DNA of 64,000 nt from Shewanella donghaensis. GTDB lineage: Bacteria > Pseudomonadota > Gammaproteobacteria > Enterobacterales > Shewanellaceae. The position numbers and the translations under genes are program-made. This document shows, one piece after another, positions 1 through 64,000 of the stretch. The notes under the pieces are model-generated. The model was not told where the DNA came from, searched no databases, and saw nothing but the letters and a program-made list of their open reading frames with translations. Positions within the stretch are counted from its first letter, which is position 1, and the number at the start of each line of letters is the position of its first letter. The stretch is from positions 2,976,001 through 3,040,000 of the forward strand of contig NZ_CP041783.1 of NCBI RefSeq assembly GCF_007567505.1, read 5' to 3'.

Positions 1-114
1 GGTATGATATTCGATTAATTAGTCGGAATTGTAAGTTAATGAATTTTAATTGAATTAATTTGATCAAAATACATCTATTTAATAACTATTATCATTTGCA
101 TTTATTATTTAAAA

Positions 115-1059
115 CTAAAGTTGTACATTGTTATAAATATGTTTTTTAACATATTGAGATGGAGTGTGACCCGCTGATTTAGAAAAGTATCGACTAAAAC
201 TTGGTAAGTCTTTAAAACCACTTTCATAAGCTGATTTTTTAATATTGCCATTATTTTTATTTAAAATAGAAATAATAGAATTCATTCTCGTCTTATTAAT
301 CATATCCTTAGCACAGTGATTATTAATTTTAAGTTCTCGTTGTAAACCACGTTCCGACACGCCAATGGCATTGGCCAAGTTTGATAAACATAATTGAGAA
401 GGTTGAATACTATTTGCTGCGGCTTTTATACGATCGACACTCGAAAATGAAAGCTCGGTTATCATAGATAGTGAGCCAAAGTCTCGTTCATCTTTAGGGA
501 CGATAACCGACATAGATTGGCAATTAAAAGTAACCTTATCAAACAAATCAACATTGACACCATAAAATGCCCGCTCGAAAGGTAACTCTATAATTATATT
601 AGATTTTTCTTTTGAAGAATAACTTAAGATATTGGTTAAACAACTATAAATAAACAGATCGTCATATTGTGAAGCAATGGCTTGTGGTGCACGAGTAGCG
701 ACTAAACCAATCGAGTCATCCGTTTCTACATTACTCCAATTTAAGTCTGAAACCTCATTATAAAATTGGGTAAATGCAAGCAATTTTTGAGCATCACTTA
801 TTTCACTCGACAGGTCAATTTGGGTGAATGCCATTATTCGCTGATTAAAATATTTTAATAGATCAATAAAGAAATATTTATTATCACAATGTTTTTCAAT
901 GAAACGTAATAAATTAGTAATAGTATTAAAACCAATCAAATCTGTATCTGAAAGATATTTATAATGATGGTATTCATCCGGCAAGGGAAAATTAATTAAT
1001 TCACAATATTCACATACGATTTTTGTATGCACAGCCGGTCTGCATTTATATTTGATCAT
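115..1059 (-). CDS. AraC-family transcriptional regulator, divergent from dms operon
   Basis: A 314-residue cytoplasmic protein whose last ~100 residues form an AraC-type double helix-turn-helix: a first helix region with LANAIGVSERGLQREL and a second with AYESGFKDLPSFSRYFSKSAGHTPSQY, the typical F-x-R-x-F-x-x-x-x-G-x-x-P signature. The N-terminal ~200 residues are not a recognised sensor domain by eye. It contains a CEYC pair near residue 18. The gene is AT-rich compared with its neighbours. It is transcribed away from dmsE, with about 200 bp between the two starts, so it could regulate the DMSO operon; that is inference from position. No strong ribosome binding site is visible before the ATG. 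Confidence 0.85.
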   Translation of the reverse strand: MIKYKCRPAVHTKIVCEYCELINFPLPDEYHHYKYLSDTDLIGFNTITNLLRFIEKHCDNKYFFIDLLKYFNQRIMAFTQIDLSSEISDAQKLLAFTQFYNEVSDLNWSNVETDDSIGLVATRAPQAIASQYDDLFIYSCLTNILSYSSKEKSNIIIELPFERAFYGVNVDLFDKVTFNCQSMSVIVPKDERDFGSLSMITELSFSSVDRIKAAANSIQPSQLCLSNLANAIGVSERGLQRELKINNHCAKDMINKTRMNSIISILNKNNGNIKKSAYESGFKDLPSFSRYFSKSAGHTPSQYVKKHIYNNVQL

Positions 1060-1123
1060 ATAAAATTAACTAATTGTCACTCAATTTAAAAGAGGCTGTA
1101 TTTTAATTACTTTTGTTACCTAA

Positions 1124-1145
1124 CGTGCAGATCTGGATCACATTT
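1124..1145 (+). promoter_or_regulatory. Candidate CRP site upstream of dmsE
   Basis: The right half GATCACATTT is a perfect match to the CRP half-site and the central GATCT also fits, but the left half (CGTGCA) is poor. It lies 112 bp upstream of the dmsE ATG. CRP control of dms genes is known in Shewanella oneidensis, which makes the site plausible; the match itself is only half good. Confidence 0.45.
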
Positions 1146-1256
1146 GTCGTTTTCTGATAATTCAATTTTATCGATTAGACATAGCTAAAGCTCTAAACTA
1201 CCCCTTATTGATTAGTGCAATTTTTAACATTCGATTTAATAAGGTCAGGTAACTTG

Positions 1257-2204
1257 ATGAACTGCTATCGAAACTTCATAACCTATATGAGCATAACCAT
1301 ATGTTTATGTTCATTTAGTGCTGTTTCAGCACCATGGGATGACATTTCAGGTGAACAATTAGAGCAACAATTAGTTGAAAAGTTCACTGAAGGAAAGTAC
1401 TCCCCTAAAGGGGCAGACAGCTGTCTAATGTGTCATCGTAAAAGCGAGAAAGTCATGGATATCTTTAAAGGTACCCATGGCGACCTCAATAGCAGCAGTT
1501 CGCCAATGGCTGGTTTGCAGTGTGAAGCGTGTCATGGCCCACAAGGTAATCATAACCGTGGCGGCAAAGAGCCAATGATTCAATTTGGTCAGGACAGCAA
1601 GCTATCAACTCAAGCGCAGAACACCGTATGTCAGGGTTGTCATAATGACCCACAACAAATGGCCTGGCATAGCAGCACTCATAACCTTGAAGAAATTGCT
1701 TGTGCTGATTGTCATAACATTCATGCCGAGAAAGACCCTGCCTTAGACAAGTTAACCGTTAACGATACCTGTACTAGCTGTCATACCCGTGAAAAAGCGG
1801 ATATGAACAAGCGCTCAGCTCACCCAATGAAATGGGATCAGATGACATGTATTGATTGTCACTCTCCTCATGGTTCGATGACAGAAAGTGCCTTAAACAA
1901 GCCTTCTATTAATGACACTTGTTATAGCTGTCATGCAGAGAAACGTGGCCCAGTGCTATGGGAACACGCCCCCGTTACTGAAAACTGTGTGACCTGCCAT
2001 AACCCACACGGCAGTGTAAATGAAGGCATGCTCAACAACCGTGCACCGCAACTGTGTCAGCAATGTCATGCCGATGATGGTCACGCAAGTCGAGTTGTAC
2101 CGCAACCCGGTATGGATGCATTTGGCGGCGGTAAGAGTTGTTTAAATTGCCACAGTCAAATCCATGGTTCTAACCATCCTGCCGGCAGCTTGCTGCAACG
2201 CTAA
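1257..2204 (+). CDS. dmsE: DmsE-type periplasmic decaheme c-type cytochrome (MtrA family)
   Basis: The protein has ten CxxCH heme-binding motifs (CLMCH, CEACH, CQGCH, CADCH, CTSCH, CIDCH, CYSCH, CVTCH, CQQCH, CLNCH), evenly spread through about 315 residues, as in MtrA/DmsE. The ATG at 1257 is chosen over an upstream GTG at 1215 because AAGGTCAGG precedes it and it begins a good Sec signal peptide cleaved near AVSA/PWDD. In Shewanella, DmsE takes electrons from inner-membrane CymA and passes them through the DmsF barrel to DmsAB on the cell surface. It is the first gene of the operon, followed by dmsF after 15 bases. Ten hemes exclude a NapC-type tetraheme protein. Confidence 0.95.
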
Positions 2205-2219
2205 ATGAGGAGCGACACC

Positions 2220-4223
2220 ATGAGTTATAAACTGAATTTTAAACTTAATATTATTACCGCCTCATTACTGGTTGCATCAGCACCCGCATTGGCAGCTAAC
2301 TTTGCTGTTGGTAATGCTAATACGGCCAATATAGACCAACAGAAATATCAATGTCAGCGCTGTGAAGCAAACACTGGCTATAGCGGTAGCGTAAGTGTTG
2401 CAGCGGGTTACATCGACAGTGACGATGTCCATGCAGCAAATACCTTTGGTACTGACCAAGACGGTTTTGTGACTAATGTCAGCGGTGATGTTCAATATCA
2501 GGGCGATGATGGTTATCAAGCCAGTATTCAAGCCAATCAACTTGGTTTTGAAAACAGCTCTGCCAACGTTAGCGTTGGCAAAACAGGTTTATTCTCTGTT
2601 GATGCTGATTACCAATTACTCACTACATACCAGTCTGGTGATGCTCAAAGTCAGCTTTACTATGACGACGGCATGATGGTGCCAAGTGATGAACCTTACA
2701 CGTTCGAGCTATCTCAACAACGTGAAAAAATGGGTTTAGGCGCCAAAGTTAAGCAAGACGGCTATCAAGCTTATCTACGCTACGAAACCGAAGATAAAAC
2801 CGGATATAAGAGCAGCAGTATTGTTACCCCAAATCCGGTTAATATCGGCTTAGTGGTCGACTCAACGACTGATTCATTTACAGCAGGTGCTGCATTAACG
2901 GGTGAAAAATGGTTAACAGAGCTGAGTTATTTTGGTAGCCAATACAAAAATAACGTTAACGATCTTAGCCTACCGTACTCATACGACTTATATGCTGCGA
3001 CGCCAGATAATGAGGCGCATCAAGTTTCTTTATCTGGTCAATACCAGCTTGATCGCACCGTTATGTCAGGCCGCTTTATTGTTGGTCGCATGATTCAAGA
3101 TGATGACTTGATTCAAATGTCTGGTAATCCTGTTCAAAACTGGGATGGCGAAATTGATACCACTGATGCCAGTTTTAGAGTGACATCAATGCTGACCAAT
3201 CGTTTCCGTTTAGGCGGTAGCTATGATTACAGCAATCGCGAAAATAACAGTTCAGTACTTGAATTCCAGCAGTACAGCTTCAACAGTCTTAATGGCACAT
3301 TTAAAGAAAACGTCGCCACTGACATTGAACGCTCAACATTCAAAGTAAACGCAAGCTACCGCATTGCTAGCGGCTATCGCCTTCAAGGTGGATATGATCG
3401 CAAAGACGTTGAACGTACTCACAGCGAACGTGAAGAAACGAATGAAGATAGCTTATGGGCTAAATTCAGCATCCGGGCCGTTGATAACTTTGTTATTGAT
3501 ATCAAAACCAGCCACAGCAACCGTGGTGGTTCTGAGTATGAAGCGACCGAGTTAACGTCATCAGAAGAAAACAGCTTAATGCGCAAATACTATCTTGCAG
3601 ATAGAAAACGCAATGATGTTGAACTTCGCGTTAATCACACCCCACTTGATTGGCTAAGTATCGATTTCACTGGTCGTTATGCAAAAGATGACTACGACGA
3701 CACTGTCATCGGCTTAACTGAGTCAGAAGATTACGGCTACGACGTTAACGTTAATCTACAAATCACCAACCAATTATCAGCCTATGGTTTTGCTGGCCAA
3801 CAGTGGATTAACTCTGCTCAAGCAGGCAGTCAAAGTTATAGCGATCCTGATTGGTACGCAGACATTGAAGACAAATTCATCAACATGGGTGCTGGCGTAA
3901 GTTATGGCGGGTTAATGGAAGACAAACTGACTTTAGGCGCTGATTACCTATTCAGCAACTCAAGCAGTGACACTTACGTTACCAGCACAGGAACCAATCC
4001 CTACGGCGATTACTATTCCTATAACCATACCGCTAGCTTGTATGCCAACTACGCCTTAAATGAGCAAATGGCACTGAAGCTAACTTATAGCTACGAACGC
4101 TATTACGACACCGATGATGCACAAATATCGCCAGATGAAGTACCAGGCATGGTCACTTTAGGCGAACTAAATCACAACTATAACGCCCATCAGATCATGC
4201 TGAATTTCAGCTATCTGCTGTAG
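2220..4223 (+). CDS. dmsF: DmsF-type outer-membrane beta-barrel (MtrB/PioB family)
   Basis: A protein of about 667 residues with a signal peptide ending near APALAA, then a CQRC pair near the mature N-terminus. An N-terminal CxxC is a hallmark of MtrB-family porins of gammaproteobacteria. The rest is made of alternating amphipathic beta-strands rich in Tyr, Ser, Asn and Asp, with a closing strand ending in hydrophobic residues (MLNFSYLL). It should form the porin sheath that inserts DmsE into the outer membrane so electrons reach extracellular DmsA. The start at 2220 follows GAGGAG at 2207-2212; an upstream in-frame start at 2205 lacks this spacing. Confidence 0.93.
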   Translation: MSYKLNFKLNIITASLLVASAPALAANFAVGNANTANIDQQKYQCQRCEANTGYSGSVSVAAGYIDSDDVHAANTFGTDQDGFVTNVSGDVQYQGDDGYQASIQANQLGFENSSANVSVGKTGLFSVDADYQLLTTYQSGDAQSQLYYDDGMMVPSDEPYTFELSQQREKMGLGAKVKQDGYQAYLRYETEDKTGYKSSSIVTPNPVNIGLVVDSTTDSFTAGAALTGEKWLTELSYFGSQYKNNVNDLSLPYSYDLYAATPDNEAHQVSLSGQYQLDRTVMSGRFIVGRMIQDDDLIQMSGNPVQNWDGEIDTTDASFRVTSMLTNRFRLGGSYDYSNRENNSSVLEFQQYSFNSLNGTFKENVATDIERSTFKVNASYRIASGYRLQGGYDRKDVERTHSEREETNEDSLWAKFSIRAVDNFVIDIKTSHSNRGGSEYEATELTSSEENSLMRKYYLADRKRNDVELRVNHTPLDWLSIDFTGRYAKDDYDDTVIGLTESEDYGYDVNVNLQITNQLSAYGFAGQQWINSAQAGSQSYSDPDWYADIEDKFINMGAGVSYGGLMEDKLTLGADYLFSNSSSDTYVTSTGTNPYGDYYSYNHTASLYANYALNEQMALKLTYSYERYYDTDDAQISPDEVPGMVTLGELNHNYNAHQIMLNFSYLL

Positions 4224-4268
4224 TCGTTTACCAACGCGCTGAATATATTTTAGTAAGAGGACACAATA

Positions 4269-6782
4269 ATGGAACGCAGAAGTTTCTTGAAGATGAGTGC
4301 GGCTATGGGTTGCGCTGCAACAGTAACCGGCTGTAATAGCAGTTCGAAAGATGCAGAGCCAATCCCGCCACAACCGCCTGTCGATGAAGCAGTGACTTGG
4401 TCAGCATGTTTAGTTAACTGTGGCTCAAATTGCCCAGTTAAAGTTTTCAGTCGAGATGGGATGATTACCCGTGTCGAAACTGACCATGAAGTAGAAGACG
4501 TTTACGGTTTACATCAAGTTCGTGCTTGTGCCCGTGGTCGTTCTTTACGTCAACGCACTTATGCGTATGACCGTTTAAAGTCGCCAATGAAACGTGTTGG
4601 TGAGCGTGGTGAAGGCAAATTTGTGCCAATCACTTGGGAAGAAGCGGCTAGCACAATCGGTGGCAAACTGACTTCAGTTATTGCAGAACATGGCAACAAA
4701 GCCATCTTCAGAAGTTATGGTTCAGGTGCTTACTACGGCTTCGCATCAAATGCTAACTTCAACCGTTTATTCAACTTAGTTGGCGGTTGTTTACAATACT
4801 TCGGTAACTACTCTTGGGCACAACAAACTGAAGCGGCTAAGCATACCTTTGGTACTGGCAGCACTTCAGGTTCTGCCACTGTAACGCTTGAAAGCAGTGA
4901 CTTTCTATTAGGTTTTGCGTACAACCCAAGTGAAATCCGTCAATCGGGTTCTGGTGAAGGTTATGATTACTTACAGGCATTGCAACGCGCTAACGGCCTT
5001 AAAGTGACCATGATTGATCCTCGCTACACTGATTCAATGACAGGTAAAGAGTCTTCTTGGTTACCTATTCGTCCAGGTACTGATGCAGCCTTAGCTGAAG
5101 CAATTGCTTACTTGATGATCAGTTCTGGTTGGGTTGACGCTAACTCTATCGACTTTATCAATAAACACAGCGTGGGTTATGACGCAGCTTCTATCGAAGC
5201 GCAAAAAGTAGAATTTGCAGCCAGTGGCGACGCGAAAAAAATCGAATACGCTGCAGCAATGAAGTCTGAAGAAAACTACTACGACTACATTATGGGCTTA
5301 GGCGCATTTAGTGACCGTGCACCTCGTACGCCTGAATGGGCTGCGAAAATCACTGGTATCTCAGAAGCCAATATCAAGCAAGTTGCTGACGATTTAATGG
5401 CATCAGAAAAGCCTTACATCATTGCTGGTGCGGGTGTTAACCGTCAAGCAAACGGCGAGCAAACGGTTCGTGCCATATACATGTTGGGCGTACTAGCAGG
5501 TAAGTTAGGCCGCGAAGGTTCATCAAATGGTGAGCTACCAAACATGACTAACATGTACCGTGGTTCAATCCCTACTGGCTCAAACCCTGTAAAAGAAAAA
5601 ATCTCTTTCTTTACTTGGTCAGAAGCCATTCACAACGGCGAAACCATGACAGCACGTAGTCACGGAATCACTGGAACTGATGACTTAGATACGCCACTAG
5701 GCACTAACATCAAAGTGATCATTTCGGCATCTGATAGCTCGCTACTAAACCAACATGCTGACATCAACGGCACTGCAGAAATCTTAAAAGATGAAAGCGG
5801 CGTTGAACTGATAGTATCGTGTGATTGCTGGATGACACCTGGCGCTAAGTTCGCCGATATCATCATTCCTGATACGTCTTGGTTAGAGTCTAACGACCTT
5901 GTTGATGATTCATACGCTTCAGGCGCTATGGGTTATATCACTGCGATGAAAGCGGCTGTGGATCCAATCTGGGACTGTAAGTCAATGTACCAAGTATCTG
6001 CAATGATTGCTGAAGCTATGGGCGTAGGCGCGGCATTCACTGAAGGTAAAACGGAAGATGAGTGGCTTGAAGAGTTATACCAACAAACTCGCGAAAACAG
6101 CAAAAACTTAGGTGTGACACCTGCTTTCCCATCAACTTATAAAGAAGCACAAGAAATTGGTTTCTTCCGTAAGAACATGGAAAACCGCAACGTGGCATTA
6201 CAAGGATTTGTGAATGGCGGAGAAGCTCTTGGTACACCATCAGGAAAAATTGAAATCCATTCTGCAGAGTTAGCTTGGCGCTCAGCAAACTGGGAACAAA
6301 ACAAAGCTAAAGGCGACACCATCACTGCAATTCCACAGTACACAGTGACGTGGGATGGCTATGAAGATGAAGACACTAAAGAAGATTACCCGTTACAACT
6401 CGCTGGTTATCACACTAAGGGTCGTACTCACTCTAGCTACCACAACGTACCTTGGTTACGTGAAGCTGTAGAAGATGCTGTATGGATGAACGCGATTGAT
6501 GCTCAGCAGTACGGCGTAGCCTCTGGTGACACTGTCGAAATGTATAACGAACGTGGTTCTATTGAAGTGGTTGTCCGTGTAACACCTCGCGTATTACCGG
6601 GTGTTGTTGCTTTAGGTCAAGGCGCTTGGTTCAAACCTGATCCAAATGGTCGTACTGGCTTATCAGGCAAAGTTGTGGATATTGGCGGCGCGATTAACTC
6701 GCTGACCCGTTACATGCCTAGCCCAGTGGCTAAAGGTAATCCACAACACACTAACCGTGTTCAACTTCGTAAAGTTTTATAA
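4269..6782 (+). CDS. dmsA: DmsA-type extracellular DMSO reductase, molybdopterin catalytic subunit
   Basis: An 837-residue molybdenum oxidoreductase of the DMSO reductase family. The N-terminus carries a twin-arginine motif (ERRSFLKM) directly followed by a lipobox-like VTGC at about residue 22, so it is probably a Tat-exported lipoprotein. Cys47, Cys51, Cys55 and Cys87 fit the N-terminal [4Fe-4S] ligands. Ser182 in the YFGNYSW segment aligns with the molybdenum-ligating serine of E. coli DmsA. Placement after the decaheme cytochrome and barrel genes points to an outer-face enzyme, as in S. oneidensis. The substrate is most likely DMSO; other S- or N-oxides cannot be excluded from sequence alone. 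Confidence 0.93.
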   Translation: MERRSFLKMSAAMGCAATVTGCNSSSKDAEPIPPQPPVDEAVTWSACLVNCGSNCPVKVFSRDGMITRVETDHEVEDVYGLHQVRACARGRSLRQRTYAYDRLKSPMKRVGERGEGKFVPITWEEAASTIGGKLTSVIAEHGNKAIFRSYGSGAYYGFASNANFNRLFNLVGGCLQYFGNYSWAQQTEAAKHTFGTGSTSGSATVTLESSDFLLGFAYNPSEIRQSGSGEGYDYLQALQRANGLKVTMIDPRYTDSMTGKESSWLPIRPGTDAALAEAIAYLMISSGWVDANSIDFINKHSVGYDAASIEAQKVEFAASGDAKKIEYAAAMKSEENYYDYIMGLGAFSDRAPRTPEWAAKITGISEANIKQVADDLMASEKPYIIAGAGVNRQANGEQTVRAIYMLGVLAGKLGREGSSNGELPNMTNMYRGSIPTGSNPVKEKISFFTWSEAIHNGETMTARSHGITGTDDLDTPLGTNIKVIISASDSSLLNQHADINGTAEILKDESGVELIVSCDCWMTPGAKFADIIIPDTSWLESNDLVDDSYASGAMGYITAMKAAVDPIWDCKSMYQVSAMIAEAMGVGAAFTEGKTEDEWLEELYQQTRENSKNLGVTPAFPSTYKEAQEIGFFRKNMENRNVALQGFVNGGEALGTPSGKIEIHSAELAWRSANWEQNKAKGDTITAIPQYTVTWDGYEDEDTKEDYPLQLAGYHTKGRTHSSYHNVPWLREAVEDAVWMNAIDAQQYGVASGDTVEMYNERGSIEVVVRVTPRVLPGVVALGQGAWFKPDPNGRTGLSGKVVDIGGAINSLTRYMPSPVAKGNPQHTNRVQLRKVL

Positions 6783-6794
6783 GGGAGCGCCACT

Positions 6795-7475
6795 ATGAGC
6801 GATTCAATTCAATATTGTTTTTATGTCGATACGACTAAATGCACTGGCTGTAAAGCCTGCCACATCTCTTGTAAAGATAGACAAGGTGATGAAATTCGCA
6901 ACGCAACTAAGCCCGTTGAAAACGGCGTGCCTAGCTTAACCGGTGTTAACTGGCGTCGTGTTTATGAGTACGGCGGTGGGTCTTGGAATGTTGACCCTGC
7001 AACAGGGACTTTTGAGCAAGACGTATTTGCTTATTATATGTCTATCGGTTGTAACCACTGTAGCGAACCTGTATGTGTTAAAGCTTGTCCAACAGGTGCG
7101 ATGCATAAGCGTCGTGAAGACGGTTTAGTCCATGTTGCTGAAGATTTATGTATTGCATGTGAAAGCTGCTCAAGAGCTTGTCCATACGATGCACCACAAC
7201 TTGACCAAGAACGTAAGGTCATGACTAAATGTGATGGTTGTTACGATAGACTCGCTGTAGGACGTAAACCTGTCTGTGTTGAATCATGCCCAATGCGTGC
7301 ACTAGATTTTGATACAGTAGAAAATATCCAAGCTAAATATGGCGCGGGTGATGGGCATATTGCACCACTCCCTAATCCATCTATCACAACGCCAAACTTG
7401 ATCATTAAAGCAAATCGCAATGGTCAACCTGCTGGCGCTGGTGCGGGTAAGATATTAAACCCTTCTGAAGTCTAA
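6795..7475 (+). CDS. dmsB: DmsB-type four-cluster ferredoxin subunit
   Basis: A 226-residue iron-sulfur subunit with four Cys groups typical of DmsB: CTGCKACHISC, CNHCSEPVCVKAC, CIACESCSRAC and CDGCYDRL...CVESC. These would bind four [4Fe-4S] clusters and carry electrons to the DmsA molybdenum site. It has no signal peptide, so it is expected to travel with Tat-targeted DmsA. The start follows GGGAG with 12 bases between the dmsA stop and this ATG. No DmsC membrane anchor gene follows, which agrees with the surface-exposed, cytochrome-fed arrangement of Shewanella rather than the quinol-fed E. coli enzyme. Confidence 0.94.
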   Translation: MSDSIQYCFYVDTTKCTGCKACHISCKDRQGDEIRNATKPVENGVPSLTGVNWRRVYEYGGGSWNVDPATGTFEQDVFAYYMSIGCNHCSEPVCVKACPTGAMHKRREDGLVHVAEDLCIACESCSRACPYDAPQLDQERKVMTKCDGCYDRLAVGRKPVCVESCPMRALDFDTVENIQAKYGAGDGHIAPLPNPSITTPNLIIKANRNGQPAGAGAGKILNPSEV

Positions 7476-7483
7476 TCAGATTT

Positions 7484-7515
7484 GGTAGTGGTTAGTCATA
7501 ACCACTACCCTTTTT
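7484..7515 (+). terminator. Strong intrinsic terminator-like hairpin between dmsB and dmsG
   Basis: An 11-bp perfect stem (GGTAGTGGTTA pairing with TAACCACTACC) closes a 4-base loop and is followed by CTTTTT. The ribosome binding site of dmsG (GAGGAAAG) starts directly after the T-tract. It would partly stop transcription between the structural genes and the chaperone genes, or stabilise the upstream mRNA end. Confidence 0.8.
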
Positions 7516-7527
7516 GAGGAAAGTATA

Positions 7528-8220
7528 ATGAGCAACTCACAAACTGTTGAACAAATATCGCTAGATAAACTCGCTGAATACCAAGCAATCGCACGTATTC
7601 TGCATAATGTTTTTTGCCTCTATCCAGAGACAGAACTCGTTGAAGGGTTCAAGGAAAACGCGGTAGCGGCTACTTGGCCAAAATTTAAACAAACAACCGC
7701 TAATCAACAGGGACGTGATGCGCTAAATAACTACCTTGGACAATGGAATGTTGAACAGATGAACGACCTTAAAGTCGATTATGGTCAGCTATTCTATGGT
7801 CCAGGTGAACCGATTGCGATACCACAAGGGTCAGCCTATTTAGGTGAAGCTCAAGTGCATTTCGATGCATCAACCATCGCCCTTATCGATTTTTATAAAC
7901 AGCACGGGGTTAACTTTAGCCTTGATATGCCACAACCTGTCGATCACTTAGGGCTTTTCTTTGCTGTATTAGATTCGAGTTTTGAGCGTTTAATTAACGC
8001 TGATAATGATGAAGACAGTGATAGCCAAAGCTTGAAGCAATTTATTCAAGTGCTACTACAACAGCACTTATTGCCGTGGGCCGGACGTTGTCTCGACATT
8101 GCGCTAGAACATGCTGAAACTGATTTTTATCGCGGAGTTTCATTACTTGCCAGTGATTATTTAGCCGAGCTAACTGACGCATTTAACGTGATACCAATGC
8201 CACGTAAATTATTTAGATAG
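7528..8220 (+). CDS. dmsG: DmsG, TorD/DmsD-family molybdoenzyme chaperone
   Basis: A 230-residue soluble, mostly helical protein of the TorD/DmsD family. The signature is the segment around YGQLFYGPGEPIAIPQGSAYL together with a later PVDHLGLFFAVL segment, matching the conserved Y-x-x-L-F-x-G-P-G and D-H-x-x-x-x-x motifs. Such proteins bind the Tat signal of the catalytic subunit and hold it for cofactor insertion, here presumably DmsA. The gene is preceded by GAGGAAAG and follows the inter-dms hairpin. Fifth gene of the operon. Confidence 0.9.
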   Translation: MSNSQTVEQISLDKLAEYQAIARILHNVFCLYPETELVEGFKENAVAATWPKFKQTTANQQGRDALNNYLGQWNVEQMNDLKVDYGQLFYGPGEPIAIPQGSAYLGEAQVHFDASTIALIDFYKQHGVNFSLDMPQPVDHLGLFFAVLDSSFERLINADNDEDSDSQSLKQFIQVLLQQHLLPWAGRCLDIALEHAETDFYRGVSLLASDYLAELTDAFNVIPMPRKLFR

Positions 8221-8319
8221 CACTTAATCAGTCATAAATAAGTCATAAGTAGGTCGCTAAATCTTCACCTTGCTGTGGCTTATTAAGACTTGCTAACACT
8301 CCAGCTTCAGGAACTCACT

Positions 8320-8760
8320 ATGTCAGTTATACATGCAGTCGGTGCACAATGGGATAAGGCCAAATGGTCTCATCAATTGGTATCTTTTTGGCAGCTAGAT
8401 GCCTATGTGAACAGCTTATTTGTCGGTGCAACCACGGCTATAACTACCGCTAACCTCACTGCAGCATTAGTGAATGATGAAAAGCGTCTAAACACCGAAA
8501 CAGAACTCACGACAGAAGATGTTTTTGGCGCTCTTTTTGACGGTTTTTTACTGTTATTTGTTAAAGAGATTAGTAAAAATAATCTTACTCAAGCTGAAGC
8601 CTTAATCCTGCAATTAGCTGAATATTACGCTAAGCAATACCAGCAGCTCACCGTCACTGACATTAAAATGTTAAATCAAAGCCAACAAGTCATTGATGCG
8701 ATGAAAAAGCTAGGCCACCTTCGCGCTCAACGTCGCAGCCAAACGCGCAATATGGGCTAG
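8320..8760 (+). CDS. dmsH: DmsH, accessory protein of the DMSO respiration operon
   Basis: A 146-residue protein from the ATG at 8320, which has CAGGAA upstream; an earlier TTG at 8290 would only add an unlikely N-terminal extension. It is predicted largely helical and soluble, with no signal peptide, metal-binding motif or recognised catalytic domain. It holds the same position as dmsH of S. oneidensis, directly after the chaperone gene, and its molecular role is not known. It lies about 100 bp after dmsG with no clear terminator between them. The name is given by position in the operon and approximate size. Confidence 0.75.
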   Translation: MSVIHAVGAQWDKAKWSHQLVSFWQLDAYVNSLFVGATTAITTANLTAALVNDEKRLNTETELTTEDVFGALFDGFLLLFVKEISKNNLTQAEALILQLAEYYAKQYQQLTVTDIKMLNQSQQVIDAMKKLGHLRAQRRSQTRNMG

Positions 8761-8881
8761 TGATATCTGTCAGTCTCATAACTACCGGCATCATTACCGT
8801 TACGCTTAAATTTAAAACCATCGACAACCGCCCCCATTTTAGGTAATTTCACTCCTAGGCAGTACTACGTAGAGACAATTC

Positions 8882-9361
8882 GTGAAAACCAACCTCATCA
8901 CCCCAGAAGGGATCAACAAACTCAAAACTGAGCTGAACTATTTATGGCGTGAATATCGCCCAGAGATCACCAAAAAAGTCGCTTGGGCTGCGAGTCTTGG
9001 CGATCGCTCAGAAAATGCTGATTACAAAGAAAATAAGCGTTTATTACGTCAAATTGATGGCCGAGTGCGTTTTTTGCGAAAACGTATCGAAAGCTTGAAA
9101 GTCATTGACTATTCGCCGGAACAAGACGGCAAGGTTTTCTTTGGGGCTTGGGTAGAAATTGAAAATGATGACGGTGATGTACTGCAGTTTCGTATTGTCG
9201 GCCCAGATGAAATTTATGGCGGTGCTAAGGGTTATATTTCTATCGACTCGCCGATGGCGCGTGCTTTGCTGAAAAAAGAAGTCGATGACGATGCTGTTGT
9301 CCCAACTCCTGATGGGCCGCAAGATTGGTACATCAACAAAATATCTTACACAGCTTTATAA
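8882..9361 (+). CDS. greB: Transcription elongation factor GreB
   Basis: A 159-residue protein matching GreB along its whole length: an N-terminal coiled coil starting with LITPEGINKLKTELNYLWR, the acidic-tip motif GDRSENADYKENK, then the C-terminal FKBP-like domain with VFFGAWVEIENDDG and YISIDSPMARALLKKEVDD. It binds the RNA polymerase secondary channel and stimulates cleavage of backtracked RNA. Translation starts at GTG, as no ATG fits. In enteric bacteria greB sits beside ompR-envZ, and the same neighbourhood is kept here apart from one intervening gene. Confidence 0.97.
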   Translation: MKTNLITPEGINKLKTELNYLWREYRPEITKKVAWAASLGDRSENADYKENKRLLRQIDGRVRFLRKRIESLKVIDYSPEQDGKVFFGAWVEIENDDGDVLQFRIVGPDEIYGGAKGYISIDSPMARALLKKEVDDDAVVPTPDGPQDWYINKISYTAL

Positions 9362-9545
9362 CTAACAAAATGTTCTCTATTTGCACCACAATGGAACATA
9401 ATCCCGCTTAGCTCCATCTTTGGGGCAATTTAACACTGCAAAACTTGCCCTATCGAGTGACTTTACTAAACTTAGTATCTGATTTGTGCTTACTCTGCCT
9501 TAACGAATAAAATAGGCTTTGGTAAATAACATAAAAAGGACTTTT

Positions 9546-10598
9546 ATGTTTCGTAAATTTTTGTTGGCCATTGCTGTACTCATATTAAGTTTTCAGGTCT
9601 TGGCCATTAGCCAAGCCCCAATCAAGCAAGTGCCCCATAATCCTAGAAACATAAATTCAAATTTACTAAACTCAAAGCTGCTAAGTTCAAACCTCCTAAA
9701 TACAGAATCCCTAAGTTCAAATCTCCTAAATACAGAGTTACTAAATACAGAGCCGCTAAGTTCAGAGTCATTAAATACAGAGTTACTAAATACTGAGCCG
9801 CTAAGTTCAGAGTCATTAAATACAGAACAGCGATATTCAGAGCCCTTAGCTTCAGTCCCGATGCACAATAATCCTGAGCTAATAAACCATAATCAAGCGT
9901 CAATGGACATTATTGGTAATTGGATAAATCAGCATGCTGGCTATATAGAATTATTACAAATAAACCAAGATCAAACTTATCTGCAGCTTGGCATAGATTT
10001 ACAGATTCCTGAAAATAGCTTTGCAGAGTGGGGTAGCTACACGCTTAAACAAACCAACACCCTAGCTGATTTACCCCTACTAATTAGCTTTAATCCCACT
10101 TTCAGTAATAACCCCGCTAAAGGGTTTATTACCCTATTAGCTAAGCTTAATAACAGTGATGTTTATCTCAACGGCAGTGATCATAGTTTACAGCTCAATA
10201 TCGACACCTCTTCAGATTATTCTATCGACAAGATTATTGAATATACTCAGCTACCGTCGCAACAAATAGAAGGCTATTGGTACAACGATGACCGTGATGA
10301 TTTATATGCCGTTTTAATGCTCGAAAATGGTTTATACGTGCAACTGCAAATCAACTTTGATAGTGATGAAAACCTGACAGGAATGGAATGGGGGCAATAT
10401 CAACACCAAACAGATTCAGGAGAAGTCTTTTTTCAGGCCGAATACGATGATAACGAACAAACAGGTTTTAGTCGCTTCAGTGAAATTTCTCATGCCGCAT
10501 TAAAAATAAAACTCAACGATGATCAACTCATCTTCTTACTGGATAATGATGACAATGGCATTATTGATGAGTTTTCCAAATTAATGCGTAAGAACTGA
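9546..10598 (+). CDS. Unknown secreted protein with pentamer-repeat N-terminal region
   Basis: Not a recognised family. The ATG at 9546 is chosen because AAAAGGA precedes it and it opens a clear Sec signal peptide (FLLAIAVLILSFQVLA). Residues 39-103 are 13 degenerate five-residue units of the form [E/N]xL[N/S][T/S]. The following ~240 residues are acidic, rich in Asn, Asp, Gln and Tyr, and include two similar segments beginning IGNWINQHAGYIELLQI and IEGYWYNDDRDDLYAVL, which suggests a duplicated beta-rich domain. Leu/Ser pentamers do not fit the A(D/N)LXX pentapeptide-repeat consensus. It interrupts the usual greB-ompR neighbourhood. A periplasmic or surface location is inferred. Confidence 0.75.
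   Translation: MFRKFLLAIAVLILSFQVLAISQAPIKQVPHNPRNINSNLLNSKLLSSNLLNTESLSSNLLNTELLNTEPLSSESLNTELLNTEPLSSESLNTEQRYSEPLASVPMHNNPELINHNQASMDIIGNWINQHAGYIELLQINQDQTYLQLGIDLQIPENSFAEWGSYTLKQTNTLADLPLLISFNPTFSNNPAKGFITLLAKLNNSDVYLNGSDHSLQLNIDTSSDYSIDKIIEYTQLPSQQIEGYWYNDDRDDLYAVLMLENGLYVQLQINFDSDENLTGMEWGQYQHQTDSGEVFFQAEYDDNEQTGFSRFSEISHAALKIKLNDDQLIFLLDNDDNGIIDEFSKLMRKN
9660..9854 (+). repeat. 15-bp in-frame tandem repeat (13 units) with nested 45-bp duplication
   Basis: Thirteen 15-bp units run head to tail in the coding frame of the secreted protein, typified by CTAAGTTCAAATCTC and CTAAATACAGAGTTA. Within them, 9732-9776 and 9777-9821 are 45-bp copies that differ at one base. Because the period is divisible by three, changes in copy number alter length but keep the frame. 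Confidence 0.9.
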
Positions 10599-10794
10599 TT
10601 TGGTTACAATTTCTCTTTGTTAAACTTAAAGCATTAAATTCAATCTATTTCATAGACTTAACCTTCAATATTGTTAATATTACCCTAATCGATTCGCAAA
10701 CAACTCACTCGCCTCTTGTTTGCACTCTCATAAAGTCGCTATATTTAGCTTAATAACTGTATTTAACGCCAAAGTTTAGCCAAAAGGATATCTC

Positions 10795-11520
10795 ATGGGT
10801 CAGGAAACATCTAAAATTCTCGTTGTCGATGATGACATGCGACTCAGAGCATTACTGGAACGCTACCTCCTCGAGCAAGGCTATCAAGTGCGTAGTGCCG
10901 CAAATGCAGAACAGATGGATCGTTTGTTAGAACGCGAGAACTTCCATTTATTAGTGTTAGATTTAATGCTGCCGGGTGAAGATGGATTATCAATTTGTCG
11001 ACGTTTACGCCAACAAGAAAACCCAATCCCTATCGTGATGCTGACCGCTAAAGGTGATGAAGTTGACCGTATCATCGGTCTAGAACTTGGTGCTGATGAT
11101 TACTTACCAAAGCCCTTTAATCCTCGTGAGTTGTTAGCACGTATTAAAGCAGTGATGCGTCGTCAAACTCCCGAAGTACCAGGAGCACCAGCACAGCAAG
11201 AAGAAATGGTCAGTTTTGGTGAGTTTTCACTGAATCTAGCAACCCGTGAAATGTTCCATGAAGACAAGAGTATCGCTCTGACTTCAGGTGAGTTTGCGGT
11301 ATTAAAAGTATTGGTATCGCATCCAAGAGAACCGTTATCACGTGACAAGTTGATGAACTTAGCCCGTGGCCGTGACTATTCAGCCCTTGAACGCTCTATT
11401 GACGTACAGGTTTCACGTTTACGTCGCCTAATCGAAGTCGATGCCGCCAATCCTCGTTATATCCAAACAGTTTGGGGTTTAGGTTATGTTTTTGTGCCCG
11501 ACGGCACAGCTCGAGGTTAA
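10795..11520 (+). CDS. ompR: OmpR response regulator
   Basis: A 241-residue two-component response regulator. The receiver domain has the acidic pair in VVDDD, phospho-acceptor Asp56 in LVLDLMLPGEDGL, the conserved Thr of MLTAKGDE and the Lys of YLPKPFN. The C-terminal winged helix has LTSGEFAVLKVLV and the recognition region RSIDVQVSRLRRLIE, ending in a hairpin with IQTVWGLGYVF. Length and sequence match OmpR of gammaproteobacteria. It would control porin and envelope genes in response to osmolarity or pH signals from EnvZ, whose gene follows in the same reading frame. AAAAGGA precedes the ATG. Confidence 0.96.
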   Translation: MGQETSKILVVDDDMRLRALLERYLLEQGYQVRSAANAEQMDRLLERENFHLLVLDLMLPGEDGLSICRRLRQQENPIPIVMLTAKGDEVDRIIGLELGADDYLPKPFNPRELLARIKAVMRRQTPEVPGAPAQQEEMVSFGEFSLNLATREMFHEDKSIALTSGEFAVLKVLVSHPREPLSRDKLMNLARGRDYSALERSIDVQVSRLRRLIEVDAANPRYIQTVWGLGYVFVPDGTARG

Positions 11521-11616
11521 TTCCCTATCAGCCAGACCAAAGCCGTTAGCCAGCCCAAAGCCATCACACTGAAATGGTGGCAGCGAATACTGCCACGCAA
11601 TTCATTCAGTCAAACC

Positions 11617-12882
11617 GTGCTGTTAATTGGTAGCTTGCTACTGATTAATCAGTTGGTGTCTTACCTATCGGTGACCATTTACTTCATCAAACCCAGTTAT
11701 GAGCAAATTAACCAGCTGATTGCTCGGCAAATTAATTTATTGTTCATTGACGGAGTTGAAGTCAGCCGTGAACATCTCACTATTGTCGATGCACTCAATG
11801 CAAAAGTGCGCCATGATGATATGAAAATCTACAACCAACAAGGCGCAATTGAGGCGGGTTTAGATTCAGCGACATACTACGGTTTCTTATCTAAACAGAT
11901 GTCAGAGTACCTTGGCGGGGAAGCTGAAGTGCGCTTTTCACAAGGTTCTCAGCTAGAGGTTTGGATCCGGCCTCCTCAAGCCACATCTGTGTGGATTAAA
12001 GTGCCATTAACTGGCTTAAACGAAAACGATTTATCGCCACTTACCCTTTATTTATTGGTCATTGGCGCCTTAAGTGTCGCTGGCGGATGGTTATTTGCAA
12101 GACGTCTGAATAAGCCACTTAAACGCTTACAACGCGCTGCGTTCTCTGTATCTAAAGGCGAATTCCCAGAGCCATTACCCTTAAGCGGATCATCTGAAAT
12201 CGTCGAAGTAACGCACGCTTTTAATCAAATGTCTCACAGTATGAAGCAGCTTGAACAAGATAGAGCCTTACTGATGGCCGGCATATCCCACGATTTACGC
12301 ACGCCACTAACACGAATTCGCTTAGCCTCTGAAATGATGGTGGATGAAGATCAGTATCTTAAAGATGGCATAGTCACCGATATTGAAGACATGGATGACA
12401 TCATTAATCAGTTTATTGCCTATGTTCGTCACGACCAAGAAAGTGCCAGAGAGCCAAATGATATCAACCGCTTAATCCAGGAAATTAACCAACAGGAAAT
12501 GCACCGAGAAGGCAAAATTGAACTCAATTTACAAGATTGTCCTTTAGTGCCTTTTCAAAGCGTGGCGATTAAACGCGTATTGAGTAATTTAGTCGAAAAT
12601 GGTTTTCGCTATGGTAACGGCTTGATAAAAATCAGCTCATATCAAACGGCTAAAGGTGTCAGTTTTATTATCGAAGATAACGGCCCAGGAATTAACGAAG
12701 CAGAGATTGAAAAGCTATTTCAGCCATTTACCCAAGGCGATAGCGCTCGAGGCTCAGTAGGCTCAGGTTTAGGCTTAGCTATCGTAAAGCGTATTATCGA
12801 TAGGCATCACGGCAAAATCGAGCTTAAAAATCGTGAAGAAGGTGGCCTCCACGCTCAGGTATGGTTACCGATGGAAAAGTAA
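11617..12882 (+). CDS. envZ: EnvZ sensor histidine kinase (start uncertain, probably upstream)
   Basis: A sensor kinase with two membrane segments (about residues 2-22 and 145-160 from this GTG), a HAMP segment, the phospho-acceptor His in [15 protein letters not shown], and the catalytic N, G1 and G2 boxes ([25 protein letters not shown]). It phosphorylates and dephosphorylates OmpR. The coordinate given is the first canonical start codon. The frame is open back to the ompR stop at 11518, and residues encoded at 11569-11616 ([16 protein letters not shown]) resemble the normal EnvZ N-terminus, yet that stretch has no ATG, GTG or TTG. A start at ATC, CTG or ATA is therefore possible. Confidence 0.93.
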
Positions 12883-12904
12883 TGCATGAGCTTCAAACCA
12901 CAAC

Positions 12905-12946
12905 AAAAAAGCGACCGCTATAGAGTATATAGTTGAGTCGCTTTTT
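12905..12946. terminator. Bidirectional terminator between envZ and hmp
   Basis: AAAAAGCGAC at 12905-12914 pairs with GTCGCTTTTT at 12937-12946, with a secondary CTATA/TATAG stem inside the loop. A-tract and T-tract flank the stem, so it can serve envZ on the plus strand and hmp on the minus strand. Confidence 0.8.
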
Positions 12947-12976
12947 ATTTTATAGTTTTCGCTTTAAAAGCAGGAA

Positions 12977-14170
12977 TTATAAATCTGAATGCGGTCCAAA
13001 TACTTCATAGTGAAGTTGTGATTCTGGTACATTCAATGCCAGTAACTGCTGCTTAATTACCGACATAAAGCCTATCGGGCCACAGAAGTAATAATGTGCA
13101 TTGGGTACTATGCTGTCAGCAATTTTACTTAATTCCACAGTCCCGATGAAATCGAAATCTTCAGCAGGTAAATCTTGCGCGGTTGGTTCTCGATACCAAA
13201 CGTAGCTTTGTAACTTATCATGGCTTAATTTTTTAGCTTTAACGGCCTCTTTAAAGCCATGAACAGTCCCATTTTCGCAAGCATGTACCCAAGTAATATT
13301 ATTGCCATTTTTTTGAGCAATAAGTTGATTCAGCATGCTTTTCATTGGTGTAAGCCCAACACCTGCAGAGATCAATACCACTGGGTTAGCCGCATCTTCA
13401 ATTAGCGTAAAGTCGCCAGCAGGCGCAACCACATCAATAACATCACCTTGCTGATAATGGCCATGTAATAGGTTTGACACCTTGCCACCCTCTTCACGCT
13501 TAACACTGATGCGATAAGTATGTTGATTTGGTGCATCAGAAAGCGAATATTGGCGCACTTCCTTAAACTCCAATTCATCATGGTCAAGCGACACACTCAA
13601 GTATTGACCTGGAATAAAGTCGATCACTTCTTTACCATCTTCAGGCGCTAGCAAGAACGAGGTAATCAATGATGACTCTTGAGTTTTAGCCTTAATAATA
13701 AAGCGTCGGGTATTTTCCCAGCCACCTTTAGCTGCTGCGGTTTGCTGATAAAGCTGTGCTTCACGGTTGATAAAAATATCAGCAAGGAAACCATAAGCTT
13801 TACCCCAAGCCGTTAAGACTTCTTCAGTAACGGCATCGCCACCTAACTCTTCTAGGGTTGCTAATAGGTGACCACCAACAATGGCGTATTGCTCAGGTTT
13901 AATTAAAAAACCGGTATGTTTGTGGGCTATACGCTCAACTGCAGATCCAAGCACGGCAAGGTTATCAATATTTTTGGCATAGGCTGCAACGGCATTAAAT
14001 AATGCAACCGGTTGTCCGCCTGTATGCTGATGTGCAAGGTTAAACACATCTTTCAACTCGGGATTATGTTCAAACATACGTTGATAAAAATGCGTAGTTA
14101 GCGCAGGGCCAGCTGATTCTAATAAGGGAATAGTACTTTTAACAACGTCCATCGTATGTTGATCTAACAT
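12977..14170 (-). CDS. hmp: Flavohemoglobin (nitric oxide dioxygenase)
   Basis: A protein of about 397 residues: N-terminal globin domain (residues 1-140) with the proximal His in the RIAHKHTGF segment, then an FAD-binding ferredoxin-reductase domain with RQYSLSD and an NAD-binding domain with ISAGVGLTPM and the C-terminal EVFGPH. It converts NO and oxygen to nitrate in the cytoplasm. The ATG at 14170 is chosen over a TTG two codons upstream because AGAGG lies six bases before it. NsrR-like and FNR-like sites in the promoter fit control by nitric oxide and oxygen. Confidence 0.96.
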   Translation of the reverse strand: MLDQHTMDVVKSTIPLLESAGPALTTHFYQRMFEHNPELKDVFNLAHQHTGGQPVALFNAVAAYAKNIDNLAVLGSAVERIAHKHTGFLIKPEQYAIVGGHLLATLEELGGDAVTEEVLTAWGKAYGFLADIFINREAQLYQQTAAAKGGWENTRRFIIKAKTQESSLITSFLLAPEDGKEVIDFIPGQYLSVSLDHDELEFKEVRQYSLSDAPNQHTYRISVKREEGGKVSNLLHGHYQQGDVIDVVAPAGDFTLIEDAANPVVLISAGVGLTPMKSMLNQLIAQKNGNNITWVHACENGTVHGFKEAVKAKKLSHDKLQSYVWYREPTAQDLPAEDFDFIGTVELSKIADSIVPNAHYYFCGPIGFMSVIKQQLLALNVPESQLHYEVFGPHSDL

Positions 14171-14181
14171 AAACAACCTCT

Positions 14182-14204
14182 AATATGTATTTAAAATGCA
14201 TGTT
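14182..14204 (-). promoter_or_regulatory. NsrR-type operator upstream of hmp
   Basis: A near-perfect palindrome with half-sites ATGTATTT and AAATGCAT separated by the expected spacing, matching the two-arm NsrR consensus of gammaproteobacteria. It lies 12-34 bases upstream of the hmp start codon, where a bound repressor would block transcription. NsrR is the known NO-sensing repressor of hmp. Confidence 0.8.
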
Positions 14205-14227
14205 TTAAGATAATATTAAACACGCAT

Positions 14228-14241
14228 TTGATTTAGATCAA
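14228..14241 (-). promoter_or_regulatory. FNR/EtrA box upstream of hmp
   Basis: TTGATTTAGATCAA is an exact match to the FNR consensus TTGAT-N4-ATCAA (EtrA in Shewanella). It lies just upstream of the NsrR-type site and about 58 bases from the hmp start. Whether it activates or represses cannot be read from sequence without the transcription start. Confidence 0.75.
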
Positions 14242-14313
14242 TATATTTCGCATTAAAAATTATTTAACGACGATCGAATAATTAAAAAAACCATTTTAAT
14301 AAAAATGCCAAAT

Positions 14314-14358
14314 AAAAAGCCAGAGCTTCACTCAATATAGTGTAACCACTGGCTTTCC
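14314..14358 (-). terminator. Terminator downstream of the peroxiredoxin gene
   Basis: On the minus strand, CTGGCTTTTT closes a stem with AAAGCCAG across an approximately 25-base loop region. It separates the peroxiredoxin gene from the hmp promoter. Confidence 0.6.
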
Positions 14359-14395
14359 TTCGCTTTGATTAAAACACGCATCGATTACAACAAGC

Positions 14396-14869
14396 TTATA
14401 ACGCTTCTAAAATCGCATCTGCTGTACTGACTTCAAATGATTTTGGCGCTTCAACATTTAAGGTTGTCACTACACCATTATCGACAATCATTGCATAACG
14501 TTGTGAGCGAACGCCGCCAAAACCAGCAGTATCCATTTCTAAACCTAAAGCTTTAGTAAAACTTGCATCGCCATCGGCTAACATCATCAGCTCATCGGCA
14601 TTTTGCGCATGACCCCAGGCTTTCATCACAAAGGCATCGTTCACAGAAAGACAGGCAATAAGGTCAACACCTTTGGCCTTTAATTGATCTGCTAATACCA
14701 CAAAACCTGGCAAATGTGCTTCTGAACACGTAGGCGTAAACGCACCAGGAACAGCAAACAATACTACTTTTTTACCCGCAAATAATTCACCGACTTCGTG
14801 AGTGACCATGCCACTTTCCTTTAGTTCACCTAAAGTACCTGCTGGAAGTTTTTGCCCTTGTTCAATCAT
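14396..14869 (-). CDS. Peroxiredoxin, Prx5-type
   Basis: A 157-residue thiol peroxidase. Peroxidatic Cys48 lies in PGAFTPTCSE, the Prx5 signature, and the thioredoxin fold continues with ACLSVNDAFVMKAWG and the GGVRSQRYAMIVDNGVV strand-turn. No second resolving Cys in a canonical place is evident (Cys73 occurs in LIACLSV), so reduction by glutathione/glutaredoxin or thioredoxin is open. It should reduce peroxides in the cytoplasm. Neighbouring hmp is also a stress-defence gene, but a terminator lies between them, so they are separate units. Confidence 0.93.
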   Translation of the reverse strand: MIEQGQKLPAGTLGELKESGMVTHEVGELFAGKKVVLFAVPGAFTPTCSEAHLPGFVVLADQLKAKGVDLIACLSVNDAFVMKAWGHAQNADELMMLADGDASFTKALGLEMDTAGFGGVRSQRYAMIVDNGVVTTLNVEAPKSFEVSTADAILEAL

Positions 14870-15064
14870 GTAAAACCCCTATTAATGTATTTATTGTGCT
14901 GTAGCATAGCGCTAAAAACCTCTGACAAACACAGAGCAAATGTGTGGGTACTCTGTTTAACGGTCTAGTGATATGTATCTTAAAAAGATATTACGGATGA
15001 GATTATTAATTGGCTCAATACCTAGTTCATTATTGAGTTCATTCATCTAGATGACTTACTCGAA

Positions 15065-15598
15065 TTAGCTGGTTTTAGATGAAATAGGCCTTACGACTCG
15101 ATAAGCATGCTTACAGCATTTTCCACAACCGACTAAACTCAACTCACACAGTAAAGAAAATAAGAAGCCTAATACTAAGCCAATCACAATAGCCCGAGTA
15201 TCCAACATAATAGTGTGGCTAAACTGCTGCCATACTTCTTGACGGATATCTTCTAACGGTGAAAAAGCCACTTGTTCAAAACCACTGTAAGCGGTTTGAT
15301 TAAACTGCACTAATGCTGAATTAAGCAGTTGATAGCGATCATAAACCGCTTGAATGCTCTGACCACCAGCATTAACCACCACATCAGGACTTGCTTGGTA
15401 ATGCGCTAATAGCCGATTAATGTCACCCTCGAAAAAGCGGTCAGCATCGCGCTGAAATTCAGACAAACTCAATTGTGCTTCAGTGGTGTGTGCATCTAAA
15501 CGCTGGCCATATTGATCCACAAAAGCCGGAACTTGTATCCCCAACAGCACGCCTGAGACAAAAAGAACTAACCGCAAATAATCGAATACTGGTTTCAT
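15065..15598 (-). CDS. DUF2937-family inner-membrane protein
   Basis: A 177-residue protein with a membrane segment near the N-terminus (residues 8-26, LRLVLFVSGVLLGIQVPAF), a ~100-residue predicted periplasmic part with coiled-coil character, and a second membrane segment near residues 135-155 (AIVIGLVLGFLFSLLCEL). The C-terminal tail has Cys residues in VGCGKCCKHAY. The architecture matches DUF2937. The function is unknown. It lies just downstream of the LysR gene, with about 50 bases between, and may be co-transcribed with it. Confidence 0.75.
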   Translation of the reverse strand: MKPVFDYLRLVLFVSGVLLGIQVPAFVDQYGQRLDAHTTEAQLSLSEFQRDADRFFEGDINRLLAHYQASPDVVVNAGGQSIQAVYDRYQLLNSALVQFNQTAYSGFEQVAFSPLEDIRQEVWQQFSHTIMLDTRAIVIGLVLGFLFSLLCELSLVGCGKCCKHAYRVVRPISSKTS

Positions 15599-15648
15599 AA
15601 TGAATAACTGCCTTTGTACGAAATAAAAAGATGATGTAAGAACATCAA

Positions 15649-16530
15649 TTACAGCGTGAGTTTAGGTTGAATAAAGTCAATAAATGCTGAAATGCGCCGT
15701 GCGACCGATGATGATTTATAGTACACCGCATTGATTTGCTCACGACCGGTATTCACCAATTTTTCAGATTCTAAAACCGCCACTAAACGCCCTTCTGCGA
15801 GATCTTTATTCACCATAAAGCCAGACAAACAGCCAATTCCATGACCCGCTAGCACTAACTGACGTAAGGTTTCACCGTTACTGGACCGCATTGTAGGTTC
15901 TGCTACATAACCGCCCTTTAGCGGCCAATTATTCAAAATTTTCGGCTCTGAAAAACCAATTAAATCGTGATAATTTAGCTCACAGGTTTGCTTGGGGATC
16001 CCGCGCTTGGCTAAATATTCAGGTGTAGCCACTAGGTACAGTAAACTATTCCCTAATGCTCTAGCATGCATAGTTGAGTCAGACAGTTTACCAATACGAA
16101 TAGCGACATCGGTATGCTTTTCAAGGAGATCAACATAGCCTTCATTAGAGGTGATCTCTAACTCAATATCAGGATAGGCCGTTCTAAACTCGTGCATCAG
16201 TGGCACCAATTGATGGAATACAAATGGGCTTGCGGCATTAACGCTTAATCGCCCTTTTGGTAGATCACCTCGGCAAATGAGATCATGCTCAGCTTGTTGC
16301 AACAGCTGCAACCCATTGCGAACAGCTTCAATGAATTGACGCCCTTCATCTGTCACATCAACTCTGCGGGTAGTGCGATTTAAAATCGTGACTCCAAGCT
16401 GTTGCTCAATTTTAGTGACTGAACGAGACACCCTCGCCACTTGAATACCCAACAGTTCAGCAGCAGCTGAAAAACCACCCGTATCGACCACGGTCAGTAA
16501 AATGTCTAAATCATCAGAACGAGTTAGCAT
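15649..16530 (-). CDS. LysR-family transcriptional regulator
   Basis: A 293-residue regulator. The N-terminal winged helix-turn-helix has FSAAAELLGIQVARVSRSVTKIEQQLG, and the remainder is a LysR substrate-binding fold with LSVNAASPFVFHQLVPLM and the DVAIRIGKLSDSTMHARAL segment typical of the CrgA/YafC-like subgroup. The effector is not deducible. It is divergent from the Tat-exported VOC protein gene with a 341-base gap, so that gene is its likely target by the usual LysR arrangement; this is inference. Confidence 0.9.
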   Translation of the reverse strand: MLTRSDDLDILLTVVDTGGFSAAAELLGIQVARVSRSVTKIEQQLGVTILNRTTRRVDVTDEGRQFIEAVRNGLQLLQQAEHDLICRGDLPKGRLSVNAASPFVFHQLVPLMHEFRTAYPDIELEITSNEGYVDLLEKHTDVAIRIGKLSDSTMHARALGNSLLYLVATPEYLAKRGIPKQTCELNYHDLIGFSEPKILNNWPLKGGYVAEPTMRSSNGETLRQLVLAGHGIGCLSGFMVNKDLAEGRLVAVLESEKLVNTGREQINAVYYKSSSVARRISAFIDFIQPKLTL

Positions 16531-16871
16531 GGAAGTCCTTAAATATAGAACAGCAAAGTAAGCAGGGATAATGACCGATTATGGCTCAATAGGAAGATTT
16601 TTATCATTAAAATCCGTTAAGACGAAAAAATTAATCGATTAATGTCGTGACTGAAATGGCACATTTGAGAAGCACATTAAATTTTTACTACTATCACAGA
16701 CAAGCAAGCTCATAATAAATATCATCACCAAACCAACTTTGTCATCTTTGTTCAACCAGATTAATTATCAAATTTTTTTATCATTACAATAATTATTGAT
16801 AATTTTTCATCCTATACCCATGGCTATAGACTAGGCTTATCAAATCTAGGCAGGTTAATTAGGAATAAGTC
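16531..16871. other. Intergenic region between divergent lysR and VOC gene
   Basis: This AT-rich 341-base gap must hold both divergent promoters. I see T-N11-A-like LysR box candidates and AT-rich stretches (TAATTATCAAATTTTTTTATC near 16760), but none convincing enough to name as an operator. No open frame or RNA structure stands out. Confidence 0.4.
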
Positions 16872-17546
16872 ATGAGCAAAAATGAAGAAAGTATCGATTT
16901 AAATTTAAGTCGCAGAAGTATGCTAAAAACAGTCGGAATGGGCGTTGCCGCAGCTGTTGCTGCATCTGCAGCGCCATCAGTCATGGGCGCAACTAGCGCA
17001 CCAGCAGATAAAGCGAACGATGTTGATGTCGAAAGATTTAATACCAACACTCCCTACCCACGTACTTTCTCTCATATTGGTATTTCAGTACCAGACCTAG
17101 AAAAAGCGGTTAAATTTTATACTGAAGTGCTCGGCTGGTATGTGATTATGCAACCGACTGAAGTTGTTGAAGACGATAGCCCAATTGGTGTGATGTGCAC
17201 TGATGTTTTTGGTGCAGGTTGGGAGCGGTTCAGAATTGCGCATTTATCAACTGGCGATCGCATCGGCATTGAGTTATTTGAATTTAAAAATCAGGAAAAC
17301 CCTAAAGATAATTTTGAATATTGGAAAACAGGTATTTTCCATTTTTGTGTTCAAGATCCAAACGTTGAAGAGTTAGCTGATAAAATTGTGGCTGCAGGTG
17401 GTAAGAAGCGTATGAAAGCACCACGTTACTATTTTCCTGGTGAAAAACCTTACCGCATGATCTATATGGAAGATCCGTTTGGAAACATTCTAGAAATTTA
17501 TAGCCACAGCTATGAACTTCAATATGCCAGCGGCGCATATAACTAA
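16872..17546 (+). CDS. Tat-exported VOC (glyoxalase/dioxygenase fold) protein
   Basis: A 224-residue protein with a twin-arginine signal (LSRRSMLKTVGMGVAAAV) cleaved near VMGA, followed by a vicinal-oxygen-chelate domain: FSHIGISVPDLEKAVKFYTEVLGW at the start and RMIYMEDPFGNILEIYSHSYE at the end. His in SHIGIS and Glu in NILEIYSH are in places used for metal binding in this fold, and HFCVQDP adds another His. Most VOC proteins are cytoplasmic; a folded, metal-loaded enzyme exported by Tat to the periplasm is unusual. The substrate is unknown. TAGGAATAAGTC precedes the ATG. A terminator follows. Confidence 0.85.
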   Translation: MSKNEESIDLNLSRRSMLKTVGMGVAAAVAASAAPSVMGATSAPADKANDVDVERFNTNTPYPRTFSHIGISVPDLEKAVKFYTEVLGWYVIMQPTEVVEDDSPIGVMCTDVFGAGWERFRIAHLSTGDRIGIELFEFKNQENPKDNFEYWKTGIFHFCVQDPNVEELADKIVAAGGKKRMKAPRYYFPGEKPYRMIYMEDPFGNILEIYSHSYELQYASGAYN

Positions 17547-17565
17547 ATAAGCGGCACAACATAAT

Positions 17566-17595
17566 AAAAGGAGGCATCTTAAGTTGCCTCCTTTT
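17566..17595. terminator. Terminator after the VOC gene
   Basis: AAAAGGAGGCA (17566-17576) pairs with TGCCTCCTTTT (17585-17595) across an 8-base loop. The symmetric A and T tracts allow use by the VOC gene and by the converging permease gene. Confidence 0.85.
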
Positions 17596-17654
17596 ACTTA
17601 TTTACCCTTTAACTGCAATAACCCAAGCTTGGTACTTGGACTATTTCCCCGCGG

Positions 17655-18602
17655 CTAAAAAATCCATTGATAAGTAAAACCTGCCAACATTGCCATGGAT
17701 AAAATCACCACTAAGAATGCGGCTATCATCTGATTTTTAAATATCGATTTAAGTAAAATAACCTCAGTTAAGCTAGCGCCTGCACTACCAATAATTAACG
17801 CCATTACCGCACCTAAGCCCATACCTTTAGCTGCCAGAGCGGCACTTAATGGGATCACGGCTTCAGCACGAATATAAAGTGGAATACCAACCACTGCCGC
17901 TATTGGAATAGCAAACCAGTTATCTTCACTCGCAACATTGGCAACAAACTCTGTAGGCATAAATCCGTATATTAACGAGCCAACAGCGATACCACCGATA
18001 AGATATGGCAATACTTTTTTAAAGTCAGACCAAGTGGTGTGCCACAATGCTTTACTGAAAACTTTATCCCATTTAGTGAGAGGCTTTGCCGCTTTACCAT
18101 TACATGAACTACCGCATCCACCTTTCACTTCAGCTGTCATGTATGCTTCTGGTTTGACATATTTTTCAAAGCCTAATTTTTCAAGGCTATAACCTGCAAT
18201 AACTGATACGCCCATCGCAATGACAAAATAAAATAAGGTCACTTGCAGCCCAAAAGTCACTACGAACAAACCAATAATAATGGGATTGAGTAAGGGGCTT
18301 GCAAACAAGAACACCATCATGGTGCCAAAACCCGCCTTTGCTCTAAGCAGTCCCTTTAAAAAAGGAATAGTAGAACAAGAGCAGAACGGGGTTATCGCCC
18401 CTAAAAAAGCGGCAATGATGTAACCTTTACCGTTTTTACCACTCAAAATTTGTTGAATCTTGGCAGGCGGAATAAATTGTTGTAGCACACCCACAAAATA
18501 GCTAATGGCCAAAAACAACAAGGTTAATTCAACCGCTAAGAACACAAACATATTCAATGTTTCTTTAAACATATCTGTATTAACTAAGATGAAATCTTTC
18601 AT
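17655..18602 (-). CDS. ArsP/DUF318-family permease
   Basis: A 315-residue membrane protein with about eight hydrophobic segments. It carries the family motif ITPFCSCSTIPFLKGLL in an early membrane helix and again symmetrical hydrophobic repeats in the C-terminal half, as in the YraQ/ArsP permeases. A central cytoplasmic loop has GGCGSSCNGK, a possible soft-metal-binding site. ArsP exports trivalent organoarsenicals; other DUF318 members have unclear substrates. The divergent ArsR-type regulator supports a metal or metalloid role. The exact substrate is not determined here. Confidence 0.85.
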   Translation of the reverse strand: MKDFILVNTDMFKETLNMFVFLAVELTLLFLAISYFVGVLQQFIPPAKIQQILSGKNGKGYIIAAFLGAITPFCSCSTIPFLKGLLRAKAGFGTMMVFLFASPLLNPIIIGLFVVTFGLQVTLFYFVIAMGVSVIAGYSLEKLGFEKYVKPEAYMTAEVKGGCGSSCNGKAAKPLTKWDKVFSKALWHTTWSDFKKVLPYLIGGIAVGSLIYGFMPTEFVANVASEDNWFAIPIAAVVGIPLYIRAEAVIPLSAALAAKGMGLGAVMALIIGSAGASLTEVILLKSIFKNQMIAAFLVVILSMAMLAGFTYQWIF

Positions 18603-18629
18603 AATTACACCTCTACATTTCCAGAATAG

Positions 18630-18688
18630 TCGAAATATAGATTATTAAACTAGCGAGATCAAGATATTTCTAGTAATATCGAAATATA
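18630..18688. promoter_or_regulatory. ArsR-type operator region between permease and regulator
   Basis: The sequence TCGAAATATA occurs twice, at 18630-18639 and 18679-18688. The downstream copy also forms an inverted repeat with ATATTTC at 18664-18670 (ATATTTC-N10-GAAATAT). This lies in the divergent promoter region and just before the regulator gene, the usual place for an ArsR/SmtB operator. Confidence 0.6.
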
Positions 18689-18707
18689 AATTTCCTTAGG
18701 AGTGAAT

Positions 18708-19019
18708 ATGGATATTGAAGTTATTGCTAAGGCCTTGAAAGAATTAGGCCATCCAACACGATTAACCATTTTCAATAAAGTGGTTCGAGCTGGATACCAA
18801 GGCATTGCTGTTGGTAGCCTACAACAGGATTTGTCGATACCGGGTTCAACCTTGTCTCATCATATTTCGAGTTTAGCTTCTGCAGGACTGATCTCGCAGC
18901 GTCGTGAAGGTCGTACGTTATTTTGTGTCGCTGAGTTTGATAAGCTGCAAGCAGTGATTAGCTTTTTACAAGATGAATGCTGCGCAGATGAGCAAGCATC
19001 AACAAGAAGCTCACTATAA
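18708..19019 (+). CDS. ArsR-family metalloregulator
   Basis: A small winged-helix repressor of about 103 residues. ALKELGHPTRLTIFNKV and LQQDLSIPGSTLSHHISSLASAGLISQRREGRTLFC are the ArsR helix-turn-helix and wing. The C-terminus has adjacent Cys residues in QDECCADEQ, and Cys in LFCVAE lies before them; these could bind As(III) or another soft metal. The ATG at 18708 is chosen since AGGAG lies five bases upstream, whereas the GTG at 18702 overlaps that site. It probably represses itself and the divergent permease. Confidence 0.9.
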   Translation: MDIEVIAKALKELGHPTRLTIFNKVVRAGYQGIAVGSLQQDLSIPGSTLSHHISSLASAGLISQRREGRTLFCVAEFDKLQAVISFLQDECCADEQASTRSSL

Positions 19020-19028
19020 AGTGAGCTT
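19007..19028 (+). terminator. Hairpin overlapping the arsR stop codon
   Basis: AAGCTCACT (19007-19015) pairs with AGTGAGCTT (19020-19028) across ATAA. The stop codon lies in the hairpin. The following T-tract is short (TTTGGTT), so termination is plausible but not strong. Confidence 0.5.
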
Positions 19029-19429
19029 TGGTTCTATTCTTAACCTAGCCTTCTGGCTTCTCTCGCCTTAAAAATAAGCAATCATCAACCCTGTAAAAAC
19101 CTTAAGTTTAAATGGCCAAAAATCTAATCCTCTTATGATTACAGTAAAGATCTTTTGTGGCCGCTTTATGTGATCTAACTATGTGATCGAGCTATGAGCA
19201 ACGAAGTGACTCGCAAATAATTTATATAACACAAAACTATTTATATCTATTTTGATGCAAACATTTCCAAACCGTATATCAGTTGTTGCATCGGTGTATA
19301 GCCTGCTCGATTTTTAGTCATTTTGCTTGGTGAACATACAGCACCATGTCATTATCCGCGGCCAAATTAATTAAGTGTCATTTTAATTAACGTTCAGCGG
19401 TACTTAGCTCTACTCATTAAATTATAACA
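19029..19429. other. Gene-free stretch before the first chemoreceptor gene
   Basis: About 400 bases with no credible gene. It is AT-rich near its 3' end and should hold the chemoreceptor promoter, but I could not assign -10/-35 boxes or an operator with confidence. Confidence 0.4.
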
Positions 19430-21310
19430 ATGGTCAATATGAAATCTTATTCGTTAAAGCAAAAAATCCTTGTGCCTGTAATGGTCGCCTTATCGATAGT
19501 AATCGCACTACTGTCTTGGCTAAGTTATTCCAATCAAAAAAGCATGCTTTTACAGTCTAACCTTGAGCAAGTTCAGCGCTTAAGTACTCAGCAAGCTGAA
19601 AGAATTAGTGGATGGCTAGCGACCAGAAAAGACGTCATTAGTGCTTTAGGTGATAAAGCGAATATCAATACCTTAGATGCATTACAACAAGCACAACAAT
19701 CAGGTCGTTTCGAGCTGACTTATTTCGGTAAAGACTCTGGTGAAATGATCGATTCAGACCCAAGTATTGACCGCACAGGTTATGACCCTCGCCAGCGACC
19801 TTGGTATCAACAAGCAACAACAGAAAGGCAACTCATTCTTACCAAACCATATCTCGATGTTGCCTATAATATTCTGGTGGTCACTCTCGCTGCACAAACT
19901 AAAAATGGTGTCATTGGTGGTGACCTGTCAATTGATGGCTTAGTGAATGATGTTAATCGGATGAAACTGCCTTCAAATGGCTTTGCCATTATGATGCATA
20001 AAGATGGCACCGTAATCGCTTACAAAGACCCAAGTAAAACCATGGGTCACATCAGCACCATAGATACCGATCTCGATTACAACCTATTAAAGCAAAATCG
20101 CACTTCCAACGAATTAATGCCAATTCATTTTTCTCCTGAGGATAAAAATAAACTGGTTTGGGCAGAAGATATTCCTAATACTGATTGGGAGCTTATACTG
20201 ATACTCGATCAAGAAACCCTTGAAGCACCTTTGACATCATTATTACTAACTCAACTAGGTATCGCTGCTATTGTGCTTTTAATCAGTATGGCGACGATTT
20301 CTTGGATGATTAGCACCTTACTTGCACCATTATCAAAAGTTTCTCAAGCGCTAGGCCGTATTGCTAATGGAAATGGCGATTTAACTCAACGCATTGAAAT
20401 TGACACCCAGGATGAAGTCGGCACTCTCGCTGAAAATTTCAATTCATTCGTAGACAGCCAGCATCAATTAATTAATCAAATCCGCGAAGTAGCCCAAAAA
20501 TTAGATGAAGAAGCGGATCAAAGTTTATTGAACTCCCATCAAGCCGAAAAAGAAATACAAGTGCAGCAACAAGAAGTCACCATGGTGGCTACCGCGGTAA
20601 CAGAAATGGCCAGTGCAACCAATGAAATTGCCTCAAACGCAGAGCAAACCGCTACAGCAGCTCAACAATCAAGTAATAGCAGCATACAAGGTCAGGGCTT
20701 GGTAAATAACACCCGTAAGTCAATCAATTTACTCGCTGAAGAAGTTACTCAAGCCACTGATGTGATTGGTGAGTTGAGCCGTCATGCACAAGCTATCTCG
20801 AGTATTCTTTCGACGATTCAAGGTATTGCTGAACAGACAAACTTATTGGCATTAAACGCCGCAATTGAAGCTGCGCGCGCTGGCGATCAAGGCCGAGGTT
20901 TTGCCGTTGTTGCCGATGAAGTCAGAGTGCTTTCTCATCGAACTCAAGACTCTGCACGTGAGATTTACGAAACCATCGATACACTGCAGCAAACCACGTC
21001 TAAAGCAGTTACCTTAATGCAGAGCAGCCAATCTTTAGCGTCTAACAGTGTCAATGATGCTGATGAAGCGACTAAAGCCATTGAAGAAATTACCCAAGCA
21101 GTCACGCTGATTTCAGACATGGCAAGTCAAATTGCAACGGCAGCAGAAGAACAAACCCAGGTCACTAGCGAAATAACTCAGAATACTGTGGCGATTAAAG
21201 ACGTCACTGATGAAATTAGTATTGCGTCATCGAATGGGTTATTACAAGCACAAGATTTGAAGAAGCAAGCTAAGTCATTGAATGACTTAGTGGCGACATT
21301 TGTACTGTAG
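19430..21310 (+). CDS. Methyl-accepting chemotaxis protein with dCache sensor
   Basis: A 626-residue chemoreceptor: membrane helix at ~10-30, periplasmic double Cache domain at ~35-275, second membrane helix at ~280-300, HAMP, then a cytoplasmic signalling domain with the hairpin tip [20 protein letters not shown]. The distal Cache segment has [12 protein letters not shown], then KPYLD and a GGDLSIDG strand, which resembles the RxWY-Y-D pattern of amino-acid-binding dCache_1 domains; ligand class is therefore a guess of amino acid type. There is no C-terminal CheR-docking pentapeptide. It is a stand-alone gene with a strong terminator. Confidence 0.93.
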
Positions 21311-21347
21311 TTTTCAGTGTGAATATGTAGCAATCCCCCAAAAAAAT

Positions 21348-21372
21348 AAGGCTGCACATTGCAGCCTTTTTT
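21348..21372 (+). terminator. Terminator of the first chemoreceptor gene
   Basis: AAGGCTGCA and TGCAGCC pair across a three-base CAT loop and are followed by six T residues. A preceding A-tract allows some action on the minus strand. Confidence 0.85.
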
Positions 21373-21478
21373 AAGCGTTTTTATCACTGCGTTAATAAAG
21401 CCTTAACCTCATAAAGCCCGATAAAACGGGTTTTATTGCTAAAAAATCTTAGCTAGTTCTTTAGCCCAAGCTTTTTAT

Positions 21479-22396
21479 TTAGTTCAAATTAGTCGTCTTA
21501 GGCATTTTCTCGACCAGTAAATCAATAAAGCTTCGCACTTTAGGGGTTAAGTGTTTTCGGCTAGGGTAAACCGCATAAATATCAATTTCAGGTTGAATAT
21601 AGTCTTGCAATATAATCGTTAACTGCTGCTTCTCTAGTGCCTCTGTTAAATAGAACGACGGCAAGCGGCAAATACCATGATGATCCAGTACCATTGCCAG
21701 TTCCATATCGGCATTATTGCAGCCAATAACTTGGGTCACATCAACGACTTCAGTATGCCCATCTGTATGTTCAAACTGCCAGCGATCTGGCTGCTTTAAA
21801 TTGCTATAACAAATGCATTGATGGCCCATCAAATCTTGCGGCGTTTGCGGCGTGCCATGTTGTGCAAGATATTGCGGCGTTGCCACAATATGCGCATGAA
21901 ATTGGCTAATACGCTTACAGATTAAACTTGAATCACTTAATTGGCCCGTTGCTCTAATCGCCAGATCATAACCATCTTGTACTAAGTCGACCTGCCGATC
22001 ACTAAAATCAATATCCAACTTAATCTCGGGATACGTTCGCATAAACAATGACAGTATTGGCTGTAAATACTGCAGACCAAATGTCACTGGGCAACTAATT
22101 TTTAAGGTGCCAGAAGGAATGAGCAAGCTGCTATCAATCATATTTATCGCCGCGTGTGCATCAGCGACCATTTGCTGGCATTGCTGATAAAAAAGCTTAC
22201 CTTCAGCAGTTAAACTCAGTGAACGGGTGGTGCGATGTAATAGCCGAGTGTTAAGGCGCAGCTCTAGTTTAGTCACTTCTTTACTGACGTAAGAAGTCGA
22301 ATGGCCGGTCTTTTCAGCCGCTAAAGAGAAGCTCCCTAATTCAATAACATGTGTGAATATCACTACACCATCAAAAAGCTTTGTATCTTGGTCCAT
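21479..22396 (-). CDS. LysR-family transcriptional regulator
   Basis: A regulator of about 305 residues. The DNA-binding region is FSLAAEKTGHSTSYVSKEVTKLELRLNTRLLHRTTRSLSLT, and the effector domain begins with LKISCPVTFGLQYLQPIL and has DLAIRATGQLSDSSLICK, like many CrgA-type regulators. The ATG at 22396 is preferred over a TTG four codons upstream, although neither has a good ribosome binding site. It is divergent from the FMN reductase gene, which may be its target, as is common for LysR regulators beside quinone or nitro reductases. The effector is unknown. Confidence 0.88.
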   Translation of the reverse strand: MDQDTKLFDGVVIFTHVIELGSFSLAAEKTGHSTSYVSKEVTKLELRLNTRLLHRTTRSLSLTAEGKLFYQQCQQMVADAHAAINMIDSSLLIPSGTLKISCPVTFGLQYLQPILSLFMRTYPEIKLDIDFSDRQVDLVQDGYDLAIRATGQLSDSSLICKRISQFHAHIVATPQYLAQHGTPQTPQDLMGHQCICYSNLKQPDRWQFEHTDGHTEVVDVTQVIGCNNADMELAMVLDHHGICRLPSFYLTEALEKQQLTIILQDYIQPEIDIYAVYPSRKHLTPKVRSFIDLLVEKMPKTTNLN

Positions 22397-22608
22397 AGCA
22401 GCCAGCAAAGTATTGATTCATTTATGTCACTATAACGGGCTTATTCATTCCAATAAAGGGCAAGTCTATTAATATGTAATCAATTAAGAGTCATATGGAA
22501 ACAATAATTATCCAATGAATGGCTTAATTAATCCTCAATAAGTCCGTAAAGTAGCGACATAAGTTAGTACCAAGCAAACACATACCAGTCAAAAATAAGG
22601 GCAATAAC

Positions 22609-23136
22609 ATGAAAATATTAGCATTTGCAGCCAGCAGTAGCAGAAAATCAATTAATAAAACGTTAGCAAACTATGCAGCTAGTTTAGTCGATGGAGCAGA
22701 AGTAGAGTTGTTAGATATTAACGACTATGAAATTGCTTTATTTAGTGAAGATAGAGAAAAAGAACTGGGTCAGCCTGCATTGGCTAAAGCCTTCTTTGAT
22801 AAAATTGGTCAAGCAGATGCATTAGTTATTTCATTTGCTGAGCATAATGGTTCTTATACTGCGGCCTACAAAAATTTATTTGATTGGACTTCGCGTATTG
22901 ATCAAAAAGTTTTTCAAAACAAGCCAACAGTATTGTTAGCAACCTCACCGGGACCCGGCGGTGCAAAATCTGTATTAACCGCAGCAACAAACTCAGCGCC
23001 TTACTTTGCTGCTGATGTTAAAGGCTCTCTTTCAGTACCGAGTTTCTACGATAATTATAACCTTGAGTCGGCTAGCATAGTTAATGCTGAACTACTTGAG
23101 CAGCTACAACAAACGATGGCGCAGCTAGCACGTTAA
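22609..23136 (+). CDS. NADPH-dependent FMN reductase family protein
   Basis: A 175-residue flavodoxin-fold protein. The FMN phosphate loop is FAASSSRKSINKTLA at residues 5-19, and a second flavin-contact segment is SFAEHNGSYTAAYKNLFDW (residues 76-94), typical of the FMN_red/chromate reductase/azoreductase-like group. It probably reduces quinones or similar acceptors using NAD(P)H in the cytoplasm. AAGGGCAATAAC precedes the ATG. Its stop codon is immediately adjacent to the stop of the converging GNAT gene. Confidence 0.9.
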   Translation: MKILAFAASSSRKSINKTLANYAASLVDGAEVELLDINDYEIALFSEDREKELGQPALAKAFFDKIGQADALVISFAEHNGSYTAAYKNLFDWTSRIDQKVFQNKPTVLLATSPGPGGAKSVLTAATNSAPYFAADVKGSLSVPSFYDNYNLESASIVNAELLEQLQQTMAQLAR

Positions 23137-23739
23137 TTAGCTAACGATATAACGCTGAATACGTTCCTGACTGACGATGGTATGAGTTAATGCCCTAACT
23201 TGTGCCTCGTCAGTATTTTTATCTGTGATGCTATCTGCATCATTAGAAGCCGACTCGCTATTGGAAGTGGGAGCGATAATTTCAGAATCAAGCACTCCAC
23301 CATTGGCCATGATCATCTTCGCAGAGGCGATATTGTGTTTATAACAATGAATATGCAACGGCTTAATGCCTCTGCTATTGGCTGCTTCGATAACCTTTTT
23401 CATCAACAAATTGCCAATGCCTTTACCGCGATAGCTCGGTTTAATACCAATGCCGATATGACCACCACAATAAGTAATCACCTCATTCAAACTTAGCCTT
23501 AAATTGGCAACACCCACCAATTCAGCACCGTCCACCAGCCAGTAAGTTTCACTGGCAACATAACCTGCTGGAATATTAATACCGTTGGCAAAGTCTGCGA
23601 GTTTTTTTAAGAGTAATTCAAAATCTTGATGATCAAAATCTAGCGGAAAGGGATAGCGCTCTTCGTCAGCTAATTCATCAATATATTGATGATAACTGCG
23701 TTGGTATTTAGCACTGGGTAACACCATTTTCATTGTCAT
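23137..23739 (-). CDS. GNAT-family N-acetyltransferase
   Basis: A 200-residue acetyltransferase. The core GNAT fold begins with ELVGVANLRLSLNEVI, and the acetyl-CoA pyrophosphate loop is IKPSYRGKGIGNLLMKKVIEAA, with the Arg-Gly-x-Gly-Ile signature. The following KPLHIHCYKHNIASAKMIMANGG gives the distal strand-helix typical of this family. The ~40-residue C-terminal part is Ser/Asn/Asp-rich and likely flexible. Acceptor substrate unknown. A hexanucleotide repeat lies just upstream of its start. Confidence 0.88.
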   Translation of the reverse strand: MTMKMVLPSAKYQRSYHQYIDELADEERYPFPLDFDHQDFELLLKKLADFANGINIPAGYVASETYWLVDGAELVGVANLRLSLNEVITYCGGHIGIGIKPSYRGKGIGNLLMKKVIEAANSRGIKPLHIHCYKHNIASAKMIMANGGVLDSEIIAPTSNSESASNDADSITDKNTDEAQVRALTHTIVSQERIQRYIVS

Positions 23740-23762
23740 TTATTTCTGTTCCAACCAAAAAA

Positions 23763-23794
23763 CAACTACAACTACAACTACAACTATAACTATA
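23763..23794. repeat. Hexanucleotide microsatellite (ACAACT-type)
   Basis: About five imperfect ACAACT units run head to tail just upstream of the GNAT gene start (in the promoter of the minus-strand gene). The last units are degenerate (ATAACT). A length change could alter promoter spacing, but no direct evidence of variation is available from one sequence. Confidence 0.75.
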
Positions 23795-23942
23795 GATTAC
23801 ACCAATTGCAGAACTTGTCTCAAACAGACAAGACATTGATTTTAGCCAATAACATTAGATTTTTTGCAAAAGACTAAACCAACAAATTGATGTGACTGAA
23901 GCGAATGACTCAGCCACATCATTACGTTAATTTAAATAAGCA

Positions 23943-24293
23943 TTACTTAATTAAACGTAGCGTGTAAGGAACTCGAAATGAATCGCCTTTTGACGTTGCG
24001 ATAGCGCCCATAATACAAAAAATCAGATGACAGATCCCCAGAACAAAAGTTGTCAAAACTCCAATTAACACGAAGGTGAGAATAAACGAGATAAAATACC
24101 CAATTGCTGCAGTAATCGACCAATTAAGCGCTTCTTTAGACTGCTCTCTGACATATTCGTCATCTTCTTTTACCAAGTACAAAATTAAACTCGGAATAAA
24201 ACCAAAGAAAATGGTGCCTATCCAGCACAATAGCGCCATATTTTTAGAATCTTGTGAAATTTCAGTTACGACTACAGATGTATCTTCGCTCAT
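23943..24293 (-). CDS. DUF4870-family membrane protein
   Basis: About 116 residues from the ATG at 24293, preceded by AAAGGAA; a GTG seven codons upstream lacks such a site. It has a short polar N-terminus, a hydrophobic segment (ALLCWIGTIFFGFIPSLILYLV), the conserved EYVREQSKEALNWSITA motif, then two further membrane segments and the family-ending FRVPYTLRLIK. The motif that places charged residues before the second helix is typical of DUF4870/Tic20-like small membrane proteins. Function unknown; inner membrane location predicted. Confidence 0.88.
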   Translation of the reverse strand: MSEDTSVVVTEISQDSKNMALLCWIGTIFFGFIPSLILYLVKEDDEYVREQSKEALNWSITAAIGYFISFILTFVLIGVLTTFVLGICHLIFCIMGAIATSKGDSFRVPYTLRLIK

Positions 24294-24808
24294 TATCAGT
24301 TCCTTTGTCCGCACCCCAATAAATACACTAAGATTGGGTGCAACCTCTTAGTGCTATTGAATTTGTGAGTAAAATGAAAGTACAACAGTGGTGTTCAGGA
24401 GGAGATATTTACTATCCACATTAGGACTTATGATAGTTCTCCTTCACTACCAATATTGCTCATTTTCCCCTAGCTGCAAATTTGAATTAAACCCCAAATT
24501 AACAATCTAGATTTAAAATCTAAACACAACTTAACCCATCAAGTCAAATTGCCCTTTTAAAACAGTGCTATAGATAGTGTACACAGCAACAAGGCACCTA
24601 AGCTATGTTTTAAACTACCTGAAACAAAAATCAACTTTTAGTTACCCTTGCCGATAAGTTTATAACTGTAACGTGCAGCATTAAAAATAATAAAGATTGA
24701 AACAATCTAGGATTGCGATCATTCTCGAATTTTTATCCAACAAATGACGTTACTATCTAATTTTTCTGCAAAGAATTATCGGTTGGGCTTTCAGCCAAGG
24801 ATGTATGA
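24294..24808. other. Gene-free stretch between DUF4870 gene and second chemoreceptor
   Basis: About 515 bases without a convincing gene. It must hold both divergent promoters. A strong ribosome-binding-like AGGAGG occurs near 24399 without a sensible start codon after it. I see no riboswitch or clear hairpin terminator. Confidence 0.4.
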
Positions 24809-26260
24809 ATGAAACAAATTAATTTTCGCAAAGTCGATGCCATCATGATTAAACTCAGCTTAAATGGCAAGTTTTGGGTTATTTGCGCCATTGCTACTTT
24901 GTTTACCGCCACGATTGCCATTACCAATTATATTAATGTTAAAGCCCATATAAATGGGGCTTCACAAACACTCGCTCAAACAAAAGTGGATGCTTTTGCA
25001 CAAAGTGCCAATGCACAAAACTTATCAGAGCAGTCTCTTGTTGAATTTGCTCAACAAATTAATGCCTCCGTCGGATATCCGGCTGAGGCAAAGCGATCTG
25101 GTGATAATATTACCGTCAGCTCACCCGTTGGCAACCAAGCATTAATTGTCACCATCAATGTCGCTCAACTAGAAAGTGATGTTATATCAGATGCTAATTT
25201 CATGCTCATACTCGCTTTATTGGCCTTATTCCCGTTATACCTAGTGTGTTATTGGACTTCGACTTCATTAGGTGGTGGTTTATGGGATATGTACATCGCA
25301 ATTAAGCGACTAGCCAGTGGTGACTTAACTTGCAGACTCAACTTTTTCGGCACTGATGATTTTAGTTTAATCGCCCGAGAAATTGACCGTAGTGCAGACA
25401 ACATGAGTGAAATGGTCACAGCTATTGCACATAATGCCGAAACACTGGCAGCTGCTGCATCAGAGTTTAATCAGCAAGCACAACAAAGTGAGCAACTCAC
25501 CCAAAACCAGCATGAGTTTTTAGATACCGTTTCTGTGGCCATGTCTCAAATGACCGCGGCAATTGAAGAGGTTTCTCATAATGCCTCAAATACCTCTGAA
25601 CAGACTCAGCTGAATTCGACCCAAGCCCATAATAGCCAAACCCAAATCACTGAAGCCGTTGGGCGCATTGGTACTTTAACTAGCCGGATTTCAGAAGCTT
25701 CTAACTCGGTAACGGAATTATCGACAGCTGCAGCCAATATTGGTGCTGTAGTGACCACCATTAACAGTATTTCTGAGCAAACAAACTTACTGGCACTCAA
25801 TGCTGCAATTGAAGCGGCTCGAGCAGGTGAACAAGGCCGCGGGTTTGCTGTTGTCGCTGATGAGGTCCGTACTCTTGCAAGTCGAACACAGCAAGCAACA
25901 GTAGAAATCCAAACCATGATTGAAGGCTTGCAGAAAGATACGACGACCTTGTCACACATCACCACTGATATAGTTGGTCAAGCGGATAAAGGTCGTGGCG
26001 CTATCGAATCTGTCGGACAAGAAGTCGATCAGATGGTCTCTTCTATAAGCCATGTTTTTGATATGAGCAGCCAGATTGCAACGTCATCAGAAGAGCAAAG
26101 CGCTGCATCACGGGACATTACCACTCAGCTAAGCGATATTCGAAATCAAGCTGAAACTATTCGAGAAACAGCGCAACGTTCAGTGGAACTCGCGGTGAAT
26201 TTGAATGACTCATCGAGCGGATTAGATGATATTTTAAAACTATATACATTGGCTAAGTAA
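24809..26260 (+). CDS. Methyl-accepting chemotaxis protein, short periplasmic sensor
   Basis: A 483-residue chemoreceptor. A membrane helix lies at ~22-40, followed by only about 80-90 periplasmic residues, a second membrane segment at ~130-150 ([18 protein letters not shown]), a HAMP-like region with [21 protein letters not shown], and a standard signalling domain with tip [20 protein letters not shown]. The small sensor does not match Cache or four-helix bundles by eye. An ATG at 24845 would also keep the first membrane helix. No CheR-docking pentapeptide ends the protein. A terminator follows. Confidence 0.92.
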
Positions 26261-26278
26261 CTAGTCATCGACAAAAAT

Positions 26279-26305
26279 AGCAAGGTTAATCCCTTGCTTT
26301 TTTTT
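26279..26305 (+). terminator. Terminator of the second chemoreceptor gene
   Basis: AGCAAGG pairs with CCTTGCT across a short loop, followed by eight T residues. Confidence 0.85.
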
Positions 26306-26366
26306 GTCATTTTTCTTAATAAAAAACCGATTAATCACCCTGTTAATTACCTTATTGGTTGCCCTG

Positions 26367-28109
26367 TTAAGCGACATTGCTTATCCACACCGTTTGATAA
26401 GGCTCTAATAATTTCACCGCAGTAATATCAGCAATGACCTCGCCATCAATAAGATCAAACCAGGTTTCAGTGCCAATCAAATTAAGTTCTCCCAGCGGTA
26501 AATCCATCGCTTGATCTGTAATATTACTAATACAAAAAATGCTTTGCCTTCTATCACGGCTTTGGCGCCAAAAACCGAATAACTGCAGCCCCAAGTGTAA
26601 GGTAAACTGAGTCGCATTTGGATTAAAGGCGCGTTGCTTAGTGCGTATGCAGATTAATTTCGTCAGCGATGCCAGTACTTTGGCATGTTGATTGTGATCA
26701 TCTGCCAGTAATTGATTTAAGACCTCACTATCCCAGCGATGACGATTTATCGAACGATTCTGGGCCGTATTTTCGAGTTTTTCATAGTCATTTTGAGTGC
26801 CAAGTAAACTGTGAATATACACCCCTGGAATACCCTCTAATCCGAACATAATGGCATGAGCACAAGTAAACCTTGCTAACCCCAATTGGTCTTGACCTTT
26901 TACCGTACCTTTTAAGGCATCGATTAAGGCGATATTTATCTCATAAGGCTGTTGCTGTCCATCTTCAGATGTCCTGCTGGATATCTTTCCACCAAACATC
27001 GCCATGGTTTCTACGAGGGTGTTAATTTCGCTTTGTTCCAATAGCCCTTCTACCGGTCTAAGTCCGACACCATCATGTGACGCAATAAAATTAAAATAAG
27101 TGGTGCCATCTTGGGCCGGCGGCATGCTCATTTGCCAACGTTTGAGGTATAAACAGCTGCCAGTAATTAAGGTATTTATCAGTAACGGCGGCAAGGAGAA
27201 GTTGTATATACAATGCGCTTCATTGGCATTACCAAAGTAAGTCAGGTTTTGTGAGTTAGGGATATTGGTTTCAGTAATGACCACAGCATTATTCTGAGCG
27301 TGTTCAATCAGCGTTCGCAGTAACCGAATCACTTCATGGGTTTGCGCGAGGTTGATAGATTTAGAGCCAACTATTTTCCATAAGAATGCCACCGCATCTA
27401 AACGGAAGATATTCACTCCAGCATCAAGGTACTGGCGAATGATTCTCACAAACTCTAATAATACTTGTGGGTTCCTGAAATTAAAATCCACTTGATCATG
27501 GCTAAAGGTACACCACACATTTTTCAAGCCTTTAGCGGTTGGCGTTGGCCTTAGTAAGTCGGATGTTCTTGGTCTTACAACAGCTGAAAGATCATCATCA
27601 ATTTCAGCGGTAAAAAAGTAATCATGGCCTATACCTTCACCTTTAATGAAGTTTTGAAACCAGGCACTACGGCTAGAACAATGATTAATCACCAAATCTG
27701 ACATCAAGCGCCGTTTACTGGCAATAGCCTTAATGTCTGCCCAATCACCAAGACCATCATTCACACTAGAATAATCAATAACAGAAAAGCCATCATCAGA
27801 GCTGTAGGGGAAAAAAGGTAAGATATGCACTCCATTGATGCATTCAAGATAATCATCCATAAATTCAGCCAAGGTTTTTAATGGCGCTTGACCTTGTTTG
27901 ATGATGCTATCGCCATAGGTGATCATGATGACATCTTGTTGCGACCAATGATTAGCATATGGATGCGGTTCAAGGCTGTTACTGGTTATCACCATTGTCT
28001 CGATCAACTCAGAGGCAATATCATCAAGCGAGCAACTCAAATTTATATTTTGATAAATACAAGCTAACTGCTGAACCAGCTTAAGCTTTAATGACTTAAT
28101 GTCTGTCAT
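26367..28109 (-). CDS. ggaP: GH13_18-type phosphorylase, probable glucosylglycerate phosphorylase
   Basis: A 580-residue sucrose-phosphorylase-like GH13 enzyme with no signal peptide. Catalytic residues are visible: nucleophile Asp238 in [11 protein letters not shown], acid/base Glu280 in [10 protein letters not shown] and Asp346 in [26 protein letters not shown] is typical of GH13_18. It is third in a three-gene operon with a glucosylglycerate synthase-like and a phosphatase-like gene, so the substrate is more likely glucosylglycerate than sucrose, giving glucose 1-phosphate and glycerate. That assignment is inference from context; the sequence alone would also allow sucrose or glucosylglycerol phosphorylase. 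Confidence 0.8.
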
Positions 28110-28151
28110 GCTTCCCCCTTAAGATGCTTTTTAACCACACAAGAGTCGCGA

Positions 28152-29372
28152 TTACATAAACTCGGCATTATCAGCTTCCACGGCGTCTTTTAGTTGCTCA
28201 AGCACATCAGGCATGGCGCTAATAACTCGGCTCCATGTCGGCATAAATGGGGTTTCCATTGGGTTATCAAGAAAACGCTGACCCGCAGTTACGATATTTT
28301 GAGCAAACATTTCCACCGCTTTTTCTTCCATATGAATATCAGTTGTCAGCCCGTTCATCAAAGCATCATTGTGATAAGTTTCGACATAATCCAAAGCGAT
28401 ACGATAGTAAGTCGCTTTTAAGGTTCTAAAGGCTTCTGTGCTGAATGTTTCACCTTGAGTGGCTAACTTTCGATAAAACGCCTTGGTGATATCAATCGAC
28501 ATTTTTGATAAGCCCGCTTCAGCATTATTTAACGATAACTCTTGATGCTTATGGTCATAGTTATCAGCAATATCCACCTGACAAATACGATTGTGGGCAT
28601 AGTTGCGATGCATTTCACTGAGAACACCAATTTCTAAACCCCAATCGCTGGGTATACGTAAGTCATTTAATACATCACGGCGAAATGAAAACTCACCCGC
28701 TAATGGATAGCGAAAGCTGTCCATAAATTCTAAGTATTCATTATGACCAACCACTCTTTGCAGGGCTTTAATCAATGGTGTGACTAATAAACGTGACACA
28801 CGGCCATTAATTTTTCCGTCGGATACACGTGCATAAAACCCCTTACTAAACTCGTAGTTAAACTGTGGATTGGCAACCGGATAAAGCAACCTTGCCAGTA
28901 AGGATTTCTCATAAGTCACAATGTCGCAGTCATGTAATGCCACCGATTCAGTCTTTCCTGATGCCAAAATATAGCCCATGCAATACCAAACATTGCGGCC
29001 TTTACCCAGTTCTTTAGGGGCAAGACCAAGCTTACTTAACTTGGCATCGAGTGCTTGCAGTCTTGGTCCATCGTTCCATAACACTCGATGGTGTTGTGGC
29101 AGCTGATTAAAAAATCCTAGGGCTTGTTGATATTGTTCTTTATCGGCTCTATCTAAGCCAATCACAATTTCATTGAGATAAGGCACTTGTTTCAACTTAT
29201 TAATAATTGCCGGGAGTGCCTCGCCTTCTAATTCTGAAAATAGTGAAGGTAAAATCAACCCTAGTGGTCGAGTCTTAGAAAATTTAAGTAACTCTTGCTC
29301 CATTTCTTCATGCGTTCGCTGGGTAAGGTTATGTAGCGTAGTCACTATCCCATTCTGGTAAAAATCAGCCAT
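28152..29372 (-). CDS. gpgS: Glucosyl-3-phosphoglycerate synthase-like glycosyltransferase (GT81)
   Basis: A 406-residue cytoplasmic glycosyltransferase. A GT-A fold is indicated by LILPSLFSELEGEALPAI at residues ~37-54, GKGRNVWYCMGYILASGK at ~125 and the metal-binding DCD in VALHDCDIVTYEKSLL. LAGEFSFRRDVL and WGLEIGVLSEMHRN are characteristic of GpgS/MpgS-related synthases. It would join NDP-glucose and 3-phosphoglycerate. The start lies one base after the stop of the preceding phosphatase gene, with AAGGAGG inside the end of that gene, so translation is coupled. Mannosyl-3-phosphoglycerate synthesis is a less likely alternative. Confidence 0.88.
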   Translation of the reverse strand: MADFYQNGIVTTLHNLTQRTHEEMEQELLKFSKTRPLGLILPSLFSELEGEALPAIINKLKQVPYLNEIVIGLDRADKEQYQQALGFFNQLPQHHRVLWNDGPRLQALDAKLSKLGLAPKELGKGRNVWYCMGYILASGKTESVALHDCDIVTYEKSLLARLLYPVANPQFNYEFSKGFYARVSDGKINGRVSRLLVTPLIKALQRVVGHNEYLEFMDSFRYPLAGEFSFRRDVLNDLRIPSDWGLEIGVLSEMHRNYAHNRICQVDIADNYDHKHQELSLNNAEAGLSKMSIDITKAFYRKLATQGETFSTEAFRTLKATYYRIALDYVETYHNDALMNGLTTDIHMEEKAVEMFAQNIVTAGQRFLDNPMETPFMPTWSRVISAMPDVLEQLKDAVEADNAEFM

Positions 29373-29373
29373 G

Positions 29374-30225
29374 TTAAGCCTCCTTATGCGTCAATGACGT
29401 TGAAGAATTACAGTTTAAAAACAATGCTTGTAAGCACTCGGCCCAGCCCTTAGGGCCATAATGGCTACTTTGAATAGGTTGGGAAGATGTGTGAATCTGC
29501 GGAAAAGTATGTGTTGGCGATTTTATTTGAATGGCGATATCTGCGGCCTCTAGCATGGCACTATCGTTACCACTATCACCTAAGGCAATAGTTTGTACGC
29601 AGGTTTGATATTGGTTGGCATACACTTGTGCTAACCAATCCATGGCGAGGCCTTTATCTGTATGACCACCCACATGTAAAAAACGTCCGCCTTGTAGCAT
29701 ATTAGCGCCAAGACTTTTCATGTGCTCAATAAACGCTTGTTTACGCGGTTCATCGCTCGTCCACAGCAGTGGTTCGGAATAATGCCTTACTAAGGCTAAA
29801 GCGGCTTTATCAGGTGCTAGGTCGGTTAATTCACATAACTCTTCAGCGCTGAGTGAAGAAAAACCAATATAGTCTCCAGCGAACTCTATTGCTTCGAGCG
29901 TTAATAACGACAGCCAATGGCTTCTTTGTTGGCAAAATTCTTTAACCCAGTAATATCCCTGAGTAATCGTATCTATGGGTTGATTATCGAAATAACCAAT
30001 GGGGATATATATCACTGCACCATTTTCCGAAATAAACGGTGAGTTAAAACCGATTGTTTGCTGAAATTTTTCCATTTCAGCGAAGGTTTTACTGGTGTTG
30101 GGGATTATTGGGATTTTCTTTTCATTCAATCCTTCAATCACATCAATTGCGCTAGAAAAGCTGTAATCAAAGTGATCAAGCAAAGTACCATCCATATCTG
30201 TAAATATCAGCGGTCGTGTGGTCAT
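29374..30225 (-). CDS. Mannosyl/glucosyl-3-phosphoglycerate phosphatase (HAD superfamily)
   Basis: A 283-residue HAD phosphatase. Motif I is FTDMDGTLLD (nucleophile and acid Asp), motif II is in IPNTSKTFAEM, and motif IV is ALGDSGNDSAMLEAAD. The ENGAVIYIP segment and the C2-type cap place it in the MPGP family. As first gene of the operon with a GpgS-like synthase, it should remove phosphate from glucosyl-3-phosphoglycerate to give glucosylglycerate, a compatible solute made in response to salt stress or low nitrogen in other bacteria. Substrate preference between glucosyl and mannosyl forms is not visible. Confidence 0.88.
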   Translation of the reverse strand: MTTRPLIFTDMDGTLLDHFDYSFSSAIDVIEGLNEKKIPIIPNTSKTFAEMEKFQQTIGFNSPFISENGAVIYIPIGYFDNQPIDTITQGYYWVKEFCQQRSHWLSLLTLEAIEFAGDYIGFSSLSAEELCELTDLAPDKAALALVRHYSEPLLWTSDEPRKQAFIEHMKSLGANMLQGGRFLHVGGHTDKGLAMDWLAQVYANQYQTCVQTIALGDSGNDSAMLEAADIAIQIKSPTHTFPQIHTSSQPIQSSHYGPKGWAECLQALFLNCNSSTSLTHKEA

Positions 30226-30518
30226 CTGTATTCCCTTTCGTTACGCAAACAATTCTTCAACTGCTAAAAACGTTTCAGGTTACATGCCAGCTTATTAACG
30301 ACCGCACTAATTTGGTGAGAAACCATATATTAAACATTGAATTTATTAGCTATTTATTTATCGCAAAAGAATTACATTGTTCATAACGTGGGATATATTA
30401 ATGAGGAATGCTGGGTTTTAATTCAAAAAGCGCACCAATATAGTGCAATTTTACAAAGAAACTTATTCAACTAAACTTTATAAATACAGCTCAGTCAGGT
30501 TTTATTTATTAAGGAAAG

Positions 30519-30977
30519 ATGATGCGATTTAATCAAGCTTTTGAAGTGCTCGATCATCTAATTGAAGTATATGTCGCTATCGGCAGCACCTATGAGCGCT
30601 TAATCAATGAGGTGAAGGTGGAACGCACGAGAATGTTGCTGCATTACCTATACGATAAACAACAAGAAAATACCCAGTTCTTGAAAGACGTAAAACTCAG
30701 AATGCCAGAAGCCTTGCTGCAAACGTGGATTGATGAGGACATTGAAAAGTCCATCATCAATTCATCTAAACAGCTTTATGTTAATGCGGATATTACTACT
30801 GACGACTTAATGGAGCATGTGCATGACTTACACAGTCAAACTATCAATTGGCTTAATGTTACCGTCAGTGTCATACCCAATAATGAAATGCATAACCAAT
30901 TACAAAATATCAGTGAGTCACTAAATCAACGATATAAGCAATTAGTACAGGCAGTGAATCGCATGGATGATATGTAG
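30519..30977 (+). CDS. Unknown small helical protein
   Basis: A protein of about 152 residues with no recognised domain. It is predicted almost entirely alpha-helical, without a signal peptide or membrane segment. Spaced acidic residues and His (HLIEVY, LLHYLYDKQQEN, LMEHVHDLHSQT) recall ferritin-like helical bundles, but the ExxH pattern of a diiron site is not clear. AAGGAAAG precedes two adjacent ATG codons (30519 and 30522). It ends eight bases from the stop of the converging GGDEF gene. No operon context suggests a function. Confidence 0.7.
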   Translation: MMRFNQAFEVLDHLIEVYVAIGSTYERLINEVKVERTRMLLHYLYDKQQENTQFLKDVKLRMPEALLQTWIDEDIEKSIINSSKQLYVNADITTDDLMEHVHDLHSQTINWLNVTVSVIPNNEMHNQLQNISESLNQRYKQLVQAVNRMDDM

Positions 30978-30984
30978 TGACCAA

Positions 30985-32865
30985 TTATGCGCACTCTGCA
31001 GCAATGTACACTTTATTCTTGCCGGCAAACTTTGCTCGGTAAAGTGCTTCATCAGCATACTTTGCTAAATCGTTTAGGCTTTTGCCCTCGCTAAGATTAT
31101 CAGCGACACCTAAGCTAATGGTGAATTCGAGATTGATATCATCAAAACTGAAAGATTGTTCAGCTATACCGGCTCTTAAACGCTCAGAAATAACCAGTGC
31201 TTGCTTTAAATTAACGTTTGGCAGCACGATAAGGAACTCTTCCCCACCAATACGACCAATCAAATCTTGTTTTTTTAACAATGCTTGAGCACGCTTGGAC
31301 AACGCCTGCAATGCAAGATCACCAATATGATGACCATGGGTATCATTTATCAGTTTAAAATTATCAATATCAAAAATAATCACCGCAACTGACTGTTGTT
31401 TTCTATTCGCTTTTTCAACTAAATACTGCCCTCGGGTGAAGGTATAGCCACGATTATAAAGACCGGTTAAAAAGTCTGTTTGTGCACGGGCTCTCAATGA
31501 ACGCTGGGAGTATAGTAAGACCATCACCATGGCAAAAAGCACCAATACTAAGACTAAAAACAAGCTTAATTTAAGCTCATTAATGTGCTCTTTATCCTCT
31601 GCCGCCTCCCAATTTAATTCATTAATAGCCAGCTTATTGGCCAGTAACTGATTTTCAAACACTGCTAGTTTCGCATTATGCTCAAGGGCTGAATTGATGA
31701 CTTTCTTATTAATAATATTTTGGTTAACTTCCCGTTCGGAGTCGATGACTTTCAGTAGCATGTTCATCGCATCAACTGGTCGGTTATCACCTAAAGCAAC
31801 AATCGCTTTTCCTTTAAGGATCATACTTTGTTGATTCTTACTGAAACTCTCGTCTTGAGTAAACTTTCGTGCCATCTCAGTGGCTTTATCTGCATCACCA
31901 TTTCTTAAATAGGCTAATGCCAAAAAGAGGTAATTACTGGTTTTAAAATAACGTTCTTTGGTGGTGTAATGTAAAGAGACAGCCTTTTCTAAATGCGTTA
32001 TCGCCTCAGAAAATTCATTCATTCTAAGCGCCACACGACCTGCGTTTAAATTAGCAAAAAAGAGTAAATCCTTATAACCTTTGGTCATTTTAGCTAAGGC
32101 AAATTGCACTTGAATACTTTGTTGTGCTTTGCTCCAATCACCTAACTTTAATGCCTCACTTAACATGTTGTGCTGCATATTAAACATGTCTTCTTTGTCA
32201 TCAATAATTTGCCAGGCTAGGTAGGCTTTTTCAAAGTTTTCATAACCACGCTGATGCAAGCCAACTTGTCGGTATAGGTTTCCTGTCGCGTTATAAATCA
32301 TTGCCTTACGATGTGTATTGATCTTGTCACTTTTATCAACAATCGTCATGGCCTCTTCCAGTAAATCAATACCGATTTGCACCGTTGCAGGCTCTGTATA
32401 ACAAAAAGCGTTTTGGGTTAAGGCCTTGGTCAGTAATTGGGAGTTATCATTTTGGCGGGCATAAATTAAGGCCTGTTTTCTGTCGATACAATAAACGCTG
32501 GGATCATTAGTTTGCAGGTAATGCGCAAAAGATCGTTCTAAGTAACTATCGACTAAAACATCAGTGACGGGGAGGTCTTTAACGAACGCAATGCCTTTAC
32601 CGTAACTGGCAATCGACAAATCTAGTTGGCGAGTTTTTTCATAAAGTTGACCATAAAGAAAATAAAATTTTGCTTGGGATTCAGCATCAAATTCACTGTT
32701 ATCGAGATCAAATTGATCTAATAACTCGATACCTTCTGCAGGAGAAAGTGCCTCAGCTGATTTTTCTAACTGAATTAAGGCTTCATTTGCAAATCCATTA
32801 ACGCTGACCACGAAAAGAAAACTACACAGCCATGCTGTAAATCTTCTCGTACTGAACCTCTCCAT
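30985..32865 (-). CDS. Membrane diguanylate cyclase with periplasmic TPR-like region
   Basis: A protein of about 626 residues. A signal peptide or anchor (WLCSFLFVVSVNGFA) is followed by ~380 residues of TPR-like helical pairs in the periplasm, a coiled-coil, a membrane segment (LSLFLVLVLVLFAMVMVLLY), and a C-terminal GGDEF domain with DFLTGLYNRG and GRIGGEEFLIVLPN. The active-site GGEEF predicts c-di-GMP synthesis. The position of the product-inhibition site reads KKQD instead of RxxD, so feedback inhibition may be absent. The start at 32865 is chosen because AGAGGTGA lies upstream; the ORF extends 18 codons further. Confidence 0.9.
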   Translation of the reverse strand: MERFSTRRFTAWLCSFLFVVSVNGFANEALIQLEKSAEALSPAEGIELLDQFDLDNSEFDAESQAKFYFLYGQLYEKTRQLDLSIASYGKGIAFVKDLPVTDVLVDSYLERSFAHYLQTNDPSVYCIDRKQALIYARQNDNSQLLTKALTQNAFCYTEPATVQIGIDLLEEAMTIVDKSDKINTHRKAMIYNATGNLYRQVGLHQRGYENFEKAYLAWQIIDDKEDMFNMQHNMLSEALKLGDWSKAQQSIQVQFALAKMTKGYKDLLFFANLNAGRVALRMNEFSEAITHLEKAVSLHYTTKERYFKTSNYLFLALAYLRNGDADKATEMARKFTQDESFSKNQQSMILKGKAIVALGDNRPVDAMNMLLKVIDSEREVNQNIINKKVINSALEHNAKLAVFENQLLANKLAINELNWEAAEDKEHINELKLSLFLVLVLVLFAMVMVLLYSQRSLRARAQTDFLTGLYNRGYTFTRGQYLVEKANRKQQSVAVIIFDIDNFKLINDTHGHHIGDLALQALSKRAQALLKKQDLIGRIGGEEFLIVLPNVNLKQALVISERLRAGIAEQSFSFDDINLEFTISLGVADNLSEGKSLNDLAKYADEALYRAKFAGKNKVYIAAECA

Positions 32866-33114
32866 ATTCACCTCTACTCCCAATAACACTTTTGTAGTAT
32901 ATCGAGATAATAAGAACATGATATGTCTTTATTTATAAAATATTGATTTATCGTATAATTGTTACGTTAAGTTACATCTATAACACTTATTCCCTGTAAT
33001 ATAATAATGACTAATAGTGAGTAGTCATCAAGGTTTTCAGCCATATAGTTAGCTTATAATCACGCTAATATCGATACTAATAATCGTCAGTAAGTGGTAA
33101 ATACTCTCTAGAAA

Positions 33115-33405
33115 TCACTTACTCTCGGTATCAATTTGCGTATTCAATTGTGTAATTTTAAATATCGATACATTTAAGTTTGACCATGTCACTTTTGCAG
33201 ACTCAATGGTTTCACATAAACCCAGCCCGATATGCACTTGCGTATCCATGCTGTGTGAACATACCGCAAAACTCGCACCCACCATCCTGATATATTGCTG
33301 ACCACAAGCATTGAGCTCAACAATGGCATTTTGTATCACCTTTCTAGCACAACATAGCTTCGTCTTAACATTCTCTATTAAATCGATATCAATCTTTGAC
33401 AACAT
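33115..33405 (-). CDS. Hypothetical small protein, uncertain
   Basis: A possible protein of about 96 residues with five Cys residues (including KLCCARK and FAVCSHS). No domain is recognised, there is no strong ribosome binding site, and the flanks are AT-rich. It might be real because it stands alone in a 730-base gap without overlap to other genes. Treat as tentative. Confidence 0.35.
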   Translation of the reverse strand: MLSKIDIDLIENVKTKLCCARKVIQNAIVELNACGQQYIRMVGASFAVCSHSMDTQVHIGLGLCETIESAKVTWSNLNVSIFKITQLNTQIDTESK

Positions 33406-33652
33406 CAATAAACACCAACAAACACCATATGTTTATTTAGATTTAATGGTTCAGCAACTAAACAGAACAACCCACACATTAAAAATTTAGTCTAAAGCAA
33501 CAAGAGGAAGTCCATTGAAAAGCCTGCTGAAAAATGTTCAATTACAGTTGAAATCATTAACCATCTCAAGCTTGTATATACAAGCAAGATTAATTCATAT
33601 GATTAAGAAGGATTTAAACAAAAGCACTTATTTACAATAGCTTAAAGTAATA

Positions 33653-34519
33653 TTAACGAGACTGTACGGAGATAGGTCCACAAGTAGAGCTATAGCTATC
33701 AAGCTCTACGACACCTTGTAGGATAATGCCATGATAACGCGCTTTAACTAATTGATAATCTAAAGAAGGAGCAAAATAGTAAGTAATATCTTCTGCACCG
33801 GTTTGCTCTACGGGGATCAATGATAATTCACCCCACGGTTCTATTGTTTGGGTCTGAGGTGGTTTCACATAGTACTGATATGATTCCATCGCATCTGAAG
33901 CTTGCCTGATTAATGCAAATTGCTGACGGCCTTGGAGTAAATGCTCGCGCATTTGAATAGCCAGGGTATCCACATCCCGCAAAGGAATATTTGTTGATGC
34001 GTAGCTATCAATATCGCCATCAAGATTAACTCGCGACTCGAGGCCATTAGAATTAAACGTCACCTGCATATCTCTAGAGCGAAAACCTGATACTTTTTGA
34101 TGAAAATTAATCGTTAGCCATTGGTTGGTTTGTTCAGACCATGATAACTCTGCACGTTGATGATATTGTGTTCCTATTCCTAAAATACTGGCCTTACTTA
34201 TAGAAGTAATTACGGCACTTTGACCTTGCCAAATCTCGGTTCTATCCATAGTCCCAGTATGTAAACCACTTAAATAAATAGAATAATTTGCCTTACGATG
34301 ACACTCTTCAACCTGAACAATAGGTAAGTTTACTGTTATAGCCGGCGATTGGTTACTGATGTTATCTTTATCTTTATCGGTATTGGCAATGGCGGTATTC
34401 GTCGCCACGCCCATCAATAGGACTACAGCCCTGAAAATAGATAAAAAAGACATCGCCGCCAATCCAAATCGGCCGAGTAAAGCCGACTTATGTTTACTTG
34501 AGGTGATCAATGTCTTCAT
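33653..34519 (-). CDS. DUF3108-family periplasmic protein
   Basis: A 288-residue protein with an N-terminal hydrophobic signal (LGRFGLAAMSFLSIFRAVVLLMG), then a beta-rich domain of the DUF3108 type: an opening strand around YSIYLSGLHTGTMDRTEIW, repeated long strands, and a closing region with YHGIILQGVVELDSY. Two Cys residues (in EECHRK and STCGP) could form a disulfide linking the ends. These proteins often act as periplasmic beta-sandwich proteins of unknown role. The gene follows the Omp85-like barrel gene with 40 bases between, so the two are likely co-transcribed. Confidence 0.8.
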   Translation of the reverse strand: MKTLITSSKHKSALLGRFGLAAMSFLSIFRAVVLLMGVATNTAIANTDKDKDNISNQSPAITVNLPIVQVEECHRKANYSIYLSGLHTGTMDRTEIWQGQSAVITSISKASILGIGTQYHQRAELSWSEQTNQWLTINFHQKVSGFRSRDMQVTFNSNGLESRVNLDGDIDSYASTNIPLRDVDTLAIQMREHLLQGRQQFALIRQASDAMESYQYYVKPPQTQTIEPWGELSLIPVEQTGAEDITYYFAPSLDYQLVKARYHGIILQGVVELDSYSSTCGPISVQSR

Positions 34520-34559
34520 CTAATTGGGCTCTGTCAGGGTATGGTAAGGGTAAAAATGA

Positions 34560-35714
34560 TTAAAAAACTTCATTCACATTAAGGTAGAAGTTAGTTTCAT
34601 TTTCACCAACACCTATATCAAAGCGTAAATTAATATTGTCTTTAAGTTTAAAACGAAAACCTGTGCCATAAGACGTTAACAGCTCTTCAGTTAAATCGCT
34701 GACTTTAGGAGCCACACTACCCACCGCTCCCCAAAAAACCATGCCATAACGTTGGAATATAGGTAAGCGATATTCAACTTGTCCCATCATCATTTGTTCA
34801 TCACGGTAACGCCCTTTAATATAGCCGCGCATCCCACTAGAACCGCCGAGATCAGGTAATAAGTTCCAAGGCACATCGCCATCAGTAAAATGACCTTGCA
34901 CTTGCCAAGCGATTAACCCTGGCGCAGACATAGAGCTTAAATCAATATAATTGGCTATCTCAATATCGTAAGTTGAAAATGAAGAGTACTCATCATTTTG
35001 GTATAAGCCGGCATCAATCTGAAATAACCAACCTTTGGTCGCATTTAATCGGTAATCGCGCGAATCATACACACTGGTTACCACCACGCCTGAACTGAAG
35101 TTGCTCGGTAACGTCCCTTTGGCATCGACTGGCATTTCAGTATCGACCCGTTCAAGGTTATCTGCGCTGGCATATAAAAAATCAGCACCGACACCAATAA
35201 AGTAATTATCTGTTACTTCTGTCATCCAACGCGGTTTGAAGCGGTAAACTTGCTCTTCAAACTCATGCTCATTTATATCTAGGTTGCCATCTTCAATACC
35301 TTGACCGTAGTAAACGGCGGCTTCGTTGTGCAGGTCGACTTCAAGTAATAAACGTTGCTTACCTTGGTTGAAAAAAGTCATGTTCTCGATTTCAACACCG
35401 TAAGACTTATTCATCGACACGAATGAGTTAAGCACTAGAGATGAAGGTTGTTCTTCACTCGCTGCACCATCGGTTTTATATAGCCCCACCATCAACAAAC
35501 CCACACCAAACTTTTTCTCTGGAGTGTAATAAGCCGTTGGTAAATAACTCATATCAATATCTTTACTGTCATCAAATTCACCATCGGCGCCAAAGACTGA
35601 AAAAATATCATCAACCCATGTCGGCTCCATATCTTCAGGTGTTTCAAATAAAGGCTCAACAGCGAAGGTCGAGTGAGATAAAGCAAGCAGGCTTAGAAGT
35701 AAAATCCGTTTCAT
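34560..35714 (-). CDS. Omp85/BamA-like outer-membrane barrel (surface antigen family)
   Basis: A 384-residue protein with a signal peptide (ILLLSLLALSHSTFA). The body is of the bacterial surface antigen (Omp85 barrel) type with GVVVTSVYDSRDYRLNATKGW, LGGSSGMRGYIKGRYRDEQMMMGQVEYRLP (the RGY-containing lid loop motif) and a C-terminal strand ending in F. Its length leaves only ~60 residues before the barrel, so POTRA domains seem absent, unlike BamA or TamA. Members of this kind may be small outer-membrane transport or assembly proteins. Role unknown. Confidence 0.85.
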   Translation of the reverse strand: MKRILLLSLLALSHSTFAVEPLFETPEDMEPTWVDDIFSVFGADGEFDDSKDIDMSYLPTAYYTPEKKFGVGLLMVGLYKTDGAASEEQPSSLVLNSFVSMNKSYGVEIENMTFFNQGKQRLLLEVDLHNEAAVYYGQGIEDGNLDINEHEFEEQVYRFKPRWMTEVTDNYFIGVGADFLYASADNLERVDTEMPVDAKGTLPSNFSSGVVVTSVYDSRDYRLNATKGWLFQIDAGLYQNDEYSSFSTYDIEIANYIDLSSMSAPGLIAWQVQGHFTDGDVPWNLLPDLGGSSGMRGYIKGRYRDEQMMMGQVEYRLPIFQRYGMVFWGAVGSVAPKVSDLTEELLTSYGTGFRFKLKDNINLRFDIGVGENETNFYLNVNEVF

Positions 35715-35852
35715 AACAACTCTAATAAATGATGAGGAATAAGAAGGTGCTGATTATTGATAAACAAAATCAAGCTGTAATTTTGGAACATAATACTCAC
35801 TTTCTAGCAGTCATATGATTTGCCGAGCGCATTTTAACAGAACTGAAAAAAT

Positions 35853-35885
35853 AAAAAATGCTGTTACAAAAGTAACAGCATTTTT
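35853..35885 (-). terminator. Terminator downstream of the VF530-family gene
   Basis: A 14-bp perfect inverted repeat (AAAAATGCTGTTAC / GTAACAGCATTTTT) with an AAAA loop. On the minus strand it ends in a T-tract, just after the VF530 gene stop at 35928. Confidence 0.85.
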
Positions 35886-35927
35886 CATAGGGATTCTAAT
35901 GGTTCACAAAACAATAATCGCGGAAGG

Positions 35928-36437
35928 TTATTTGCCCCAAGGGTTACTAGGGTCTTGCGAAGGCGCGGCTCTTTTGGTGCCAGACTTAGAACCTGAATCA
36001 CGATTTTGAGCATAGGCATCTTGTTGTCTTGGCTTGTCGCTGCCAAAACGTGGACGCTCTTTTTTCGATTTCATTTCTTCGTAATTTTCAGTCGCTTTAG
36101 CGCGCTGTTCATCCAACAATTCAACCGTTAACTCTTGCGGTTTACGTGGCACGATACCATCAGCAAAACCGCGAGCTCTTGGTTTTAGTTCAAACTGTTC
36201 AGCAGTACCTTTTGGCATTTGCTTGAAACGATAAAGATAGAAAGACTCAACTCGCTCTCTAGCCCACTCAGTTTTTTTAAGAAACTTGATACTCGCTTCC
36301 ATACTTGGATTAAGGTTAAAACACTCCAACCTCATTGCAGCATAAAGCACTTTCCAATCATAAAAATCAACAAGCTCAGTCATCATGATGTCTAAACTCA
36401 GGCCGTGAAGTGGATTATTCTGTTGCTTTTCAGTCAT
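35928..36437 (-). CDS. VF530-family (DUF2132) DNA-binding-like protein
   Basis: A 169-residue protein. Residues 7-75 match the VF530 domain: NPLHGLSLDIMMTELVDFYDW, then the CFNLNPSMEASIKFLKKTEWARERVESFYL helix-turn region. The C-terminal ~90 residues are rich in Lys, Arg, Gln and Ser and appear disordered. VF530 folds have been proposed to bind DNA, but the cellular role is not established. A terminator follows, and the gene is monocistronic. Confidence 0.88.
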   Translation of the reverse strand: MTEKQQNNPLHGLSLDIMMTELVDFYDWKVLYAAMRLECFNLNPSMEASIKFLKKTEWARERVESFYLYRFKQMPKGTAEQFELKPRARGFADGIVPRKPQELTVELLDEQRAKATENYEEMKSKKERPRFGSDKPRQQDAYAQNRDSGSKSGTKRAAPSQDPSNPWGK

Positions 36438-36580
36438 GTAAGGCTCTGTAAAAAATAGTGATTAAAGGAATACAGCTATATTTAAGCTGCTGTGCACATT
36501 ATAGCGTTTTTCACTGTTTATATTGAGATATTTTTCATGATTGTTAGTGGCACTCTATTTTGTACCACTTCTATTAATCA

Positions 36581-37342
36581 CTACTTCATTGCCGCTTTCA
36601 CATACACATCAAAGCGATTTTTCTTGGTCGCAATAACCATACTAGGTTTTACTCCATCCAAATCTTCAGCATAATCAGGACGTTTCACTACCACACGTTT
36701 TGTAGCCAACGCTTGCGCAGGTTTTAGCAGTCCATCGGCATCAAGATCGGCGCCCACTAATGTTTGGAAGACCCGCATCTCTTTTTTTACTAGCGCAGAC
36801 TTTTCACGATGTGGGTACATTGGATCTAAATACACCACATCAATCTCGGTGCCTGACGTTTTCGCGGCATCGGCTAAGGCATTAATGCTCGAGCCATGGA
36901 ACAAACTCATGCGCTCTTGCATCCACTCACCAATTTCTGCGTCTTCATAAGCACGGCGAAGCCCATCTTCAAGTAACGCTGCCACGACGGGATGACGCTC
37001 TACCATAATGACATTACAACCAAGGCTAGCTAACACAAAGGCATCACGGCCTAAACCTGCTGTACCATCGACGACCGTAGGAGTAACACCTTGTTTAAGT
37101 CCCACCGCTTTTGCAATTGATTGACCTCGACCACCACCAAATTTACGGCGGTGAGCAACAGCACCTGAAATAAAATCGACACTAATTCCGTCAAGTTTTG
37201 GTTCATCTCGCTTATGTAAGCTCAGAGTATTATGTTCAAAGCGCAATTCAAATTGCGCCTCTTTATCCCACTCAAAACCCCAACGCTCACTAATATCAAC
37301 CAGTGACGGATATTGCTGATTAAAAAACATCGGTATTTGCAA
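36581..37342 (-). CDS. rsmJ: 16S rRNA (guanine1516-N2)-methyltransferase RsmJ
   Basis: A 253-residue Rossmann-type methyltransferase. The core matches Rsm[47 protein letters not shown], then motif [21 protein letters not shown] and the catalytic YLDPMYPH, ending with the [15 protein letters not shown] segment. It should methylate G1516 of 16S rRNA. The first start is TTG at 37342; an ATG four codons later (37330) is possible. Not co-transcribed with the divergent rlmJ, but both are rRNA methylases. Confidence 0.95.
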
Positions 37343-37481
37343 AAGTAATTCCAGTATTTAATAGACTCAAAGCTATTATGCCAAAAGCCTGCAACAGTGA
37401 ATACCTATACCTGTTACTAGTTAGCCCCTATAATGTGTGCATCTTGCAGTTTCCACTGCTTACTAATATTCGGACACTCAC

Positions 37482-38324
37482 ATGTTAAGTTACCGCCACG
37501 GTTATCATGCCGGCAATTATGCCGATGTACTTAAGCACACTATGTTGCTGCAAGTGCTTAAACTCATGCACAAAAAAGATAAGCCTATGGCCTATATTGA
37601 TAGTCATGCGGGTGCTGGCGGTTATTCGCTAACTGATGAGTTTTCAAAGAAAACCGGCGAATACTTAGATGGCGTAGCCAAGCTTTGGGGTAAAGATGAT
37701 TTACCAGAATCATTGCAGCTGTATATTGAAGACGTAAAACACTTCAACCAAGGTGAGGAAGAATTGTCTTTTTACCCTGGTTCTCCTGCTTTTGTTGATA
37801 TGAACATGCGTGAAAAAGATCGCATGGTATTACATGAATTACACGGTACTGACTTTGCTTCACTTGATGAGCAGTTTGCTGATGACAGACATGTTCGTGT
37901 CGTTAAAGGTGATGGCTTGAAAGGCTTAATTGGTGCAGTACCACCACTTGAACGCCGCGCTGTAGCTTTGATTGATCCAAGTTACGAAATGAAGACCGAT
38001 TACCAAGATGTTGCCCATGCCATCATCAAGGCGCATAAACGTTTTTCTACTGGTGTTTATATGCTTTGGTATCCAGTGGTTGATAGAGCCCAAACCGAAG
38101 CGATGTTGAAAATATTGGCTGATAGCGGTATTAAAAATCAACTGAGAATTGAGCAGTCAATCACGCCTGATAATAATGTCTTTGGTATGACTGCAGCAGG
38201 TTTATGGGTGATTAACCCGCCATGGAAGTTAGATACTACTGCGAAAGAGACATTAGATTACCTAGAGCGCTGTCTTGGTCAAAGCGGCGGAAAAACAGTG
38301 GTTAAGTTAGAAGTACCTGAATAA
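37482..38324 (+). CDS. rlmJ: 23S rRNA (adenine2030-N6)-methyltransferase RlmJ
   Basis: A 280-residue methyltransferase. The N-terminus MLSYRHGYHAGNYADVLKH and DSHAGAGGYSL are diagnostic for RlmJ (YhiR), and LIDPSYEMKTDY is the DPPY-like catalytic motif of N6-adenine methylases. It modifies A2030 of 23S rRNA. A terminator follows at 38373-38403. The gene is divergent from rsmJ with a shared ~140-base promoter region. Confidence 0.96.
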   Translation: MLSYRHGYHAGNYADVLKHTMLLQVLKLMHKKDKPMAYIDSHAGAGGYSLTDEFSKKTGEYLDGVAKLWGKDDLPESLQLYIEDVKHFNQGEEELSFYPGSPAFVDMNMREKDRMVLHELHGTDFASLDEQFADDRHVRVVKGDGLKGLIGAVPPLERRAVALIDPSYEMKTDYQDVAHAIIKAHKRFSTGVYMLWYPVVDRAQTEAMLKILADSGIKNQLRIEQSITPDNNVFGMTAAGLWVINPPWKLDTTAKETLDYLERCLGQSGGKTVVKLEVPE

Positions 38325-38372
38325 TCTTTTAGCTAAATATTAGTAACACGTTAGTAAAAAACAGTCACAAAA

Positions 38373-38402
38373 AAGCCCGTGTAATGCAAATTACATGGGC
38401 TT
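38373..38402 (+). terminator. Terminator of rlmJ
   Basis: AAGCCCGTGTAAT pairs with ATTACATGGGCTT (one G:T) across GCAA, with A-tracts on both sides. It can also serve the minus-strand lipoprotein gene. Confidence 0.75.
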
Positions 38403-38482
38403 AAAAAAATGCAATAAAGGGAGTATACGCCTATTTATCAGTATATTTGAGCGAACTTAAGCTAATGGCAAGTGTCAGCGGA

Positions 38483-38764
38483 TCATGTTTCAAAATACTG
38501 ACGCTGAACACATTCATCATCATCGTTAAGTTTGCGATCAAGCGAACCAAATATCGCACTAAAAAAACCTTCCTTTACATCGTCGCGAGTTGACCCAACT
38601 GACGAAGTATTTTCAGGACGAGACTCTGCAATTTCCCTTTCTTTAGCATTACCGTGTGCACCCGTGACAAAGTCACAAGCCGCATTGGCTGCGGTTTGAG
38701 ATGAACATGCGCTCATTAATACTATTGGTACCAATAAGCTTGTTAATAATATCCATTTATTCAT
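38483..38764 (-). CDS. Small lipoprotein, paralogue of 39136-39396
   Basis: About 93 residues from the ATG at 38764 with AAGGAT upstream. The signal peptide ends in a lipobox LMSACSS. The sequence pattern CSS...A.NA.CDFV.G followed by an acidic C-terminus containing DDECV is shared with the lipoprotein at 39136, so the two arose by duplication. Two further Cys (in CDFV and DEC) may form a disulfide. Family function is unknown. The copy has diverged more in the middle part. Confidence 0.75.
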   Translation of the reverse strand: MNKWILLTSLLVPIVLMSACSSQTAANAACDFVTGAHGNAKEREIAESRPENTSSVGSTRDDVKEGFFSAIFGSLDRKLNDDDECVQRQYFET

Positions 38765-38796
38765 ATTAATCCTTATTTTCACACTTTGTAAATTTT

Positions 38797-39117
38797 CTTA
38801 AAAGAACGTACCCAGAAATACCACAGAACTTGCATTAACGCTGTCACCACCACTGGCAACGCCGAAGGCATTATTATCTATGACCATACATTTTAGTATA
38901 AATTCATTCGCATTACCGACGTAACGGCTATGACTCCATTCAGATGCAGTCGTTGAGCGCCAATAGACCGATAACCTGATATGTTCTTACTCGGTTGAGG
39001 CAGACATTGAAGCTTGGTATCTTGCTGCATAATGCCACCGATTTTCAATCCTTTAGTCGGTTCAGGAGTCCACTCCATTGAAGCCAAACTAATTACACGG
39101 GCTTTTTTTTTAAACAA
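38797..39117 (-). pseudogene. Remnant 3' copy of the M28 peptidase gene
   Basis: Minus-strand reading of this stretch gives VISLASMEWTPEPTKGLKIGGIM, which matches the C-terminal domain of the M28 peptidase at 39426. After GYR the frame is lost: the stretch around 38970 has one fewer C than its counterpart at 39607, and the rest of the peptidase C-terminus is only found in another frame. The alignable block is 38797-39100 against 39434-39735. It has no start of its own and is an obvious decayed duplicate. Confidence 0.8.
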
Positions 39118-39135
39118 TTACTGATGCGATATAAG

Positions 39136-39396
39136 CTATATGCATTCATCACCGTTGTCGTTGAAAGGTCGTACTACTAGTCCGATTAGGGCGGTAAAAA
39201 TACCAACAATAATATCACCATCATGTGAATCGCTGGTAGTTGCTCCCGGGCCTGAGTCACGTTCGCGTCTATCTGAATTACTTTCTGCCGTGCCGCGAAC
39301 AAAATCACAGCCTGCATTGGTGGCGCTTGATGATGAGCAAGCCGTGTTCAATAACATTGGCAGTAATAAACTTGCCAGTAAAATCCTTTTCTTCAT
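39136..39396 (-). CDS. Small lipoprotein next to M28 peptidase
   Basis: An 86-residue protein starting after AAGGAG at an ATG at 39396. The signal peptide ends at the lipobox LLNTACSS. After it the pattern CSSSSATNAGCDFVRG is followed by a polar, Gly/Ser/Asp-rich middle, a hydrophobic stretch (IIVGIFTALIGLVV) and a terminal GDECI. The same pattern appears in the paralogue at 38483. It starts 30 bases after the M28 stop codon and is likely co-transcribed with it. Function unknown. Confidence 0.75.
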   Translation of the reverse strand: MKKRILLASLLLPMLLNTACSSSSATNAGCDFVRGTAESNSDRRERDSGPGATTSDSHDGDIIVGIFTALIGLVVRPFNDNGDECI

Positions 39397-39425
39397 CCTA
39401 CTCCTTATTTTTACATCATATAAAT

Positions 39426-40835
39426 CTATTTAAAAAATGCACCAGCCGCTCCTGGGAATACCACAGGACTGGTATTACCGTTGTCGCCCACACTGGCAAC
39501 GCCATAGACATAATTATCTATGACCATGTTTTTCATAATAAATTCATTCACATTACCCACGTAACGACTATGACTCCATTCTGATTCAGTCGTTGAGCGC
39601 CAATAAACCCGATAACCTAATATGTTCTTGTTTGGTTGCGGCTGCCATTGAAGCTTGGTGTCGGGCTGCATAATGCCTTCGATTTTCAACCCTTTTGGTG
39701 GTTCAGGCGCCCACGCCATTGAAGCCAAACTAATGGCATTTAATGCTGTGAGTTTGGCATTAAAATCAAAATCAACACCCTCAATCACATCACCATATTC
39801 AATACCATTTTCAGTGCGAATATCTTGATGCTGACGATCATAATGCTCATTAGCTTCCATCACTCTGACTGCTGGCATGCCTGCTTTATTAAAGGGTAGA
39901 TGATGTCCGCCACGGCCAAAACGATCTAAACGATAAACCAACATGACATCAAGATTGGTCATGTATTGATCCACTAAGGTTTTAATTTTTCGTGCAAGGT
40001 TACGTGAAGCAGAATCATTTTCGCCGCCGCTAAAATAGCGCTCTTTGGCCTCTTCTTTAGTTTCTGCAATTCTTACACCTTCAGAAAAGACTCGAACAGT
40101 AGAATTGTTGATAACACCATTAATCCCAGCAATATTACCAATCATGTCATTATTCAACACCGCTTGGACTTGCCAGTTATGCTTTTTAGCGTAATTAATT
40201 AGCACATCACCGCCATATAGACCTTGCTCTTCACCTGATAGGGCTACGTAAACAATGGTGCCATTGAACTGATATTTCGACAGCACTCGCGCGGCTTCCA
40301 GTGCGCCGGCTACCCCTGATGCATTATCATTTGCCCCTGGTGACACTGAAGTAAAATCCATTGGATCGGTTACTCGAGAATCAATATCACCACTCATCAT
40401 CACCACACGATTAGGATCTGTTGTGCCTCGTTGAATCGCAAATACGTTAACCACTTCAGTAGGATCTGGGATGCGCTTGCCACTGACCTTCTCCCCCACC
40501 ATAACCACTTCTAAACAGCCGCCGCAATCAGCTGATATGCGTTCGAATTCAGTTTTAATCCATCGCCTTGCTGCGCCAATACCTTGGGTATCAGATTGTG
40601 TTTCAGATAAAGTATGACGAGTGCCAAAGCTCACTAATTTCTCCACATCGCTACGTAACCTGTCGGCCTTTGGGGCTGTGGCAATATCATATAAACGCAT
40701 ATCTTCTTCTGACGGCGCCATATGACTTTTCTGCGCCGCAATCGCATTGAAACCGATTAAGTTAACGCTTAATACCGACAGTACTCCAATGAACTGATAG
40801 CATTTTTTTATCATTTTTTGTTTATTGCTGTTCAT
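39426..40835 (-). CDS. Secreted M28-family metallopeptidase with C-terminal fibronectin-like domain
   Basis: About 469 residues from the ATG at 40835 (GAGG upstream). A signal peptide ends near AIAA. The M28 core has SGDIDSR, SPGANDNASGVAG, LSGEEQGLYGG, NNDMIGN and the late FGRGGHHLPF, giving Asp, Asp, Glu, Asp and His ligand places. The first position, usually His in GHxDS, is Asp here (GDIDS). After about residue 370 a beta-rich tail (PKGLKIEGI...YRVYWRSTTESEW) resembles a fibronectin type III domain. Likely an exported aminopeptidase. The 3' third has a degenerate second copy downstream. Confidence 0.88.
   Translation of the reverse strand: MNSNKQKMIKKCYQFIGVLSVLSVNLIGFNAIAAQKSHMAPSEEDMRLYDIATAPKADRLRSDVEKLVSFGTRHTLSETQSDTQGIGAARRWIKTEFERISADCGGCLEVVMVGEKVSGKRIPDPTEVVNVFAIQRGTTDPNRVVMMSGDIDSRVTDPMDFTSVSPGANDNASGVAGALEAARVLSKYQFNGTIVYVALSGEEQGLYGGDVLINYAKKHNWQVQAVLNNDMIGNIAGINGVINNSTVRVFSEGVRIAETKEEAKERYFSGGENDSASRNLARKIKTLVDQYMTNLDVMLVYRLDRFGRGGHHLPFNKAGMPAVRVMEANEHYDRQHQDIRTENGIEYGDVIEGVDFDFNAKLTALNAISLASMAWAPEPPKGLKIEGIMQPDTKLQWQPQPNKNILGYRVYWRSTTESEWSHSRYVGNVNEFIMKNMVIDNYVYGVASVGDNGNTSPVVFPGAAGAFFK
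39434..39735 (-). repeat. Source block of the duplicated M28 3' end
   Basis: This block aligns with 38797-39100 at an offset of about 640 bases with a net one-base deletion in the remnant. Conserved anchors include ATACCACAG near 39460/38820 and CCATTGAAGCCAAACTAAT at 39717-39735 and 39076-39094. Confidence 0.85.
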
Positions 40836-40956
40836 ATCATCCTCTTGTTTAGGTGCTTTATTTAAGTACAATATTTAAGTGCGATATTTAAGAGTTAGTC
40901 GCGCCCTCAAATATTATTTTTGTTCTCTGAGTTTATTTGAATTTATTTAACTAGCA

Positions 40957-42315
40957 CTAACTCGCTAATGCCGCTTGATAACGTTTTAATAGAATTTTAA
41001 CTCGTTCAACATAAGCCTGAGTTTCGGGGTATGGCGGAATACCTTGGTATTTGGTCACCGTTGTTGGCCCTGCGTTATAAGCTGCACATGCCAGCTCAAT
41101 ATCATTGTCGAACCGATCTAATAGGTAAGCTAAATATTGGCTGCCACCTAAGATATTTTGCTCCACGTTATAGGCATCCTTCACCCCTAACTCTTTCGCG
41201 GTCGCTGGCATTAATTGCATTAAGCCTATTGCACCCACCTTTGAACGAGCTTTAGGGTTAAACGCCGATTCGGCATGAATGACTGCGCGGATTAATGCAG
41301 GGTCTAAATTAAACTGTTCGGCAGCATTATTCACCATCAGTTTATGTTTAAAAGCAAAGATGGGAATACGACTCCAGTCGACTTGTGAGTCGACCTGACA
41401 AGCAAAACAGTCGTAGAGCAATACATCAAAATCTGCTGAATGAGGCACCACATTTGAAAACGTAGTGATACCGTTTGTCTCATATTGATAAATTTTTCGT
41501 TTCGGCTTTTTGGTTTTACTGCCCGCAGTTAACGTGTTGCTGGAAAGAGTACTGCTAGAAAGACTCTTATTAGAAAAAGAGCTGTTAGAAACAACATTGC
41601 TAGAAAAAGTCGCGGTTCTGGTCGGTTTTGCAGTAACAGTTGAAGCAACAGGCTTATAGGTAAAAGATGACTTCTTTTTCGTAACCGTTTTTTGTACCCA
41701 AGAGGTATTAGCCGGTTTAATCGCCGTTTGTTCCACAACCACCTTTGGCTTTAGCACCATGGCGGGTTTGGCAGGGGTATCAGCGAGGGCAATAATTGGC
41801 GGGTGTAAAACTTGCTGCTTCTTAGGTTTTAAGTGCAATCTAGATTCAACGTCGTTCGATTCACTTACCAAAGGCAAAACTACAATCGGTGCGTGTAGTA
41901 CTTGCTGCGATTTAGGCGCTTTTTTAACGGCAGGCTGCACGCTGGCAACTTTTATCGGTTTGGCTGACTCGACATTTATCCTATTAAAATGTTTTGTGGG
42001 CTTAATAATGGCTTGCTGGTTATCTTGCCCGGTCATATTTTGCGATGAAGCAGATATAACGAAGTCTTCATTTGAAGGAGTAAGCTTTTGATAAGACTTA
42101 CTCACCGTGACTTCAGCTTTAGGCGAGGCACTTTTTTGTGTTTTAACCGGCGCTTGCATTATTAGCTTATCTTTATTTTCTTGCGCCCAAGCCATATTTT
42201 TTGAAGCGATTATCAGCATCAAAAAAATAATGGTATTGGTAACAACAGCTTTATAGCTTGTTACAGGGGCTAATCTGGCCATTGAACGAGAAAGGCAAAA
42301 CGGATTTCTTATCAT
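40957..42315 (-). CDS. Lytic transglycosylase (SLT family 1) with long low-complexity linker
   Basis: A 452-residue protein. After a hydrophobic N-terminal segment (TIIFLMLIIASKNMAWA) come ~240 residues of Lys/Pro/Thr/Ser-rich linker with two similar units (QQVLHAPIVVLPL and QQVLHPPIIAL) and a Ser/Leu/Asn pentamer stretch. The C-terminal ~150 residues are an SLT goose-lysozyme-like domain with the catalytic Glu in VIHAESAFNPKARS, then VGAIGLMQLMPATAKELGV and YNAGPTTVTKYQGIPPYPETQAYV. It should cleave peptidoglycan glycan strands without water. The linker may span the periplasm or bind the wall. Confidence 0.9.
   Translation of the reverse strand: MIRNPFCLSRSMARLAPVTSYKAVVTNTIIFLMLIIASKNMAWAQENKDKLIMQAPVKTQKSASPKAEVTVSKSYQKLTPSNEDFVISASSQNMTGQDNQQAIIKPTKHFNRINVESAKPIKVASVQPAVKKAPKSQQVLHAPIVVLPLVSESNDVESRLHLKPKKQQVLHPPIIALADTPAKPAMVLKPKVVVEQTAIKPANTSWVQKTVTKKKSSFTYKPVASTVTAKPTRTATFSSNVVSNSSFSNKSLSSSTLSSNTLTAGSKTKKPKRKIYQYETNGITTFSNVVPHSADFDVLLYDCFACQVDSQVDWSRIPIFAFKHKLMVNNAAEQFNLDPALIRAVIHAESAFNPKARSKVGAIGLMQLMPATAKELGVKDAYNVEQNILGGSQYLAYLLDRFDNDIELACAAYNAGPTTVTKYQGIPPYPETQAYVERVKILLKRYQAALAS
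41533..41607 (-). repeat. 15-bp in-frame tandem repeat in the transglycosylase linker
   Basis: Five 15-bp units, best conserved as CTTTCTAGCAGTACT and TTTTCTAGCAATGTT on the coding strand, encode five Ser/Leu/Asn pentamers (around SSTLSSNTL). The period and the amino-acid type resemble the 13-unit array at 9660-9854. Confidence 0.75.
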
Positions 42316-42828
42316 ATTTTTATTATTTTCACTTTGAATTCAAGCTTGGCTCAATAGACTACTCTGACTCATCATAGCGAATAAGCAATTCATTGGTCAC
42401 TAACTAAACAGCAAATATAGGTGTTATTTATTGCGCGTTTTTTTACAACTGCACAATAAACCTGACAAAAAACAGGGTTGAAACTGTTAAAAAAATTAAC
42501 TTGCATAGCTGGTTCGCTTTTAGCGGCTAAAATGTTCACCAAATAAAACGAAATCATTACAATTATTTTTTTAAAGCTTTATAAACAGACTCTTAAAGAA
42601 ATATAATAATGGGTGTTTTTTATACCCTCTTACAATAAAATTACCCAAATAGTGCAATTAATACTTATAATGAGTTGTTACTAAGGTAGATTCAATGAAT
42701 AAAGCTTGTTAATCGATATTTATCAGCTTTTTTTGGATGAATTTAAGCTTAATTTAAAATTGTTGATATAGTCTGTAGATTGGCAATATCTCAAACTCAT
42801 AATAATTAAGCCAATTAAAGGGATACAC
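42316..42828. other. Gene-free, AT-rich stretch before the AbgT transporter gene
   Basis: About 510 bases without a convincing gene. It should hold the divergent promoters of the transglycosylase and AbgT genes. A perfect FNR or CRP site was not found by eye. Confidence 0.4.
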
Positions 42829-44439
42829 ATGAACCTTGATTCACCACCAACTTCGCCTAACAAGGGCGCGCCTCAAGACATCGCTTCAAGTGGTGCATTT
42901 GTTCGTTTTCTCAATATCGTTGAACGCTTGGGTAATTTATTGCCTCACCCGATAACCTTATTTGCCATGTTCTGTCTCGCGGTAATTGCGATCAGTGGCA
43001 TTGCAGGTTATTTCGAATTGACAGTGATCGACCCAAGACCTATTGGCAGTTCCGGACGCTCTGAAGATGGCTTAATTCATGTGGTCAGCTTAATGAATGC
43101 TGAAGGCCTCAGGATGATTGTCTCTAACTTAGTGACCAACTTCACTGGCTTTACCCCGTTGGGGACAGTATTAGTGGCATTACTCGGTGTCGGTATTGCT
43201 GAACGCTCAGGCTTACTCTCTGCCGCAATGCGGTTATTGGTCATGGGCACATCTAAACGCCTCGTCACCTTAACGATTGTATTTGCAGGTATCGTCTCTA
43301 ATACCGCCTCAGAGCTTGGCTACGTGGTATTAATACCTATGGCAGCCATGATATTCCATTCATTAGGTCGCCACCCTCTTGCGGGTTTAGCGGCTGCATT
43401 TGCTGGGGTCTCTGGTGGTTACAGTGCTAACTTACTATTAGGCACTGTCGATCCGTTACTATCAGGCATTACCGAAGCTGCGGCACAAATGATTGACCCA
43501 GATTATATCGTCGGGCCTGAAGTTAACTGGTACTTCATGTTTGTTTCTACCTTCTTAATTACCATATTAGGTGCATTAGTTACTGAGAAGATTGTTGAGC
43601 CAAAACTGGGGAAATATGATGTCTCTGAAGCGGCTGATGACTTATCTGAACAAACTATGGAATATGTCACTCAAGCAGAAAAACACGCTCTGAAAATCGC
43701 AGGTTTTTCGGTATTAGTGCTGTCCTCTTTATTAGCGCTGACAATTATCCCTGAAGGTGCACCACTGCGTAACCCAGAAACCGGTTTAGTTTCAGGTTCG
43801 CCATTTCTAAAAGGCATTGTGGCGTTTATTTTCATTGGCTTTGCCATTCCCGGATTGGTTTACGGTAAAGTTGTCGGCACCATGAAAAAAGACACTGATG
43901 TGATTAATGCCATGTCCCATAGTATGAGCACCATGGGCATGTATATCGTACTAGTGTTTTTTGCATCGCAGTTTGTGGCTTTCTTTAAGTGGACTAACCT
44001 AGGCGCTGTTTTAGCAGTAGCGGGGGCTGATACCCTTAGCAGCATTGGCTTAACGGGCCCAGTGGTGTTCGTACTCTTTATTATGCTGTGTGGCTTTATC
44101 AATCTCATGCTAGGCAGTGCCTCTGCGCAATGGGCGGTTACTGCACCTATATTTGTGCCGATGCTGATGCTGGTCGGTTACGCACCTGAAACGATTCAAG
44201 CGGCATATCGAATCGGTGACTCTGTGACTAACTTGATTACCCCGATGATGAGCTATTTCGGATTGATTCTAGCGGTGGCTTGTCGATATAAGAAAGACTT
44301 AGGCATTGGTACGCTTATCGCCACCATGTTGCCTTACTCAATAGTCTTCTTCATCGGTTGGACCTTATTCTTCTTCCTTTGGGTATTTGTATTAGGTTTC
44401 CCTGTCGGCCCTGGTGCTGCGACTTATTACACTCCTTAA
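42829..44439 (+). CDS. AbgT-family transporter
   Basis: A 536-residue inner-membrane protein with about 10-12 hydrophobic segments. It fits the AbgT family: FLNIVERLGNLLPHPITLFAMF at the N-terminus, LTNFTGFTPLGTVLVALLGVGIAERSG, SNTASELGYVVLIPMAA and the late LGSASAQWAVTAPIFVPMLML and GDSVTNLITPMMSYF segments. E. coli AbgT takes up p-aminobenzoyl-glutamate; related MtrF exports antimetabolites, so the direction of transport here is not settled. AAAGGG precedes the ATG. A terminator follows. Confidence 0.93.
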   Translation: MNLDSPPTSPNKGAPQDIASSGAFVRFLNIVERLGNLLPHPITLFAMFCLAVIAISGIAGYFELTVIDPRPIGSSGRSEDGLIHVVSLMNAEGLRMIVSNLVTNFTGFTPLGTVLVALLGVGIAERSGLLSAAMRLLVMGTSKRLVTLTIVFAGIVSNTASELGYVVLIPMAAMIFHSLGRHPLAGLAAAFAGVSGGYSANLLLGTVDPLLSGITEAAAQMIDPDYIVGPEVNWYFMFVSTFLITILGALVTEKIVEPKLGKYDVSEAADDLSEQTMEYVTQAEKHALKIAGFSVLVLSSLLALTIIPEGAPLRNPETGLVSGSPFLKGIVAFIFIGFAIPGLVYGKVVGTMKKDTDVINAMSHSMSTMGMYIVLVFFASQFVAFFKWTNLGAVLAVAGADTLSSIGLTGPVVFVLFIMLCGFINLMLGSASAQWAVTAPIFVPMLMLVGYAPETIQAAYRIGDSVTNLITPMMSYFGLILAVACRYKKDLGIGTLIATMLPYSIVFFIGWTLFFFLWVFVLGFPVGPGAATYYTP

Positions 44440-44463
44440 GTGAGAGTTTAATTACCTTATTAG

Positions 44464-44487
44464 AGCCCTGCAAATGCAGGGCTTTTT
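44464..44487 (+). terminator. Terminator of the AbgT gene
   Basis: AGCCCTGCA and TGCAGGGCT pair across a short AA loop and are followed by TTTTTG. Confidence 0.85.
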
Positions 44488-44805
44488 GTTGTCTGTTACG
44501 CCAATCATATTCAAATTCTAAGTCCAAGGCTGCTCAGCCTGACGATGCTCTAACTAGAACACACTTATTTAAGATCAATGCTGCCGTGTTAATCAATAAA
44601 CATTCCTAGGTAGACCTTCAGCTATCCAGAGTCATTGCGCGTTGAATAATAATCATATCGAGTTTAATTAGAGTCGCTTTCGTAAAGCTGGCAGCCCTGT
44701 AAGGGTAAGCCCGATAGCTTGACATCGGATGGGTTAGCTCTTCAAAAGACGCCCTATAATGTAAAGTCAGCAACCTTATTTCATATTACATAAATTCACA
44801 GCAAC
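44488..44805. other. Gene-free stretch with foldable segment
   Basis: No credible protein gene here. Around 44686-44738 several short stems can form: CCCT/AGGG near 44691-44701 and CCGAT/ATCGG at 44711-44728, with wider TAA-CCC / GGG-TTA pairing outside. It could be a structured RNA or a relic repeat; no promoter with normal spacing was found. Confidence 0.35.
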
Positions 44806-44834
44806 AAAAAGCCCAGCATCTGCTGGGCTTTTTT
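44806..44834. terminator. Bidirectional terminator after the RND gene
   Basis: AAAAAGCCCAGCA and TGCTGGGCTTTTTT pair across a two-base loop, with A and T tracts on both sides. Serves the RND pump gene on the minus strand. Confidence 0.88.
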
Positions 44835-44858
44835 ATTTCAACTAACGGTGATTAACGC

Positions 44859-47800
44859 TTATTCAGCTTTATCACTTTTAGTTTCTGGCGGTACATAGCC
44901 TTTACGCTCTTTCTTATTGAAGATTTTCTCAACCACAACAAAGAATAGTGGGATTAAGAAGATACCAATAAAGGTTGAGCTCATCATGCCACCAAGTACA
45001 CCCGTACCCAGTGCATTCTTACTACCAGAACCAACACCGGTACTAATCGCTAGCGGAACAACACCTAAACCAAATGCTAATGATGTCATCAGAATTGGAC
45101 GTAAACGCACTCTAACTGCATGTAGAGTCGCGTCAATCAATCCAGCCCCTTTGTCATAGAACTCTTTGGCGAATTCTACAATCAAGATGGCATTCTTGGT
45201 TGCCAGCCCTACTGTGGTAAGCAAACCAACCTGGAAAAATACATCATTTGGTAAGCCGCGACCATTCATTGCGATTAACGCACCAATAACCCCTAGTGGG
45301 ACAACCAGTACCACAGCAAACGGCACAGTCCAACTCTCATAAAGAGCGGCCAAAACAAGGAACACCACTAAGATAGACAAAGCATATAACGCAGGCGCTT
45401 GGTTGCCAGATAATCTTTCTTCATACGAAAGACCATTCCACTCAATACCAAAACCAGGCGGTAGTTGCGCTGCCATTCTTTCAAACTCGAGCATCGCATC
45501 ACCAGTACTAAACCCTTGTACTGTTGCGCCTTGAATATTGACTGCAGGCAGACCATTAAAGCGTTGTAATTGAGGCGAACCAAAGTTCCAAGCACCCGTA
45601 GAGAACGCAGAGAATGGCACCATTTCACCATTTGAGTTACGTACAAACCAGGTGTCTAAATCTTCTGGTTGCATACGATATTCAGCTTCACCCTGAACGT
45701 ATACTTTTTTCACACGACCGCGGTCGATAAAGTCATTCACATACGACCCACCGTAAGCAGTGGCTAATACGCTGTTAACGTCATCAATATCTACACTTAA
45801 TGCACGGATCTTAGCTTGATCAACTTGCACTTCGTACATCGGCGCATCTTCTTGTCCATTTGGACGAACACCCACTAGATTAGGGTTTTGAGCCGCCATA
45901 CCAAGCAATTGGTTACGCGCTTGGATCAGTGCATCGTGCCCTTTACCACTTCTATCTTGTAAGTACATATCGAAACCATTCGATGTACCTAATTCGATTA
46001 CCGCGGGAGGAACAAAGGCAAACACAAAGGCTTCTTTCATTTGCATGAATTTGCCCATTGCGCGATTAGCCAGTGATTGAACATCTTGTCCTTCAGCACC
46101 ACGCTCAGCCCAATCTTCAAGCCCTACGAAAGCAATACCCATATTTTGGCCAGAACCTGCGAAACTGAAACCTGCAACACTAAATACAGATTTAACAATA
46201 TCGCCTTCTTCTTCCAAGTAATAGTCACTGACTTCTTCAAGTACTTTAATGGTACTTTCTTGAGATGAGTTAGTCGGCAAAATAGTTTGTGTGAACAAAA
46301 TACCTTGGTCTTCATCAGGTAAGAAAGCAGTAGGCATGCGCATGAACATCCAAGCCGTTGCAATCACAAGTAACAGGTAAACACCCATCATGCGGAAACT
46401 ACGTTTAAGGATTTTAGCTACGCTAGCTTCATAACGTGAAGTCAGTTTGTCAAAAGTACGGTTAAACCAACCAAAGAACCCAGTTTTAATATGAGTATGG
46501 CCTTTCGGGATCGGCTTTAACATCGTGGCACATAATGCCGGTGTTAAAATCATTGCCACTAATACCGATAGTGTCATTGCCGTTACAATCGTCACCGAGA
46601 ATTGTCGGTAAATTACACCCGTTGAACCGGACATAAATGCCATTGGTACAAATACCGCAGACAGAGTTAAACCAATACCGACCAATGCACCAGTAATTTG
46701 ATCCATCGACTTTCGCGTTGCTTCAAGCGGACTTAAGCCCTCTTCAGACATGACCCGTTCGACGTTCTCCACAACCACGATGGCATCATCGACCAGTAAA
46801 CCAATAGCCAACACCATGGCGAACATGGTTAAGGTGTTAATTGAGAAACCAAGCGCTGATAAAACCGCAAAAGTACCTAGCAGTACCACAGGTACGGCAA
46901 TAGTCGGAATCAAGGTTGCGCGGAAGTTCTGTAAGAACAAGAACATGATCAAGAATACTAAAACAATCGCTTCGATTAAGGTATGTACTACCCCTTCAAT
47001 CGATTTTTCAACGAAAGGCGTCGTGTCATACGGATAGTAAATTTGAAGACCGTCAGGGAAGTAAGCTTCTAGTTCATCAAGCTTTTCACGAATTTTTTCC
47101 GCAGTATCAAGTGCGTTAGCACCCGTTGCTAATTGAACACCAACACCAGCAGCAGGCTTACCATTATAAAATGATTCAACTGCATAACTTTCAGCGCCTA
47201 ATTCAACACGAGCAACGTCGTTTAGATAAACGTTTGCACCTGATGAATCTGACTTAAGAATGATTTCTCTGAATTGTTCAGGTGTTTGTAAGCGGCTTTG
47301 TGCCGTCACTGTCGCATTCAACTCTTGGCCAGGTACAGATGGCGCACCACCTAATTGACCCGCTGAAATTTGAGCGTTTTGCTCACGAACAGCCGCCATG
47401 ACATCAATACTGGTCAAGTTGAATTGTGTTAATTTAAGTGGGTCTAACCAAATGCGCATTGCATATTGAGCACCAAACAATTGGATTTCACCCACACCAG
47501 CAACACGACTCAAAGGATCTTGGACGTTAGATGCGATGTAATCTGCAATATCATTCTTATTGAGCGAATCAGTTTCAGATACAAACGCTGCAACCATCAA
47601 GAAACCCGCACTTGATTTAACAACATTCACACCCTGTGATTGCACTTCAGAAGGTAGCAAGGTCATTGCTGTCTGCAGTTTGTTTTGCACCTGAACTTGG
47701 GCAATATCCGGATCAGCTTCAGCATTGAAGGTTAAGGTAATAGTCGCATTACCAAAACTATCACTGCTAGATGCGATATAGCGCAAGTGATCCAAGCCCG

Positions 47801-48008
47801 TCATACGCTGCTCAATAACCTGAGTTACTGTATCTTCCATGGTCTTAGCTGAAGCACCTGGATAAAACGCAGTAATTTCAATTGTTGGCGGCGCAATACT
47901 CGGGTATTGCGAAACAGGGAGGCCCTTAATTGCTAAGACCCCTGCTAACATGATTAATATTGAGATCACCCATGCAAAAATAGGGCGATCGATAAAGAAA
48001 CGAGCCAT
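44859..48008 (-). CDS. RND (HAE1) multidrug efflux pump inner-membrane subunit
   Basis: A 1049-residue AcrB/MexB-type protein. It opens with [20 protein letters not shown], has twelve membrane helices in two groups, with proton-relay Asp pair in helix 4 ([18 protein letters not shown]), the [13 protein letters not shown] porter segment and the C-terminal half beginning near [15 protein letters not shown]. It exports drugs, bile salts or solvents from the inner membrane and periplasm with the adaptor encoded upstream. AUG follows the adaptor gene by only ten bases. The substrate range cannot be read. Confidence 0.95.
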
Positions 48009-48017
48009 AACGTTACC

Positions 48018-49163
48018 CTATTTAGTTGGAGTGTTTGCTGATAGAACTTGTGGAGTGACTTCCGCACCTGGGCGAATTTTTTGTAACCCTTCAACCACTA
48101 ATTTCTCGCCAGCTTTCAATCCATCGATAATACGCCACTGGTGATCAATCACCTCAGCTGTCGTTACAATGCGAGATTCCACTTTATTGTCAGCAGTAAC
48201 AATCATCGCTACGGCTTGACCTTTAGTGTTACGAGTAATGGCTTTTTGAGGGACTAAAATTGCTTTTGGATCTTGTCCAGCATTTAGAATCGCACGAACA
48301 TACATACCAGGCAGTAATACACCATCAGGGTTAGGGAATTCAGCACGAATAATCACAGAACCCGTTGCTTCATTGACACTCACTTCAGAAAATTGAAGCG
48401 TACCAATGTTGCCGTAAGTCGTGCCATCTTCAAGAATCAGTGTCACTTCAGTATTCGTGCTTTGTTGTAACTGACCATCTCTTAATTTTGATTTAAGACG
48501 CAATAATTGCGCGCTTGATTGAGCAATATCAATATTGATAGGGTCAAGTTGCTGAATTTTAGCCAGCGAATTAGATTGGTTTGCAGTAACTAACGCACCA
48601 GGTGTGACGCTTGAAGTACCAATACGACCAGAAATCGGTGCACGTACTTCGGTATATTCTAAGTTGATTTCAGCAGTATTGATTGCAGCTTTAGCCACTG
48701 TCACGTTTGCGATAGCTTCTTTGTAAGCCGCATCAGCTTCATCAAAATCTTGTTCACTTACTGCGTTGGTTTTTACCAGCGTAGCATAACGGTCAGCTGT
48801 TGCTTTCGCTGATACCAATGATGCATTTGCACTGGCTAAATCAGCTTCTGCACTGGCTAAAGCCGCATTGTAAGTCGCTGAATCAATTTGATAGAGAGAT
48901 TGACCCGCTTTGACATCTTTACCTTCAGTAAAACCACGGTTAGTGATGATGCCTGATACCTGTGGACGAACTTCTGCTTCTAAATAAGCACGACTTCGAC
49001 CTGGTAATTCAACATAAATGGCTTGGGATTGCTCAGTCACACTTAGCACCCCTACTGGAACGGGTGGTGCTTTTTGTTGGGTTTGGGCCTGTTCGGCTTG
49101 ACCACAAGCTGTAATCCATAAAGCCGCAGTGATAACTGAGGCTATTTTCAGTGCTTTGCGCAT
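48018..49163 (-). CDS. RND efflux periplasmic adaptor (AcrA-type lipoprotein)
   Basis: A protein of about 381 residues. The ATG at 49163 has TAGGAG five bases upstream; nine codons upstream is another in-frame start. A lipobox (WITACGQ) makes it an inner-membrane-anchored lipoprotein. Paired lipoyl half-motifs, a coiled-coil with YNAALASAEADLASANASLVSAKATADRY and the RAPISGRIGTSSVTPGALV segment are typical of AcrA/MexA. It bridges the RND pump to a TolC-like channel, not encoded nearby. First gene of a two-gene operon. Confidence 0.94.
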   Translation of the reverse strand: MRKALKIASVITAALWITACGQAEQAQTQQKAPPVPVGVLSVTEQSQAIYVELPGRSRAYLEAEVRPQVSGIITNRGFTEGKDVKAGQSLYQIDSATYNAALASAEADLASANASLVSAKATADRYATLVKTNAVSEQDFDEADAAYKEAIANVTVAKAAINTAEINLEYTEVRAPISGRIGTSSVTPGALVTANQSNSLAKIQQLDPINIDIAQSSAQLLRLKSKLRDGQLQQSTNTEVTLILEDGTTYGNIGTLQFSEVSVNEATGSVIIRAEFPNPDGVLLPGMYVRAILNAGQDPKAILVPQKAITRNTKGQAVAMIVTADNKVESRIVTTAEVIDHQWRIIDGLKAGEKLVVEGLQKIRPGAEVTPQVLSANTPTK

Positions 49164-49528
49164 GACTGCTCCTACTCCTAATGACATCATCAGTAAACGT
49201 TACTCCTTGAAGAGCGGACTTTTTTCTGACGCTATTTTTCAACGTTATTCAAACGTTTAGTACGTGATATTTTAATGGGCACTGTTATCGCACACACTTG
49301 TCTACGCAACAACCATTTCAAATATTATAAATTGTAAACAAATAATAAGCTTAGACGTTTTGTTTCACCTTTGTTAATCAACTGGAGTTGATAACAAAAA
49401 CTACCTACAAATTGTTACTTTTGCGTTAAATTGTTGCAGCTTATAAAAGCAACAATATACAACATATTGGTAAAAAAACCTGCATTGTCAGTATTAAATA
49501 CTACAAATAAACAACTCAACCGAATTAA
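49164..49528. other. Intergenic region upstream of the RND operon
   Basis: About 365 bases between the adaptor start and the converging-side MBL gene end. It must contain the RND promoter. AT-rich boxes are present but no regulator gene lies adjacent and I cannot name an operator. Confidence 0.4.
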
Positions 49529-50629
49529 TTATTGCGATTGCAATACTAACTCAGGCTTCTCTAGCATATCTCGCCACCAAAATTCAGTCTGTTTAGGTGA
49601 ATCAACTGATACAGCCTCACCAAATTCAGGTGTTAACACTTTTACTTTCGCCTTTTCCGCCAAAGTAACAATGCGCTCTAATGGTTCGAACCAGTCGTGT
49701 AATGACAAATCAAAAGTGCCATTATGAATCGGTAACATGGCCTTTTGATGAAAGTCGACACCATTTAGATCAATATGCGCCTGTAAACTCTGTTCAGGCA
49801 TCATATGAATTTCATGCCATAATTCATTATAGGCACCAGTTTCGATCATGGTGATATCAAATGGCCCATAACGCTCACCAATTTCTTTAAATCCAGAAAA
49901 GTAGCCACCATCACCACTAAAGAATAATTTATTGTGTTGCCCTTTAATCACCCAACTTGCCCATAGAGTTTCATCACGATCTAATAGCCCGCGCCCAGAA
50001 AAATGCTGTGCTGGCGTTGCGACTAGCGTGAGTTCGCCCAAATTTAATTCTTGCCACCAAGCTAATTGCGTGACTTTGTTTGGATTAACGCCCCACTCAA
50101 TAAGGTGGTCACCTACTTTAGACGGGGTAACGAAATGCTCAACCTTATCTTTCAAAGCTACAATCGCCGCTTTATCAAGATGATCGTAATGGTCGTGACT
50201 AATAATGACCGTCTTAATGGCAGGTAATTGTTCAATATTTATTGGAGATTGATGAAATCTTTTTGGACCAGCCCATTGTACCGGCGATGCTCGCTCGCTA
50301 AATACTGGATCTAGAAGAATATATTCACCATCTAAACGTATAAGTAATGTTGAATGACCTAAACGAAAAATTTGATCTTGTGTCTCTAAACTTAAACTCA
50401 ATTGAGTTAACGGTGTCACTGGCACTGCTGTCACTGGCGCAGGATGTAAGCGTTTAGTGGTCATATAACTCTTTGCTATATGCCAAATATCACTTAACCC
50501 TGACTGATAATTGATATCTGAATTTTGAAACTTATTTTTTGATGTTGGCTCATTTTTATCGTCAAACAACCAGGATTTTAATGTAAATGCCATTATTAAT
50601 ACTCCAACAAAAAGCAAACCAAATTTCAT
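49529..50629 (-). CDS. MBL-fold (UlaG/NAPE-PLD-like) metallohydrolase, membrane-anchored
   Basis: A protein of about 366 residues. An N-terminal hydrophobic segment (FGLLFVGVLIMAFTLKSWLF) may be a signal anchor. The metallo-beta-lactamase fold is shown by GHSTLLIRLDGEYILLDPV, the HxHxDH metal motif in SHDHYDHLD, the later HFSGRG and FFSGDGGYF, and HNGTFDL near the end. This subfamily includes N-acyl-phosphatidylethanolamine phospholipase D-like and L-ascorbate-6-phosphate lactonase enzymes; I cannot choose. ATG at 50629 used; a TTG lies four codons upstream. Divergent TetR regulator likely controls it. Confidence 0.88.
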   Translation of the reverse strand: MKFGLLFVGVLIMAFTLKSWLFDDKNEPTSKNKFQNSDINYQSGLSDIWHIAKSYMTTKRLHPAPVTAVPVTPLTQLSLSLETQDQIFRLGHSTLLIRLDGEYILLDPVFSERASPVQWAGPKRFHQSPINIEQLPAIKTVIISHDHYDHLDKAAIVALKDKVEHFVTPSKVGDHLIEWGVNPNKVTQLAWWQELNLGELTLVATPAQHFSGRGLLDRDETLWASWVIKGQHNKLFFSGDGGYFSGFKEIGERYGPFDITMIETGAYNELWHEIHMMPEQSLQAHIDLNGVDFHQKAMLPIHNGTFDLSLHDWFEPLERIVTLAEKAKVKVLTPEFGEAVSVDSPKQTEFWWRDMLEKPELVLQSQ

Positions 50630-50645
50630 TTTAGACACCAAAAGT

Positions 50646-50664
50646 AAACTACACGGTGCAGTTT
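50646..50664. promoter_or_regulatory. TetR-type operator, site 1 (MBL-proximal)
   Basis: AAACTACACGGTGCAGTTT is a 19-base palindrome with one mismatched pair. It lies 17 bases upstream of the MBL gene start. The same AAAGTAAACT prefix precedes it and site 2. Confidence 0.75.
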
Positions 50665-50685
50665 ATTAAAAGAAGATTGAAAAGT

Positions 50686-50704
50686 AAACTGCTCAGTGTA
50701 GAAT
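50686..50704. promoter_or_regulatory. TetR-type operator, site 2 (TetR-proximal)
   Basis: AAACTGCTCAGTGTAGAAT matches site 1 in the AAACT left arm and GTGTAG right core, with more mismatches. The two centres are 40 bases apart, near four helical turns, so repressor dimers would sit on one DNA face. Confidence 0.65.
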
Positions 50705-50728
50705 ATCAGCAGTTTTATTTACTGAGCC

Positions 50729-51355
50729 ATGCTAATGCCTAAAGAAAAAATGACCCTAAGCCAAATGAAGCGTGTCGCGATTATCAACGCCGCTAAAGTG
50801 ACCTTTACTCAATTTGGGGTTGCAGCGACAAGCATGGATAAATTAGCTGAAGTAGCAAAAGTGTCTAAGCGAACGGTTTATAATCACTTTGAAACTAAAG
50901 AAGCGATTGTCATGACGTTAATGGCTGATTTATGGGAGCGCTCTTTAAAGCATAATTTAGCTGAATATCAGCAAGGTATACCGTTATTAGCACAACTATC
51001 AGAGCTAATGTTTACTGAAATTAGCTTTATTAGTAGTAAAGAATATGTCGAGCTGACTCGCATGGCGATGGGACACTTTTTTTATAATCCAGAAGAATTA
51101 CACAAAGAATTACAACGAGTGCATGCCCAAGAAAATGCCACACTACGTTGGATAAGAGCTGCAATGGCGGATAAGAAATTAGCGATAGAAGATGAAGCAT
51201 TGGCACAGCAACAAATACAAAGCCTAGTCAAAGGCAGTTGTTTCTGGCCACAAGTCATGCTGTTTTCTGGACTACTGACTAAGGCTGAGCAACAAAAAAT
51301 CGCCAACGAAGTGGCAAAAATGTTTTTAAGTCGCTACCAAGTCACCCCTGCTTAA
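50729..51355 (+). CDS. TetR/AcrR-family transcriptional regulator
   Basis: A 208-residue regulator. The N-terminal helix-turn-helix has ATFTQFGVAATSMDKLAEVAKVSKRTVYNHF-type residues (the typical tetR region with SKRTVYNHFETKEAI); the C-terminal ligand-binding helices are unspecific. It is divergent from the MBL hydrolase, with two operator-like palindromes between their starts, so it likely represses both itself and the hydrolase. Ligand unknown. The last codons overlap the stop of the converging DNA glycosylase gene by a few bases. Confidence 0.92.
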   Translation: MLMPKEKMTLSQMKRVAIINAAKVTFTQFGVAATSMDKLAEVAKVSKRTVYNHFETKEAIVMTLMADLWERSLKHNLAEYQQGIPLLAQLSELMFTEISFISSKEYVELTRMAMGHFFYNPEELHKELQRVHAQENATLRWIRAAMADKKLAIEDEALAQQQIQSLVKGSCFWPQVMLFSGLLTKAEQQKIANEVAKMFLSRYQVTPA

Positions 51356-52041
51356 ACCCGGTTATCGCCTACACTCAATGAAATGATACGACTAATTTCG
51401 GCAAGGGTTAACCCTGATTCTTGCTGCCACTGATTAAACGCAGCTTGGGATTGGCGCAATGCCGTTTGCGATGTAAAACCTGCATCAACGACATTAGTGG
51501 CTTTGAGATATGACTGAACGTCACCCGTTAATAAAAACGTATCCTTACCAATATTTCGTAAGAAATAGGGCCCGGTATTCCCACCTAAACGATTACCTTT
51601 TTTCTTCAGCGCCAGCCAAAGCCCGGTAATATTCTCAGATGGCCAGTTGGCAATAAACTCAGCAAAACTGCCATGTTCTGCAGCGATTTGCTGGATCATA
51701 TATGCATTATCAACAATCGCTTGGGTTTTCTTTTGATGACGAATAAGCGTTGCATCAGTAGCACGCTGCTGAATTTGATCCGGTGACAGCATTAAGACTT
51801 TAAACGGATCAAAATCGAAAAAAGCTTGCTGATATGCTGGCCATTTATGCTCAACCACTCGCCATACAAAGCCACTTTGAAAAACTTGCTTGCTCATGGC
51901 TGACAACAATTGCGCATCAGTTAGCTGACCAATCTCATCAGCTTCCAGCGTCATAGGTAACAGATGAGCTAAAGCCTTACTGCCACCTTTACGTTCACAT
52001 GCTCTGTCGAAAATATCGCTAAATTTTTCTAATGTCGCCAC
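51352..52041 (-). CDS. DNA-3-methyladenine glycosylase I-like protein
   Basis: A 229-residue helix-hairpin-helix-superfamily glycosylase resembling Tag (Adenine_glyco). Indicators are MSKQVFQSGFVWRVVEHKWPAYQQAFFDFDPFKV, an NAYMIQQIAAEHGSFAEFIANWP helix and the later GPYFLRNIGKDTFLLTGDVQSYLK. It would remove alkylated adenine (or a related base) from DNA. It is longer than E. coli Tag and lacks clear zinc-ligand Cys/His clusters, so it belongs to a distinct Tag-like branch. Its 3' end overlaps that of the TetR gene on the other strand. Confidence 0.8.
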   Translation of the reverse strand: MATLEKFSDIFDRACERKGGSKALAHLLPMTLEADEIGQLTDAQLLSAMSKQVFQSGFVWRVVEHKWPAYQQAFFDFDPFKVLMLSPDQIQQRATDATLIRHQKKTQAIVDNAYMIQQIAAEHGSFAEFIANWPSENITGLWLALKKKGNRLGGNTGPYFLRNIGKDTFLLTGDVQSYLKATNVVDAGFTSQTALRQSQAAFNQWQQESGLTLAEISRIISLSVGDNRV

Positions 52042-52115
52042 AAGCTAACCCGTTTAAATCTGTTAATGATGCTTTAATAAGTATAAGTTCTTTTGAAAGC
52101 GTTTAATAACAGTCA

Positions 52116-52670
52116 CTATGCAACATTACGAAGTTTAGGTGCAAGATTTTGCTGTTTTTTGACTTGTAAGAACGCAATCCACTTGGCCACTTCTGGTGGC
52201 ATTTCTGGTGCAGCATCAAAATGACCCGCAGCGTTGACTAGCTCTTGAATAGGTACTTGCTTGCCTTTACAAATAAATACACCACGCACATGAGCAATAC
52301 AATGTAAGCCACGAGCGGTAATAAAGCGGTGTTCAATATAAAAGTACTTTTCGTCCCAACCCACTATTTTTGTTTCTATTTCAAATTTTTCGAAAGGTTT
52401 AATATCACGGAAAAAGGTCAATTCAGAGGCATTAACAATGGGTAGCCATTTAAGTTTGAGAAACTTCTTCATCACACCCATTTCAGCAATCATATGAGTA
52501 CGAGCTAAATCCATAAAGGCAGGATAACGAGAGTTTGTTAGATGCAAATTGATATCGCAATCAAGCGGCAATGCACGATAGCTAATTTTACTGGTGTCTA
52601 AAAAATTAATTCGATTACAGTGGCGGATACGCCAGACAAACAACCAAAACAGACGAAAATATAAATTCAT
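52116..52670 (-). CDS. Acyl-CoA thioesterase-like (hot-dog fold)
   Basis: A 184-residue protein of the 4HBT/THEM6-like thioesterase group. The catalytic region is LPLDCDINLHLTNSRYPAFMDLAR, with the Asp/Asn pattern typical of hot-dog thioesterases, followed by FFRDIKPFEKFEIETKIVGWDEKYFYIEHRF. An N-terminal hydrophobic stretch (YFRLFWLFVW) may attach it to the membrane. It likely hydrolyses a fatty-acyl or aryl thioester in the cytoplasm; the substrate is unknown. Separate from neighbouring genes. Confidence 0.85.
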   Translation of the reverse strand: MNLYFRLFWLFVWRIRHCNRINFLDTSKISYRALPLDCDINLHLTNSRYPAFMDLARTHMIAEMGVMKKFLKLKWLPIVNASELTFFRDIKPFEKFEIETKIVGWDEKYFYIEHRFITARGLHCIAHVRGVFICKGKQVPIQELVNAAGHFDAAPEMPPEVAKWIAFLQVKKQQNLAPKLRNVA

Positions 52671-52871
52671 GGGGTTACAACTCCTTTGTCAGCGGCAAAG
52701 GCTATCAGAGGTCATACCAGCGAGCAAGTTTGTTTACTCATTTATCAATTCAGAAGAGAAAATGATCTCGAACATAAAAAATGTTTATCTAACACTGTGA
52801 ACATAAGCACTTTTTTAATGACCACTTTTGGCATAAAATAGCCGCGCTTAACTTGATTAAGCACAGTAACA

Positions 52872-53057
52872 ATAATTCTCAGGGCGGGGCGCAATTCCCC
52901 ACCGGCGGTATGTCGACTCTACTAAATTAGACAAGATGAGCCCGCGAGCGCTCGATTTATCGAGGTCAGCAGATCTGGTGACTTAAGTCGTACTTTACAT
53001 ATTAAGTACTGGCTAACATTCCAGAGCCGACGGTTATAGTCCGGATGAAAGAGAATA
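52872..53057 (+). promoter_or_regulatory. FMN riboswitch (RFN element) upstream of ribB
   Basis: The segment starts with CTCAGGGCGGGGCGCAATTCC and CCACCGGCGGTA, passes GAGCCCGCGAGCGC, and ends with CCAGAGCCGACGGT and AGTCCGGATGAAAGAGAATA, all diagnostic for the FMN aptamer. A species-specific extension helix lies around 52990-53018 (GTACTT/AAGTAC). Bound FMN should turn down the downstream ribB gene. Confidence 0.96.
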
Positions 53058-53062
53058 GAAAA

Positions 53063-53086
53063 CACCAGCATAACTCAGCGCTGGTG
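53063..53086 (+). terminator. Expression-platform hairpin after the FMN aptamer
   Basis: CACCAGC pairs with GCTGGTG across a ten-base loop, followed by CATTTCGTTT. The T-tract is weak, so it may act as a terminator or in a translation-control switch. The ribB ribosome binding site (AGGAG) lies 57 bases further on. Confidence 0.6.
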
Positions 53087-53151
53087 CATTTCGTTTGGCG
53101 TAAAAACCACTCTTCAAAGCCCTGATTCTGGTATTTTTTTAGGAGTAAACC

Positions 53152-53808
53152 ATGAATCAGCTAACACTACTTTCGCCATTTGGCGGTCCTATCGAGCGCG
53201 TTGAAAAAGCTCTACTTGCCTTACAACAAGGTAACGGTGTTTTATTACTCGATGATGAAGATCGTGAAAATGAAGGCGATATCATTTATTCAGCCGAGCA
53301 CCTAACCGCAAAACAAATGGCCTTAATGATCCGCGAATGCAGCGGCATTGTTTGTTTATGTTTGACCGATGACCAAGCTAACAAGCTTGAGTTGCCACCG
53401 ATGGTGTTAGACAACAATAGTGCCAATCAAACTGCCTTTACCGTTTCGATTGAAGCCAAAGAAGGCGTTACCACTGGCGTTTCAGCTCAAGACCGCGTGA
53501 CGACAGTTAAAACAGCAACTGCAGCGAATGCTAAAGCAAGCGACCTCGCGCGTCCTGGACATGTATTCCCACTGCGCGCTCGTGCAGGTGGCGTAATGAC
53601 TCGTCGTGGTCACACTGAAGGTACAGTCGATTTAATGCAAATGGCCGGTCTGGCTTCTGCGGGTGTACTTTGTGAAGTCACTAACGAGGATGGCACTATG
53701 GCTAAAGCACCTGAAATTGTCGCATTTGGTTTAAAGCACAACATGCCAGTACTGACCATTGAAGATATGGTGATGTATCGCTTACAACACGATTTGAAAT
53801 TAGCGTAA
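53152..53808 (+). CDS. ribB: 3,4-dihydroxy-2-butanone 4-phosphate synthase RibB
   Basis: A 218-residue stand-alone DHBP synthase. The acidic loop [15 protein letters not shown], the metal-binding [12 protein letters not shown] and [16 protein letters not shown] motifs are all present, and the length matches E. coli RibB, with no fused GTP cyclohydrolase II domain. It makes L-3,4-dihydroxybutan-2-one 4-phosphate from ribulose 5-phosphate in riboflavin synthesis. The FMN riboswitch controls it. Start preceded by TAGGAG. A hairpin follows the stop. Confidence 0.97.
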
Positions 53809-53844
53809 AGCTTGTTTAAGTCATCACTTCCGGTATGACAACAT

Positions 53845-53867
53845 GAGGGGCGCATTGCGCCTCTTTT
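53845..53867 (+). terminator. Terminator of ribB
   Basis: GAGGGGCGC and GCGCCTC form an imperfect stem around ATT, followed by TTTTATTTT. Confidence 0.65.
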
Positions 53868-53990
53868 ATTTTCCTTCTCAATTAATTCGTCTCCAGAAGC
53901 ATTCATCGTCTATAACATGTAAAATAACTCCTCACTGATGTGATTTGATACTTTATTTTTAAACTCATTATTGAGGTATTAAGGCAAGTT

Positions 53991-54452
53991 ATGGACGCAG
54001 AGATTACCCCTTACATAATTCCCTACAAAGACGAGCACAGAGCCGCTTGTATCAGTGTGTTCAAAAGTAATATTGGTCAATATTTTGATCAAAGCGAGTT
54101 AGCAGGTTTCGAAGAATTTCTCGATAATCATGTTTTTACCACTCAATACTTTGTTGTTACCATCAAAGGGAATGTAATGGGTTGTGGCGGTTACTACTTC
54201 AACAATGGCGTGGTGCGATTAATTGAAGGAATGGTCGATAAAACCTGCCATAAAACAGGCTTAGGTAAGTTGTTACTTGAATTCAGACTACAAAAATCAA
54301 TTGAAGAATACCCTGATAACCCCATAGGAATAGATACTTCTCAGCATACTGAAGGCTTCTTTAATAAATACGGCTTTGAAACAACTAATACAATGAAAGA
54401 CTTTTATGGCAAAGGTATAGATAGAGTGTCAATGCTATACCAGACCAAATAG
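53991..54452 (+). CDS. GNAT-family N-acetyltransferase
   Basis: A 153-residue protein with a GNAT fold: ITPYIIPYKDEHRAACISVFKSN at the start, a central GNVMGCGGYYFNNGVVRLIEGMV strand pair, the acetyl-CoA loop near KTGLGKLLLEFRL (an imperfect Q/R-x-x-G-x-G/A pattern) and a closing HTEGFFNKYGFETT. The acceptor is unknown. It is independent of ribB, since a terminator lies between them. The sequence AAGGCAAGTT precedes the ATG. Confidence 0.85.
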   Translation: MDAEITPYIIPYKDEHRAACISVFKSNIGQYFDQSELAGFEEFLDNHVFTTQYFVVTIKGNVMGCGGYYFNNGVVRLIEGMVDKTCHKTGLGKLLLEFRLQKSIEEYPDNPIGIDTSQHTEGFFNKYGFETTNTMKDFYGKGIDRVSMLYQTK

Positions 54453-54527
54453 TACCGAACCGTATTAACCCTCATGCCATTGGATAAAACCTCAGCTTTC
54501 CACTGAGGATGTATCGCGTTAACCGTT

Positions 54528-55388
54528 TTACAATGCCTGCACAAACGCTTGATAGCGGCTCATGGCATTGGCGTTATCTAACATTCCTTGATGACCAACA
54601 TTTGGCACCATGATTAGCTCTTTAACTTCTGATTGGCTCGCTGCATATAGCTTTTCAGACAGTGACGCTGGCACCTCATCATCATTCTCCGCGCCAATAA
54701 CCAGTAATGGGCCTTTGTAGTATTGTGCTACCACTTGCTCATTATCAACTCTCCGGAAATCTTCTGGCATTTCTATACTGGTAAATAACAGGTACCAAGG
54801 TGTTTTCTCATCAACCCAGTCATCGGCATTAGTGGCCGAACCATGTAATACCAAGGCATCAACTTTATTGTCCTTGGCTAAATCAGCTGCAATAAAACTG
54901 CCCAGTGAATAGCCATGTAAAATCACTTTCTGAGGTTGATATTGCTGATATAAATAGTCTAATTGTTGCTTTGCATCTACCTGTATATTTCGAATGCTAG
55001 GCTGGCCTTCACTTGCCCCTAATCCACGTCGATCCATGACAAATATATCGGTATTAAGCGTCGATAACGTGGTGAGTGCAGCTAAACTATGGGGCTCAAC
55101 TTTCATGCCGTTTCCTTGAAAGAAAATCAAGGTTGTTTCACTGTGGGGGTTATCGATATAGAAACCATTGAGCCTGACTTGATCACTGGTATTCAGGTTC
55201 ACTGCTGTAATCGAATGATTTGGCATAGCTTGCTGTAACTGCTCGGTAAACTCGTTTGTAAAAGCAACCGCTTGTTGATCACTGGCTATAAAAGTATCTT
55301 CGCTTATACGAATGGTACAGGCAGATGTCATCAGTATCATGCTACCAACAACGACCCCAGAGAGTATATTTTTAATCAAACTTTTCAT
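54528..55388 (-). CDS. Lipoprotein alpha/beta hydrolase
   Basis: A 286-residue protein. The signal peptide ends with a lipobox (MTSACT). The body is an alpha/beta hydrolase: nucleophile Ser in LHGYSLGSFIAA, oxyanion region FFQGNGM, an Asp in GAENDDEVPAS and the catalytic His in NVGHQGM; DRRGLGASEG matches the family. Likely an envelope-attached esterase or peptidase-like enzyme of the DUF818/FrsA-neighbour type, but the substrate is unknown. It follows the XRE gene by 24 bases and may share its transcript. Confidence 0.88.
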   Translation of the reverse strand: MKSLIKNILSGVVVGSMILMTSACTIRISEDTFIASDQQAVAFTNEFTEQLQQAMPNHSITAVNLNTSDQVRLNGFYIDNPHSETTLIFFQGNGMKVEPHSLAALTTLSTLNTDIFVMDRRGLGASEGQPSIRNIQVDAKQQLDYLYQQYQPQKVILHGYSLGSFIAADLAKDNKVDALVLHGSATNADDWVDEKTPWYLLFTSIEMPEDFRRVDNEQVVAQYYKGPLLVIGAENDDEVPASLSEKLYAASQSEVKELIMVPNVGHQGMLDNANAMSRYQAFVQAL

Positions 55389-55412
55389 GTCATCTTCCTT
55401 AATAAAAACGGT

Positions 55413-55622
55413 CTAGGTTTCGTCCTGATACACTAAAATATCGCCCGGTGAACACGCTAAATGCTGGCAAATCGCATCTAACGTCGAAAACCGGATAGCT
55501 TTAGCGCGGCCGCTTCTTAGCACCGATAGATTTTGTGGGGTAATCCCAACGAGTTCAGCCAGTTCAGTTGACTTCATTTTGCGTTTTGCCAACATCACAT
55601 CGAGTTCAATAATTATGGCCAT
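55413..55622 (-). CDS. Small XRE-type (Cro/CI) regulator
   Basis: A 69-residue helix-turn-helix protein with the motif MKSTELAELVGITPQNLSVLRSGRAKAIRFSTLDAICQHLACSPGDILVY, very like the YozG subgroup of XRE regulators. Its start codon overlaps the stop of the DUF2975 gene (TAATG), so the two are translationally coupled. Such DUF2975/XRE pairs occur in many bacteria; the regulated target and the signal are not known. Cys residues lie in CQHLAC but no metal site is clear. Confidence 0.9.
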   Translation of the reverse strand: MAIIIELDVMLAKRKMKSTELAELVGITPQNLSVLRSGRAKAIRFSTLDAICQHLACSPGDILVYQDET

Positions 55623-56197
55623 TAAATTGTCAGATCTGCCTCTTGTTGTAATTCAGTCGCATGCTTCATCACCCATGCGATGCAATAAAAAACTAGCCCA
55701 AACAGGGCAAACTTAAGTTCATAACTACCAAGGCTAAAGTAAATCGGCACAGCACTACTGAGTCCACTAAAATGCAGTACAGAAGCCACTATCATCGGGT
55801 AAAATAGGCTCAATACAATCCACCAAACAAATACCAGCGCGATATTACGTAAGCAACGGAAGTTGTTTTTTGTGAACACTAAGCCTTGCCGATAAAGTTC
55901 AAATAGCTGATACAGAAAAGTATAAATAAGTAGATAGGGTAAAATTTCGACGCTACCCAGTATCACCCCAGCATGAAAACCTTCTGCATAAAGTGTCTCG
56001 GCAAGCATTTGCCACGGGGCACCAAAGTCGACAGCCAAGTAACTGGTAAACCAGCCCCACCAGTCGATTGTCATTACGTATTCGCCTTCTCGAAACTCAC
56101 CAAATACCATAGTGGCGCCATAACTACTGATCTGTAGCAAGGCTAAAAATATAATAAGTAATTTAATCCATTTACTAAGAGAAACTATTCTATCCAT
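55622..56197 (-). CDS. DUF2975-family membrane protein
   Basis: A 191-residue protein with four hydrophobic segments (near residues 13-32, 68-100, 118-145 and 155-178). The family pattern is seen in LYRQGLVFTKNNFRCLRNIALVFVWWIVLSL, a cytoplasmic loop with FxxxNxxRLR-like residues. It stands first in a likely operon with the XRE regulator and perhaps the hydrolase. It may sense an envelope state and act with the regulator, by analogy with paired membrane/XRE modules; this is inference. Confidence 0.85.
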   Translation of the reverse strand: MDRIVSLSKWIKLLIIFLALLQISSYGATMVFGEFREGEYVMTIDWWGWFTSYLAVDFGAPWQMLAETLYAEGFHAGVILGSVEILPYLLIYTFLYQLFELYRQGLVFTKNNFRCLRNIALVFVWWIVLSLFYPMIVASVLHFSGLSSAVPIYFSLGSYELKFALFGLVFYCIAWVMKHATELQQEADLTI

Positions 56198-56338
56198 GAT
56201 TAATTTAGGGTTGGCTAAAGTTAATTAAACGTTAACAGACTTAATAATTAACAGCAACTAATTATCGTTAAACGATAATCACCTCTGTTAACTAGATAAT
56301 GATAAAAAATTGATTGATAGATTACAGTCACAAAAAAA

Positions 56339-56356
56339 CCGACAGTAATATGTCGG
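56339..56356 (-). terminator. Terminator of the PilZ gene
   Basis: CCGACA pairs with TGTCGG around GTAATA, followed on the minus strand by a run of seven T residues. Located 26 bases after the PilZ stop. Confidence 0.75.
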
Positions 56357-56382
56357 CCAATTAGATGAACTCTGAATAATGC

Positions 56383-57081
56383 TTACAAGTCGATAAACAA
56401 CTGGTTTAAAAGCTTTTTTATTTGCGGGTCATTATCTTCAAACTTAATACCGACATTGACTTTGCCATTTTCAAAACGGCTATTACATACTTTGGCTGGT
56501 ATCGTGGTGGTTTCGTCGTTTGGGTTGCGAATATTTACGAAAATATCCTTCTCATTTACTTTTAGGTTTTCATTATCGGTTTTAAATAGAAAACCACACC
56601 CTTTCGAAGAGATATCAGAAATGATGCCTTTAAGCTCTGTTCCCTGTTTAGCTTTGCCGTCTTCTCTTGCTTGAATAGATGAAGGAAGGTGTGTCACAAA
56701 GCGTTGATGAGTCCGTAATTGGCGATTTTCAATTTCTTTGGGGTAAGTCAGGAATATAAACTTTTCAGGGAATTTAGTGACATTTCTAATGGTGGTTTTA
56801 AAAGCAAAGCATTCGCCTTGTTGTCCTTCCAGCAAATAACGCACCACCACACCATTGCCGTCAACAAACACATCTTTGTAGTTGTTCATTTGTAAAGGTG
56901 CAGGATGTTTGAGGATAATGTATTTTCCAATTTCAAAACCCACTAACGTGGCTTTAGTTCTAAATTTCACAGGGAAATCGATTTGAAGATCGACCATGCT
57001 GCCAGGCATCAAACTAAAAAATATTTGCTCATCTTGTGGGGTCAAAATACGATTCCATTCCAAAAAGTTCACCACAGACAT
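56383..57081 (-). CDS. PilZ-domain protein, flagellar-brake (YcgR-like)
   Basis: A 232-residue cytoplasmic protein. Residues ~1-110 fit the YcgR-type PilZ N-terminal beta-barrel (FFSLMPGSMVDLQIDFPVKFRTKATLVGFE). The PilZ domain follows with the c-di-GMP motifs RTHQR (RxxxR) and DISSKGCGF (D/NxSxxG), and a final IKFEDNDPQIKKLLNQLF helix. It should bind c-di-GMP and alter motility or another output. Stand-alone gene with its own terminator. Confidence 0.92.
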   Translation of the reverse strand: MSVVNFLEWNRILTPQDEQIFFSLMPGSMVDLQIDFPVKFRTKATLVGFEIGKYIILKHPAPLQMNNYKDVFVDGNGVVVRYLLEGQQGECFAFKTTIRNVTKFPEKFIFLTYPKEIENRQLRTHQRFVTHLPSSIQAREDGKAKQGTELKGIISDISSKGCGFLFKTDNENLKVNEKDIFVNIRNPNDETTTIPAKVCNSRFENGKVNVGIKFEDNDPQIKKLLNQLFIDL

Positions 57082-57151
57082 ACTAATCTAAACTAGAACA
57101 TAAATTAAGTTCACTGACTCATTTGCTGTAATAAAGATGAAATAAACGAAA

Positions 57152-57175
57152 AAAAGGTGCACTAAGGCACCTTTT
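57152..57175 (-). terminator. Terminator of prlC
   Basis: AAAAGGTGC and GCACCTTTT pair across ACTAAG. It lies 34 bases beyond the prlC stop and has T-tract on the minus strand. Confidence 0.8.
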
Positions 57176-57208
57176 AACGTTTACAACATCATGAATTACT
57201 TAATTAAT

Positions 57209-59248
57209 TTAAGCATTTATACCAGAGTGACGTAGTAATGCATCGGTATTTGGCTCTCTACCCATAAAACGTACAAATAACGTCATAGGCTCTTCACTAC
57301 CGCCCATTTCTAAAATGTTATTTAAGAAACTTTTACCTGTTTCAGGATTAAATATTCCTTCATCTTCAAAGCGTGAGAAAGCATCTGCAGATAGAACCTC
57401 AGCCCATTTGTAGCTGTAATAACCCGCAGCATAACCACCAGCAAAAATGTGGGCGAATCCATGTTGAAAACGATTAAATGCAGGCGGAACATTCACAGCC
57501 ACCTGACTACGAACTTCATCTAAAATACCCTGAATATCAGCGCCTTTAGCAGCATCAAATTCATGGTGCATTCTAAAATCAAACAATGAAAACTCAAGCT
57601 GACGTAACATCATCATGCCTGATTGGAAGTTCTTCGCCGCCAGCATTTTATCCAGCAATACTTTTGGTAATGGCTCACCCGTTTCATAATGACCAGAAAT
57701 TTCGGCTAATGCCTCTTCTTGCCAGCACCAGTTTTCCATAAACTGACTTGGTAGCTCTACGGCATCCCAAGGTACACCATTGATACCAGACACACCGCCC
57801 ACTTCTATTTGAGTCAGCATATGGTGAATACCATGGCCAAATTCATGGAAAAGCGTAGTGACTTCATCATGGGTAAATAATGCAGGTTTGCCATCAACAG
57901 GACCGTTGAAGTTACATGTTAAGTAAGCAACAGGTTTTTGAATGCCTGTGCTAGTAATACGTCTTCCACGACAGTCATCCATCCATGCACCGCCACGTTT
58001 TCCTGTGCGAGCATATAAGTCGAGATAGAAGCTACCACGGTGGACTTTATCAGCATCATAAATCTTAAAGAATCGCACATCATCATGCCATTTATCAAAG
58101 TCATGTTGCTCTTCAATGGTTAAACCAAACAGGCGTGATACGGTATAAAACAATCCTGACAGCACTTTGTTTTCAGGAAAGTAAGGACGTAACAATTCAT
58201 CTGACACTTCATATTTATGCTGCTGTAATTTTTCAGCATAAAAGCTTAAATCCCACGATGCCATTTCAGTCACATCAAAATGTTCTTTAGCAAACGCTTT
58301 TAGCTCGGCTAATTCAGCCTTCGCTTGATCTTTAGAACGTAGCGCTAACTCATCTAAGAAAGACAACACTTGCTTAGGGTCATTGGCCATTTTAGTGGCT
58401 AATGATTTATCGGCATAACTTGCAAAACCGAGTAACTGTGCAAGTTCATGACGCAATGCCAAAATCTCATCCATATTATCGCTGTTATCAAACTCGCCCG
58501 CATTTGGGCCTTGGTCTGAAGCGCGAGTCACAAAGGCACGGTAACATTCTTCACGCAGTAAACGGTTTTCGCTATACATCATTACTGGTAAGTAAGACGG
58601 GAAATCTAAGGTAAATAACCAGCCCTCTTGCTCTTTGGCTTCTGCCATCGCTTTAGCGGCTGCGATTGCTGAATCAGGTAAACCCGCTAATTCAGTTTCG
58701 TCAGTAATTAACTTGGTCCAAGCTTGCGTGGCGTCAAGTAACTGATTTGAGTAATTACTGGTTAATTCAGATAAACGCATAACAATTTCGCCATAACGTA
58801 CTTTTTGAGCATCATCTAGGCCGATGCCTGATAATTCAAAGTCACGTAAGCTTTGCGTCAGTAGCGTTTGTTGCGGAGTAGATAATTTTGCAAAATCTGC
58901 TGATTCTTGCAATGACTTATAAGCTTGGTAAAGCCCATCATGCTGACCAACAAAAGTGCCATATTCTGATAATAACGGTAAGCATGCATCATGCGCTTCG
59001 CGCCATTCGTCAGTGCTAGTCACTGAGTTCATGTGTGATACTGGCGACCAGATTTTACCTAATTGATCATCCACTTCTTCAAGTGGTTCAATTAAGTTAT
59101 CCCAAGTGTAAACCGAGTTATTTTTTAAGACTTCGTCAATCTTGCTGCGGCAAGTTGCAATAGCTTGTTCAACCGCTGGCTGTATATGTTCCGCTTTAAT
59201 TTTAGAAAACTGCGGCAATTCTGTGCCATTTAACAATGGGTTGGTCAT
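57209..59248 (-). CDS. prlC: Oligopeptidase A (M3 family)
   Basis: A 679-residue zinc endopeptidase. The HExxH metal site is in TLFHEFGHGIHHML, and the third ligand lies in WDAVELPSQFMENW; FYLDLYARTGKRGGAWM, ending with ILEMGGSEEPMTLFVRFMGREP, are also typical of OpdA. It degrades signal-peptide fragments and short peptides in the cytoplasm. The ATG at 59248 with GAGGAA upstream is preferred to the in-frame start eleven codons earlier. Monocistronic, with terminator downstream. Confidence 0.96.
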   Translation of the reverse strand: MTNPLLNGTELPQFSKIKAEHIQPAVEQAIATCRSKIDEVLKNNSVYTWDNLIEPLEEVDDQLGKIWSPVSHMNSVTSTDEWREAHDACLPLLSEYGTFVGQHDGLYQAYKSLQESADFAKLSTPQQTLLTQSLRDFELSGIGLDDAQKVRYGEIVMRLSELTSNYSNQLLDATQAWTKLITDETELAGLPDSAIAAAKAMAEAKEQEGWLFTLDFPSYLPVMMYSENRLLREECYRAFVTRASDQGPNAGEFDNSDNMDEILALRHELAQLLGFASYADKSLATKMANDPKQVLSFLDELALRSKDQAKAELAELKAFAKEHFDVTEMASWDLSFYAEKLQQHKYEVSDELLRPYFPENKVLSGLFYTVSRLFGLTIEEQHDFDKWHDDVRFFKIYDADKVHRGSFYLDLYARTGKRGGAWMDDCRGRRITSTGIQKPVAYLTCNFNGPVDGKPALFTHDEVTTLFHEFGHGIHHMLTQIEVGGVSGINGVPWDAVELPSQFMENWCWQEEALAEISGHYETGEPLPKVLLDKMLAAKNFQSGMMMLRQLEFSLFDFRMHHEFDAAKGADIQGILDEVRSQVAVNVPPAFNRFQHGFAHIFAGGYAAGYYSYKWAEVLSADAFSRFEDEGIFNPETGKSFLNNILEMGGSEEPMTLFVRFMGREPNTDALLRHSGINA

Positions 59249-59603
59249 TTTTGGTTCCTCGGGAAGTCGATTCAATATCACCTGTGTTGTTAATAGGGGT
59301 TAAAGTGACGAATTTCAAGTGTAGCGCTGAATATAACCCCGTTTAGTAACCGATATCTAAGCTGCAATCTTTACAAATACCTCGCTAGAACCTAACCGTA
59401 ATATACATCATTGATTAAATCTTATACCCCTACCTTAAAATAACCTTAAAAAACGTGAGGTTGGCCACAAAACTATTTACTGAATCTTTACGTTCAATAT
59501 ATTGACAACTAGATCCCAAATAGAACTCATTATCATTTCCAGTTACATTATTTCATGTATTCTATAGCAAGAAATTAACAATATTTTGAGAACAGATACT
59601 GAT
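59249..59603. other. Intergenic region between prlC and the outer-membrane protein gene
   Basis: A 355-base gap between divergent genes. It contains an A-rich stretch and should hold both promoters. A candidate TTGATTAAATCTTATACC near 59411-59428 is not a perfect FNR or sigma-70 match. Confidence 0.35.
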
Positions 59604-60329
59604 ATGAAAGCAAAATTTTCACTTTTAGCACTATCACTGTTAAGTATTTCCCCTTTTATTTCTAGTTATGCGAATGCCAATGATATGGCAGTGGCGCTTG
59701 ATTTAGGCTGGGATTCAAAATACATCTCAGAAGGTCGAAATAATCTTGATAAAGGCGGGATTTATTGGGGCGGTGCCGCACTAGAAACTGGCGATTTAAC
59801 AACTTATGCCGTTGTTGGTCGCGGTGATAGCACCCATTACATAGAGTGGAATTTTGGTCTTGAGTATAGCTTGCACCTTCACGATGATTTAGAAACGTCG
59901 ATAGGTTATCAACGCCTTGAATTTTATGGTGATGAACGAGCTCACGATAACGAGTTATTTGCTGAAATGGCATACACAGGCGTGCATTGGTTAATTCCAT
60001 CGGTGGCTTACACTTATGCGACAGAAGCAGGTGGCTACTTTGTTGAAGTAAGCTTACACAGTCCATGGCATATCAGTGAACGCTTCTTAATCACGCCTTA
60101 TGTAACTCAAGGATTTGATTTTCAATATGCAACCGAAGAGCATAATGGTGCTAACCACTTTCAATTCGGAATTGAAGCGAGTTATGAAGTCAGCAGTAAT
60201 TTTGCCATTAATGCCCACTTGAGTCATTCAATTGCTATGGATGACATCAAAGAAGAAGCACTAAGAGACGGTATTCAAGGCAGTTTAGATGAAACCTATG
60301 GCGGTATTCATTTAAGTTGGGGATTTTAA
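59604..60329 (+). CDS. Outer-membrane barrel-like protein, unknown
   Basis: About 241 residues from the ATG at 59604, which starts a signal peptide (FSLLALSLLSISPFISSYANA); an upstream TTG at 59586 is less likely. The mature part has alternating amphipathic strands, e.g. VALDLGWDSKYISEGRNNL and GGIYWGGAALETG, and ends with a strand finishing in aromatic F (GGIHLSWGF), the typical outer-membrane C-terminus. The opening pattern of D-SKYISEGRN recalls TorF-like porin proteins. Role unknown. No clear operon partner. Confidence 0.8.
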   Translation: MKAKFSLLALSLLSISPFISSYANANDMAVALDLGWDSKYISEGRNNLDKGGIYWGGAALETGDLTTYAVVGRGDSTHYIEWNFGLEYSLHLHDDLETSIGYQRLEFYGDERAHDNELFAEMAYTGVHWLIPSVAYTYATEAGGYFVEVSLHSPWHISERFLITPYVTQGFDFQYATEEHNGANHFQFGIEASYEVSSNFAINAHLSHSIAMDDIKEEALRDGIQGSLDETYGGIHLSWGF

Positions 60330-60448
60330 TCATTAGCTTTTTCGTTCAGCTTTCACATGTAAAATGCTAGTAAAAATGGCATATGGCTGTGGCATATCCT
60401 AAGCTAAGTGAGTCATTTCAATGACTCACTTAAAGCAAAGGAATGCTT

Positions 60449-60976
60449 ATGAATCATCAAAAAGGGATTTCCCTCGTTATTTTTTTCATCGCTATATCAT
60501 GTTCGATTACCACTGATGTACTGCAAGCCACTGAGTTTTCGCAACTTGTGAGTAAGTCTGCAGCCCCTAAAAAACAAACAGCGCCAGATCAACTGCCTAT
60601 GAACGTGGTACTTGATCATCAAGGCCAGCCGATTACTCTACCAGCACAACAATCGGCATTAGATTATTCAGCCGATGAAATGCGCCTAGATAAGCCGCTC
60701 CCACAATCAAGATCAACAACTAATACTAATACCAAAACTAATACCAGAACCAGCACTAAAACGACTAGCAAAAAGCTAGCGAAAAAGACCATTAATGATC
60801 CAACTTGCCACTGGTTAAATCAAAGAATGAAACAACTTAACAGCCAACTTAAGCGCAATAAATCTGAGCCTATCGAAACCGAGCTGTCTCACCGCCAAAA
60901 AGAATGGGACTGTTTAGACTGTTCAACAACAGGGCCAAGCCAAGCACAATACTCCCAATGCCAGTATCGACGCTAA
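60449..60976 (+). CDS. Unknown secreted protein with Thr/Lys/Asn repeat and C-terminal Cys
   Basis: About 175 residues from the ATG at 60449 (AAAGGA upstream; the ATG at 60443 is too close). A Sec signal (VIFFIAISCSITTDVLQA) is followed by a polar region and a low-complexity Thr/Asn/Lys stretch (SRSTTNTNTKTNTRTSTK). The last ~60 residues contain four Cys (TCHWL, DCLDC, QCQYR) that could form disulfides. No domain recognised. It lies near the outer-membrane protein gene but with a gap of 120 bases. Confidence 0.7.
   Translation: MNHQKGISLVIFFIAISCSITTDVLQATEFSQLVSKSAAPKKQTAPDQLPMNVVLDHQGQPITLPAQQSALDYSADEMRLDKPLPQSRSTTNTNTKTNTRTSTKTTSKKLAKKTINDPTCHWLNQRMKQLNSQLKRNKSEPIETELSHRQKEWDCLDCSTTGPSQAQYSQCQYRR
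60717..60773 (+). repeat. Degenerate short tandem repeats in coding sequence
   Basis: ACTAAT/ACTAAA/ACCAGA-like six-base units, about nine in number, encode the Thr/Asn/Lys stretch of the secreted protein. The repeats are imperfect and in frame. Confidence 0.55.
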
Positions 60977-61143
60977 CTGATAATTTGTTTAAATCTATAA
61001 AACTATTTCCCCACTTCAACGGTCTAGGAAACTAGACCGTCATTGAAATCCCCCCTACAATGGCAGCAAAAGAAATATCCAAATCCTAAAAGGCGCTTAT
61101 TCGTAATAAGACGTTTATTAACACAAGATTAGAGAGGATTAAC

Positions 61144-62499
61144 ATGGCTCAACATTTTGACTATATCTGCCTAGGCGCAGGTAGTGGTGGTATCGCTTCA
61201 GCTAACCGTGCAGCGCAGCGCGGTGCTAAAGTATTAATTATTGAAGCAAAACATGTCGGCGGTACTTGTGTAAATGTAGGTTGTGTACCTAAAAAAGTCA
61301 TGTGGTATGGCGCTCACGTAGCCGAAGCCATGAACCTGTATGCTAAAGATTATGGCTTTGATGTCACAGTCCATAAATTTGACTGGAGTAAGCTTGTTGA
61401 TAGCCGTGAAGCCTATATCGGCCGTATTCACGATGCTTACGGACGTGGTTTTGCCAGCAATAAAGTGACGCTAGTTAACGGTTACGGACGTTTCCTTAAT
61501 GGCAACACCATTGAAGTGAATGGCGAGCAATACACTGCGGACCATATTACGATTGCCACTGGTGGCGCGCCAACTATCCCTAACATTCCTGGCGCTGAGT
61601 ACGGTATCGATTCTGACGGTTTCTTCGCTTTACGTGAACAACCTAAGCGCGTTGCTGTTGTCGGTGCAGGTTACATTGCCGTTGAAGTTGCTGGTGTATT
61701 ACATGCGCTTGGCAGTGAAACACATCTGTTAGTGCGTAAACATGCCCCTTTACGTAATTTCGATCCGATTTTGACTGACGCATTAGTTGAAATTATGGCG
61801 ACTGATGGCCCTAAACTACATACTCACAGCATTCCAAAATCAGTGATTAAAAATGCTGATGGTAGCCTAACACTTGAGCTTGAAAATGGTAAATCATTAG
61901 AGATTGATTGCTTAATCTGGGCCATTGGTCGTACACCGTCAACAGGCACTATCGGCTTAGAAAATACTGATGTAACGCTAAACCCTAAGGGTTACGTTGT
62001 GACTGACGCACAACAAAATACCACAGCAAAAGGTATTTATTGTGTGGGTGACATCATGGAAGGCGGTGTTGAACTAACGCCTGTTGCAGTTAAAGCGGGT
62101 CGCTTATTATCAGAGCGTTTATTTAACGGTATGGCTGATGCCAAAATGGATTACTCAGTGATCCCTACGGTCGTATTTAGCCATCCGCCAATTGGCACTA
62201 TGGGCTTAACAGAGCCAGAAGCGATTGAGCAATATGGTGAAGCTAACATTAGCGTTTACAGCTCAGGTTTTACCTCAATGTACACTGCGGTTACCGCACA
62301 TCGTCAAGCTTGTAAAATGAAGCTCATTTGTGCTGGTGACAATGAAGTGGTTGTGGGGATTCATGGTATCGGTTTCGGTATGGATGAAATTCTACAAGGC
62401 TTCGGCGTGGCAATGAAAATGGGCGCAACCAAAGCTGACTTTGATTCAGTAGTAGCAATACACCCTACTGGCGCTGAAGAATTTGTTACTATGCGCTAG
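61144..62499 (+). CDS. gor: Glutathione reductase
   Basis: A 451-residue FAD disulfide reductase. FAD site [20 protein letters not shown], redox pair Cys42/Cys47 in [18 protein letters not shown] site [19 protein letters not shown] with the Arg-rich [12 protein letters not shown] that favours NADPH, and the C-terminal HPTGAEEFV containing the catalytic His-Glu pair. Length and motifs fit Gor. It keeps glutathione reduced in the cytoplasm. Start preceded by AGAGGA. A terminator follows. Confidence 0.97.
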
Positions 62500-62556
62500 T
62501 CGTTAATTCACTAATCACTAGTGAGATATTTTAGCCTAGCTAAAGCATCTAGATAG

Positions 62557-62591
62557 AAAGAGCGAGGAATTTATTTTCTCGCTCTTTTTGT
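62557..62591. terminator. Terminator between gor and tetR
   Basis: AAAGAGCGAG pairs with CTCGCTCTTT and is followed by TTTTG. Serves both the plus-strand gor and the minus-strand TetR gene. Confidence 0.85.
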
Positions 62592-62597
62592 ATCTCG

Positions 62598-63239
62598 CTA
62601 ATGTGTAAGTTGAGATTGAGCCGCGATCCAATTTTCAAAGTCTTTCTCGGTAGGAATACGCTTAGCTGAATGTCCCATCAATTGCGTCAACGCATAACTA
62701 AACTGATGATATAGCTTAGGGTCATCATATTGTTTATGGCTATCATCAATATTAATCAATGCGCCTCGAATATAATTAGTCACTAATTCAACTCGATCAA
62801 AGCCAGAAACCTCACCAATATCGCGTATGGCATCTTCATTCCAACGATAGGATTCTGCAGTTAATTTTTCATAGCGCTGACGATAATAATCGCTGCAATT
62901 ATTGAGTACCGTTTCATTTGGTAGCACGCGATCAATGACAAAATGCTGCTCTGACAACATGCAATAAAGACGCTGACAATGGTGAAAAATATAACGTTCG
63001 TATGGGTTGGGATATTTCTCAGTATCACGCTTGGCTTGGGATAACCATTGTTCGTACTGAGCGCAGCCAACTGCAACAATTAAGTCAGCTTCAGTGGTAA
63101 AATGATTGTAGATAGTCCCTTTTGAAATTTGGCTCGCTTTCACTAAGTGAGAACGGCATAAATCAAAAGTTTTACTTCCTTTTAAGCAGCGTTGTGATAC
63201 TTGTACTAAGTAATCCCCGCGTTGATCCCAACTACTCAT
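62598..63239 (-). CDS. TetR-family transcriptional regulator
   Basis: A protein of about 213 residues. The helix-turn-helix region reads LVKASQISKGTIYNHFTTEADLIVAVG. The remaining helices have no ligand clue. The ATG at 63239 has GAGG six bases upstream; the ORF extends seven codons further to another ATG. It lies opposite the LysR gene, about 120 bases apart. No strong target is suggested. Confidence 0.88.
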   Translation of the reverse strand: MSSWDQRGDYLVQVSQRCLKGSKTFDLCRSHLVKASQISKGTIYNHFTTEADLIVAVGCAQYEQWLSQAKRDTEKYPNPYERYIFHHCQRLYCMLSEQHFVIDRVLPNETVLNNCSDYYRQRYEKLTAESYRWNEDAIRDIGEVSGFDRVELVTNYIRGALINIDDSHKQYDDPKLYHQFSYALTQLMGHSAKRIPTEKDFENWIAAQSQLTH

Positions 63240-63360
63240 CCTGACCTCTTCACACTTCATGTAAATTTATTGTTTCAACTTCACATTCAAACAATAACAA
63301 GCTTTAGAGCAAGACTATATTGAGTAATACTGATACCACTATGAACAATTGTAATAGCCA

Positions 63361-64000
63361 ATGTTAAAAATTGAATTATTAGAGAGTTTTATTGCGGTTG
63401 CCGAATGCGGCAATGTATCTAAAGCTGCAGAAAAAATTTGCCGAACCCAGTCAGCTTTGAGCTTACAAATCAAAAAGCTTGAAGAGAGTGTTGGTCAAAC
63501 TTTGCTACTTAGAGATAACAAAGGTGTGTCACTGACTGAATCCGGTGAAACCCTACTTAACTACGCCTATAAAATGCTCCAACTCAATTCACAAATATTG
63601 GATGAGCTCAAAGATAACCCCAATAAACAAGTTATTCGTTTAGGCGTGCCGACTGATTACATCAAACGTTATTTAAATAGCTGTTTATTAGAGTTTATCC
63701 GTGAATTTACCCGCATTGAATTGGCTATCGATACCGATGTCAGCGGCAACTTATATAAGCGACTGCAACAGGGTGAATTTGACGTTATTGTTGCGACTCA
63801 TTGGCAAGCACCTGTAAATGGTGAATTGTTGTTTGAACGCCATTTTCACTGGGCTGCAGCTAAAAATGGTAACGCCCATTTGCGCGATACCATTCCAATG
63901 GCACTGTACCCAGAAAACTGCCCGATAAGAGCACAGGTTTTTGCTAACCATCAGTTATCAATGCGACCCATTAATGTTTTACTTTCAACACCGTCACCAC
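63361..64000 (+). CDS. LysR-family regulator, cut by window end
   Basis: About 213 residues are visible. The DNA-binding part reads LLESFIAVAECGNVSKAAEKICRTQSALSLQIKKLEESVGQTLLLRDN, followed by VIRLGVPTDYIKRYLNSCLLEF, the start of the effector domain. The C-terminus lies beyond the window. The effector is unknown and no adjacent target gene is visible. Confidence 0.88.
   Translation, partial: MLKIELLESFIAVAECGNVSKAAEKICRTQSALSLQIKKLEESVGQTLLLRDNKGVSLTESGETLLNYAYKMLQLNSQILDELKDNPNKQVIRLGVPTDYIKRYLNSCLLEFIREFTRIELAIDTDVSGNLYKRLQQGEFDVIVATHWQAPVNGELLFERHFHWAAAKNGNAHLRDTIPMALYPENCPIRAQVFANHQLSMRPINVLLSTPSP

What the first reader, a model, noticed from the sequence alone, without database searches (positions are those of the whole stretch)
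38483..39735. Tandem duplication caught in decay: M28 3' end plus lipoprotein
The order lipoprotein, frameshifted M28 fragment, lipoprotein, intact M28 shows a roughly 640-bp unit duplicated after the peptidase. The lipoprotein copy remains open while the peptidase fragment has lost frame, so selection kept the lipoprotein. This suggests lipoprotein dosage or divergence matters.
Basis: seen in the sequence. Interest (0 to 1): 0.5.

Follow-up and report, generated by a model that had tools for sequence, protein, structure and literature searches.

The report
Chimeric duplication holding two lipoprotein alleles
In a marine Shewanella, the end of a peptidase gene and the small lipoprotein gene after it are doubled, but the two lipoprotein genes were already different before they became neighbours, so this looks like a recombination accident that put a second version beside the first rather than one gene copied and selected for dose.

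Summary
The repeat is real. On the minus strand the order is intact M28 peptidase, lip2, half a terminator, frameshifted M28 tail fragment, lip1, full terminator. The junction joins the loop of a terminator hairpin to the M28 tail across 3 shared bases (ATT). The nearest relative with an unbroken contig has one copy, and 1 of 63 genus genomes with the M28 tail shows this unit. The interpretation needs correcting. Identity between the copies falls from 87% (first part of the tail) to 75%, 72%, 68% and 52% (mature lipoprotein). Third-position differences are 28/101 in the tail against 54/85 in the lipoproteins (p about 2e-6). A tree puts lip2 with the nearest relatives' single gene and lip1 with other species' alleles; grouping lip1 with lip2 is rejected (AU p = 0.0007). 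So the lipoproteins diverged before they met. Best reading: recombination with a divergent strain, one end homologous and one end illegitimate, added a new tail end plus lip2 and pushed the old copy with lip1 downstream. The same layout is known for displaced effector and orphan immunity genes in Vibrio cholerae. Selection on lip1 is possible but not shown. The one-step and two-step routes were not separated. Modest interest.

The parts
39426..40871 (-). Intact M28-family aminopeptidase gene; longest frame starts at TTG 40871, an ATG lies 36 nt inside it
   Evidence: Pfam PF04389 E 1.6e-22 and fn3-like C-terminus; PDB relatives are bacterial leucyl aminopeptidases, E 4.5e-13
39429..39734 (-). 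Copy 2 of the M28 tail (part of the intact gene); first part (to about 39551) pairs with copy 1, the rest has other ancestry
   Evidence: Site patterns and identity
39136..39396 (-). lip2, small lipoprotein, counterpart of the single gene in the nearest relatives
   Evidence: 92% identical to the gene in strain 10N.286.48.A6 and 92% to that of UCD-KL21
39091..39104 (-). Half terminator: first arm only, fused to the M28 tail; ATT (39091-39093) shared by both parents
   Evidence: no strong hairpin left, -4.0 kcal/mol against -13.9 for the full site on the lip1 strand
38799..39093 (-). Copy 1 of the M28 tail: decaying fragment with no start, a 1-base gap near 38969 and an 8-base gap near its end
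38483..38764 (-). lip1, second small lipoprotein of another allelic lineage; open frame, lipobox Cys20
   Evidence: Starred clade with TC10 and holmiensis lipoproteins; conserved residues kept
38373..38402 (.). Full terminator hairpin between lip1 and the convergent rlmJ; its loop is the second breakpoint
   Evidence: Folded with ViennaRNA, alignment, breakpoint; the consensus terminator scan did not list it
37482..38324 (+). rlmJ-like gene, convergent neighbour (name recalled, no family search run on it)
   Evidence: Conserved neighbour in relatives

Best explanation
The unit is a chimeric tandem repeat that carries two pre-existing alleles of a fast-evolving Shewanella lipoprotein gene. Most likely in one step: DNA from a related strain paired with the M28 tail near 39550 by ordinary homologous recombination, bringing a new tail end, lip2 and one arm of the terminator. 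Its other end was joined illegitimately, at ATT, to the start of the resident tail. The resident tail, now without its gene, and the resident lipoprotein lip1 were displaced downstream. The tail fragment then decayed while lip1 stayed open. Because the terminator after lip2 lost one arm, transcripts from M28-lip2 can probably run on into lip1. Shown: the repeat, junction, chimeric ancestry, decay of the fragment, loss of the hairpin. Inferred: the single step, the direction of transfer, read-through, and any function of lip1.
For: Stepwise loss of identity 87/75/72/68/52% along the unit. Third positions 28/101 against 54/85, p 1.6e-6. lip1+lip2 clade rejected. Sites grouping copy 1 with copy 2 (10 sites) all lie at 39705-39561; those grouping copy 2 with strain 10N and copy 1 with KL21 lie at 39536-39420, except one at 39619 (Fisher p 1.2e-4, split chosen after seeing the data). 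lip2 synonymous divergence is about half that of the flanking genes in all three pairs (W-N 0.32 against 0.70 core and 0.58 rlmJ; uncorrected p 0.009, 0.004, 0.029 against core), which fits recent spread of this allele. Lipoprotein swaps elsewhere: TC10 and holmiensis are 80% alike in the lipoprotein but 76.5% in M28 core, 70% in tail and 73% in rlmJ. Microhomology at the joint. Published precedents by passages: V. cholerae displaced effectors with retained immunity genes, explained by homology-facilitated illegitimate recombination (PMC5361080); E. coli transfer experiments in which 56 of 60 clones carried partial duplications, explained there by a single crossover with a shortened circle, not by true HFIR (PMC3240628).
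Against: The direction of exchange in the distal tail could not be rooted: outgroup states are mixed at the informative sites. In the distal tail itself W-N synonymous divergence is 0.58 on only 25 sites, not clearly lower than in the core. The halved arm (CGTG) pairs with the resident second arm (CACG) better than the resident first arm (CATG) does, which fits a donor of the same lineage or a two-step history better than a 10N-like donor. No donor or resident allele close to lip1 was found (best 57-60% identity). All E. coli duplications quoted above were assigned to another route than HFIR.
Confidence: 0.5

Rival explanations
1. Two steps: a plain tandem duplication in this lineage, joined at ATT in the terminator loop, followed later by ordinary recombination that replaced the distal tail and lipoprotein in one of the copies.
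For: First part of both tails shares 10 sites against both relatives; the terminator arms of the two copies match as if from one original; lipoprotein swaps without displacement are seen elsewhere.
Against: Needs two events in the same 640 bp; nothing here requires the second.
Confidence: 0.32
2. One reading: one unit duplicated, then the lipoproteins diverged (relaxed or diversifying selection).
For: Related lipoproteins at matching places (45% identity); fast-evolving family.
Against: Saturated synonymous differences between lip1 and lip2 beside a tail only 18% different; clade rejected; lip1 looks like alleles of other species.
Confidence: 0.08
3. Old duplication before the split from 10N and KL21, with the extra copy lost in them.
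For: lip1-lip2 divergence is older than the split; KL21's contigs break inside lip2 with an identical overlap of about 163 bases, so a second copy there is not excluded.
Against: First part of the tail: copies 1 and 2 share 10 sites against 10N and KL21, so the repeat arose after the split.
Confidence: 0.07
4. Assembly error or chance similarity.
For: None.
Against: Single-contig genome; copies are 13-48% different along their length and share a precise junction.
Confidence: 0.01

Closest known systems
Displaced effector genes with retained orphan immunity genes, Vibrio cholerae T6SS clusters (PMC5361080, abstract and passages read)
   Same: Layout: intact gene, its small partner, 3' end of the displaced gene, older partner; proposed cause is recombination anchored at one end and illegitimate at the other
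   Different: There the swapped genes are toxins with cognate immunity. Here the gene is a conserved secreted-type aminopeptidase, the lipoprotein is often absent beside it, and no toxicity or immunity is indicated
Homology-facilitated illegitimate recombination and related partial duplications in transfer experiments (PMC3240628, abstract start and passages read)
   Same: One homologous and one illegitimate joint; partial duplications of 109-950 bp were common products
   Different: Laboratory plasmids; those duplications were assigned to single crossover of a shortened circle
Small tandem duplications with microhomology joints in bacteria (PMC11111574, passages read)
   Same: Tandem unit with a few shared bases at the joint
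   Different: There the copies are identical and selected for copy number

Membership tests
Simple tandem duplication of one unit | Copies at matching places and orientation, with one junction | tested here: met
Simple tandem duplication of one unit | All parts of the unit share one age | tested here: not met
   Tail 28/101 against lipoprotein 54/85 third positions; lip1+lip2 clade rejected
Homology-facilitated illegitimate recombination product | Illegitimate joint with little homology | tested here: met
   3-base overlap ATT
Homology-facilitated illegitimate recombination product | Donor ancestry starts at a homologous joint | tested here: inconclusive
   Pattern switch near 39550, direction not rooted
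Effector with orphan immunity array | Old 3' end and old partner downstream of new pair | tested here: met
   which pair is the older was not rooted
Effector with orphan immunity array | Partner always present beside the gene it protects from | tested here: not met
   Of 30 M28 loci examined (of 63 genomes matched), 17 have rlmJ adjacent and 11 of those 17 a lipoprotein; 12 lack rlmJ and lipoprotein, one of them (L121) near a contig end; 1 ends in the contig
Effector with orphan immunity array | Toxicity and protection | not testable with these tools
   Needs a bench test
M28 aminopeptidase | Peptidase_M28 domain above curated cut-off | tested here: met
   80.6 bits, cut-off 21.3
Lipoprotein | Signal peptide with invariant lipobox cysteine | tested here: met
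   C20 invariant in 23 of 23 sequences chosen for the alignment; no Pfam family above cut-off

The most novel reading that the evidence does not exclude
The M28-lipoprotein pair behaves like a swap locus: the peptidase tail and a hypervariable cognate lipoprotein (guard or inhibitor) are replaced together, and old lipoproteins are kept downstream because they still protect against, or tune, other strains' peptidases, as orphan immunity genes do.
Probability: 0.05. Interest if true: 0.6.

Novelty: new member of a known kind. Interest (0 to 1): 0.25.

Why it matters
It shows how a tandem repeat that looks like duplication and divergence can be two older alleles brought together, so that Ka/Ks between the copies would mislead. 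It also adds a non-toxin-looking example of the displaced-copy layout known from effector and immunity loci. The wider lesson is local; nothing here overturns known mechanisms.

Tried and rejected
Plain duplication with divergence: rejected on the ages of the parts. Old duplication with losses: disfavoured by shared sites in the first tail part. Integration by a single crossover of a circularised donor piece, as in PMC3240628: considered; it predicts donor ancestry in the first part of copy 1, which instead groups with copy 2, so it needs a mosaic donor. Site-specific element at the M28 3' end (suggested by tandem 3'-end repeats in other species): looked at; the window's breakpoints differ from those arrays and I searched for no integrase, so I dropped it. 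Family searches gave no name for the lipoprotein. A fold prediction of lip1 gave a low-confidence helical model (mean pLDDT 68.5, pTM 0.48) and I did not search with it. A promoter scan found about as many sites as shuffles (11 against 8.3 +/- 2.8) and the terminator scan found none. Literature: one search for Shewanella with M28, tandem duplication and lipoprotein found no paper; searches were used for mechanisms, listings only apart from the passages cited.

Full report
What is there. The window lies in a single-contig Shewanella genome (G000; genus from the named relatives). Read on the minus strand: an M28 aminopeptidase (39426-40871), a small lipoprotein lip2 (39136-39396), a 14-base arm of a terminator (39091-39104), a fragment of the M28 3' end (about 38799-39093), a second small lipoprotein lip1 (38483-38764), and a full terminator hairpin (38373-38402) before the convergent rlmJ-like gene. 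Repeats of 126-153 bp at 84-85% identity are far beyond chance.

Junction. The sequence after lip2 follows the terminator up to the loop (AAGCCC.TGTAATT) and then continues as M28 from ATTAGTTTGGC. ATT is common to both. The unit therefore runs from inside M28 to the tip of the terminator hairpin. The halved arm no longer folds strongly (-4.0 kcal/mol for the stretch, against -13.9 for the full site on the lip1 strand and -23.6 for the 10N site), so read-through from lip2 towards lip1 is plausible, but this is an inference.

Distribution. The M28 tail was found in 63 of 129 genus genomes. Only the window's genome shows this unit. The nearest relative with an unbroken contig, strain 10N.286.48.A6 (L032/L105), has one tail and one lipoprotein (92% identical to lip2). 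In UCD-KL21 the M28 contig and the rlmJ contig both end in the lipoprotein with an identical overlap of about 163 bases, so one copy is simplest but two are not excluded. Of the 30 M28 loci fetched (of 63), 17 have rlmJ adjacent and 11 of these 17 hold a recognisable lipoprotein; 12 lack rlmJ nearby (one, L121, close to a contig end), and 1 ends in the contig. Five further loci have the lipoprotein beside rlmJ and no M28 match (L144, L146-L149).

Ages of the parts. Copy 1 and copy 2 are 86.8% identical in the first tail part (39551-39733), 75.2% in the rest of the tail, 72.4% in the gap before the lipoprotein, 68.3% in the signal peptide and 52.3% in the mature lipoprotein. Third codon positions differ at 28 of 101 in the tail and 54 of 85 in the lipoprotein (Fisher p 1.6e-6). 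lip1-lip2 synonymous differences are pS 0.77, dN 0.46. If both had been born in one duplication, the lipoprotein should not be so much older at silent sites than the tail. Changes found only in copy 1 fall on all codon positions (2/6/4 in the first part, 6/10/3 in the rest, the latter including sites beyond the gene end), as expected of a neutral remnant.

Trees. The fragment falls with the window's tail, 10N and KL21 (100/98) and lip2 with 10N (97/97), while lip1 falls with TC10, holmiensis and G093 (87/93). With 28 lipoproteins lip1 is in starred groups with TC10 and holmiensis (98/84) and G093 (97/93), and a clade of lip1, lip2, 10N and KL21 is rejected (AU p 0.00075; 0.023 with 17 sequences). 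Several rows in these trees are long.

Mosaic tail. Among copy 1, copy 2, 10N and KL21, 10 sites between 39705 and 39561 join copy 1 with copy 2, and none after. Nine sites (ten) join copy 1 with KL21 and copy 2 with 10N, all but one between 39536 and 39420; three sites in each call join copy 1 with 10N (Fisher p 1.2e-4 on 10/1 and 0/8; the split point was chosen after seeing the sites). Outgroups do not root these sites, so which copy was changed is open. lip2 is closer at silent sites among window, 10N and KL21 (dS 0.32, 0.35, 0.22) than the M28 core (0.70, 0.78, 0.43) or rlmJ (0.58, 0.83, 0.53), and TC10 and holmiensis are more alike in the lipoprotein (80% nt) than in M28 or rlmJ. The lipoprotein thus appears to move between lineages.

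Explanation. A single event explains most of this: incoming DNA recombined by homology in the tail near 39550 and its far end was joined at ATT to the start of the resident tail, leaving new tail end and lip2 on the intact gene and the old tail and lip1 downstream. A duplication followed by replacement of one copy explains the same facts and fits the terminator arms slightly better. I put these at 0.5 and 0.32. The published model for Vibrio cholerae effector loci is the closest in layout (PMC5361080, passages). PMC3240628 (passages) shows that partial duplications are common by-products of such transfers, though by another route.

Function. M28 is related to secreted leucyl aminopeptidases (that these are secreted is recalled). 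The lipoprotein family has an invariant lipobox cysteine and nearly invariant D31, F32, V33, G35, G66, G73, R77, all kept in lip1. It has no named family above cut-off and no solved relative. A neutral frame of this length would stay open with start and lipobox cysteine with probability 0.02-0.52 across the rates tried (0.04-0.37 for 0.08-0.10 substitutions per site), so selection on lip1 is suggested at most. The idea that the lipoprotein guards against the peptidase is not supported by its frequent absence beside M28.

Verdict.

Noticed in passing
L134 1673-2196 (G082), L135 1678-2072 (G010), L136 1678-2403 (G121, UCD-KL12): The M28 3' end is tandemly repeated after the stop codon in three other genomes: 157 bp x 3.3, 135 bp x 2.9, 156 bp x 4.7. 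G082 and G121 arrays look related, G010's differs, so the gene's end has been duplicated repeatedly.
   Followed up: partly
L137 1517-2252 (G072): M28 pseudogene with a large internal deletion that joins two similar short stretches and a frameshift.
   Followed up: no
L009, L010, L011, L012, L013, L014, L020-L022: Relatives of the lipoprotein lie at other places, for example directly after an aminotransferase-like gene (L010, L011, L013, L014; the label is recalled, not searched).
   Followed up: partly
L129 1501-1785 (G093): M28 tail much more divergent than its core suggests (66% against 85% protein identity to the window), so tails may be swapped elsewhere.
   Followed up: partly
L033/L106 and L154 (UCD-KL21): Two contigs end inside the same lipoprotein gene with an identical overlap; assembly break or a second copy.
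   Followed up: partly
window 39426-40871: Outside Shewanella the M28 protein's nearest matches are roughly 59-67% identical in marine Alphaproteobacteria and Lysobacter and 52-61% in Flavobacteriia and other Bacteroidota, hinting at old transfer.
   Followed up: no
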